Source of the DNA: a virus
Length of the DNA stretch: 29,066 nt
Strand: one strand, 5' to 3'
IMG/VR virus record: IMGVR_UViG_3300028008_000078
Coordinates: 1 to 29,066 of that record
Shown piece by piece: positions 1 through 29,066 of the stretch; positions within the stretch are counted from its first letter, which is position 1, and each line of letters starts with the position of its first letter. The notes beneath the pieces were generated by a model. It worked only from the letters and a program-made list of their open reading frames with translations. It searched no databases and was not told the origin of the DNA. The translations under genes and the position numbers were made by a program.

Positions 1-2
1 GG

Positions 3-266
3 GCAAAAGAAAACAACACAACATATAATAATTATTTTGAGATAGTATCACCTAACTTAGCAGTATTTCATATTTGTAGTGGAAAGATTTCGCCTTGGGT
101 ACTATTTAATAGTATGGCAGCACAAGAATTAATTGATAGATTTAATCCTGAACAAATTAAAATGGTTACTGATTATTTAGAAATAGATTATTGGGAACGT
201 GCAATGAAAGTAAATCCACAAGACACTAAATGGGTAAAAGAAATAATGGAGCAAGCAACTATATGA
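3..266 (+). CDS. Hypothetical phage protein, 5' end cut off by window edge
   Basis: An open frame runs from the first bases of the window to a TGA at 264-266, giving 87 visible residues; no start is visible, so the gene begins upstream. The visible part contains SGKISPWVLFNSM and DYLEIDYWERAMK and ends EIMEQATI. I do not recognise the family. The stop overlaps the ATG of the next small gene (ATGA at 263-266), so the two are probably translationally coupled. It lies just before a DnaE-like gene and could be part of the replication region, but nothing in the visible residues proves this. Confidence 0.75.
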   Translation, partial: AKENNTTYNNYFEIVSPNLAVFHICSGKISPWVLFNSMAAQELIDRFNPEQIKMVTDYLEIDYWERAMKVNPQDTKWVKEIMEQATI

Positions 267-355
267 TATTGTCAATACTTTACATATTAGCATGTTTTGC
301 ATTACCAGTATATATGTTGTATAAAATGAATAAGGAGAAACCAGATGATCGTTAA
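263..355 (+). CDS. 30-residue single-pass membrane microprotein
   Basis: The ORF starts at ATG 263, overlapping the upstream stop as ATGA, and ends with TAA at 353-355 inside the next gene. It encodes 30 residues: a hydrophobic N-terminal stretch of about 20 (ILSILYILACFALPVYML) and a charged tail (YKMNKEKPDDR). This looks like a single transmembrane helix with a short basic/acidic cytoplasmic tail. The overlaps on both sides fit phage gene packing. The ribosome binding site of the downstream gene (AAGGAG at 331-336) lies within it. Function unknown. The alternative is a non-coding spacer that happens to be open. Confidence 0.55.
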   Translation: MILSILYILACFALPVYMLYKMNKEKPDDR

Positions 356-929
356 TACTGATATTGACATTGATGTAGCAAATAGAGACAAGCTACTTAA
401 AATTATTAATGGAATACCAGCAATGATTGCACGTGATAACAAACAAGTTAAGCACAACACTGGCGTATACTTTCATGACATTCCTAGCAACCCGTTTACA
501 GGCATGGCTACAATTGATCATAAAGAAGCCGAAAGCATGGGTTACTTTAAGATTGATATACTTAATGTTGGCTTATATAAAAAGATAGAATCTAAAAAAC
601 AATTAGATGATTTACTAGCAATGAAACCAATGTGGGAGTTGTTAGAACATAAAGAAGTAGTAGAGCAATGTTTTCATATTCATAAACACTTTGCTATTGT
701 TGGACAAATGAAACCAAAAAGTGTTGAACAAATGGCGGCTGTTTTGGCTATCATTAGACCAGCCAAAAGATATTTAATTGGTAAAGATTGGAATACCATT
801 AATTCGGAAGTATGGGTTAAGCCTACAAATGGCGAATATTATTTCAAAAAAGCACATGCCCATGCGTATGCAATGGCTATTGTATTACAATTAAATATGC
901 TTGCTACTGGTTTTTCTTTACAAGATTAA
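345..929 (+). CDS. Miniature DnaE-like (C-family) DNA polymerase palm/fingers protein
   Basis: The protein is 194 residues; the start at 345 is set by AAGGAG at 331-336. Several blocks match bacterial DNA polymerase III alpha in the right order. DIDIDVANRD (residues 6-15) resembles the DnaE catalytic PDFDVDF region (E. coli D401/D403). KHNTGV (36-41) resembles the KHAGGV segment. MGYFKIDIL (65-73) resembles LVKFDFLGL, with D71 at the position of D555. MAAVLAIIRPAK (130-141) resembles the ALVALFRPGP fingers motif. YFKKAHAHAYAMA (166-178) resembles GFNKSHSAAYAL. DnaE is about 1,160 residues; here the PHP domain, most of the thumb and all of the C-terminal half are absent. All three catalytic aspartates appear conserved by eye. 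Whether it polymerises DNA is unknown. T4-like phages normally replicate with a B-family gp43, which is outside this window. Family assignment is fairly sure; activity is inference. Confidence 0.75.
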   Translation: MIVNTDIDIDVANRDKLLKIINGIPAMIARDNKQVKHNTGVYFHDIPSNPFTGMATIDHKEAESMGYFKIDILNVGLYKKIESKKQLDDLLAMKPMWELLEHKEVVEQCFHIHKHFAIVGQMKPKSVEQMAAVLAIIRPAKRYLIGKDWNTINSEVWVKPTNGEYYFKKAHAHAYAMAIVLQLNMLATGFSLQD

Positions 930-1275
930 TACTTCTACGTTTGATACGTTTAGTAATGCTATTACTTAATCTTACTTCCGGTCCTGCAATTACGTCCATC
1001 TGTTTAACATTAAAACTTTGTACACAATATTGGAAATTCCATCTATTAAGCAATGCAATATTAATAGGTAACTTTCTATTAGTTTCCCACCACCATTCTT
1101 CGCCAAGTTCTAAGAACTTTGCTTTTTCGGTAGTTTCGTTTAATCGATCGTAGACATACATGCTCGCAACATGGTTATCTATATTTTGGATTATACCTAG
1201 ATACTCGTTGCCAGCATACTCTACCACGGTAAGGAACGGATATTCGTCCAAGAGTCTCTGATGTTTTGTTTGCAT
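904..1275 (-). CDS. Conserved T4-like phage hypothetical protein (minus strand)
   Basis: The product is 123 residues. It starts YPFLTVVEYAGNEYLGIIQN, has a Trp-rich centre (EEWWWETNRKLPINIAL) and ends in a strongly basic tail (TKRIKRRSINLVKKNQ). I recall similar small proteins with a YPFLT..Y...EYVGI start and a WWWESNR..PI block from marine T4-like phages; their function is unknown. It is the only convincing minus-strand gene here, and its 3' end overlaps the DnaE-like gene by 26 bp convergently. A minus-strand late promoter (CATAAATA, complement of 1282-1289) ends only 6 nt before its ATG, which supports the gene and suggests a leaderless late mRNA. The + strand frame at 941-1153 is its shadow. 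Confidence 0.8.
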   Translation of the reverse strand: MQTKHQRLLDEYPFLTVVEYAGNEYLGIIQNIDNHVASMYVYDRLNETTEKAKFLELGEEWWWETNRKLPINIALLNRWNFQYCVQSFNVKQMDVIAGPEVRLSNSITKRIKRRSINLVKKNQ

Positions 1276-1281
1276 TACTTC

Positions 1282-1289
1282 TATTTATG
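1282..1289 (-). promoter_or_regulatory. T4-type late promoter, minus strand
   Basis: The minus strand reads CATAAATA here, matching the T4 late promoter core (TATAAATA) at seven of eight positions. It sits 6 nt upstream of the ATG of the minus-strand gene at 1275, so transcription would start at or next to the start codon. It diverges from the + strand late promoter at 1312. Confidence 0.6.
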
Positions 1290-1311
1290 CTTTCAAAATC
1301 TGGTACTATTT

Positions 1312-1319
1312 GATAAATA
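1312..1319 (+). promoter_or_regulatory. T4-type late promoter
   Basis: GATAAATA followed by C, matching the T4 late core. It lies 19 nt before the ATG of the virion-type gene at 1339, leaving a leader of about a dozen bases that contains CAGGAG as ribosome binding site. Confidence 0.65.
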
Positions 1320-1338
1320 CAATACAGGAGTCTAACAC

Positions 1339-2172
1339 ATGTCAAATTACGGAACAACATATAATATAAACCAAACAGGCGAATTATACGCATTAGAAGA
1401 CCACGGTTCAGCACCAGGACTAGGAAAGTATGCAAGTGCAAAAGGCACCGCAGTTAATAGTCCAGTTAATTATAGATTCTTAAAATTATTCCGTGGCTTT
1501 GATAATGAGTTTTTCTTTTTTGTAAAGAATCAAGATAGAAAACCTATTATGTTACATGGTACTACAATGCAAGTATCGTTAATTGATAGAAGCGACAGAT
1601 CAACTGTAATAAGTAAAAAAGCAATTATAACTGATTACGATGCAGGATCTGTAAAAGTAGTAATAACAAGTGGTGAGAGTGGATTATTTTCACAAGGGTT
1701 ATACGACCTAGTGTTTAGTTACACAACTGACCAAGGTTTAGTAGTTCCTATGTATTGTGATTTGAATATGAGACCCAACTATACAGTTGAATGTTCAGAA
1801 GAAGGCGATGCATTACCACTTACTACACAGATCAATGATTCATTTACTACACAAATAATCAACACTGATACATACTATTTTAGTAGTGCATTACGTGCAA
1901 CTGGTTACTATAATAAGCCAAACGGACTTATTACTATTGCTGTTTATGGAACAGGATATACTGGTAATTTTTGGGTACAAGGTGCATTAAGTGAAAACCC
2001 ACTAGAAAGCGACTGGTTTGATATTACTTTAGGTACATATACACAACCATTCTATCCATATAACGGACATACTGGAATAGATCCGTGGACATTCCGTACA
2101 AATGTTAAATATATTAGAACAAAACACACTCAACCGACAGGAACACTTGACAAAGTTATAGTTAGAGTGTAA
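1339..2172 (+). CDS. Probable virion structural protein
   Basis: The protein has 277 residues and no signal peptide or membrane helix. It is rich in Tyr, Thr, Ser, Gly and Asn, with alternating hydrophobic stretches typical of beta-structured virion proteins (for example MYCDLNMRPNYTVE around 140-155, and ITIAVYGTGYTGNFWVQGAL around 200-220). The C-terminus, TLDKVIVRV, is a beta-strand-like end. It is transcribed from a late promoter (1312-1319) with a good ribosome binding site, fitting a virion component such as a tail, neck or baseplate part. I cannot name a T4 counterpart. Its last codons overlap a candidate early promoter for the downstream replication genes. Confidence 0.75.
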   Translation: MSNYGTTYNINQTGELYALEDHGSAPGLGKYASAKGTAVNSPVNYRFLKLFRGFDNEFFFFVKNQDRKPIMLHGTTMQVSLIDRSDRSTVISKKAIITDYDAGSVKVVITSGESGLFSQGLYDLVFSYTTDQGLVVPMYCDLNMRPNYTVECSEEGDALPLTTQINDSFTTQIINTDTYYFSSALRATGYYNKPNGLITIAVYGTGYTGNFWVQGALSENPLESDWFDITLGTYTQPFYPYNGHTGIDPWTFRTNVKYIRTKHTQPTGTLDKVIVRV

Positions 2173-2175
2173 TAT
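2147..2175 (+). promoter_or_regulatory. Candidate early promoter before primase
   Basis: TTGACA at 2147-2152, then 17 bp, then TAATAT at 2170-2175 (a weak -10; TATATA at 2173-2178 is an alternative). The primase ATG is only 6 nt past the -10 and has no visible Shine-Dalgarno sequence, the same arrangement as at 11930-11965. The position, between a late virion gene and replication genes, makes an early promoter sensible. Confidence 0.35.
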
Positions 2176-2181
2176 ATACAC

Positions 2182-3195
2182 ATGGCTTTAATGAATACAT
2201 ACGTGAGAACTCTGGTTCCGGTTAACTGGCGGTCTAGTCCTAGTGGCTGGATTAGTGGTAACTGTCCGATGTGTGTACGCAATGGACAAGCAAGACCAGA
2301 TAAGAAAGGCAGAGGCGGTTTCTTATTTGATGATGATAAGTTTCAATATAATTGTTTTAATTGTAATTATAAAACAGGCTGGAGTCCACAAAGCAAAATT
2401 ACTGTAAGATTAAAAAATCTACTAGTTACACTTGGTGCTGATGAAAGCGATATACAACGTATACAGTTAGAATTATTACGTGAACAAGATGTAGAAACGT
2501 TATTAATAAAAACAGAAAAACGTAAAAATTTAGTTATTGATTGGGATGAGAAAAAACTCCCAGATGACGCAAAACCTTTTATGGACTTTACAGAGCCAGA
2601 TGCAGATTGGACAGAAGCAGTAGCATACTTAACAGATCGTGGATTTGATGTAACTGATTCTAGATTTATGTGGAGCCCAAGTAAACAACATGGAAGAGTA
2701 AACAAAAGATTTATATTACCATTTACATATAAAGGTAAGGTAGTTGGCTATACAGCAAGATGGGCAGGAAATACTATTCCTAACGGAATGCCTAAATATT
2801 ATAATCAACAACCAAAGAAAGACTTTGTATATGGATTAGATAAACAAACTAGTGATAAGCAATTTGTTATTGTAACTGAAGGGCAACTTGATGCTATAGT
2901 TACAGACGGGTGTGCAATTGGTAGTAATAATATAAATGATGAACAAGCAGATATACTACATAGTTTAGAAAAACAAATTATAGTATTACCTGATGCAGAC
3001 GAAGCTGGTAAACTAATGTGTAAATCAGCTATAAAGAACGGTTGGATGGTAGCATTTCCCGAGTGGAATGACTGTAAAGATGCAAGTGATGCCTTGACAA
3101 AATACGGAAGATTGTATACAATAACAAGTATAATAGATAGTGCTGAAAAGAATCCAACTAAAATTGAACTATTAATGAGAAAGTATTGTAAATGA
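2182..3195 (+). CDS. 61: DNA primase, T4 gp61-like
   Basis: The protein is 337 residues, close to T4 gp61 (342). Primase makes the RNA primers for lagging-strand synthesis and works with the hexameric helicase encoded next door. An N-terminal zinc finger is visible (C28-x2-C31 and C58-x2-C61). A Toprim catalytic core follows, with VTEGQLDA (E233 as the metal/acid-base glutamate) and LPDADEAG (D271 and D273 binding Mg2+). The stop overlaps the helicase ATG as ATGA at 3192-3195, giving translational coupling. The start at 2182 has no ribosome binding site; the ATG four codons downstream (2191) is an alternative start. Function is certain at the family level. Confidence 0.95.
   Translation: MALMNTYVRTLVPVNWRSSPSGWISGNCPMCVRNGQARPDKKGRGGFLFDDDKFQYNCFNCNYKTGWSPQSKITVRLKNLLVTLGADESDIQRIQLELLREQDVETLLIKTEKRKNLVIDWDEKKLPDDAKPFMDFTEPDADWTEAVAYLTDRGFDVTDSRFMWSPSKQHGRVNKRFILPFTYKGKVVGYTARWAGNTIPNGMPKYYNQQPKKDFVYGLDKQTSDKQFVIVTEGQLDAIVTDGCAIGSNNINDEQADILHSLEKQIIVLPDADEAGKLMCKSAIKNGWMVAFPEWNDCKDASDALTKYGRLYTITSIIDSAEKNPTKIELLMRKYCK
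3094..3122 (+). promoter_or_regulatory. Possible internal early promoter before helicase
   Basis: TTGACA at 3094-3099, 17 bp spacer, TACAAT at 3117-3122, inside the primase gene and 70 bp before the helicase start. The match to sigma70 is good, but it lies in coding sequence and could be chance. Confidence 0.3.
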
Positions 3196-4595
3196 CAGAA
3201 CAAGCAAAAGAATATAATATAGATCTACAACGATTATTTGTAGAATTTTTAGCACAAGATAAAGATCTGTTTGCTAGAATAAATGGCATTTTAGATCCTG
3301 AATACTTTGATAGAGAATTACGCAAGGGTGTAGAATTTATAAAAGAACATGCAGTAGGATATAGTGCATTACCTACACGTGAACAAATCTTAGCAACAAC
3401 TGGGCTTGAATTACAAGAATTAAAAGATGTCGATGATAGACATAAAAAATGGTTTATAGATGAGTTTGAAGTATTCTGTAGACACAAAGCATTAGAATCG
3501 GCAATTTTAAAAAGTGCAGATTTATTAGAAAAAGGTGATTACGGGCCAGTAGAACGTATGGTAAAAGAAGCAGTACAAGTTGGACTTGCTAAACATATGG
3601 GAACAGACTATTGGGAATCACCAGCAGAACGTATTGAACGTGTTCGTAATCAACGAGGCGGTACAAGTACAGGCTGGGCAGAAGTTGATAAGAAACTATA
3701 TGGTGGATTTAATAGAGGTGAATTGAATATATTTGCTGCACCATCTGGTGGTGGTAAAAGTTTATTCTTACAAAACTTAGGATTAAATTGGGCACTAGCA
3801 GGATTAAACGTTGTATACGTTAGTTTAGAACTTAGTGAAGAATTATGTAGTATGCGATTAGATAGTATGTTAACAGGCATGAATACACGTGATGTATTTA
3901 AAAATGCAGATGATGTAGATTTAAAAGTACGTATGCAAGGTAAAAATGCAGGTAAACTACAAATTGTACAATTACCTAACGGTATTACAATTAATGCTAT
4001 TACTAGCTATTTGCGTGAATATGAAGTTAAGAATGATATTAAAATTGATGCAATTTGTATTGATTATTTAGACTTAATGATGCCAGCACAAAGTAAAGTT
4101 AATCCAAGTGATTTGTTTATTAAAGATAAGTTTGTATCTGAAGAATTACGTAATTTTGCAGTAGAGCATGATATACTATTTGCAACAGCATCTCAGTTAA
4201 ACAGAGCGGCAGTAGAAGAAGTAGAGTTTGATCACTCTCATATTGCTGGTGGTTTAAGTAAGATTCAGACAGCTGATAATGTAATTGGTATCTTTACAAG
4301 TCAAGCTATGCGTGAACGTGGACGTTATCAAATTCAGTTTATGAAAACACGTAGTAGTAGTGGTGTAGGGCAAAAAGTAGACTTAAAGTTTGATATTGCA
4401 GGATTACGTATTGAAGACTTGGATGAAGATGACGCAGGATCTACAATGAACCAACCTAGTGCTATGTTTGAGAAGATTAAAGCACAAAACAAAACAACAC
4501 ACCAAGAAAAGAATATTGCTGAAAATAGTGTGGTAGAAAACACTATAACAGGGCATGATAAACTTCGCAGTATGCTCAAAAGAAGTAATAGTTAG
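3192..4595 (+). CDS. 41: Replicative DNA helicase, T4 gp41-like (DnaB family)
   Basis: The protein is 467 residues (T4 gp41 is 475). It is a hexameric 5'-3' helicase of the DnaB/RecA-like family that unwinds the fork and forms the primosome with gp61. The N-terminal domain (about 1-140) is helical. The RecA-like core begins around 155 with TGWAEVDKKLYGGFNRGEL, followed by the Walker A loop APSGGGKS (183-190). Walker B is in IDAICIDYLDLM (around 285-297). ATASQLNRAAVEEV (about 330) matches the Q/R loop typical of DnaB. The C-terminal 50 residues are polar and probably disordered (the DnaB-type acidic/helper-interaction tail). It is coupled to primase by ATGA. The clean overlap and full length indicate an intact gene. 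Confidence 0.95.
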   Translation: MTEQAKEYNIDLQRLFVEFLAQDKDLFARINGILDPEYFDRELRKGVEFIKEHAVGYSALPTREQILATTGLELQELKDVDDRHKKWFIDEFEVFCRHKALESAILKSADLLEKGDYGPVERMVKEAVQVGLAKHMGTDYWESPAERIERVRNQRGGTSTGWAEVDKKLYGGFNRGELNIFAAPSGGGKSLFLQNLGLNWALAGLNVVYVSLELSEELCSMRLDSMLTGMNTRDVFKNADDVDLKVRMQGKNAGKLQIVQLPNGITINAITSYLREYEVKNDIKIDAICIDYLDLMMPAQSKVNPSDLFIKDKFVSEELRNFAVEHDILFATASQLNRAAVEEVEFDHSHIAGGLSKIQTADNVIGIFTSQAMRERGRYQIQFMKTRSSSGVGQKVDLKFDIAGLRIEDLDEDDAGSTMNQPSAMFEKIKAQNKTTHQEKNIAENSVVENTITGHDKLRSMLKRSNS

Positions 4596-4602
4596 ATAAA
4601 TA
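4595..4602 (+). promoter_or_regulatory. T4-type late promoter
   Basis: GATAAATA followed by CTAC, overlapping the last base of the helicase stop codon. It precedes the ATG at 4634, which has its own ribosome binding site (ACGGAGAAC), and probably drives the block 4634-7480. Confidence 0.65.
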
Positions 4603-4633
4603 CTACAAAGTAAACTTATTACGGAGAACAAAC

Positions 4634-4882
4634 ATGAAAAAACGTACTCGAAGTCTATTAGAAGAAATTAACTCGCTTGCTCCTCGCAAGGACAAGACCA
4701 GTATTCTGGAGAGCAAAGGTAATAATGCGATAAGTAGTATTATTAACATTCTTGAGATGATTGACTCTAACTATGACGAAGAGACTGCACAAGATCTTAC
4801 TAAACGTATTATGTTAAGTATTAAAAATAGAGATGCAGAGCGTTTTAATCGTGGAGTTAAGAAAATTAGAGGCCCTAGATGA
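4634..4882 (+). CDS. Small conserved phage protein, unknown
   Basis: An 82-residue, basic, probably all-helical protein: MKKRTRSLLEEINSL at the N-terminus, a helical middle (SSIINILEMIDSNYDEETAQ) and a basic C-terminus (RGVKKIRGPR). No membrane segment or known motif. It is first in a unit behind a late promoter, with CGGAG as ribosome binding site, and overlaps the next gene by 4 bp (ATGA). Co-transcription with the ligase-like DUF6267 gene suggests a shared late role, perhaps in the virion. Function not known. Confidence 0.7.
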   Translation: MKKRTRSLLEEINSLAPRKDKTSILESKGNNAISSIINILEMIDSNYDEETAQDLTKRIMLSIKNRDAERFNRGVKKIRGPR

Positions 4883-6072
4883 AAATAACAGATATTGTAG
4901 GAAGCAAAAAACGTAAACCTAGAAATTCCAGATTACATAGATTAATTGGAAAGGATTTGTTTCAACCTGAAGCTAAAAAACTAAGTGAAGATGCACGTAT
5001 ACAGCACTTAGAAGATTTAATTCTATGGGATGCGTCAACAGGTGCAAGAAAAGCAATTGCTACACTACATCAAGTAGAACAACAACCAAACACAGTTACT
5101 ATTAAATGGGATGGGTCTCCAGCAGTTATATTTGGTCGTAATGAAAAAGGTGAGTTTATATTAACAGATAAAAGTGGATTTACTGCTAAAGGTTATGATG
5201 GTAAACCAACTAGTGCTGAAGGCTTAGAAAAAATGTTATTTAATCGTCCTGGCGCAAGTAATGCTGATGCTACTAAAGCAGCAAACTATAAAGCATTTGC
5301 AGGTAAAATGAGAAGCATCTGGGATAAAGTAGAAGCAACAGTACCGAGTGATTTTAGAGGTTATGTAATGGGCGATTTACTATGGTTTACAACACCAGAT
5401 GTAAAAGAAAACAAATACACATTCACTCCTAATACAACAACATATCAAGTTAAAATAGATAGCGAAGTTGGAAAGAAAATAGCAAGCAGTGATGTAGGTG
5501 TTGTAGTACACATGTCAATTGGACTTGACGGTGAAAAGAGTAAAGTTGATATGTCACAATTCCAAGGTGGACCAACATACATAATGCCACCTGTAATGGT
5601 ACAAAAATCACCAGGTGTAGATATTCCAGCAGTTGACGACTTAGAAAATTATTTAGATAAAAATGCACAAGCAATAGATAAATTGTTTGCAGTACCAGCA
5701 GAATTAAAAATGGCAGACTTTGGTAAGATACTTTATGCTTATATTAATAATAGTGTAAAAACAGGTAACTTAGATAATCTAGGAAGTACATTTCAAGAAT
5801 ATGTTGAAGGAAGTAAATTATCAAAACCAAAACAAGCACGTCTTATGGAATACATAAATAGTAACATAGATGGGTTTAATGCAACTTTTAATTTTATTAA
5901 AGGAATTAAAAAAGTTAAAAATACAGTCATCCAAACCTTAGACGCACAAGACGCAGATGTAGAAGCATATACAAATGGACAACGTGGCGGAGAAGGTTAT
6001 GTAGTTGACAAAGATGTTAAACTTGTTAATAGAGCAGGCTTTACGGCTGCGAACATGGCAAGGAATAATTAA
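4879..6072 (+). CDS. DUF6267-type protein with nucleotidyltransferase (ligase-like) motifs
   Basis: The 397-residue protein resembles a family (DUF6267 as I recall it) conserved in T4-like marine phages. IKWDGSPAVIFGR (residues 75-87) has the K-x-D-G signature of covalent nucleotidyltransferases (ATP-dependent DNA/RNA ligases), with K76 as candidate AMP-accepting lysine; T4 Rnl1 has a similar KEDGS. FRGYVMGDLLWF (159-170) could be motif III. GEGYVVDKDVKLVNR near the C-terminus (371-385) looks like motifs IV and V pressed together, with E372 and K381. A helical N-terminal region carries HLEDLILWDASTGARKA. Ligase or capping-like activity has not been shown as far as I know; this is inference from the motifs. 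It is in a late-promoter block, so a packaging, repair or virion-associated role is possible. Confidence 0.7.
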   Translation: MKITDIVGSKKRKPRNSRLHRLIGKDLFQPEAKKLSEDARIQHLEDLILWDASTGARKAIATLHQVEQQPNTVTIKWDGSPAVIFGRNEKGEFILTDKSGFTAKGYDGKPTSAEGLEKMLFNRPGASNADATKAANYKAFAGKMRSIWDKVEATVPSDFRGYVMGDLLWFTTPDVKENKYTFTPNTTTYQVKIDSEVGKKIASSDVGVVVHMSIGLDGEKSKVDMSQFQGGPTYIMPPVMVQKSPGVDIPAVDDLENYLDKNAQAIDKLFAVPAELKMADFGKILYAYINNSVKTGNLDNLGSTFQEYVEGSKLSKPKQARLMEYINSNIDGFNATFNFIKGIKKVKNTVIQTLDAQDADVEAYTNGQRGGEGYVVDKDVKLVNRAGFTAANMARNN

Positions 6073-6270
6073 ATGTACAGTAAAGAATGTAAACTACATT
6101 TACAAAATGCAAACATGACACGTTGGCAACATTTTAAACATGCAATAAGTATTGCATGGAGTTTAAAAAAAGCATCAATGGCAGTATTTGTACATGCCTT
6201 TGCTCCACGTTATTTTAAAACTTATGCAAGTGAAACGTGTGAATTAATAGCAATGGAGAAAAAACAATGA
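6073..6270 (+). CDS. DUF6356-like small protein
   Basis: A 65-residue protein whose ATG directly follows the upstream stop codon. AIAWSLKKASMAVFVHAFAP-type content (a hydrophobic helix ending in VHAFAPRYFKTYAS) resembles DUF6356, a short family in bacteria and marine phages whose C-terminal half reads HAF-P--F-T-AS. One membrane-associated helix (about residues 30-50) is likely. It overlaps the next gene by 4 bp (ATGA) and is part of the late block. Function unknown; family assignment is from memory. Confidence 0.7.
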   Translation: MYSKECKLHLQNANMTRWQHFKHAISIAWSLKKASMAVFVHAFAPRYFKTYASETCELIAMEKKQ

Positions 6271-7022
6271 CTAAGAAATATACATTGCAACAATATGCGG
6301 CTATGGAAGGTGGACATACAATGAATGATACTACTGAACAATATTCATTTTTAAACACATTAGGCGAAGCCCGTATGTTTAAATCAAAACACCAAATTAG
6401 CAAAGAAGGTGCTAGAACTGTTACAGATCATTTTTTCGTAAGTATGTTAAGTTTATATGCTATGTCAAATGATTACAAGTACGCACCAGTTGCAAAAAAT
6501 TATGCAAAAAATACAAACAGATTTGGAAATTATAATAGACCAAGTCCAAGTGGAACAGATATGTATCAGTCATTACATACAATTTTAAAACCAGAAGGAT
6601 TAATAAATTCAGAAGCTGATAAATTACTTTTAAATAAAGTAAATCTTGATCAGCGTAAAATTAGAATGTTTATGAAGCAAATTGAAACTGGTAAAGTTAA
6701 CCCAGGACAAGCACAAGCGTTTTTCTATAAATTAGAAAAGGATCTAGCAATACAAGATCCTAAACTAAGAGCGGCAAGACGTTTAGTAGGTGATTGGACT
6801 AATTTAACAACTAATCAGCAACAACTAGCGGCAACACAAATTAATAAACATTTTAGACTAAATGCTAGACGCAGCGACTTGTTTCCTATCTTTTCCAAAT
6901 ATTCATCAGAATCAGGATTAGAAATTAATGACAAAGAAAAGCAAGGTATAGGGAAACGTATTGCACGTGGTGCAGCAGCGTTTGCAGCAGGTTATACTGC
7001 TGGTAAACTTACAGGCATGTAA
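6267..7022 (+). CDS. Hypothetical phage protein with C-terminal Gly/Ala helix
   Basis: A 251-residue, basic, mostly helical protein. The N-terminus is polar, and RGYxxAM-like repeats are absent. The C-terminal 20 residues (RGAAAFAAGYTAGKLTG) form a short amphipathic or membrane-inserting Gly/Ala helix. No enzymatic motif is visible. It starts at an ATGA overlap with the DUF6356-like gene and is followed two bases later by the next gene, so the three are one translational unit. A late, virion-associated role is possible but not shown. Confidence 0.7.
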   Translation: MTKKYTLQQYAAMEGGHTMNDTTEQYSFLNTLGEARMFKSKHQISKEGARTVTDHFFVSMLSLYAMSNDYKYAPVAKNYAKNTNRFGNYNRPSPSGTDMYQSLHTILKPEGLINSEADKLLLNKVNLDQRKIRMFMKQIETGKVNPGQAQAFFYKLEKDLAIQDPKLRAARRLVGDWTNLTTNQQQLAATQINKHFRLNARRSDLFPIFSKYSSESGLEINDKEKQGIGKRIARGAAAFAAGYTAGKLTGM

Positions 7023-7024
7023 TA

Positions 7025-7480
7025 ATGGGTGTAAGTAGACCGAACGAAGTTTTAACAGGGTCGACTGATTTCTATACAGTTTATACTTTAATAGATATTA
7101 CAGACTCGGGCGTAGTTAGTCCTAAATCGGATGCAAAAGGATATTATCAAGCCCAAAATTTGAATACGTTTATACAAAGTGTAAGTTTACGTTCTCAACC
7201 AGTACTAAGTTCAGTTGAGTTTTTAGATGCACAAAATTTAGACGATTATGACTTTGGTTCAGACTTTTCCGGAATACAGGATGTTTGGATATTAAAGTTT
7301 GCTAGTGAAACAGCAGACGCATGGAAATATAAAGAAAACAACACTTATATGTTGGTAAAGGATTTTGATAAAATGCCAGTTCATACAATACTTGATGAAA
7401 CGGCTAATATTAACCCTGAGATAGTAGATACTAGTACAGTAAGCAAAAACACGTACTTTAACTATCGCCAAAACATATAA
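7025..7480 (+). CDS. Conserved phage protein, unknown
   Basis: A 151-residue protein starting GVSRPNEVLTGSTDFYTVY and ending TVSKNTYFNYRQNI. It is acidic, has no membrane segment or Cys, and is rich in strand-like stretches (TVYTLIDIT, DVWILKFAS), so probably beta-structured. It follows the upstream gene by 2 bp with no obvious ribosome binding site of its own beyond purine-rich upstream coding sequence. The stop codon lies within the next late promoter (7476-7483). Possibly a small virion component. Confidence 0.7.
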   Translation: MGVSRPNEVLTGSTDFYTVYTLIDITDSGVVSPKSDAKGYYQAQNLNTFIQSVSLRSQPVLSSVEFLDAQNLDDYDFGSDFSGIQDVWILKFASETADAWKYKENNTYMLVKDFDKMPVHTILDETANINPEIVDTSTVSKNTYFNYRQNI

Positions 7481-7483
7481 ATA
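7476..7483 (+). promoter_or_regulatory. T4-type late promoter, exact core
   Basis: TATAAATA followed by C, an exact match to the T4 late core, overlapping the TAA stop of the upstream gene. It is followed by a 60-nt leader before the coiled-coil/membrane protein gene at 7554 and probably drives the block up to about 9461. Confidence 0.7.
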
Positions 7484-7553
7484 CATATGTACAACGAATG
7501 TATATAATTAAATCAGCTCTATAAGACGCTGCTAAAGATTGCGAGAGCAAAAT

Positions 7554-7838
7554 ATGGCAATGAACCAGTCAAGACTTGAGCGTGAAAATCTAGAAGCACA
7601 TGTAGATTTATGTGCAGAGAGATATCGCGTGTTAGAAGAAAAATTAAATAGACTAGAGTCTAAAGTAGACTCTCTGACAGAAACAATGAGTAAGATGGCA
7701 GAAAAACAAACTGCCTCAACTTTATCTAGCAATAAGCTAGTTATTGGTGCTGCCGCAACGGTTATTGCAGGATTGCTTTCCACTGTGGTATTATTACTAC
7801 TAAATTTACAAACAGTAACACCATTGGTAGGTGGATAA
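7554..7838 (+). CDS. Coiled-coil protein with C-terminal membrane anchor (XhlA/holin-like layout)
   Basis: I chose ATG 7554 (94 residues) rather than the in-frame TTG at 7539, because AGAG-rich sequence sits just upstream of 7554. Residues about 10-58 form a heptad-like coiled coil (YRVLEEKLNRLESKVDSL). Residues about 65-88 form one strongly hydrophobic helix (VIGAAATVIAGLLSTVVLLLL), followed by a short tail. Coiled coil plus one C-terminal helix is the layout of XhlA-type proteins and some holins or spanin-like factors, but sequence alone does not decide this. It is first behind an exact late promoter, which suits lysis or virion assembly. Confidence 0.7.
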   Translation: MAMNQSRLERENLEAHVDLCAERYRVLEEKLNRLESKVDSLTETMSKMAEKQTASTLSSNKLVIGAAATVIAGLLSTVVLLLLNLQTVTPLVGG

Positions 7839-7841
7839 TAT

Positions 7842-8129
7842 ATGTTACTAAACGAGGCATATAACACAGTTGTTACAGAAGCAAAAGTAGTTTTTGCCAA
7901 ACGTGGACAATCAGTAACGAGAAAATTTCGTTGCACTGTAGGACCACGTAAAGGAAGGGTTGTTGCAAATCCTAGTCAATGTGCAGCCCCAATAAATCTT
8001 AAGAAGAGATTTATTTTAAAAAGAACAAAAGCCGCCAAAGGTGCTAGGATGAATAAGAAGGCGCAAAGAACAAAAAGACTAAGCCCAGCTAGTCGTATTG
8101 TTGCAAGGTTAAATAAGGCAAGAGGATGA
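7842..8129 (+). CDS. Small, very basic conserved phage protein
   Basis: A 95-residue protein with a very high Lys/Arg content, especially in the C-terminal half (KKRFILKRTKAAKGARMNKK). A Cys pair brackets TVGPRKGRVVANPSQ. I recall similar small proteins with a RK-RC--GPRKGR--NP--C motif in marine T4-like phages. It may bind nucleic acid and could be packaged or scaffold-associated; this is inference from charge. It overlaps the next gene by 4 bp (ATGA). Confidence 0.75.
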   Translation: MLLNEAYNTVVTEAKVVFAKRGQSVTRKFRCTVGPRKGRVVANPSQCAAPINLKKRFILKRTKAAKGARMNKKAQRTKRLSPASRIVARLNKARG

Positions 8130-8635
8130 ACATTTTAAATAACAGTACTATTGATACAGTAATAGATTTTGCAAACGTAAAGTTTGGAATGGAACTAACA
8201 AAAGAACAAGTTGTTGGTCAATTAAAAGGATTATCTTTTTCACAAACTTTAAAATTACTAAGCACAATGAAAAACGATGACGGCAATGGCTTCTCAGAAA
8301 TTATAGATTTAAGTTCTGTCTCAGAAGCATACGGAACAGTAGCTACGGCACAGCCAAGCAGAGCAACAATTAGATCACAAGGATCGGGTGTAGAACAAAG
8401 ACGTGCAAACATTTCTAATCAAGATGCGAATAGAGATGCAAAAGGTACTCAAAGATTTACAGCAGGTTCTAACAAACAACCAACTGGACAAGCTGGTCCA
8501 AGAGCTAGCAATAAAACAGATCCAGATGATGATCAAAGAAATCAAAACGCGGCCGGCGTTGCACAAAACAGCAACCAATCGGCCTATAACGCACAAGAAA
8601 TTGAACGCCTAAAAAAGGCAGCCGGGATAGCATAA
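8126..8635 (+). CDS. Hypothetical protein with Q/N-rich disordered C-terminal half
   Basis: A 169-residue protein. Residues 1-65 look helical and folded (TKEQVVGQLKGLSFSQTLKLL). From about 75 to 155 it is dominated by Gln, Asn, Ala, Arg, Ser and Gly, typical of disorder, and it ends with a short helix (NAQEIERLKKAAGIA). The terminal helix may be a docking motif, as in scaffold or tail proteins. TAATG overlap with the next gene. No family recognised. Confidence 0.7.
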   Translation: MNILNNSTIDTVIDFANVKFGMELTKEQVVGQLKGLSFSQTLKLLSTMKNDDGNGFSEIIDLSSVSEAYGTVATAQPSRATIRSQGSGVEQRRANISNQDANRDAKGTQRFTAGSNKQPTGQAGPRASNKTDPDDDQRNQNAAGVAQNSNQSAYNAQEIERLKKAAGIA

Positions 8636-8844
8636 TGAAAAGCATTGAAACTCCGGGCGGAATCCCAACATTTTTATCACTACACGAAAGCGAGATGTAC
8701 GAAAATTTATTAGAACGTACATGCAAAGAAGATTTATCTGAACGTGAGTGTTACCTAATTCAAAGCCTAATTAACAAAAATATTGTTAAGAAAATAGTGG
8801 AGAATAACAAAGTATATTTTGAACGAATGAAAGGGAGCCTATAA
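8635..8844 (+). CDS. Small hypothetical protein
   Basis: A 69-residue helical protein. Its N-terminus, KSIETPGGIPTFLSLHESEMY, is followed by two predicted helices. It contains two Cys (CKEDLSERECYL), not arranged as a metal site. Start and stop both overlap neighbours by one base (TAATG), so it is translated as part of the 7476-9461 block. Function unknown. Confidence 0.65.
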   Translation: MKSIETPGGIPTFLSLHESEMYENLLERTCKEDLSERECYLIQSLINKNIVKKIVENNKVYFERMKGSL

Positions 8845-9461
8845 TGCCAACAAAAGAAACGCAAGGAATGATGGACATCATTAATAAACTTAATGAAGCT
8901 ACAAACAAAGAACCAACAGCACATCAAAAATTAAAATCACAAAGAAATACACCAACACCAAACGTAATTGCAGGAGTAAGCAAAGACGCACAAGGTATGT
9001 TAGAAATATTACAAAAACTTGACGAAGCTACACATAAAGCTACTGAAGAAATTATTGAAGAATCTCATAACGATATTACTTTATCAGCAGTTACTAAAAA
9101 AGGTGATAGTGTTACAGTGGGTGAATTTGAAGTTGTATTAGAAAAAGCTATGCTTATTCCTGGTATGACTAAAACGTTCTATAATATTAAAGAAGGCAAT
9201 GAAATTATATACAAACAAATAGCACTGTTCGAAACAGCTATGGGTATTGTAAAAGGTTTATTATTTGGGAAAGATACAAAAGTTGAAAGACTATTAGATT
9301 TAGATAACAGATATTCTAGTGCTTTAGCAGAAGCAGCCACGTTCAAAATGAAGGCAAAATCACTTACAGAGTCAAGTAAGATAGATATTGCTATGGCAAA
9401 ACAAGGATCTGCACTGCAAAAGATGAAAACTATCAAAAATCAAATCAAAAGTAGCCTTTAA
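8844..9461 (+). CDS. Probable structural/scaffold protein with duplicated N-terminal helix motif
   Basis: A 205-residue protein. The first 70 residues hold two copies of the same helical motif about 43 residues apart: TQGMMDIINKLNEATNK (residues 6-22) and AQGMLEILQKLDEATHK (about 50-66), separated by a polar linker. A second region (about 75-150) looks beta/alpha, and the C-terminus is a Lys-rich helix. Duplicated short helices on a flexible linker suggest bivalent binding to a partner, as in scaffold or internal virion proteins. It overlaps the previous stop by one base. No enzyme motif. Confidence 0.7.
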   Translation: MPTKETQGMMDIINKLNEATNKEPTAHQKLKSQRNTPTPNVIAGVSKDAQGMLEILQKLDEATHKATEEIIEESHNDITLSAVTKKGDSVTVGEFEVVLEKAMLIPGMTKTFYNIKEGNEIIYKQIALFETAMGIVKGLLFGKDTKVERLLDLDNRYSSALAEAATFKMKAKSLTESSKIDIAMAKQGSALQKMKTIKNQIKSSL

Positions 9462-9462
9462 G

Positions 9463-9470
9463 CATAAATA
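9463..9470 (+). promoter_or_regulatory. T4-type late promoter
   Basis: CATAAATA followed by C, just past the previous gene's stop and 35 nt before the ATG at 9506. It probably drives 9506-11946. Confidence 0.65.
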
Positions 9471-9505
9471 CAATATATAATAAAAAACCTAGTGGGGTAT
9501 TGAAC

Positions 9506-10270
9506 ATGGAATTAAAACAATTACAAGTGAACAAACTAACCAAGTTAGATAATGTTCTAAAAGAAGTATTTGGTATGCAGTTTGACTTTGGTGCAGGTAA
9601 TGCAAAATTAACCAAAGTAAAAACAGTTACTGAAAAGAAAATCAACGCATTACGTGAAAGCGGCGTTGAAGTTAACGATAAACAATATCAGAAGTTATTG
9701 TTAGTATTAGAAGGTATAGACACAGTTATGAAAAACAATCCAATTTTGGAAAGTGAACTTGATCAAGCTGAAGTACTTTTAGCGGCAAAGCAAATGGCAG
9801 ACGATCTACAAAAAATGGCTGAAAATTTAGCTAGCATGCAAGTAGAAGAATTAATGAGCATCACTAACGCAATGAAAGAAGAAGTTGGTGTAGCAGAAGC
9901 AGATGCATTTAACACATCTGCAGAAACAGCAATTAGTTCAGCACTTGAAGCAGTTAAGACAGCAAATCAGCAAGTTGCTGATGCAGTTTTAGTAGCACAA
10001 GGCCAAGCACCAGAAACAGATATGTCAATGGACACAGGTCCAGAACTTGATGCACCAGCAGATCCAGAAATGGATATGGATGCAGCAATTGAACCTGCGG
10101 CAGACGACTTTGAAGGCACTGATGCAGCAGACGCTGATACCGATATAGACGGCAGAGAAATGAAAGAAGACTCATATCTAAATGCACTACGTATGGTAAA
10201 AGAAGCACAAGCAGACGGCAAGATAAACAAAGAAGTATTAAAACAAGCATTTGCGGCACTGAAGAAGTAA
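9506..10270 (+). CDS. Acidic coiled-coil protein, probably virion or prohead core
   Basis: ATG 9506 is preferred to the in-frame TTG at 9500; GTGGGGTA lies upstream. The protein has 254 residues. Residues about 1-70 are helical and basic. About 70-160 form long heptad helices (AKQMADDLQKMAENLASMQ). About 165-215 is highly acidic and low in complexity (DAPADPEMDMDAAIEPAADD). The C-terminal helix (NALRMVKEAQADG to FAALKK) may be a docking helix. Acidic scaffolding-like composition and the late promoter suggest a prohead core or tail-chaperone role, but no T4 homologue is recognised. Confidence 0.75.
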   Translation: MELKQLQVNKLTKLDNVLKEVFGMQFDFGAGNAKLTKVKTVTEKKINALRESGVEVNDKQYQKLLLVLEGIDTVMKNNPILESELDQAEVLLAAKQMADDLQKMAENLASMQVEELMSITNAMKEEVGVAEADAFNTSAETAISSALEAVKTANQQVADAVLVAQGQAPETDMSMDTGPELDAPADPEMDMDAAIEPAADDFEGTDAADADTDIDGREMKEDSYLNALRMVKEAQADGKINKEVLKQAFAALKK

Positions 10271-10274
10271 TGCT

Positions 10275-10601
10275 ATGAGATACGCTGATCTATTTGAGAT
10301 ATCACAAGTAGATGCAAAAGTTATTGATCTACTTTCAATTCTGAGTAGCGAAGGAGTGGAGAGCATTCCTCTAGATTCGCTAGTTAAAGAACTGGTGGCT
10401 ATGGGAATTGATGCAGACGCTGAATCATTATTCGATGAAATTCAGAATCTTCCAATTGTAAATAATGTTAAAGATGGTATAGTATATTTTAATACTGCCA
10501 GCTTGGGAGCCAGTAACATGAATAAAGTAGATCCAGAAAAGAATAAGAAAAAAGTTAAAGCAATGGCTAAGAAGCAAGTAGATAAAGAGTTAGACAAATG
10601 A
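10275..10601 (+). CDS. Small hypothetical protein, winged-helix-like N-terminus
   Basis: A 108-residue protein. Residues about 12-70 (VIDLLSILSSEGVESIPLD, then DGIVYFN) have the helix-helix-strand order of a small winged-helix fold; this is a guess from spacing. The C-terminus is a Lys-rich helix (KNKKKVKAMAKKQVDKELDK). It starts 4 bp after the previous stop and overlaps the next gene as ATGA at 10598-10601. A late operon member of unknown function. Confidence 0.65.
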   Translation: MRYADLFEISQVDAKVIDLLSILSSEGVESIPLDSLVKELVAMGIDADAESLFDEIQNLPIVNNVKDGIVYFNTASLGASNMNKVDPEKNKKKVKAMAKKQVDKELDK

Positions 10602-11212
10602 GTGTAGGATTAAACGCAGCACAAGCAAGAGCCAAAGCATCACAAGACATGATTGTGTACAAAGAAACACAATCTATTATGGAACAAGTTATTTCACAAA
10701 GTGCTTTAGGCAAGTTTGAAGGATATGTAGACGATGCAACTACAATGACAAATTCAACTCCTACAACAGTTAAAATAGGTACAGTTAGCAACCCCACAAT
10801 AACTAACGGCGATACCTTTATTTTCAATTCAAATACAATAACATTAGGAACATCTGGTACAACACTTAATGCTATTATTGCAGATATCAACGATGCAAAC
10901 ATTCAAGGTTTAACAGCCACCAAAGATTCAGGGTACTTAGTAATAACAATTGAAGGTTCAACTACATCATGGAATTATGAAATTGGTGCAGGAACAGCAA
11001 ATACTGCTTTAGGATTTTCAACAGGAACATATAGTATAACAAACCCAACTAGTGTTAATTATTTTAATGTATGGCAAGGTACACTTACAGATCGTGGATT
11101 ACAAAATCAAATGGAAACAGTAATCAAACATTTTCAAAATTTAGGATATAAAATTGAAAGACTTACAAACCCAGCTACTAGTAAGACATTAAGATGGTAC
11201 ATTTATTGGTAG
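10598..11212 (+). CDS. Virion-type protein with inserted hook-IN-like beta domain
   Basis: A 204-residue protein. The ends belong together: an N-terminal helix (LNAAQARAKASQDMIVYKE, about 5-40) and a C-terminal part (YFNVWQGTLTDRGLQNQME ... LGYKIERLTNP, about 150-204). They resemble a short conserved marine T4-like phage protein, known to me with those halves joined directly. Between them, residues about 55-145 form a Thr/Gly/Asn-rich domain (INGDTF-like TNGDTFIFNSNTITLG, then TLNAIIADINDANIQGLTA, then YLVITIEG). Its order resembles the hook-IN module of flagellar FliD. The insertion suggests a surface-exposed decoration domain. It overlaps the SGNH gene by 19 bp. Confidence 0.7.
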   Translation: MSVGLNAAQARAKASQDMIVYKETQSIMEQVISQSALGKFEGYVDDATTMTNSTPTTVKIGTVSNPTITNGDTFIFNSNTITLGTSGTTLNAIIADINDANIQGLTATKDSGYLVITIEGSTTSWNYEIGAGTANTALGFSTGTYSITNPTSVNYFNVWQGTLTDRGLQNQMETVIKHFQNLGYKIERLTNPATSKTLRWYIYW

Positions 11213-11946
11213 GCAAAAAAGTTGCCTTTATAGGTGATAGTTTCTCAGCATATTGGCAAACAGAAGTAGAAAAACATAGTTGGACTTATCAACTAGCACA
11301 AAAATTCCCACAACATCAATATTATAATTATGCACACGGAGGCCGTGGACACGACTACTATGAATGGTGTTTATTGGATGCAAAATTGCGTGGAATTGAT
11401 ATTATTTTTACTAACAGAACATTTAAACAACGAGTGTCAGAATTTGGTAGCATTGGCAATTTTGAATTTGAAGAAACTGCAATTGATAGTAATTACATAA
11501 CATTAGATGGTCCTGCTCACATTTGGTATTCGATTCATAGAAAATCTGGAATGTTTAGAAATACACAAGATAAGTATCCAAAAAATATAGAATCTAATAT
11601 TACTCAATCATTAGAACGTAAAAGTACATCAGATGTATATCATTCTTGGAATGATAAATGGTACGATAATGTAGATAAATTATATAATTTTAAACATATT
11701 ATTAAATTAGAATTATTACGTATGGTAGATAACCCAGAGTTACATACAGCAGAAGTTGAATTATATAAACATTTTGTACCTGGCGGAGAACAAGTATTTA
11801 ATGATGATACTAAAGTCCATATGAAAGCAGCATACGATAGTGGAATAACAGTAGCACCTGATGATAATCATTGGTCGTTGCTTGGTAACGAATGGGTGTT
11901 AAATAATTTTATTTTAACTACGAAAACCATTGACATACTGTCTTAA
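11194..11946 (+). CDS. SGNH/GDSL-like hydrolase
   Basis: A 250-residue protein. Block I GDSFSAYW (residues about 14-21) supplies the nucleophilic Ser. YNYAHGGRGHDYYEW (about 45-59) holds the glycine block. The Asn block may be IIFTNRTF (about 72-79). DDNHWSLLGNEW near the C-terminus (about 223-234) carries the D-x-x-H pair of block V. SGNH enzymes are typically esterases or acetylhydrolases acting on carbohydrates or lipids. In a phage this could trim O-acetyl groups from surface glycans; the substrate is unknown. No signal peptide. It starts inside the virion gene's 3' end, so a virion-linked role in host surface contact is plausible. Confidence 0.7.
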   Translation: MVHLLVGKKVAFIGDSFSAYWQTEVEKHSWTYQLAQKFPQHQYYNYAHGGRGHDYYEWCLLDAKLRGIDIIFTNRTFKQRVSEFGSIGNFEFEETAIDSNYITLDGPAHIWYSIHRKSGMFRNTQDKYPKNIESNITQSLERKSTSDVYHSWNDKWYDNVDKLYNFKHIIKLELLRMVDNPELHTAEVELYKHFVPGGEQVFNDDTKVHMKAAYDSGITVAPDDNHWSLLGNEWVLNNFILTTKTIDILS

Positions 11947-11958
11947 TAGTAGTATACT
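11930..11958 (+). promoter_or_regulatory. Strong early sigma70 promoter; leaderless start
   Basis: TTGACA at 11930-11935, 17 bp spacer, TATACT at 11953-11958. The exonuclease ATG is at 11965, where transcription would be expected to begin, and there is no Shine-Dalgarno between. It overlaps the 3' end of the SGNH gene. Confidence 0.75.
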
Positions 11959-11964
11959 AAACAC

Positions 11965-12654
11965 ATGCTAAAAATCAAAAGTCCTTACCCATATAAAGAA
12001 TTAAAACGAACTAGTGTAGATGGAAAACGTCTATATGAGAACCCTTGGGGCGATCCTGTTCCGAGTGTTACTACTATTTTAAGTGCTACACAGCCTGCTG
12101 AAAAACGTGCAGGATTAGCGGCCTGGAGAAAAAGAGTAGGCACAGAAGAAGCACAACGTATTACAACAACTGCTGCAAATCGTGGAACAGTTATGCACAA
12201 TATATTAGAACATTGGGCATTAGGAGAATACGAAACATATAACCCAGGAAACAACATAGTACATAAACAAGCTAAAGCAATGGCACAGGTAGTTGTGGAT
12301 AACATTGAAAATGATGTTGATGAGATATGGGGAACTGAAGTTAATTTATGTGCCGCTGGTTTATATGCTGGTACAACTGACTTAGTTGGTGTTTATAAAG
12401 GGCACCCAACTATTATGGACTTTAAGCAAACAAACAAACCTAAAAAACGTGAGTGGATTGAAGATTATTTCTTACAAGGAGCCGCATACGCAAATGCACA
12501 CAATGAGATGTATGGCACTGATATTAGCCGTATTGCTATCTTTATGTGTAGTGGTGATTGTCAATGGCAACTGTTTGAAAGTGACCCAACAGATTTTAAA
12601 GATTGGGAATTAAAGTGGGCTCAACGTTTAGAGAAATTCTATAAGCTGTCATAA
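11965..12654 (+). CDS. PD-(D/E)XK exonuclease (MGME1-like)
   Basis: A 229-residue protein of the RecB-like PD-(D/E)XK family, common in marine T4-like phages and related to the mitochondrial exonuclease MGME1. Motifs run in order: PSVTTIL near residue 35; GTVMHNILEHW (about 74-84, the conserved His); WGTEVNL (about 114-120, the Glu); GTTDLVGVYKG then PTIMDFKQTNK (Asp and D-x-K, about 128-151); and DYFLQGAAYANA (the Q/Y motif, about 158-169). It probably degrades single-stranded or host DNA to feed nucleotide pools, or acts in recombination. It is expressed early from the promoter at 11930, consistent with host DNA takeover. All expected catalytic residues are present. Confidence 0.85.
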   Translation: MLKIKSPYPYKELKRTSVDGKRLYENPWGDPVPSVTTILSATQPAEKRAGLAAWRKRVGTEEAQRITTTAANRGTVMHNILEHWALGEYETYNPGNNIVHKQAKAMAQVVVDNIENDVDEIWGTEVNLCAAGLYAGTTDLVGVYKGHPTIMDFKQTNKPKKREWIEDYFLQGAAYANAHNEMYGTDISRIAIFMCSGDCQWQLFESDPTDFKDWELKWAQRLEKFYKLS

Positions 12655-12657
12655 ATA
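12650..12657 (+). promoter_or_regulatory. T4-type late promoter
   Basis: CATAAATA overlapping the exonuclease stop codon. An AAGGA ribosome binding site (12667-12671) and ATG 12685 follow; the downstream frame appears shifted (see 12685-13175). Confidence 0.6.
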
Positions 12658-12684
12658 TATTAATACAAGGAACAACAAAGAAAC

Positions 12685-12741
12685 ATGTCACTATTGAAAT
12701 TTGATACTAGACTAGTTTTTCTGGCCCTGTTGACACATTAA
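12685..12741 (+). other. N-terminal fragment of a frameshifted gene (or short leader peptide)
   Basis: ATG 12685, with AAGGA upstream, opens an 18-residue frame reading MSLLKFDTRLVFLALLTH and ending TAA at 12739-12741, which overlaps the ATG of the next ORF. A -1 shift at the T5 run (12716-12720) would change the reading from the LVF residues to SGPVDTLMKDIW and join directly to the downstream ORF, giving about 163 residues. The late promoter and ribosome binding site point to 12685 as the genuine start. The alternative is a leader peptide with TAATG coupling. Confidence 0.6.
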
Positions 12742-13175
12742 TGAAAGACATATGGCAACTACCACTAAAGTCTAGACTCCGGATGTGGAGGACTCTAAGA
12801 AAAGAGATACAGGCTTTAGATGACTTACTTCCTAAACTTGAGGTTGTAATGCAGTTCTGGAAGATGGCACCCATTAGTGTTAGGGCAATTGATCCGTATA
12901 ACGAAGGTACCTGGCCAAACCCATGGGACCTATTACACATAAACGAATATGACGAGAACGTTGTTTCGTTGGGAATTGCGTATACTTTGCATTACAGTGA
13001 TATTCCATGTAGAATATTACTAGTACAGAGTGTAGAAAAAAGTGAGATTAAATTGATTGTTTTAGTTGACAATTGTTATATTTTAAACTATAATTACGAT
13101 ATAATAGACAACCCAAAACTAATCAATAAACTAGATGTATTAAAGGATATAGATATTAGTGCATTAAGCAAATAG
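12741..13175 (+). CDS. Conserved phage hypothetical protein (probably longer, see frameshift)
   Basis: A 144-residue ORF. The N-terminal part is basic and helical (SRLRMWRTLRKEIQALDDLL). PISVRAIDPYNEGTWPNPWDLL and the following segments are well conserved-looking mixed alpha/beta sequence, and the C-terminus is Ile/Asn-rich. No catalytic motif recognised. The frame is open upstream to 12711 (SFSGPVDTL), and the ribosome binding site belongs to the other frame's ATG at 12685, so the real protein may start there with a shift at the T5 run. It lies between the exonuclease and nrdA. Confidence 0.75.
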   Translation: MKDIWQLPLKSRLRMWRTLRKEIQALDDLLPKLEVVMQFWKMAPISVRAIDPYNEGTWPNPWDLLHINEYDENVVSLGIAYTLHYSDIPCRILLVQSVEKSEIKLIVLVDNCYILNYNYDIIDNPKLINKLDVLKDIDISALSK

Positions 13176-13182
13176 TTATTGA

Positions 13183-13203
13183 TTGACATTACATGTTAAA
13201 TAC
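13183..13203 (+). promoter_or_regulatory. Possible promoter region upstream of nrdA
   Basis: TTGACA at 13183-13188 lacks a good -10 at 16-18 bp. GTTAAATAC at 13195-13203 resembles a degenerate late core. Either could serve the RNR operon; neither is convincing. Confidence 0.25.
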
Positions 13204-13232
13204 GTAGCTATTTTAACAAGAACGGAATACAG

Positions 13233-15557
13233 ATGAGCAAAGATCAAATAGAAATTATAAAAAGAGATGGTACTACCGAGGTACTTGATTTAGAAAAAAT
13301 GCACAAGGTTGTATTTTATGCATGCGAAGGTATTACTGGCGTTAGTGCTAGTGAAGTAGAAATTAAAAGTCATTTGCAGTTTTATGATGGAATTGAAAGT
13401 ACAAATATTCAAGAAACATTAATTAAAGCCGCAGCTGATCTTATTAACGAACAAACACCAAACTACCAATGGGTAGCAGGTAGATTAATTAATTACCATT
13501 TAAGAAAAAATGTATATAATTCATTTGATCCAGAACATTTAAGTGTTATTGCACATAGAAACGTTGAGCTTGGTGTATACGATGAAAGTTTTTTTTCCGT
13601 TTATACAGAAGATGAAATTGATCAATTAAACAATTACATTAAACATGATCGTGATGAAAATATTTCTTACGTTGGAATGGAACAGTTCCGTGGTAAGTAT
13701 CTTGCTCAAAATAGAGTAACAGGACAGATATTTGAAACTCCGCAAATTGCGTACATGATGATCTCAGCTACATTGTTTAGTAACTATCCAACAGAAACTA
13801 GAATGAAGTATGTAAAAGAATATTACGATGCTATTAGTAATTTTGATATTAGTTTACCTACACCTATTATGGCAGGACTTAGAACACCTCAAAGGCAATT
13901 TTCTAGTTGCGTTCTTATAGAAACAGATGATAGTCTTGACAGCATTAATGCTACAGCTGCCAGCGTTGTTAAATATGTTTCACAAAAAGCAGGAATTGGA
14001 ATTGGTGCAGGTAGTATTCGTTCAATAGGAAGTCCTATTAGACGAGGCGATGCAACACATACAGGTGTTATTCCATTTTATAAATTATTTCAAAGTGCAG
14101 TTAAATCATGTTCACAAGGTGGTGTTCGTGGTGGAGCGGCAACACTGTATTATCCTATTTGGCATTTAGAAGCAGAAGAATTACTTGTATTAAAAAATAA
14201 CAAAGGTACAGAAGACAATCGTGTAAGACATATGGACTATGGAGTTCAGTTTAATAAACTAATGTATGAGCGTTTGTTAACTGGTGGAGATATTACTTTA
14301 TTCTCACCTAGTGATGTTCCAGGTCTATATGAGGCCTTTTTTAACGATCAAGACAAGTTTAAAGAATTATATGAAGAAGCAGAACGTACAGTAACTAGAA
14401 AGAAAGTTATGCCAGCGGCAGAACTATTTGGACAGTTTATGGAAGAACGTAAAAACACAGGACGTATCTACTTAATGAATGTAGATCATGCAAATACACA
14501 TGGAGCATTTTTAGAAGATATTGCACCAGTAAAACAAAGTAACTTATGTTGTGAAATCAACTTACCTACTAAGCCTCTTTCTTCGTTTAGCGATAATGAA
14601 GGTGAAATTAGTTTGTGTACATTAAGTGCAATCAATTGGGGTAATGTTAGATCACCAGATGACTTTGAACGTATAGGTAGATTAGCAGTACGTGGTTTAG
14701 ACGAGTTATTAGATTATCAAAATTATCCAGTATTAGCGGCAGAACTTAGTACAATGAAAAGACGTCCATTAGGTATTGGCATTATTAACTTTGCATTTTG
14801 GCTAGCTAAGAATGATTTAAATTATCAAGATATTGATAAAAAAGGTTTAGCCTTAATTGATACATGGGCAGAAGCATGGAGTTATTACTTAATTAAAGCA
14901 AGTGCAGATTTAGCAATTGAAAAAGGTAATATTTCAGGTGTTAACGAAACAAAGTATGGACAAGGCATTACACCAAATATGACATACAAAAAAGAATTAG
15001 ATGAATTAATTCCACATAAAGAACGTATGCCTTGGAAAAGTCTACGTAAGCAATTACAAAAGACCGGAATACGTAACAGTACACTAATGGCACTTATGCC
15101 TGCTGAAACATCAGCACAAATTAGTAACAGCACAAACGGTATTGAACCACCACGTGCATTTGTTAGTGTTAAGCAAAGTAAACATGGAGTACTAAAGCAA
15201 GTGGTTCCTGGTTATCCACGCTTAAAGAACAAATATGACCTACTATGGAGCCAACGTAGTCCAGAAGGTTACTTAAAAATTATGGCAGTATTACAAAAGT
15301 ATATTGATCAAGGCATTAGTGTTAATACAAGCTATAACCCAGAATTTTATGAAGAAGAAAAGATACCAATGAGTGTTATGCTACAACATCTTGTAATGTT
15401 TTACAAGTATGGTGGCAAACAATTATACTATTTTAACACATATGATGGTCAAGGTGAAATTGACTTTGATAAGAAGAATGCTGAGCAGATGCTTGGTAGA
15501 GATGAATTTAACACGGACGAAGAGTATGATGACTACTGCGAAAGTTGTGTGATATAA
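13233..15557 (+). CDS. nrdA: Ribonucleoside-diphosphate reductase alpha subunit, class Ia
   Basis: A 774-residue protein (T4 NrdA is 754), reducing ribonucleoside diphosphates to dNDPs with NrdB. The N-terminal 90 residues form an ATP-cone-like regulatory domain (IIKRDGTTEVLDLEKMHKV). SSCVLIETDDSLDSI (about 224-238) holds the first active-site Cys. SNLCCEINLPT (about 430-440) holds the thiyl-radical Cys and catalytic Glu. GEISLCTLSAINW has the second redox Cys. MPAETSAQISNSTNG follows. The C-terminal CESCVI contains the C-x-x-C pair that relays electrons from thioredoxin/glutaredoxin. The next genes encode NrdB and glutaredoxin, forming a complete supply unit. The start at 13233 follows ACGGAATAC. 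Confidence 0.97.
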   Translation: MSKDQIEIIKRDGTTEVLDLEKMHKVVFYACEGITGVSASEVEIKSHLQFYDGIESTNIQETLIKAAADLINEQTPNYQWVAGRLINYHLRKNVYNSFDPEHLSVIAHRNVELGVYDESFFSVYTEDEIDQLNNYIKHDRDENISYVGMEQFRGKYLAQNRVTGQIFETPQIAYMMISATLFSNYPTETRMKYVKEYYDAISNFDISLPTPIMAGLRTPQRQFSSCVLIETDDSLDSINATAASVVKYVSQKAGIGIGAGSIRSIGSPIRRGDATHTGVIPFYKLFQSAVKSCSQGGVRGGAATLYYPIWHLEAEELLVLKNNKGTEDNRVRHMDYGVQFNKLMYERLLTGGDITLFSPSDVPGLYEAFFNDQDKFKELYEEAERTVTRKKVMPAAELFGQFMEERKNTGRIYLMNVDHANTHGAFLEDIAPVKQSNLCCEINLPTKPLSSFSDNEGEISLCTLSAINWGNVRSPDDFERIGRLAVRGLDELLDYQNYPVLAAELSTMKRRPLGIGIINFAFWLAKNDLNYQDIDKKGLALIDTWAEAWSYYLIKASADLAIEKGNISGVNETKYGQGITPNMTYKKELDELIPHKERMPWKSLRKQLQKTGIRNSTLMALMPAETSAQISNSTNGIEPPRAFVSVKQSKHGVLKQVVPGYPRLKNKYDLLWSQRSPEGYLKIMAVLQKYIDQGISVNTSYNPEFYEEEKIPMSVMLQHLVMFYKYGGKQLYYFNTYDGQGEIDFDKKNAEQMLGRDEFNTDEEYDDYCESCVI

Positions 15558-15568
15558 GGATTAACAAC

Positions 15569-16696
15569 ATGTCAATATTAAACGTAAATAACGAAAAATA
15601 CCATACTGAAGCAAACGCATTTCTAGACGGAGATCTTGGGTTTCAGCGATACGATACTGTTAAGTATAAACAGTTCGATAAACTTACAGATAAGCAGTTA
15701 GGTTTCTTTTGGAGACCTGAAGAAGTTGATGTAAGTAAAGACTCAAAAGATTTTAAAGACTTAACTGACCATGAACAGCATATTTTTACAAGTAATCTTA
15801 AAAGACAAATTCTTTTAGATAGTGTACAAGGTAGAGCACCAGTTGAAGCATTTGGTCCTATTACTAGTTTACCAGAACTTGAAAACTGGATTATCACATG
15901 GACATTCAGCGAAACAATTCATTCACGTAGCTATACACATATTATTCGTAATATCTATAATAATCCTACAATAGTATTTGATGAACTAGCAGATAGTAAA
16001 GAAATTGTAGAATGTGCAGATGACATTTCTAAATATTATAATGACCTTATTGAGTATTCACAGTACTATCAATTGTTAGGTGAAGGAACACACAAAGTTA
16101 ATGACAAAACAATTGAAATTAGTTTGTATGATCTAAAGAAGAAAATTTGGATGTGTGCAAATAGTGTTAACGTATTAGAAGGCATTCGTTTCTATGTTAG
16201 TTTTGCTTGCTCTTGGGCATTCGCAGAACTTAAGAAAATGGAAGGTAATGCTAAAATTATTAAATTTATTGCACGTGATGAAAATGTTCACTTAGCAAGT
16301 ACACAATATTTACTTTCAAAAGTATTAACAAAAGAAGATCCAGACTTCCTAAAAATTGCAGAAGAATGTAAAGAAGAAGTTTCACAAATGTTTGTTGATG
16401 CAGTTGAGCAAGAAAAAGAATGGGCTAACTATCTATTTAAAGACGGTAGTATGATTGGTCTTAATGCACAACTATTACACGATTACATTGAATGGATTTG
16501 TTGTAAACGTATGACAGCATTAGGAATGAAATGTCCATATACAACACCACAAGCAAACCCACTACCATGGACAGCTAAATGGATTAGTGGAGCAGAAGTA
16601 CAAGTAGCACCACAGGAAACAGAAATTAGTAGTTATGTTATTGGCGGTGTTAAAAAAGACGTATCAGAAGATACATTTTCAGGAATGAGCTTATAA
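15569..16696 (+). CDS. nrdB: Ribonucleoside-diphosphate reductase beta subunit, class Ia
   Basis: I chose ATG 15569 (375 residues) over the in-frame TTG at 15545, since TAAGGA at 15554-15559 is correctly spaced and the TTG lies in nrdA's end. With this start the residue numbers match E. coli NrdB exactly: diiron ligands D84 (LLDSVQGR), E115 and H118 (SETIHSRSYTH), E204 (EGIRFYV), E238 and H241 (RDENVHLAS), and the radical tyrosine Y122. The tyrosyl radical-diiron cofactor therefore appears intact, so this is an iron-dependent class Ia enzyme. The C-terminal tail binds NrdA. The stop overlaps the glutaredoxin ATG (TAATG). Confidence 0.97.
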   Translation: MSILNVNNEKYHTEANAFLDGDLGFQRYDTVKYKQFDKLTDKQLGFFWRPEEVDVSKDSKDFKDLTDHEQHIFTSNLKRQILLDSVQGRAPVEAFGPITSLPELENWIITWTFSETIHSRSYTHIIRNIYNNPTIVFDELADSKEIVECADDISKYYNDLIEYSQYYQLLGEGTHKVNDKTIEISLYDLKKKIWMCANSVNVLEGIRFYVSFACSWAFAELKKMEGNAKIIKFIARDENVHLASTQYLLSKVLTKEDPDFLKIAEECKEEVSQMFVDAVEQEKEWANYLFKDGSMIGLNAQLLHDYIEWICCKRMTALGMKCPYTTPQANPLPWTAKWISGAEVQVAPQETEISSYVIGGVKKDVSEDTFSGMSL

Positions 16697-16947
16697 TGAT
16701 AACAATTTACGGCAAAACAGCATGTCCTTATTGCGTAAGAGCTAAAGCACTATGCGAGTCACGTGGATTTGCTTACGAATACAAGCAACTAGACGAAGAC
16801 TTTACAAGAGAAGATGTTATGGAAACCTTTCCAGGTGCCAGAACATTTCCACAAATAATCATATCCGGTAATAAAATTGGTGGGTATGATCAAATGATTA
16901 AGTACATTGAAGATACAAACTACAATGGAACTGGTCATTCACTATAA
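16696..16947 (+). CDS. nrdC: Glutaredoxin (RNR electron donor)
   Basis: An 83-residue thioredoxin-fold protein with the dithiol active site C10-P-Y-C13, the cis-proline segment TFPQIIISG (about 51-59), and GGYDQM, the glutathione-binding end. It is translationally coupled to nrdB by TAATG, so its role is most likely to re-reduce NrdA, as T4 NrdC does. The CPYC motif is glutaredoxin-type rather than thioredoxin-type (CGPC). The gene is complete and of the usual length. The symbol follows T4 usage; grxC-like is also possible. Confidence 0.92.
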   Translation: MITIYGKTACPYCVRAKALCESRGFAYEYKQLDEDFTREDVMETFPGARTFPQIIISGNKIGGYDQMIKYIEDTNYNGTGHSL

Positions 16948-16957
16948 AGGATAATAT

Positions 16958-17263
16958 ATGTTAATAGAAACACCTTACACTAACGGCGATGTAGTAAGTA
17001 TAAAACTTTCTTCAGGTGAAGAAATGATCGCACGTTTAGACTCAGAAAACGATACTAACGTTATAGTATCAAAACCTTACATACTAATTGCCGCCCAGAA
17101 TGGGATGGCGTTAGCACCTTATATGTTTACAGTTACTCCAGATACTAAGATCAAATTAAAGATAAATAATATTATATGTGTAGTTAAATCTGCAAAAGAT
17201 GCAAGCGACATGTATATTAAACAAAGTACAGGATTAACAGTAGCAAATGCCTCAGGTACATAG
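16958..17263 (+). CDS. Small beta-rich protein, possibly LSm/SH3-like
   Basis: A 101-residue protein with AAAGGATAAT before ATG 16958. NGDVVSIKLSSGEEMIARL followed by NVIVSKPYILIA is arranged like the Sm1 motif of LSm/Hfq-type small beta barrels (strand, G-E, strand, N-x-h). The C-terminal half, KIKLKINNIICVVKSA, gives further strands. The similarity is in layout only. Position between the RNR operon and the PAAR tip does not settle the job; a small tail component is an alternative. It overlaps the PAAR gene by 17 bp. Confidence 0.65.
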   Translation: MLIETPYTNGDVVSIKLSSGEEMIARLDSENDTNVIVSKPYILIAAQNGMALAPYMFTVTPDTKIKLKINNIICVVKSAKDASDMYIKQSTGLTVANASGT

Positions 17264-17531
17264 AAACGGAGATTCTAGAATATGCGGTGCAAGTACAAAT
17301 GCACTAGCACATAAGAATATCCATGTAAATACACAACCAATTAGCGTTGACGGTGATACAAATAGTCACGGCGGCGGTAGTCTTGGTGCTAGATGTAAAA
17401 ATGTATTTGTAGGTGGAAAATTAGTTGTACTAAATGGCAACCCAGCCGGTGCAGACAATCTTTGTCCTATTCCTCCACATTGTGGACCGGATGCAAGCTC
17501 TGGTAGTCCAGATGTGTACATAGGACAATAA
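17247..17531 (+). CDS. PAAR-domain spike tip protein (T4 gp5.4-like)
   Basis: A 94-residue PAAR protein. PAAR proteins form a small sharp cone that caps the trimeric central spike of contractile tails and type VI secretion systems. Visible signature: [12 protein letters not shown] at the N-terminus, [25 protein letters not shown] in the middle, and [17 protein letters not shown] at the end. His and Cys residues are available for the usual tip metal. Length matches T4 gp5.4 (97). It starts inside the end of the previous gene and lies 2 bp before the fibre gene. Confidence 0.88.
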
Positions 17532-17533
17532 TA

Positions 17534-19087
17534 ATGGCAAACGATTTTGTAGATGGCTTAAAAGACGCAAGTGATTATATCAATAGAACAACTGTTGACA
17601 TTCCTACTGGTGCTGATATAGACCTAAATTCTGGTACTGTAACAGCTCAAACACAAGCGTACAGCTTGAAAGAAATCATTTGTAGCCTACTAGCCGGAAA
17701 CGGCATAAAACTCCCAAATTTGCAAATATGCTTAAAAATTAACATAGGTAGATTAATACCTGAGATACCTGCAGGCTTGGAAGATTTAAGAGATGCATTA
17801 CAAGAAGCAGAAAATGCATTAGACGAATTTATAGCACACACTAACATTGATAATGCACTAGGAAGATTAAACGCAGCCATAGCAGAATTTGCGGCTATTG
17901 CTAATATGATTAACTTCTGTGGTACACCAGTTGTTCCACGTGCTATTCCAAATGTATTAAAAGATGCAATGGGAAGTTTTACAGGTGCTGGTAAAGATAT
18001 ACTTGATACATTAGGTCAAATTGCAGATGGCGATATTGGTGGATGTATTGGCACTGATGGTAAATTTAATCCAAACTTATTTACAGGTGGACTATTACAA
18101 AAACTAGGAGGACAACTTAACAACCTAGCAAATTTACCAGATGCAGTCAAAAATAATATTATAAATGATTTGAATGCATTTAAAAATGATATTGGAAACT
18201 TAATTGAATTTGAAAACAATTTTGCAGGTACAGAATCAGGCGGACAAGGTGGTAGTTTATTTGCACCTCAAGAAAGAACTAATACAGGTGTTGGTGTTGC
18301 AATAGATACAGATAACATGACACTTGCAAAAAGTCAACAGTATGCAAGTAACTTACAATCAGTTTATAATAGCTTAAAAGGTTATGATGTTGATAGTGAT
18401 GGGAACAATATATTCCATTATCTATTAGAACCTGAAATGATTAATAGGTTAGAAAATGATGGTGACCCAACAGTACCATTATCTGAAAGAGAACCAATAT
18501 ACGATCATTGTAATAGAGTTATAGGTTACACTGAACGTAATACACAAACAGTACAAGAAGCCAGTTCTGGAAGTCCTAGAATTGCACAATCACAACCAGG
18601 TATGTCCGGATTAGCAGAAACTGGAACAAAAGTTACAGCTTCACCTGCATCTACTACAAATTTAAATGCGGAAACACCAACAAGTAGTGATTCTTCGGGA
18701 ACAGGTGCAACTGGACCAACTGGACCAACCGGTGCAACAGGTGCAACAGGTGCAACAGGACCAGCCGGTGCTAACGGAGTAGATGGACAAAATGGTACAA
18801 ATGGAGTAAATGGACAAGATGGTGCTCAAGGACCACAAGGACCAACTGGTGCTCAAGGACCACAAGGACCAACTGGTGCAACAGGTGCAACAGGACCAGC
18901 GGGTGCAACAGGACCAGCAGGAACACCAGGAACACCTGCTATTGCAGAAAATGGTACTACATCACAAAGACCTAGTAGTCCAGTACCTGGGCAATTCTTT
19001 TTTAATACAGATACGGCTATGTTTGAAGGGTGGAATGGAACAACATGGGTACAGTTAGTACCATCACAATTCCAACAAACCCCATAA
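17534..19087 (+). CDS. Virion fibre-like protein with collagen-like Gly-X-Y region
   Basis: A 517-residue protein. Residues about 1-245 are helical, with a Cys in each of [19 protein letters not shown] and GGCIGT. About 245-385 are polar and probably linker-like. About 391-468 hold 26 uninterrupted Gly-X-Y triplets (18704-18937), expected to form a collagen-type triple helix. The end ([20 protein letters not shown] then [12 protein letters not shown]) is a short beta motif common at the tips of phage fibres. It directly follows the PAAR gene, suggesting a baseplate/tail location; host adhesion is a reasonable inference. No late promoter lies immediately before it. Confidence 0.85.
18704..18937 (+). 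repeat. Collagen-like coding repeat with 27-bp tandem duplication
   Basis: The stretch encodes 26 Gly-X-Y triplets (mainly GAT, GPA, GPT, GPQ, with GVD, GQN, GTN in the middle). Within it, the 27 bp at 18821-18847 (encoding GAQGPQGPT) are repeated exactly at 18848-18874, a recent-looking tandem duplication. Confidence 0.85.
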
Positions 19088-19142
19088 TTTACTAGAATCT
19101 TTAAATAATCTATAAAAAACACTAAAAAATAACATTTCTTGG

Positions 19143-19171
19143 TTGACAAAAGTTCATCTTACTAGTATATT
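19143..19171 (+). promoter_or_regulatory. Early sigma70 promoter
   Basis: TTGACA at 19143-19148, 17 bp spacer, TATATT at 19166-19171. It stands in the 146-bp intergenic gap after the fibre gene and would start a transcript at about 19178 for the genes from 19234. It shares GGTTGACA at its start and TCTTACT within its spacer with the promoter at 28224. Confidence 0.7.
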
Positions 19172-19233
19172 AGTACTTAATAGGAAGTAAAAGTAAGGCT
19201 AATAGAAACACAAATAATGGTTAAAATATAATT

Positions 19234-19515
19234 ATGAGAGCAACAGAATACAAAGATGGAGTAAAACGCATTAAAGCTAAAATCGAAGTTCCAATGAGTG
19301 AACAAGATGTAAGCAATTATGTAATTAGTGCTCTTACGAGTAACGCAGTTGATTTAACAACAGTACAGAAACTTAACAAACGTGAATTGCTACAACTAGC
19401 AAAAGAAGAAGTTAGGGTAAAAGGTACTAATTCAGTAATTACTGAAACAGTTGATAATGATACAAAGGTTATAGTAAGAAACTACGTGAAACAAATGTTT
19501 CCGGAATTACAATAA
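19234..19515 (+). CDS. Small hypothetical protein, early unit
   Basis: A 93-residue, basic, soluble protein. N-terminal strand-rich half (KRIKAKIEVPMSEQDVSNYV), then helices and a second strand region (DNDTKVIVRNYVKQMF). No recognised motif. It is transcribed from the early promoter at 19143 and its stop overlaps the next ATG (TAATG), so the pair is coupled. Early small phage proteins often modify host functions, but nothing specific is visible. Confidence 0.7.
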   Translation: MRATEYKDGVKRIKAKIEVPMSEQDVSNYVISALTSNAVDLTTVQKLNKRELLQLAKEEVRVKGTNSVITETVDNDTKVIVRNYVKQMFPELQ

Positions 19516-19691
19516 TGGGTGACACTTCAACCGACTTATGGTATGAAGATATTAAGCACGATGATATTCTAGATATGCTAGAACATCTTAAAGAATCTAG
19601 AGTTGATCCTTGGACAGATGATTTCGAAACAAAACTAGGTATTGATATTTTACCAAAAGTTATACAAATAAAAGAATCCGTTTTTAGTTGA
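19515..19691 (+). CDS. Small acidic hypothetical protein
   Basis: A 58-residue ORF, ATG 19515 overlapping the upstream stop, TGA 19689-19691. It begins MGDTSTDLWYEDIKHDDIL and ends VIQIKESVFS; it is acidic with several Trp and Asp. Coupling to the upstream gene and ordinary phage codon use support it. Function unknown. Confidence 0.65.
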   Translation: MGDTSTDLWYEDIKHDDILDMLEHLKESRVDPWTDDFETKLGIDILPKVIQIKESVFS

Positions 19692-19697
19692 TAAATA
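19690..19697 (+). promoter_or_regulatory. Possible late promoter before tRNA-Thr
   Basis: GATAAATA overlapping the stop of the small acidic gene and 19 bp before tRNA-Thr. The core matches, but the following base is A rather than the usual C. Confidence 0.4.
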
Positions 19698-19715
19698 AAA
19701 ACGTAACTTAACTAT

Positions 19716-19791
<76 letters not shown>

Positions 19792-19800
19792 GATACTTAG

Positions 19801-19885
19801 GCCCTTGTGGTGGAATTGGTAGACACGCAGGTCTTAGGAACCTGTGTCGCAAGACGTGAGAGTTCGAGTCTCTCCGAGGGCACCA
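19801..19885 (+). tRNA. tRNA-Leu(TAG)
   Basis: An 85-nt class II tRNA with a long variable arm and CCA encoded. Acceptor GCCCTTG pairs with CGAGGGC (one G-T). Anticodon stem CAGGT/ACCTG with loop CTTAGGA, anticodon TAG, reading CUA. T loop TTCGAGT. Confidence 0.96.
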
Positions 19886-19924
19886 ATAGAAGGAGAAACG
19901 GCAATTGGACTGCCGGGCTGAAAC

Positions 19925-19993
19925 ATGCTATATATTAGGACACACAAAGAGAAGAAGAACAAAAAGAGAAAGTACGAAAGGATTTTAAAATGA
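19925..19993 (+). CDS. Possible 22-residue basic microprotein
   Basis: ATG 19925 to TGA 19991-19993 encodes MLYIRTHKEKKNKKRKYERI plus two residues, about half Lys/Arg. The stop overlaps the next gene's ATG as ATGA, the same arrangement used elsewhere here, which is the main support. No clear ribosome binding site. It may instead be an untranslated spacer downstream of tRNA-Leu; a 5-bp hairpin (CGGCA ... TGCCG, 19899-19915) precedes it. Confidence 0.3.
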   Translation: MLYIRTHKEKKNKKRKYERILK

Positions 19994-20193
19994 AACAACA
20001 TCTACTAGAAGCATTAAAAGCTCACGCAGAAGGACAGATTGCAAAACATAAAGCTAATGTCCATGTGTATTTAAATCAGTCAGTAGGTATAGGTGAACAT
20101 CCAGATATTATTGATGCAATTGAAGAACAATTGGGTTTAATTGCAAAATATGATGATCATCTTGAAGTATTGAATAAATACTTTGAAGAGTAA
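19990..20193 (+). CDS. Conserved small phage protein, unknown
   Basis: A 67-residue helical protein. HLLEALKAHAEGQIAKHKAN, then VGIGEHPDIIDAIEEQL, then HLEVLNKYF. I recall similar small proteins in marine T4-like phages, all of unknown function. AAAGGATT lies upstream as ribosome binding site. It lies between tRNA-Leu and tRNA-Ala and is probably cotranscribed with the tRNAs. Confidence 0.75.
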   Translation: MKQHLLEALKAHAEGQIAKHKANVHVYLNQSVGIGEHPDIIDAIEEQLGLIAKYDDHLEVLNKYFEE

Positions 20194-20201
20194 AATTTAA
20201 T

Positions 20202-20277
20202 GGGGGTATAGCTCAGTTGGGAGAGCGATTGCTTTGCAAGCAATAGGTCATCGGTTCGATCCCGGTTACCTCCACCA
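20202..20277 (+). tRNA. tRNA-Ala(TGC)
   Basis: A 76-nt tRNA with CCA encoded. Acceptor GGGGGTA pairs with TACCTCC (one G-T). Anticodon stem ATTGC/GCAAT with loop TTTGCAA, anticodon TGC, reading GCA. T loop TTCGATC. The tRNA acceptor end is 13 bp before the next gene's ATG. Confidence 0.96.
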
Positions 20278-20290
20278 AATAGGACAATTA

Positions 20291-21175
20291 ATGAAATTAG
20301 CAATATATCAAAATAATTTAGGAAGTGCATCAGGAATACATTGGTGGCTTTCACAAGAAATGAATATTGGGCCAGAAGTATACTCGTTTACAGATGGGTA
20401 TCTTCGACCTCAACATAATCACATCGGCGGCATAGTTATTGAAGATGGAAACCATCCGTTACATAAACAGTTTAATGATTCTTTTGAAGAACTAGATAAA
20501 ACTGAATATGGAACTGTTGACCCATTTGCAAAACTTGAAGATGTTATAAAAGACTTTGATACAGCTATTTGGAGTAACTATAGTGGAAACTTAGCTAACC
20601 CAGATAATATTATTAAAGCAGATAAAACAATCTTAGTTGACAATACAATAGAAGAACAGCTATTTTTCTATATTACAAACTATGCGTTTGCATGGATTGA
20701 AACAGCAGATGATGTTACTGAGCAATCAGAATCATGGGCTAATGAACATAGTCATATTGAAGGTTGGAAAGAAGAATGGTTTGGAAAGTATCATAAAGAG
20801 TATCTTAAAGCATGGGAAGATGGTAAGCTAAAGTATATGTGGCAATTAAATTTTGCACATCACGATTTAGCAGACAATCTAAACAAGTATGATAACAATG
20901 TTATCTTAGGAGAACCAGAAGATCATGAAAGACTATTTTTACAAAAACGTCAGGAACTGACAGACGCATATTCGCAGGATACGCAATTCTCGTATGCAAA
21001 TAATGAAGTAGATCATATAGTAGTAGATGACAATTGGTATACAAGTCCTACTGTTATTACAGATTATCTAGGCATAATGAGTTCGTTTAGATTGAAGAAG
21101 TTTTTACTTGATTATGTAAAAATGTATAAACGTAAAAAAGGTTTGTACAACACACAATTTATAAAATATTTATAG
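20291..21175 (+). CDS. Hypothetical protein, possible transferase-like
   Basis: The in-frame extension upstream lies inside tRNA-Ala, so I use ATG 20291 (294 residues). It begins MKLAIYQNNLGSASGIHWWL, has an acidic, Trp-rich helical centre (about 120-200), and ends DDNWYTSPTVITDYLGI followed by a Lys-rich helix. The C-terminal order (strand with acidic residues, then helix with D-x-LG-I) recalls the last part of sulfotransferase-like proteins, but no clear nucleotide-binding loop is seen, so this is weak. Neighbours are tRNA-Ala and iscU. Confidence 0.7.
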   Translation: MKLAIYQNNLGSASGIHWWLSQEMNIGPEVYSFTDGYLRPQHNHIGGIVIEDGNHPLHKQFNDSFEELDKTEYGTVDPFAKLEDVIKDFDTAIWSNYSGNLANPDNIIKADKTILVDNTIEEQLFFYITNYAFAWIETADDVTEQSESWANEHSHIEGWKEEWFGKYHKEYLKAWEDGKLKYMWQLNFAHHDLADNLNKYDNNVILGEPEDHERLFLQKRQELTDAYSQDTQFSYANNEVDHIVVDDNWYTSPTVITDYLGIMSSFRLKKFLLDYVKMYKRKKGLYNTQFIKYL

Positions 21176-21187
21176 GAGAATAGGCTT

Positions 21188-21601
21188 ATGGCATATTCGG
21201 CAAAAGTGTTAGACCATTATAATAACCCACGAAATGTAGGTAAAATGGATGCTAATGCTACAAACGTAGGAACAGGTATGGTAGGAGCTCCTGCTTGTGG
21301 TGACGTAATGAGGTTACAAATTAAAGTAACAGAAGATGGTATTATAGAAGATGCAAAGTTTAAAACATATGGATGCGGCAGTGCAATTGCTAGCTCAAGT
21401 ATGGTGACAACTATGCTAAAAGGTATGAATTTAATACAAGCTAGTGAAATTAAAAATACAACAATAGTTGAAGAATTAGCATTACCTCCAGTTAAGATTC
21501 ACTGTAGTGTATTAGCTGAAGACGCAATTAAAGCTGCGGTTAGAGATTATCAAGGTAAAAACCCTGATGATGTTGATGGCAACTATTATGAATTAAAATA
21601 G
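21188..21601 (+). CDS. iscU: Fe-S cluster assembly scaffold IscU
   Basis: A 137-residue protein with AGGAG before ATG 21188. All functional residues of IscU are present at E. coli numbering: C37 and D39 (APACGDV), C63 (YGCGSA), H105 and C106 (KIHCSVL). The LPPVK motif (99-103), recognised by the HscA chaperone, is intact. IscU receives sulfur from a cysteine desulfurase and builds [2Fe-2S]/[4Fe-4S] clusters for transfer to apo-proteins. No iscS, hscA or hscB lies in the window, so it would use host partners. It is unusual cargo for a phage; probably an auxiliary metabolic gene. Confidence 0.93.
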   Translation: MAYSAKVLDHYNNPRNVGKMDANATNVGTGMVGAPACGDVMRLQIKVTEDGIIEDAKFKTYGCGSAIASSSMVTTMLKGMNLIQASEIKNTTIVEELALPPVKIHCSVLAEDAIKAAVRDYQGKNPDDVDGNYYELK

Positions 21602-21610
21602 CATAGATAT

Positions 21611-21626
21611 ATTAAATACATAAATA
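21611..21626 (+). promoter_or_regulatory. Tandem late promoter cores before nuclease
   Basis: ATTAAATA (21611-21618) followed at once by CATAAATA (21619-21626). The second matches the late core better. A TAGGAG ribosome binding site follows, then ATG 21645. Confidence 0.55.
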
Positions 21627-21644
21627 ACTGTATAGGAGAATATT

Positions 21645-22079
21645 ATGAAAAAACTAATAACAATATTATTTTGTGCGGTTATAGCATTTCCATCTTTTGC
21701 AAAAGATATTGTAATGGAAGTATATGACTTTGAAATCACAAGAGTTATTGATGGAGACACGGTTGCATTTAGAGCAGACTTTCTGCCAGCACCACTTAAA
21801 CAGGAATTAAGTATTCGTGTTTATGGAGTTGATACACCTGAAAAAGGTTGGAGAGCTGAATGTGAAAGAGAAGCCGCATGGGGTGAAAAAGCCTCACAAT
21901 TTACTAAAGATAAACTTAACGCATCTACAACGCTACAAGTAGCAATTGCTAAATGGGATAAGTTTGGTGGCAGAGTGTTAGGTGATATTATTATTGATGG
22001 TAAAAGTTTAAGACACATGCTTCTTGATAATGGATTTGCTAGAGAATATTACGGCGATAAAAAAGAATCTTGGTGTTGA
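21645..22079 (+). CDS. Exported staphylococcal-type (thermonuclease) nuclease
   Basis: A 144-residue protein. A signal peptide is visible: K2K3, a hydrophobic core (LITILFCAVIAF) and a cleavage site after A19 (SFA-K). The mature SNase domain has RVIDGDTV (D36/D38 binding Ca2+), SIRVYGVDTPEKGW (R58, D63, E66, matching R35, D40 and E43 of staphylococcal nuclease) and DKFGGRVLGD (R110, matching R87). It should cut DNA and RNA in the periplasm or outside the cell. It is preceded by late promoter cores. Its stop codon overlaps the promoter of the following tRNA cluster. Confidence 0.9.
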   Translation: MKKLITILFCAVIAFPSFAKDIVMEVYDFEITRVIDGDTVAFRADFLPAPLKQELSIRVYGVDTPEKGWRAECEREAAWGEKASQFTKDKLNASTTLQVAIAKWDKFGGRVLGDIIIDGKSLRHMLLDNGFAREYYGDKKESWC

Positions 22080-22104
22080 CAAATACTTAAAGACAACTTA
22101 TAAT
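22076..22104 (+). promoter_or_regulatory. Perfect sigma70 promoter for the tRNA cluster
   Basis: TTGACA at 22076-22081, 17 bp spacer, TATAAT at 22099-22104: consensus at both boxes. The -35 overlaps the nuclease stop codon. The start site would be about 22111, just before tRNA-Asp. Confidence 0.8.
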
Positions 22105-22116
22105 ACTAACTAATAA

Positions 22117-22193
<77 letters not shown>

Positions 22194-22196
22194 TAT

Positions 22197-22271
22197 GGTC
22201 CCTTCGTCTATCGGTTAGGACGCCAGGTTTTCATCCTGGAAAGAGGAGTTCGATTCTCCTAGGGACTACCA
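22197..22271 (+). tRNA. tRNA-Glu(TTC)
   Basis: A 75-nt tRNA with CCA encoded. Acceptor GGTCCCT pairs with AGGGACT. Anticodon stem CCAGG/CCTGG with loop TTTTCAT, anticodon TTC, reading GAA. It starts 4 bp after tRNA-Asp. Confidence 0.96.
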
Positions 22272-22283
22272 CTTACAACAAGT

Positions 22284-22360
22284 GGCTCTGTAGCTCAGTT
22301 GGTTAGAGCATCCGACTCATATTCGGAAGGTCAGTAGTTCGAATCTACTCAGAGCTACCA
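22284..22360 (+). tRNA. tRNA with CAT anticodon (Met, or Ile2 if lysidine-modified)
   Basis: A 77-nt tRNA with CCA encoded. Acceptor GGCTCTG pairs with CAGAGCT. Anticodon stem TCCGA/TCGGA with loop CTCATAT, anticodon CAT. It lacks the three G-C pairs of an initiator tRNA, so it is elongator Met or the AUA-reading Ile2; sequence by eye does not separate them. Confidence 0.93.
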
Positions 22361-22362
22361 AA

Positions 22363-22370
22363 CATAAATA
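22363..22370 (+). promoter_or_regulatory. T4-type late promoter with leaderless start
   Basis: CATAAATA ending only 5 nt before ATG 22376, with no Shine-Dalgarno between, so the mRNA would begin at or next to the start codon. It lies 2 nt past the CAT tRNA. Confidence 0.55.
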
Positions 22371-22375
22371 ACAGT

Positions 22376-22618
22376 ATGAAAATAAGATACTACAAAGACA
22401 TAGATGGTTTTCGTTGGTTAGGTTTTATTTTAGCTATGGCAAGTGCTTTTTTACTTAGTGGTGGACAAGCAGAGTATCAATGGATGGGTTGGGGTATAGC
22501 CTGTTTTAGTTGTAGCATCTGGGTATATATGGGATACAAAGACAAAGACATACCAAGAGCATTAATGGAACTAATGTACTTTGCTTTAGCTGTTCGTGGT
22601 GTTATAAACTGGATATAA
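22376..22618 (+). CDS. Small membrane protein with three predicted helices
   Basis: An 80-residue membrane protein. Helices at about 13-29 (WLGFILAMASAFLLSGG), 36-52 (MGWGIACFSCSIWVYMG) and 62-79 (ALMELMYFALAVRGVIN), linked by short loops; YKDKDIPRALMEL separates the last two. The size and layout are those of a small membrane protein conserved in marine phages; a transporter-like half repeat is one idea. It lies behind a leaderless late promoter and 3 bp before the paralogous pair. Function unknown. Confidence 0.75.
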   Translation: MKIRYYKDIDGFRWLGFILAMASAFLLSGGQAEYQWMGWGIACFSCSIWVYMGYKDKDIPRALMELMYFALAVRGVINWI

Positions 22619-22621
22619 TAA

Positions 22622-23314
22622 ATGAAACAAATTGAATGTCACGTGTGTTTACATACACAAGGATTTTACGGAAATACATTTTTATGGTTATTCAACCTGC
22701 ACAAAGATTTTGCCTTAGCACCTTTACGTCCTAGATTTACAGTAAAGAAAATTACTGAAGATGGTGAATACAATGACAAAGGTGACGGAGACTTTTTTCA
22801 TTTCAGACCCGATGATTATCACAGATGGTTTATTAAAGATATGTCATGGGAAACACATGTTAATAATGTGTTACAAGAACAAGCAAATACTAAATGGCGA
22901 GATAAAACAGAATTTACTAAACTGTTAGTAAAGCCAGAAATACATTCACCACAAAGATTCGTTAGCTTAGGTCATATGGACATCATAAGTACTAATGTAA
23001 TATATCATTTATCCACACCTTTAGAAAATACAGAATTTTATGAAAAAATAACAAGGCGACTAATGTTATTGAATACAGTAGACGAGAGTCAATACGAAGA
23101 AATTTATAGAAACACTATAGAACAAAAAAACAAAAGTGATAGAGCAGTTAATATTATTAAAGAAAATCATACTGTAGTTGAAGTTGATGTTGATAAATTA
23201 CTTTTTAAATATGATCAACAAGAGTATGAAAAAGTTATAAAACATTTAGGTACTGAACCTTTACATAAATGGAAAAAGAAACTAATGTACGCAAAGGAAA
23301 CTATAAATGAATAA
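22622..23314 (+). CDS. Unknown protein, paralogue of the next gene; weak sulfotransferase-like layout
   Basis: A 230-residue protein. IECHVCLHTQGFYGNTFLWL (residues 4-23) followed by NLHKDF looks like the first strand, P-loop and helix of sulfotransferase-like folds (G-N-T-F-L in place of S-G-T-T-W-L). MSWETHVNNVL and FTKLLVKPEIH lie in the middle. VEVDVDKLLFKYDQQEYE to HLGTEPLHKWKKKL (about 185-222) resembles the C-terminal D-L ... LG-P region. The same blocks occur in the same order in the next gene. A basic catalytic residue in the loop is not evident, so function is open. It overlaps the next gene by 8 bp. Confidence 0.75.
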   Translation: MKQIECHVCLHTQGFYGNTFLWLFNLHKDFALAPLRPRFTVKKITEDGEYNDKGDGDFFHFRPDDYHRWFIKDMSWETHVNNVLQEQANTKWRDKTEFTKLLVKPEIHSPQRFVSLGHMDIISTNVIYHLSTPLENTEFYEKITRRLMLLNTVDESQYEEIYRNTIEQKNKSDRAVNIIKENHTVVEVDVDKLLFKYDQQEYEKVIKHLGTEPLHKWKKKLMYAKETINE

Positions 23315-24077
23315 AGCAGAAGATATTGAATGCCACTTGCTAATGCATACAGCTTGTTTAAGTGGTAACTTCTTTTTATATTTTATATCCTTACATGACG
23401 ATTTTTTAACCGCAGACTGTTATGGCATTGATAAACGCATTGACAAGTTCTGGGGACAAAAAGCAGACGAAACATTACACCTTGCAGTTGAAAGACATAA
23501 CTTATGGCAAGGTGCAATAGGAACATCTAGAAATACAACACATGATAATCAAGACAAAATGTCATGGAAAGAACATGTTATATTTTCTGCTATCACATCA
23601 GCTAATCATCCACATGAACGCAATTCAGCAACGTTTACTAAAATATGTTGCAAACCAAACCTGTTACACAATGTTAAAGAAGGTTGGAAAGAAGGAGCAA
23701 TTCATCAATTGCTAGAAACAGTACTTCCTAAATGTTTATATCTTCCAGACGTATCTAGCAGTGAACACTTTGATATATTTTTAGAAAGAGCAAGAAGATT
23801 AAGACCGTACAAAGACAAAGATGGTCAACCAGAAACATTTCAAGATACTGGTGTGGAAATAAATAAAAAATTCTTAATTGATCAATTAGAAGGTCAACGA
23901 GAAAAGATGGACGAATTAAAAACATTATTAGATGTGCATGTTATTGATGCAGGTAAATTATTATTTGATTTAGATGAAAACGAATATGCATTATTGTTAA
24001 AAAAGATTGGTGGAGAACCACTGGCTAATTGGAAAGAAGTAATTAAGGATTATACTAAATTAGTATATAAAATATAA
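23307..24077 (+). CDS. Unknown protein, paralogue of the previous gene; weak sulfotransferase-like layout
   Basis: A 256-residue protein. IECHLLMHTACLSGNFFLYF (residues 7-26), MSWKEHVIFSA, FTKICCKPNLLH, and VIDAGKLLFDLDENEY to KIGGEPLANWKEVI (about 212-247) align block for block with the upstream gene, so the pair arose by duplication and then diverged. S19-G20-N21 is closer to a P-loop-like sulfotransferase signature than in its sister. A middle segment differs (about 35-85), perhaps setting substrate. It is followed 1 bp later by the Fpr-type reductase. Activity unknown. Confidence 0.75.
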   Translation: MNKAEDIECHLLMHTACLSGNFFLYFISLHDDFLTADCYGIDKRIDKFWGQKADETLHLAVERHNLWQGAIGTSRNTTHDNQDKMSWKEHVIFSAITSANHPHERNSATFTKICCKPNLLHNVKEGWKEGAIHQLLETVLPKCLYLPDVSSSEHFDIFLERARRLRPYKDKDGQPETFQDTGVEINKKFLIDQLEGQREKMDELKTLLDVHVIDAGKLLFDLDENEYALLLKKIGGEPLANWKEVIKDYTKLVYKI

Positions 24078-24078
24078 T

Positions 24079-24861
24079 ATGGCAGCACACAAAGAAACAG
24101 TTTTATCAGTAACACATTACACAGACACATTATTTCATATCACAACTACTCGAGACAGTAGTGTACGATTTAGAGATGGTGAATTTATGATGATTGGATT
24201 AGACAACTGGTCAGAAAAACTACAAAAGAATAAACCTATAATGAGAGCTTATTCATTAGCAAGTCCCAACCATCAAGAAACACTAGAATTTTATAGTATC
24301 AAAGTACAAGACGGTCCACTTACAAGTAGATTACAACATGTTAAGGTTGGTGATGAAATATTAATTAATCCTAAAGCAGTAGGCACACTAGTACACGCAA
24401 ATTTAAAACCAGGACGCAATTTGTACCTACTAGCTACTGGAACAGGAATCGCCCCCTTTATGAGCATTATACGCGGCGTAGAGACGTATGAACATTACAG
24501 TAGGGTAATTGTAGTATGGGGCACTAGAATAGAAAAAGAACTAGCCTTTAAAGATCTTATTGAAAGCCTAAACACTGATGAAATATATCGTGAAGTAACT
24601 GAAGGAAAACTTAGAACATATTTCACATGTACACGTGAGCCTTATGAAAATGAAGGCAGAGTAACAACAGCAATGTATGAAGGTAAAGTACAAGACAAAT
24701 TATGTTTGCCACCAATTGATGCAGAACATGATAGAGTTATGATATGTGGGTCAATGCCAATGAATTTAGAATTAAAAGAATATTTAGAAGCTGAAGGTTT
24801 CACTGAAGGTGATAGTAAAACACCAGGGGAGTTTGTGTTAGAAAGAGCCTTTGTAGGATGA
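24079..24861 (+). CDS. fpr: Ferredoxin/flavodoxin-NADP reductase, Fpr type
   Basis: A 260-residue protein, the usual length of bacterial Fpr (about 250-260). It moves electrons between NADPH and ferredoxin or flavodoxin. FAD domain: RAYSLAS (56-62) is the R-x-Y-S flavin motif, and GPLTSRLQ (79-86) follows. NADP domain: TGTGIAPFMSIIRG (120-133) and VVWGTR, then MICGSMPMN (221-229). The C-terminus GEFVLERAFVG matches the Fpr subclass, where the last residues stack on the flavin. It overlaps the next gene by 4 bp. A phage copy is unusual; with ferredoxin it could support RNR, Fe-S repair or host oxidative balance. Confidence 0.93.
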   Translation: MAAHKETVLSVTHYTDTLFHITTTRDSSVRFRDGEFMMIGLDNWSEKLQKNKPIMRAYSLASPNHQETLEFYSIKVQDGPLTSRLQHVKVGDEILINPKAVGTLVHANLKPGRNLYLLATGTGIAPFMSIIRGVETYEHYSRVIVVWGTRIEKELAFKDLIESLNTDEIYREVTEGKLRTYFTCTREPYENEGRVTTAMYEGKVQDKLCLPPIDAEHDRVMICGSMPMNLELKEYLEAEGFTEGDSKTPGEFVLERAFVG

Positions 24862-25565
24862 GAACTGCTGAACAAAAGAAAGCTATCACTGATAGATATG
24901 AATCAGCAAAATTACATAAAGGTGTAGTAAATCAAGGATTCATTGATTACTTACTTAACCAATATCACAATTCAGAACAAATTGTAAAATATAAAGAAAT
25001 AGGATCAAAAGGTCCTGTAGTAATGAACTATAGCCCAGATAGACAAAAATATGAATCTTGGTTCACACCAGTACAAAACTTTGTAGATCATTTAATTGGC
25101 GACAATATGGTTTGGGGTAGTAATATATTTAGAGTTGAAAGACCTCACATAGTTCATAATGATGATTACCACGAAAAGATATATGATATCTTTAAAACAG
25201 TAGTTATTCCTTTGGAAATATCAAAGCCAACTAATTTTATTGTATTTGATCAATATTATTTAGATGGTCCTATTAAGTGTTTCAGAGGATATCCAAAAGT
25301 ACCTGAAAGTTTTTATAATAAGAGTTTAACTGATTATTCTAAAATAGAAGGGTTTACAGATATTCCATTTAACAAACAAATATATGATGAATATCTAACA
25401 CATGTACCATATGAAGCTTTACATGGACTTACAGTAGAATCAATTGTACGTTGGCAGCCCGGCGATGCAATTACGTTTGATATGGGTAAATTACATAGTG
25501 CAGTTAACTTCAATGCTCATGGTATTGATTACAAAATTGGGTACAGTATTTTTACTGGTAAATAG
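24858..25565 (+). CDS. Probable 2-oxoglutarate/Fe(II)-dependent oxygenase-like protein
   Basis: A 235-residue protein. H100-N-D102 in HIVHNDDYHEK followed by strand VVIPLEI and, near the end, GDAITFDMGKLHSAVNF (H213) then YKIGYSIFTG form the H-x-D ... H arrangement of the double-stranded beta-helix fold of 2OG-Fe(II) enzymes, with K226 as possible 2OG-binding basic residue. The motif spacing fits this family, but a cupin-type protein without activity is possible. It overlaps fpr by 4 bp (ATGA), so the two are co-expressed; NADPH/ferredoxin electrons could keep its iron reduced. Substrate unknown. Confidence 0.7.
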   Translation: MRTAEQKKAITDRYESAKLHKGVVNQGFIDYLLNQYHNSEQIVKYKEIGSKGPVVMNYSPDRQKYESWFTPVQNFVDHLIGDNMVWGSNIFRVERPHIVHNDDYHEKIYDIFKTVVIPLEISKPTNFIVFDQYYLDGPIKCFRGYPKVPESFYNKSLTDYSKIEGFTDIPFNKQIYDEYLTHVPYEALHGLTVESIVRWQPGDAITFDMGKLHSAVNFNAHGIDYKIGYSIFTGK

Positions 25566-25570
25566 TAATA

Positions 25571-25654
25571 GCAGGTAGCAAACATGGCCCGGCAGAGATT
25601 CAATGCTTGCATGTCAACACCGTAGGACAGTGCCAGCGGACAGCTAACCCTGTG
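25571..25654 (+). ncRNA. GC-rich structured intergenic element, candidate ncRNA or regulatory RNA
   Basis: The 110-bp gap between two genes holds an 84-nt core that is about 56% G+C (47 of 84), far above the surrounding AT-rich sequence. Possible pairings include ACATG (25583-25587) with CATGT, and ACAG with CTGT around CTAACC near the 3' end, followed by GTTTTATT. GGACAG occurs twice. The only ORF, from ATG 25584, is 13 codons. It does not fold as a tRNA. Strand is assumed. A riboswitch, small RNA or protein-binding element are all open. Confidence 0.4.
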
Positions 25655-25675
25655 TTTTATTAGAAGAGGTGACAG

Positions 25676-25930
25676 ATGAGCTTAATAGGACATAACAGTA
25701 ATAAGAAAACAAAGTTAATAATTGATATATCAGACATTTACGACAGACGAGCTCGTAAACAAAAAGAACTAGATTATTATACAAAGGAAATTGATAAGTT
25801 AATGCTTAAATTAGGAATGATACAACACGAAATAGGCGTTAATGAAACAATTATTAGATTAATAGAAAACGAACAAATACTTGACTTGCAGGAAGCAATT
25901 CGAGAAAAAAGAAAAAACTTAGAGGATTAA
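25676..25930 (+). CDS. Small coiled-coil protein
   Basis: An 84-residue, highly charged protein, helical from about 22 to the end (RRARKQKELDYYTKEIDKLM, then IRLIENEQILDLQEAI). AGAGGTGACAG is upstream as ribosome binding site, directly following the GC-rich island. The next ATG starts right after its stop. No motif beyond the coiled coil; a small regulator or adaptor is possible. Confidence 0.7.
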   Translation: MSLIGHNSNKKTKLIIDISDIYDRRARKQKELDYYTKEIDKLMLKLGMIQHEIGVNETIIRLIENEQILDLQEAIREKRKNLED

Positions 25931-26680
25931 ATGAATACACTATACTTAGTATGCAGTCATAGTTGCATAAGCCAAATGGAAGTTCCATATTTGCTTAATA
26001 ATAGTCCTATGTTACATGGAGAAAGCCAAGCAGGTGAACACTGGGCAAGTTATGAATTAAATGGACAAGAAATTGATCATGAACCAGGCAACCTAGGTAA
26101 AATACGTGTACATGATGACTATTGGAATATATCAGAACAAGATAAACAATGGTACAATTATAACGTTAGAAATACTATGAATATTTCAAATGATCAGTTA
26201 GACGGATTACTTAATTTAATTGAAACAAAAAGTATTGCCGTACTACTACATGCACAAAATTATAATGACATTTGGAAATGGAGTAGAGGTATACCAGTAA
26301 TATTAATTAGAACAAAAATTGATGAATGGGAAGGTAACATTGTTAGTTGGGCAGCACGTGAGTACAACTATTTAATGGAAGACGATCGTAATGCAAACTA
26401 TAGCAATGATGACCATACTTGGAAACCAACAGAAGAAATTGTTGATAACTTTATTGCTAAAAAACAATTCAATAATGAAATTGACGAAGACAGTGGTGAT
26501 ATTATACTAGGTCAAAGTCAATGGTCTACAATTGATGGACTCAATACGTTATGGGATACAGTGGGTATTGATTCTCCAGATCAAAATTGGATACATCAAT
26601 ATTATGAAGATTTTCAAAATCATCAAGAAATAAATCAAGAACTAGCAAAGGAGATAACTGATGCCTACAATAAAAGATAG
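25931..26680 (+). CDS. Unknown protein, distantly sulfotransferase-like layout
   Basis: A 249-residue acidic protein starting MNTLYLVCSHSCISQMEVPY. SIAVLLHAQNYNDIWKWSRG and IPVILIRTKIDEWEGNIVSW (about 98-135) have the strand, R, then S order that carries the 3'-phosphate-binding R and S in sulfotransferases (R-x-P-x-D ... S). The C-terminus, ending with an acidic helix, is Asn/Gln-rich. No good P-loop is visible at the N-terminus. It shares this general order with the proteins at 22622 and 23307 but I would not claim homology. It overlaps the next gene by 20 bp. Confidence 0.7.
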   Translation: MNTLYLVCSHSCISQMEVPYLLNNSPMLHGESQAGEHWASYELNGQEIDHEPGNLGKIRVHDDYWNISEQDKQWYNYNVRNTMNISNDQLDGLLNLIETKSIAVLLHAQNYNDIWKWSRGIPVILIRTKIDEWEGNIVSWAAREYNYLMEDDRNANYSNDDHTWKPTEEIVDNFIAKKQFNNEIDEDSGDIILGQSQWSTIDGLNTLWDTVGIDSPDQNWIHQYYEDFQNHQEINQELAKEITDAYNKR

Positions 26681-27041
26681 GGACGAAGTAGTTTTATTTT
26701 CAGACCCAATTAAAATTTACTTATTTAAAGATATAGCAAGGGTTAAGATTTCATTTAAAGTAACTGACTACGTTGTTATTGCTAGGGAGATCCTACAAAA
26801 AGACTTTGAAACAATATTAGAAAATTGGGACAAAGGTGAAGGTATTCAAGGATTGGAAATGAAAGGCGATGGTAAAATTTGGTGGTATCATAGTAAATCG
26901 GGTCCACGACCTGAATGTGAACCTGCTAGTTTTGCAGCCGTTAATTTTAATAGATTTAGTTTTAGATTTTCTATTGACACAATGAACAAATTAAAAGAAA
27001 CATACGAGCATCAAAAAAATAACTTGATGCATTGGGATTAA
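26661..27041 (+). CDS. Hypothetical protein, unknown
   Basis: A 126-residue protein. AAGGAG at 26648-26653 sets ATG 26661, inside the end of the previous gene. The N-terminal half is strand-rich (RVKISFKVTDYVVIAREIL). The C-terminal half has KIWWYHSKSGPRPECEPASF and NRFSFRFSIDTMNKLK. No family recognised. It is 3 bp before the following gene and probably in the same transcript. Confidence 0.65.
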   Translation: MPTIKDRDEVVLFSDPIKIYLFKDIARVKISFKVTDYVVIAREILQKDFETILENWDKGEGIQGLEMKGDGKIWWYHSKSGPRPECEPASFAAVNFNRFSFRFSIDTMNKLKETYEHQKNNLMHWD

Positions 27042-27044
27042 TTT

Positions 27045-28151
27045 ATGCGTAAACAGTTAGACCAGCTATTAAAACAAAATAAAAAAATATCTATAGGTTG
27101 GTTAGTGCATGATAAAAATGATCCATTTGTAACTGGCTTTTCTAGAAACTTATTTGAGTACTATTATGTATTATTAGAGAATTCAAACTTTAAACAGTTT
27201 GTTGGAGTAAGTGAAGAAGATTTACAAATACAAAGCGATGGAGATGGATTTGAAACTGTATTAATTATTAGACAAGGTTTAGTATTTCCAAACATTGATC
27301 AATTTATGGAATTTATTAATGAACAAAACTTTGAAGATTTTGACATTGTACTTGCAGAAAGTTATAGAGAACATATCTTAGATTTTAATAAGACAAATAC
27401 TGCTAATAGGTCAGAACTAACAAAAATGCTTAACACTGAAGTTTCATTTGTAGCAAATACTGATAATCCAGAAATAGCAAAACAATATATGTATAGTCCA
27501 GGTCCTGGGCAAACATTTAATAAAGTAATAACTTCATCGGGTGGATTAAATCCAATACTATATCCATATTCGCTTAATATGAGCGAAGGTTCAACAGTTG
27601 AATTAAGAGATATTAGTAATGTAGGATTATTAAATGCAAGTCGTTGGATTACAGAATGGGATGGAACAGATTGTGCTTCATTTGTTAAAAAACTTATAGA
27701 CAGTACTAGTGTGGATGGAACTACATGGATAGTACGTGGTGGTAAACATAAAGAATCTATGCAGGATTTATTAGACCAACAAGAAGGTTTTAGCGAGTGG
27801 TTTAAGAATGTATTTCCAACATTAAAATACAAGTATATACGACATGATTTCTTTAATGGATTACAAACCAGAGATTTAGTAGGTGACTTAGAAAACACTG
27901 AAGGAAACATCTATATACATTTAAGTAATATATTTCATTATCAAGCTACTGCATTCTACTACAATTTAGAAGATAGAATAGAGTGTTTGAATGATATAAT
28001 AAGACGCATTAATAACTCAAATATTGGCCATAGAGTAATGCTAACTTATATGGATCCACAGATGCAAAAACCACCAAAAGGAACATGGGTAAAAGACATT
28101 CCTTTACAAGAATTACACGATAAATTCCGTGTTTTTCCTTGGCAAAAATAA
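27045..28151 (+). CDS. Hypothetical protein at the end of the accessory block
   Basis: A 368-residue soluble protein. IGWLVHDKNDPFVTGFSR near the N-terminus, VLIIRQGLVFPNIDQFMEFI (about 65-90), PGPGQTFNKVITSSGG (about 147-162), and NIYIHLSNIFHYQATAFYY (about 288-306). The last block, a hydrophobic strand then LSNIF-Y, is where a Rossmann-type transferase would have a catalytic strand, but no cofactor motif is clear. It ends shortly before a strong terminator, so it is the last gene of its transcription unit. Function unknown. Confidence 0.7.
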   Translation: MRKQLDQLLKQNKKISIGWLVHDKNDPFVTGFSRNLFEYYYVLLENSNFKQFVGVSEEDLQIQSDGDGFETVLIIRQGLVFPNIDQFMEFINEQNFEDFDIVLAESYREHILDFNKTNTANRSELTKMLNTEVSFVANTDNPEIAKQYMYSPGPGQTFNKVITSSGGLNPILYPYSLNMSEGSTVELRDISNVGLLNASRWITEWDGTDCASFVKKLIDSTSVDGTTWIVRGGKHKESMQDLLDQQEGFSEWFKNVFPTLKYKYIRHDFFNGLQTRDLVGDLENTEGNIYIHLSNIFHYQATAFYYNLEDRIECLNDIIRRINNSNIGHRVMLTYMDPQMQKPPKGTWVKDIPLQELHDKFRVFPWQK

Positions 28152-28171
28152 TAAAAAAATTAAATTAATTT

Positions 28172-28200
28172 AAAAACCCTTGTTTTATAAGGGTTTTTTT
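28172..28200 (+). terminator. Intrinsic (Rho-independent) terminator
   Basis: AAAAACCCTT (28172-28181), loop GTTTTAT, AAGGGTTTTT (28189-28198) continuing into T's. The A-tract on one side and T-tract on the other could make it work in both directions. It separates the accessory block from the next early unit. Confidence 0.85.
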
Positions 28201-28223
28201 ATGACTTTTTTTAACTTATCTGG

Positions 28224-28252
28224 TTGACAAGCAAGACGTCTTACTGTATACT
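28224..28252 (+). promoter_or_regulatory. Strong early sigma70 promoter
   Basis: TTGACA at 28224-28229, 17 bp spacer containing GTCTTACTG, TATACT at 28247-28252. It follows the terminator and gives a leader of about 30 nt with CAGGAG before ATG 28288. Confidence 0.8.
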
Positions 28253-28287
28253 GTAAGTATAGTTAATAAAAACAGGAGTTAAAAAAC

Positions 28288-28692
28288 ATGGCATATATTA
28301 CAAGCAAAGATGTAAAAGCAGTTAGAGAAGCACTTAAAGCTGAATTTGGTAAAAAGTTTAAATTTAGTGTTACTAAGCAACATCATTCAAGCGTAAACAT
28401 TACTGTTAAATCAGGACCTGCACCACTTGATACTTATGAGATGAAGAATCAAAGAGGTGATATGATGGCTAGCAATGGTCATTTTCAAGTAAATCATTAT
28501 CATACACATATGTATGGTGAATTCCAAGGTTTCTTTGATAGGCTTTCAGAAATTGCACATACTGCACCAGGTTTAGCAGGTGGTAGAAAATGGTTTGATG
28601 ATAGTGATGCAATGACAGATTATTTCAGTACTGCATATTATGTTAATATCAGTGTTGGACAATGGGATAAACCTTACGTACAAACTTCTTAA
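28288..28692 (+). CDS. LPD29-like small early protein
   Basis: A 134-residue protein with CAGGAG upstream. Residues about 6-45 (SKDVKAVREALKAEF, then KFSVTKQHHSSVNITVKSGP) resemble LPD29, a domain usually carried inside large polyvalent proteins of mobile elements and phages. The middle is His-rich (FQVNHYHTHMYGEF, about 68-81), possibly a metal site. The C-terminal part includes DYFSTAYYVNISVGQWDKP. As a stand-alone gene first in an early unit with a strong promoter it may be produced at high level right after infection. Family assignment is from memory. Confidence 0.7.
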   Translation: MAYITSKDVKAVREALKAEFGKKFKFSVTKQHHSSVNITVKSGPAPLDTYEMKNQRGDMMASNGHFQVNHYHTHMYGEFQGFFDRLSEIAHTAPGLAGGRKWFDDSDAMTDYFSTAYYVNISVGQWDKPYVQTS

Positions 28693-28703
28693 GAAAGGAA
28701 AAA

Positions 28704-29057
28704 ATGATAGAATATAAAAAAGACAACCCACACAAGGAAATAGGTAAACAAAAGTTTAGAGTTAAAACTTATTACACGGCGTGGGTTGAATATGATGTTA
28801 TTGCTGATAATAAAGACGAAGCTATGGACAAAGTAATTGAACATGGTGGAATTGAGAAAATAGATTGGCAAGATGGTTGTTTAGGTGATGCAGAAGTTTA
28901 TGCATGTGACCACAATTTTGTAGAACATGGTGATACAGTAAAAGTAGAAGAATGTGTACCATATGAAGATACAGATATTGACACTGGTGAAGAAATGTTA
29001 AATTACGAAGATCCAGATTGGACTTCAGATGAATATAGATGGAAAAAGGAAGTATAA
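28704..29057 (+). CDS. Small acidic early protein, unknown
   Basis: A 117-residue protein. GAAAGGAAAAA precedes ATG 28704. The N-terminal half has a strand-rich block (KQKFRVKTYYTAWVEYDVIA then DNKDEAMDKVI) like small DpnD/PcfM-type or host-interaction proteins, but I cannot assign it. The C-terminal third is very acidic (DTDIDTGEEMLNYEDPDW). Early, cotranscribed with the LPD29-like gene. Confidence 0.7.
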   Translation: MIEYKKDNPHKEIGKQKFRVKTYYTAWVEYDVIADNKDEAMDKVIEHGGIEKIDWQDGCLGDAEVYACDHNFVEHGDTVKVEECVPYEDTDIDTGEEMLNYEDPDWTSDEYRWKKEV

Positions 29058-29058
29058 T

Positions 29059-29066
29059 ATGAATCA
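29059..29066 (+). CDS. Possible start of a next gene, cut by window edge
   Basis: ATG at 29059 one base after the previous stop, preceded by AAGGAAGTATAAT. Only eight bases are visible, so it is judged from spacing alone. Confidence 0.35.

Follow-up and report, generated by a model that had tools for sequence, protein, structure and literature searches.

In 2021, Iyer, Anantharaman, Krishnan, Burroughs and Aravind described a phage-specific Pol III alpha, both minimal and split, in the group 2.2 jumbo phages (PMC7824862). From genome comparisons, these authors distinguished an N-terminal NTP-binding protein and a C-terminal Mg- and template-binding protein, encoded beside PolB and perhaps serving one strand or repair, and they viewed the minimal enzyme as a model of the ancestral one (PMC7824862). 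Related proteins have been recorded elsewhere. A truncated 172-aa alpha was noted in the CBB genome paper (PMC5259590), gp316 of Atu_ph07 was annotated as an alpha subunit (PMC6102473), and PF07733 was found in 51.9% of one cluster in a survey of marine jumbo phages (PMC9123017). No biochemical study of split Pol III alpha was found in the open-licence literature. Across the C family, D401, D403 and D555 (E. coli DnaE numbering) are absolutely conserved, whereas D405 is DnaE-specific and is Asn in PolC (PMC3919608). H760 of E. coli DnaE is the presumed steric gate (PMC8485763). The PHP domain is universal in cellular C-family members (PMC12926913), and E. coli Pol III is weakened by PHP-domain mutations alone (PMC3666897).

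The window analyzed here is a 29-kb IMG/VR record (29,066 nucleotides), a fragment. Compared with the group of Iyer et al., its phage is an uncultured marine one, known only from this fragment. The ORF at 345–929 (+) is ATG-initiated and encodes a 194-aa relative of DnaE, hereafter B. A ribosome-binding-like AAGGAG, read directly, lies at 332–337 (+), just 5′ of the ATG. We propose that this ORF probably specifies one subunit, B, of a minimal C-family polymerase of the DnaE type made of two proteins, a putative accessory enzyme. B is the same stand-alone C-terminal unit as in the split Pol III alpha of Iyer et al., and it belongs to phrog_11778. Since that split was already described in 2021, what the window contributes is a marine representative of a kind already known, and the statement in an earlier note on this DNA that such a polymerase would be far below any known DnaE needs correcting.

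In B, the C-terminal half of a minimal, split DnaE palm is joined to a reduced fingers region, and the conserved blocks of the protein are collinear with E. coli DnaE (1160 aa). The metal-binding motif DIDID (residues 6–10; 360–374, +) corresponds to D401, D403 and D405. It is followed by HNTG, in which H37 to G40 align with H511 to G514, and by K69-I-D71 (549–557, +), equivalent to K553-F-D555. The fingers motif R138-P139-A-K141 (756–767, +), within the block IRPAK, matches R639-P640-G-P642. The last block, FKKAHAHAYA, aligns with DnaE residues 757–765; its FKKAHAHAY (residues 167–175; 843–869, +) matches NKSHSAAY, with H171 in the place of H760. The earlier note had read five DnaE blocks in this order, and the alignment, the PHROG matches and more than 590 IMG/VR loci put that reading beyond chance. 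Its equation of D6, D8 and D71 with D401, D403 and D555 was confirmed by alignment with E. coli DnaE.

Conservation of these positions is strict. D6, D8, D10, H37, G40, K69, D71, R138, P139, K141 and H171 are invariant in 120–122 distinct sequences, so that D6, D8 and D71 never vary among the relatives, as the proposed conservation check had asked. The KID motif is unchanged in 122/122 distinct sequences, and D10, the DnaE-type counterpart of D405 that is Asn in PolC, in 121/121. B thus resembles E. coli DnaE in that the counterparts of D401, D403, D405, K553, D555, R639-P640 and H760 are all invariant.

Linking B to Pol III alpha required profiles and fold comparison. With B as a single sequence, a search of Pfam and PDB returned no relative. 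Matches to solved DnaE by sequence alone were weak (E 0.07–1.5), and hhalign likewise gave B weak alignments to a single E. coli DnaE (probability 5%) and to the second part of a split Pol III alpha from Tenacibaculum phage Larrie. Against PHROGs, B matched phrog_11778 (1.4e-64), which is labeled "DNA polymerase", and also phrog_405 (0.0011), the family of full-length Pol III alpha. An AlphaFold model of B, built on a 67-sequence alignment, reached a pLDDT of 90.6. Its best 12 Foldseek matches in the PDB were all Pol III alpha chains, with probabilities of 0.63–1.00 and moderate TM values of 0.36–0.50, and the top match was the ternary complex 3e0d (probability 1.00). The fold comparison that had been suggested as a check therefore came out in favor of DnaE.

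B lacks the PHP, thumb and C-terminal domains, a loss already recognized in the earlier note. Two further losses had gone unremarked there, that of the palm half with GRGS and that of the segment of the fingers running from RPGP to NKSHS; RRAMGKK, which lies in that segment, was found in 0/122 B sequences. No PHP match was obtained in any of 17 related genomes. Because PHP is absent from both B and these genomes, we file B as a divergent phage relative and not as an ordinary DnaE.

B is under strong purifying selection, with a dN/dS of about 0.05 (range about 0.04–0.08 against eight relatives), a figure that applies to B only. One alternative is that B is the remnant of a decayed full-length DnaE gene, which would suit a protein much shorter than cellular DnaE. 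This is practically untenable given such a dN/dS, the similar length and borders of B across more than 100 distinct sequences, and its occurrence in every isolate genome of the group. The "relic" and "decoy" readings that had been offered earlier are disfavored by the strictly conserved active site and by the strength of purifying selection. It is likewise distinctly unlikely that B, derived from DnaE, scaffolds or regulates the phage replisome without any catalysis of its own, or is a decoy for the host clamp loader or alpha subunit. Such a role would fit a protein without the OB, clamp-binding and tau-binding parts, a lack that rules out a normal replicase, in phages that have their own PolB. 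A decoy, however, would need the very clamp- or tau-binding parts that are absent and would not need invariant catalytic residues, and the strong selection on B weighs against the scaffold as well.

The half of the palm missing from B was located in a second protein. A profile search with phrog_405 in related genomes gave two small ORFs per genome, one covering profile positions 360–436 (A) and the other 579–807 (B). A is a protein of ~170 aa ending in ...GVGRGSSVASYCLYLLGIHRIDSIKYELDIKEFLK, and its gene is distant from B in the relatives. It matches PF07733 in 25/25 members, and the PF07733 protein of the marine jumbo phage cluster (PMC9123017) may be A. A aligns with E. coli DnaE as far as N393 (E 2.6e-8; E 5e-4 in a second comparison). 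GRGS, residues 361–364 of E. coli DnaE, is found in A and is invariant there in 98/98 distinct sequences. The AlphaFold model of A has a pLDDT of 90.8, and its first structural match is Pol III alpha. In several genomes, the A gene has a GroES-like gene and the clamp loader in its vicinity.

The joint between the two proteins is sharply defined. A stops at DnaE residue 393 (...FERFLN in DnaE), and B picks up at about 396–398 (PDFDVDF). The motif end ...EFLK/R is the exact C-terminus of 102/107 A proteins, and the next conserved DnaE motif after it, D401-F-D403, is the N-terminus of B, which means that A and B meet at the same point of the palm. No fused A+B ORF occurred among the loci examined, and no single locus held both. 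Alignment shows A and B to correspond to two halves of one active site, encoded by two genes. All three metal-binding aspartates are in B, as are the palm lysine, the RP motif and the O-helix histidine, and A has the palm half that comes before them, with GRGS. The earlier note had called B a polymerase core with all three catalytic aspartates. The aspartates are indeed present, but the core is not complete, since the nucleotide-binding palm half with GRGS is missing from B and is supplied by another protein in all the isolate genomes examined. GRGS and a complete palm in one chain are not a property of B.

The main reading of the earlier note was a mini-polymerase for which B suffices by itself. 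B does hold the O-helix histidine and each of the three aspartates, and AlphaFold folds it confidently without a partner. B is nevertheless devoid of the GRGS palm half, which is invariant in A and supplied in trans in every isolate genome, so that we regard self-sufficiency as highly improbable.

The two proteins travel together. B occurs in the isolate phages Atu_ph07, Phosso, PA5oct, Vibrio 2.275.O, SCTP-2, Slicko01, XacN1, RaK2, GAP32 and 121Q. Each of the isolate genomes examined (10/10) holds one A, one B and a family B replicase, and none of them has a PHP domain. A and B were found together in 17/20 records, the three exceptions being linear 184–222-kb contigs, and PolB was present in 19/20. 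Over 17 genomes, the distance matrices of A and B are correlated (r 0.78, Mantel p 0.0005), a correlation expected from shared descent alone and hence not evidence of binding. A DnaQ-like exonuclease was considered as an obligate partner and rejected, with a PF00929 match in only 7/20 records. A was sought in the 29-kb window and was not found. The 204.8-kb contig G001 is collinear with the window, 90–92% identical to it, and has A, B and PolB. This close relative makes a strong case that the phage of the window also carries A.

IMG/VR contains at least 592 loci for B and at least 599 for A. The idea of B as a bacterial gene was tested and rejected. Only 10/84,980 species genomes matched, all of them metagenome bins with phage neighbors on the contigs concerned. 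With its occurrence in bacterial and archaeal genome sets confined to these 10 bins, B looks phage-specific. Many annotations of these widespread proteins say "hypothetical" or plain "DNA polymerase", and they could be mistaken for the phage replicase.

We infer that A and B bind each other and would thereby rebuild one Pol-beta-like active site. A would grip the phosphates of the incoming nucleotide, and B would provide both metals, the fingers on the template side and the check on the sugar. Iyer et al. read the two proteins in the same way. More cautiously, the pair may assist at the phage replication fork as an accessory polymerase of low processivity and would not be the main replicase. 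This role is suggested by the absence of thumb, PHP, beta-binding and tau-binding parts and by the presence of a family B replicase alongside the pair. Its tasks might be gap filling, primer extension, lesion bypass or repair synthesis. The probable main replicase of these phages is of the T4 gp43 family B type. The palm fold of T4 gp43 is unrelated, and it has no homology to A or B.

Compared with E. coli DnaE, A and B are without PHP, thumb, mid-fingers, HhH, OB, clamp-binding and tau-binding parts, and the protein is split at ~393/398. With the mid-fingers (including RRAMGKK) and the thumb missing, productive DNA binding and polymerization by A and B are not assured. The weakening of E. coli Pol III by mutations in PHP alone (PMC3666897) also counts against activity. 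Instead of a templated DNA polymerase, the pair could be a conserved nucleotidyltransferase from the Pol-beta-like superfamily, such as a terminal, RNA or nucleotide-modifying transferase. In favor of this, every active-site residue is kept, but the thumb is gone and so is much of the fingers, the parts that hold template and primer. We consider this unlikely. The RP motif and the O-helix histidine, traits of DnaE fingers and of dNTP sugar selection, are invariant, and B is located in a primase–helicase cluster.

In that cluster, a convergent 123-aa gene of phrog_11637, function unassigned, lies at 904–1275 (−), and the 3′ ends of this gene and B share 26 nt. It is followed by conserved neighbors encoding a virion structural protein type of phrog_14467 (1339–2172, +), found at the same place in isolates, a Toprim DNA primase (2182–3195, +) and a DnaB/T4 gp41-like replicative helicase (3192–4595, +). 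The order B, phrog_11637, structural-type protein, primase and helicase is kept in most isolates examined. The phrog_11637 gene, also a conserved neighbor, adjoins 155/167 B genes with room for it and all 10 metagenome-bin loci. Its product is a possible functional partner of B, and this conserved convergent neighbor offers a concrete candidate for a third component. We tentatively entertain, at well below even chances, that the pair is an active C-family polymerase of ~360 residues, made of two chains and without a thumb, which works as a dedicated second polymerase alongside PolB, possibly with the phrog_11637 product as a third subunit replacing the missing DNA-gripping parts. If active, the pair would undercut every cellular C-family polymerase in size by a wide margin and would reveal how small a part of Pol III suffices for catalysis.

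A break at the same joint is found in Tenacibaculum phage Larrie (Cbastvirus), where a full-length Pol III alpha has its palm cut at the same place (FERFLN / PDIDSDF). Unlike A and B, the two Larrie genes are adjacent, comprise 516 and 677 codons including the stop, and keep PHP, full fingers and HhH. This case suggests that a break at the joint can be tolerated, in keeping with reassembly in trans. The first Larrie half (within 3146–6726) bears a tail of ~53 residues past the joint without a Pfam match, and neither half of the Larrie Pol III alpha gave an intein match.

Other genes of the window were also recorded. A ribonucleotide reductase large chain (Pfam), a probable small-chain gene and a glutaredoxin stand in a row at 13233–16947 (+), with the small-chain gene at 15545–16696 judged by eye. 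The product of 17534–19087 (+) has a collagen-like Gly-X-Y stretch (PF01391) near its C-terminus and is probably virion-associated. Six tRNA genes (Thr, Leu, Ala, Asp, Glu and Met) form two clusters within 19716–22360 (+), and an ORF at 20157–20354 (−), which overlaps tRNA-Ala, is probably spurious. The window further encodes a phage NifU_N/IscU-like iron–sulfur scaffold protein at 21188–21601 (+; PF01592, E 9e-51) and, at 24079–24861 (+), a phage oxidoreductase with an NAD-binding domain (PF00175) that resembles ferredoxin-NADP reductase.

What the first reader, a model, noticed from the sequence alone, without database searches (positions are those of the whole stretch)
4879..6072. Hidden nucleotidyltransferase: K-x-D-G and motif III/IV/V-like blocks in DUF6267
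KWDGSP at 76, GYVMGD at 161 and EGYVV...KL at 372-382 follow the order of ligase/capping motifs I, III, IV and V. Motifs IV and V are packed closely at the C-terminus with no OB-fold after them. If right, this widely shared late phage protein is an unrecognised AMP/GMP transferase, RNA ligase or protein AMPylator.
Basis: inference. Interest (0 to 1): 0.65.

Follow-up and report, generated by a model that had tools for sequence, protein, structure and literature searches.

The report
Hidden ligase-like enzyme in marine phages
A phage protein family of unknown function, found in at least 178 sequenced phages (mostly of marine cyanobacteria), carries the conserved active-site residues and probably the fold of RNA/DNA ligases and mRNA-capping enzymes, so it is probably an unrecognised enzyme that attaches a nucleotide to itself and passes it on, most likely to RNA ends.

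Summary
The 397-aa ORF at 4879-6072 is DUF6267 (PF19782). AlphaFold models of two distant members (pLDDT 88 and 89) point the same way. In the Foldseek rows shown, the clearest matches outside the family are covalent nucleotidyltransferases: a phage RNA ligase (E 0.003, prob 0.97), DNA ligases I/III, LigA, Trl1 tRNA ligase, T4 Rnl2, TbREL1 and mRNA capping enzyme. PDB E-values stay above 0.08 and sequence profiles do not link significantly to T4 Rnl1/Rnl2, so this is a remote assignment. Deviations: Asp in motif III, one Lys plus Arg in motif V, and a helical domain inserted between IIIa and IV instead of a C-terminal domain or OB fold. Context: next to the replicative helicase; 34/37 cyanophage-type and compact loci have a HIGH-type (NMNAT-like) nucleotidylyltransferase close by, sometimes fused. 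Best reading: a divergent RNA-ligase-like lysyl-nucleotidyltransferase. The acceptor is inferred. No published account was found in the library searched.

The parts
4879..6072 (+). DUF6267 ORF, 397 aa; proposed covalent (lysyl) nucleotidyltransferase
   Evidence: AF2 model (pLDDT 87.6, pTM 0.81)
4879..4995 (+). residues 1-39: basic, disordered leader; LSE|D at 35-38 (4981-4992) resembles a T4 prohead-protease site (loose match only)
   Evidence: pLDDT below 50 for residues 7-39; leader-site enrichment in the family
5005..5016 (+). H43-x-E45-D46, conserved block upstream of motif I, role unknown
   Evidence: H 69/69, E 68/69, D 68/69
5104..5121 (+). motif I K76-W-D-G-S-P81; K76 = proposed nucleotidyl-lysine
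   Evidence: 284/284 KxDG; loop right after strand 73-75
5167..5181 (+). motif Ia-like D97-K98-S-G-F101
   Evidence: K98 69/69, F101 67/69; spacing K76-to-K98 is like K99 to the FKSKG block of T4 Rnl1
5359..5385 (+). motif III-like strand G161-YVMGD166-LLW169; D166 invariant (Glu in known ligases)
   Evidence: strand 161-169
5494..5520 (+). motif IIIa-like strand 206-214 (DVGVVVHMS) with invariant H211
5611..5949 (+). helical domain 245-357 inserted between IIIa and IV; carries near-invariant N290 and invariant K347
   Evidence: helices 249-356; shorter but same order in compact members
5992..6006 (+). motif IV E372-G-Y/F-V-V376
   Evidence: hhalign places it on EGYVA of T4 Rnl1
6016..6033 (+). 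motif V-like V380-K381-L-V-N-R385
   Evidence: K381, V383, R385 69/69
4634..4882 (+). 82-aa upstream neighbour (phrog_11854, head and packaging), overlaps the start of DUF6267; conserved in 26/27 window-type loci
3192..4595 (+). DnaB/gp41-type replicative helicase, conserved neighbour (25/27 window-type, 22/30 cyanophage-type)
2182..3195 (+). Toprim DNA primase, conserved neighbour (23/27 window-type loci)
6267..7022 (+). 251-aa downstream neighbour of unknown function, conserved in 26/27 window-type loci

Best explanation
DUF6267 is a divergent family of the ligase/mRNA-capping superfamily of covalent nucleotidyltransferases, closest in style to RNA ligases. Proposed mechanism: K76 in KWDG attacks the alpha-phosphate of ATP (NTP identity not shown) and forms a lysyl-NMP. 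D166 (motif III), the IIIa strand, E372 (motif IV) and K381/R385 (motif V) bind the nucleotide and metal, with invariant K347 from the inserted helical domain perhaps helping. The NMP is then passed to an acceptor, most likely a 5'-phosphate RNA end that is sealed to a 3'-OH, i.e. RNA repair during infection. Shown here: ORF, family-wide conservation, predicted fold affinity, gene context. Inferred: catalysis, cofactor, acceptor, biological role. The confidence given is for a covalent nucleotidyltransferase of this superfamily; I put RNA as the acceptor at about 0.5.
For: Motif residues invariant family-wide. AF2 models of two distant members (397 and 309 aa). Of the 50 PDB Foldseek rows shown for model 1, every row with prob 0.15 or more is a covalent nucleotidyltransferase (DNA ligases III and I, Trl1, Rnl2, LigD, tRNA ligase). 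For model 2 the top two are mRNA capping enzyme 1p16 and LigA 1ta8, and every other displayed hit above prob 0.05 is a ligase of this superfamily. In the viral library the first match outside the DUF6267 relatives is an RNA ligase (Atu_ph07, E 2.9e-3, prob 0.97), followed by more RNA ligases. The order of motifs I-Ia-III-IIIa-IV-V is colinear with T4 Rnl1, and hhalign picks exactly EGYV...K against Rnl1. Some members are fused to a domain with the pol-beta NTase signature GSxG...DID (L118, L122, L125); a pol-beta NTase (RlaP) accompanies phage RNA ligases (PMC7824862). A zeta-toxin/PNK-like kinase lies nearby in HTVC008M and in 4 of 30 cyanophage-type loci.
Against: No PDB Foldseek hit reaches E 1e-3 and global TM-scores are low. 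HMM search of PDB sequences finds no ligase. Profile-profile comparison with Rnl1/Rnl2 is not significant (3 of 60 column shuffles score as well). Motif III has Asp for Glu, and motif V has one Lys instead of Lys-x-Lys. The pol-beta-like fusions are not Pfam RlaP. The most frequent partner is a HIGH-type nucleotidylyltransferase, which is not a standard RNA-repair enzyme.
Confidence: 0.75

Rival explanations
1. The enzyme is a nick-sealing DNA ligase of the phage replisome. Gene position beside helicase/primase suggests it, and some cyanophages with DUF6267 lack a recognisable DNA ligase.
For: Conserved next to gp41 helicase/primase; no PF01068 or PF01653 DNA ligase in P-HM1, HTVC008M and two cyanophage-type/compact records.
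Against: Records with DUF6267 that also encode a normal ATP DNA ligase: the 96%-identical relative's contig G001, G002 and Vibrio phage EniLVp02. No OB fold; motif I is KWDGxP, without the Arg of the KxDGxR of DNA ligases and capping enzymes. The best viral fold match is an RNA ligase.
Confidence: 0.12
2. A nucleotidyltransferase of this fold that modifies a protein or small molecule rather than joining nucleic-acid ends, possibly working with the HIGH-type (NMNAT/NadR-like) partner, e.g. NAD-linked chemistry, AMPylation of a host target or mononucleotide transfer to a metabolite.
For: HIGH nucleotidylyltransferase within 4 kb in 28/30 cyanophage-type and 6/7 compact loci, fused in S-PM2, L059 and phrog_455 members; present in all 6 reference phages tested. 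The HIGH partner is found in virions of S-SM1, S-CREM2 and S-SCSM1 (PMC3037559, PMC10665884, PMC9602691).
Against: The HIGH partner is near in only 1 of 27 window-type loci. DUF6267 of S-CREM2 (gp87) is absent from the virion table and SSCSM1_257 of S-SCSM1 is not marked as a virion protein.
Confidence: 0.2
3. In the leader-bearing clades (including the window) the protein is packed into the phage head, trimmed by the gp21-type prohead protease, and ejected with the DNA so that its enzyme activity acts at once in the host. This is compatible with any acceptor.
For: Leaders hold a [ILVF]xE[AGS] site in 18 of 30 representatives (5.4 expected; 0 of 1000 shuffles), typically about 9 residues before HxED. 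Residues 7-39 are disordered. Gp21-type protease in 6 of 8 records. Window block 4634-10270 is rich in head proteins and in such sites.
Against: The shuffle test ignores relatedness. The window protein has only the loose site LSED. Cyanophage-type and compact members lack the leader and two were not reported in virions. PF03420 was not found in the closest record G001.
Confidence: 0.3
4. The motif pattern is a relic: an enzymatically dead ligase-like scaffold used structurally.
For: Motif III Asp and single motif V Lys deviate from active ligases.
Against: Complete invariance of K76, D166, E372 and K381 across members with 20-30% identity is typical of an active site kept under selection.
Confidence: 0.07

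Closest known systems
T4 RNA ligase 1 (Rnl1, gp63; PF09511)
   Same: Order I-Ia-III-IIIa-IV-V; KxDGS motif I followed by two strands and an FxSKG/LTDKSGF block; EGYV followed shortly by K-h; no OB fold
   Different: No significant sequence similarity; Asp in motif III; KxVxR instead of KxK; helical domain inserted before motif IV instead of appended after V; a true PF09511 ligase coexists with DUF6267 in record G006
T4 RNA ligase 2 / TbREL1 (Rnl2 family)
   Same: Foldseek hits 2hvr, 1s68, 1xdn; EGYV motif IV
   Different: Rnl2 has KIHG motif I, EGYVLK with Lys in motif IV, and a C-terminal helical domain
ATP/NAD DNA ligases and mRNA capping enzymes
   Same: Fold matches to DNA ligases III and I, LigD, LigA and capping enzyme 1p16; KxDG nucleophile motif
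   Different: No OB fold, no KxDGxR arginine; bona fide DNA ligases occur separately in some of the same records
HIGH-type nucleotidylyltransferase / 'cytidylyltransferase' of cyanophages (T4-GC190, phrog_3041, NMNAT-like)
   Same: Not homologous; genomic and fusion partner of DUF6267
   Different: Rossmann-like HIGH fold, no covalent enzyme-nucleotide intermediate expected

Membership tests
DUF6267 (PF19782) | Score above Pfam gathering threshold | tested here: met
   123.7 bits against cut-off 27, E 1.5e-35
Ligase/capping covalent nucleotidyltransferase superfamily | Motif I K-x-(D/H)-G with invariant Lys | tested here: met
   284/284 ORFs
Ligase/capping covalent nucleotidyltransferase superfamily | Motif III with invariant Glu on a strand | tested here: not met
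   Position is on a strand (161-169) and invariant, but it is Asp, 69/69
Ligase/capping covalent nucleotidyltransferase superfamily | Motif IV E-G-h-h | tested here: met
   E372 G373 V375 69/69
Ligase/capping covalent nucleotidyltransferase superfamily | Motif V K-h-K | tested here: inconclusive
   First Lys (K381) invariant; second is Val or Ile, with invariant Arg at +4
Ligase/capping covalent nucleotidyltransferase superfamily | Nucleotidyltransferase fold | tested here: inconclusive
   Best non-family Foldseek matches are members of the superfamily in three searches, best E 2.9e-3 and prob 0.97 in the viral library, but PDB E above 0.08 and low TM
Ligase/capping covalent nucleotidyltransferase superfamily | Covalent lysyl-NMP intermediate | not testable with these tools
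   needs an autonucleotidylation assay
T4 Rnl1 or Rnl2 family | Profile similarity to the family | tested here: not met
   hhalign not significant
DNA ligase / capping enzyme | C-terminal OB fold after motif V | tested here: not met
   Only about 12 residues follow R385 in the window protein; model ends in one helix
T4-type capsid-targeted internal protein | N-terminal targeting peptide cut by gp21 protease at hxE|A/G/S | tested here: inconclusive
   18/30 representatives have a strict site, the window protein only the loose site LSED

The most novel reading that the evidence does not exclude
A new class of phage-encoded lysyl-nucleotidyltransferase with an inserted (not C-terminal) substrate domain, working with a HIGH-type NMNAT-like enzyme and, in some phages, a pol-beta-like nucleotidyltransferase in a previously unseen repair or modification pathway; in some clades it is carried in the capsid and delivered with the DNA.
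Probability: 0.25. Interest if true: 0.8.

Novelty: new variant of a known kind. Interest (0 to 1): 0.58.

Why it matters
DUF6267 occurs in at least 178 sequenced phage records, mostly T4-like phages of marine cyanobacteria, and in more than 570 matched stretches of viral contigs, and is annotated as hypothetical in the listed hits that carry annotation. If it is an RNA-ligase-like enzyme, abundant ocean phages carry an unrecognised nucleic-acid end-processing or nucleotidylation activity, and the function becomes testable with a single autoadenylylation experiment. It would also give a partner to the long-noticed 'cytidylyltransferase/NMNAT' of cyanophage virions, and might supply a new ligase reagent.

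Tried and rejected
Sequence-only links: phmmer and hmmsearch of PDB with the protein and two alignments gave no ligase; hhalign with T4 Rnl1 and Rnl2 families was not significant. Pfam, NCBIfam and PHROGs name no function for DUF6267. Pol-beta-like fusions were tested as RlaP (PF10127): none; PDB phmmer of those domains found nothing meaningful, so that assignment rests on the GSxG...DxD signature alone. Virion location of DUF6267 itself was checked in two published proteomes and not found. A role as the phage's only DNA ligase was considered and disfavoured because three records carry both. No paper in the library searched mentions DUF6267. The reverse strand of the ORF has many stops and no gene.

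Full report
Observation. It is DUF6267 (PF19782, E 1.5e-35) and phrog_455, both without function. The ordered motif set appears in 0.12% of shuffles of this protein and in no other long ORF of the window, so a single-sequence match is suggestive rather than proof.

Family. tblastn finds 178 phage records, all below 60% identity, mostly Kyanoviridae cyanophages plus Pelagibacter, Methylophilales, Vibrio, Pseudoalteromonas and other phages; the listed places that carry an annotation are labelled 'hypothetical'. Scans of viral contigs gave window-type, freshwater-type, cyanophage-type and compact (about 300 aa) members; a genome scan returned mostly marine metagenome-assembled contigs. Among 284 ORFs selected only by profile score, 284 have KxDG and 282 have EGxV...KxVxR, the other two having KLIDR. 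In 69 representatives the invariant columns are H43, K76, W77, D78, G79, P81, G86, K98, D166, N185, Y189, H211, K347, E372, G373, V375, K381, V383, R385, F388 and N392 (this set was preselected for motifs I and IV/V but not for the others). The pattern persists at 20-30% identity.

Structure. AlphaFold2 on the 35-sequence alignment gave pLDDT 87.6, pTM 0.81, with residues 7-39 disordered. Strand order: K76 follows strand 73-75; strands 82-87 and 93-97; K98; a helical segment; strand 161-169 with D166; strands 179-192; helix; strand 206-214; a helical insertion 249-356; strands 361-365, 374-376 (EGYVV) and 380-382 (KL); a last helix. A compact homologue (309 aa, about 23% identical to the window protein by the alignment) gave pLDDT 88.7 and the same order. 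For the compact model the top two are mRNA capping enzyme and NAD+ DNA ligase, followed by archaeal and human DNA ligases, TbREL1, NgrRnl and Trl1; the only other class shown is redundant carbonic anhydrase entries at prob 0.03 or less. In the viral library, after the DUF6267 relatives the next match is an RNA ligase of Agrobacterium phage Atu_ph07 (E 2.9e-3, prob 0.97), then further RNA ligases. Independent convergence on one superfamily is the main support for the fold; it is not a formally significant match to a solved structure, TM-scores are at most 0.27, and I could not superpose coordinates.

Limits. Sequence profiles do not reach ligases. With more sequences, hhalign against Rnl1 picks exactly motif IV-V, but 3 of 60 column shuffles score as well. 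Two motif deviations are real: Asp in motif III and KxVxR in motif V.

Context. In 27 dereplicated window-type loci the gene lies beside helicase (25), primase (23), the 82-aa head gene (26) and the 251-aa gene (26). In 30 cyanophage-type loci a HIGH-type nucleotidylyltransferase is within 4 kb in 28 and gp41 helicase in 22; in 7 compact loci these are 6 and 4. The two enzymes are one protein in S-PM2 (591 aa), in L059 and in phrog_455 (764 positions), adjacent in P-HM1, S-CAM4 and Vibrio phage EniLVp02, and both are present in all six reference phages tested. Three window-type loci and L059 carry an N-terminal domain with a pol-beta NTase signature. A zeta-toxin/PNK-like kinase sits between the two in HTVC008M. 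Published reviews describe pol-beta NTases (RlaP) and kinases as companions of phage RNA ligases (PMC7824862) and HIGH adenylyltransferases with P-loop kinases as NadR-like NAD+ salvage (PMC9503650). These leads support RNA repair and NAD-linked chemistry respectively; they do not decide between them.

Other ligases. A canonical DNA ligase coexists with DUF6267 in G001 (the 96%-identical relative's contig), G002 and EniLVp02, and is undetected in P-HM1, HTVC008M and several other records. A canonical Rnl1-type ligase coexists in G006. DUF6267 is therefore not simply a replacement for either, at least in those phages.

Virion hypothesis. Leaders of non-cyanophage members often contain [ILVF]xE[AGS] about 9 residues before the domain (18/30 versus 5.4 expected), similar to T4 prohead protease sites, and most of the records tested encode a gp21-type protease (6 of 8). 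The window block 4634-10270 has several such sites and head-protein PHROGs. The window protein itself has only LSED. The HIGH partner is virion-associated in S-SM1 (PMC3037559), S-CREM2 (PMC10665884) and S-SCSM1 (PMC9602691), but the DUF6267 proteins of S-CREM2 and S-SCSM1 are not reported there. Packaging is possible for leader-bearing clades, unproven, and not seen for cyanophage ones.

Verdict. The acceptor is an inference (RNA about 0.5). It is filed as a new variant, not as a member of Rnl1 or Rnl2, because the defining profile similarity was tested and not met. The library searched holds no paper that mentions DUF6267; subscription literature and preprints could not be checked.

Noticed in passing
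L059 3119-5779: 886-aa protein: pol-beta-like NTase signature + DUF6267 + HIGH-type nucleotidylyltransferase in one chain, three nucleotidyl-transfer folds together.
   Followed up: partly
L118 4077-6122, L122, L125, L135: Window-type DUF6267 with an N-terminal GSVGKKEFSGDIDIAV domain (pol-beta-like); not Pfam RlaP and without Pfam, PHROG or PDB match.
   Followed up: partly
window 4634-10270: Block of small ORFs with hxE[AGS] sites near their N-termini and head-protein PHROGs, looks like a prohead-core/internal protein cluster directly after primase and helicase.
   Followed up: partly
L070 6718-7380: Zeta-toxin/PNK-like P-loop kinase between DUF6267 and the HIGH nucleotidylyltransferase in Pelagibacter phage HTVC008M; resembles the kinase + HIGH pairing of NadR.
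   Followed up: no
OR473000.1 (S-CREM2) gp87 and MK867354.2 (S-SCSM1) SSCSM1_257: Compact DUF6267 proteins encoded far from the HIGH gene and not reported in the published virion proteomes, although the HIGH protein is.
   Followed up: yes
L029 3837-5135: DUF6267 frame runs at KLVN into an NlpC/P60-like sequence close to a contig end; probably an assembly chimera or frameshift.
   Followed up: no
window 17534-19087: Collagen-like GxY repeats ([13 protein letters not shown]...) in a 517-aa probable tail-fibre protein.
   Followed up: no
window 21188-21601: IscU/NifU-like iron-sulfur scaffold ORF in a phage contig, judged by eye from sequence.
   Followed up: no
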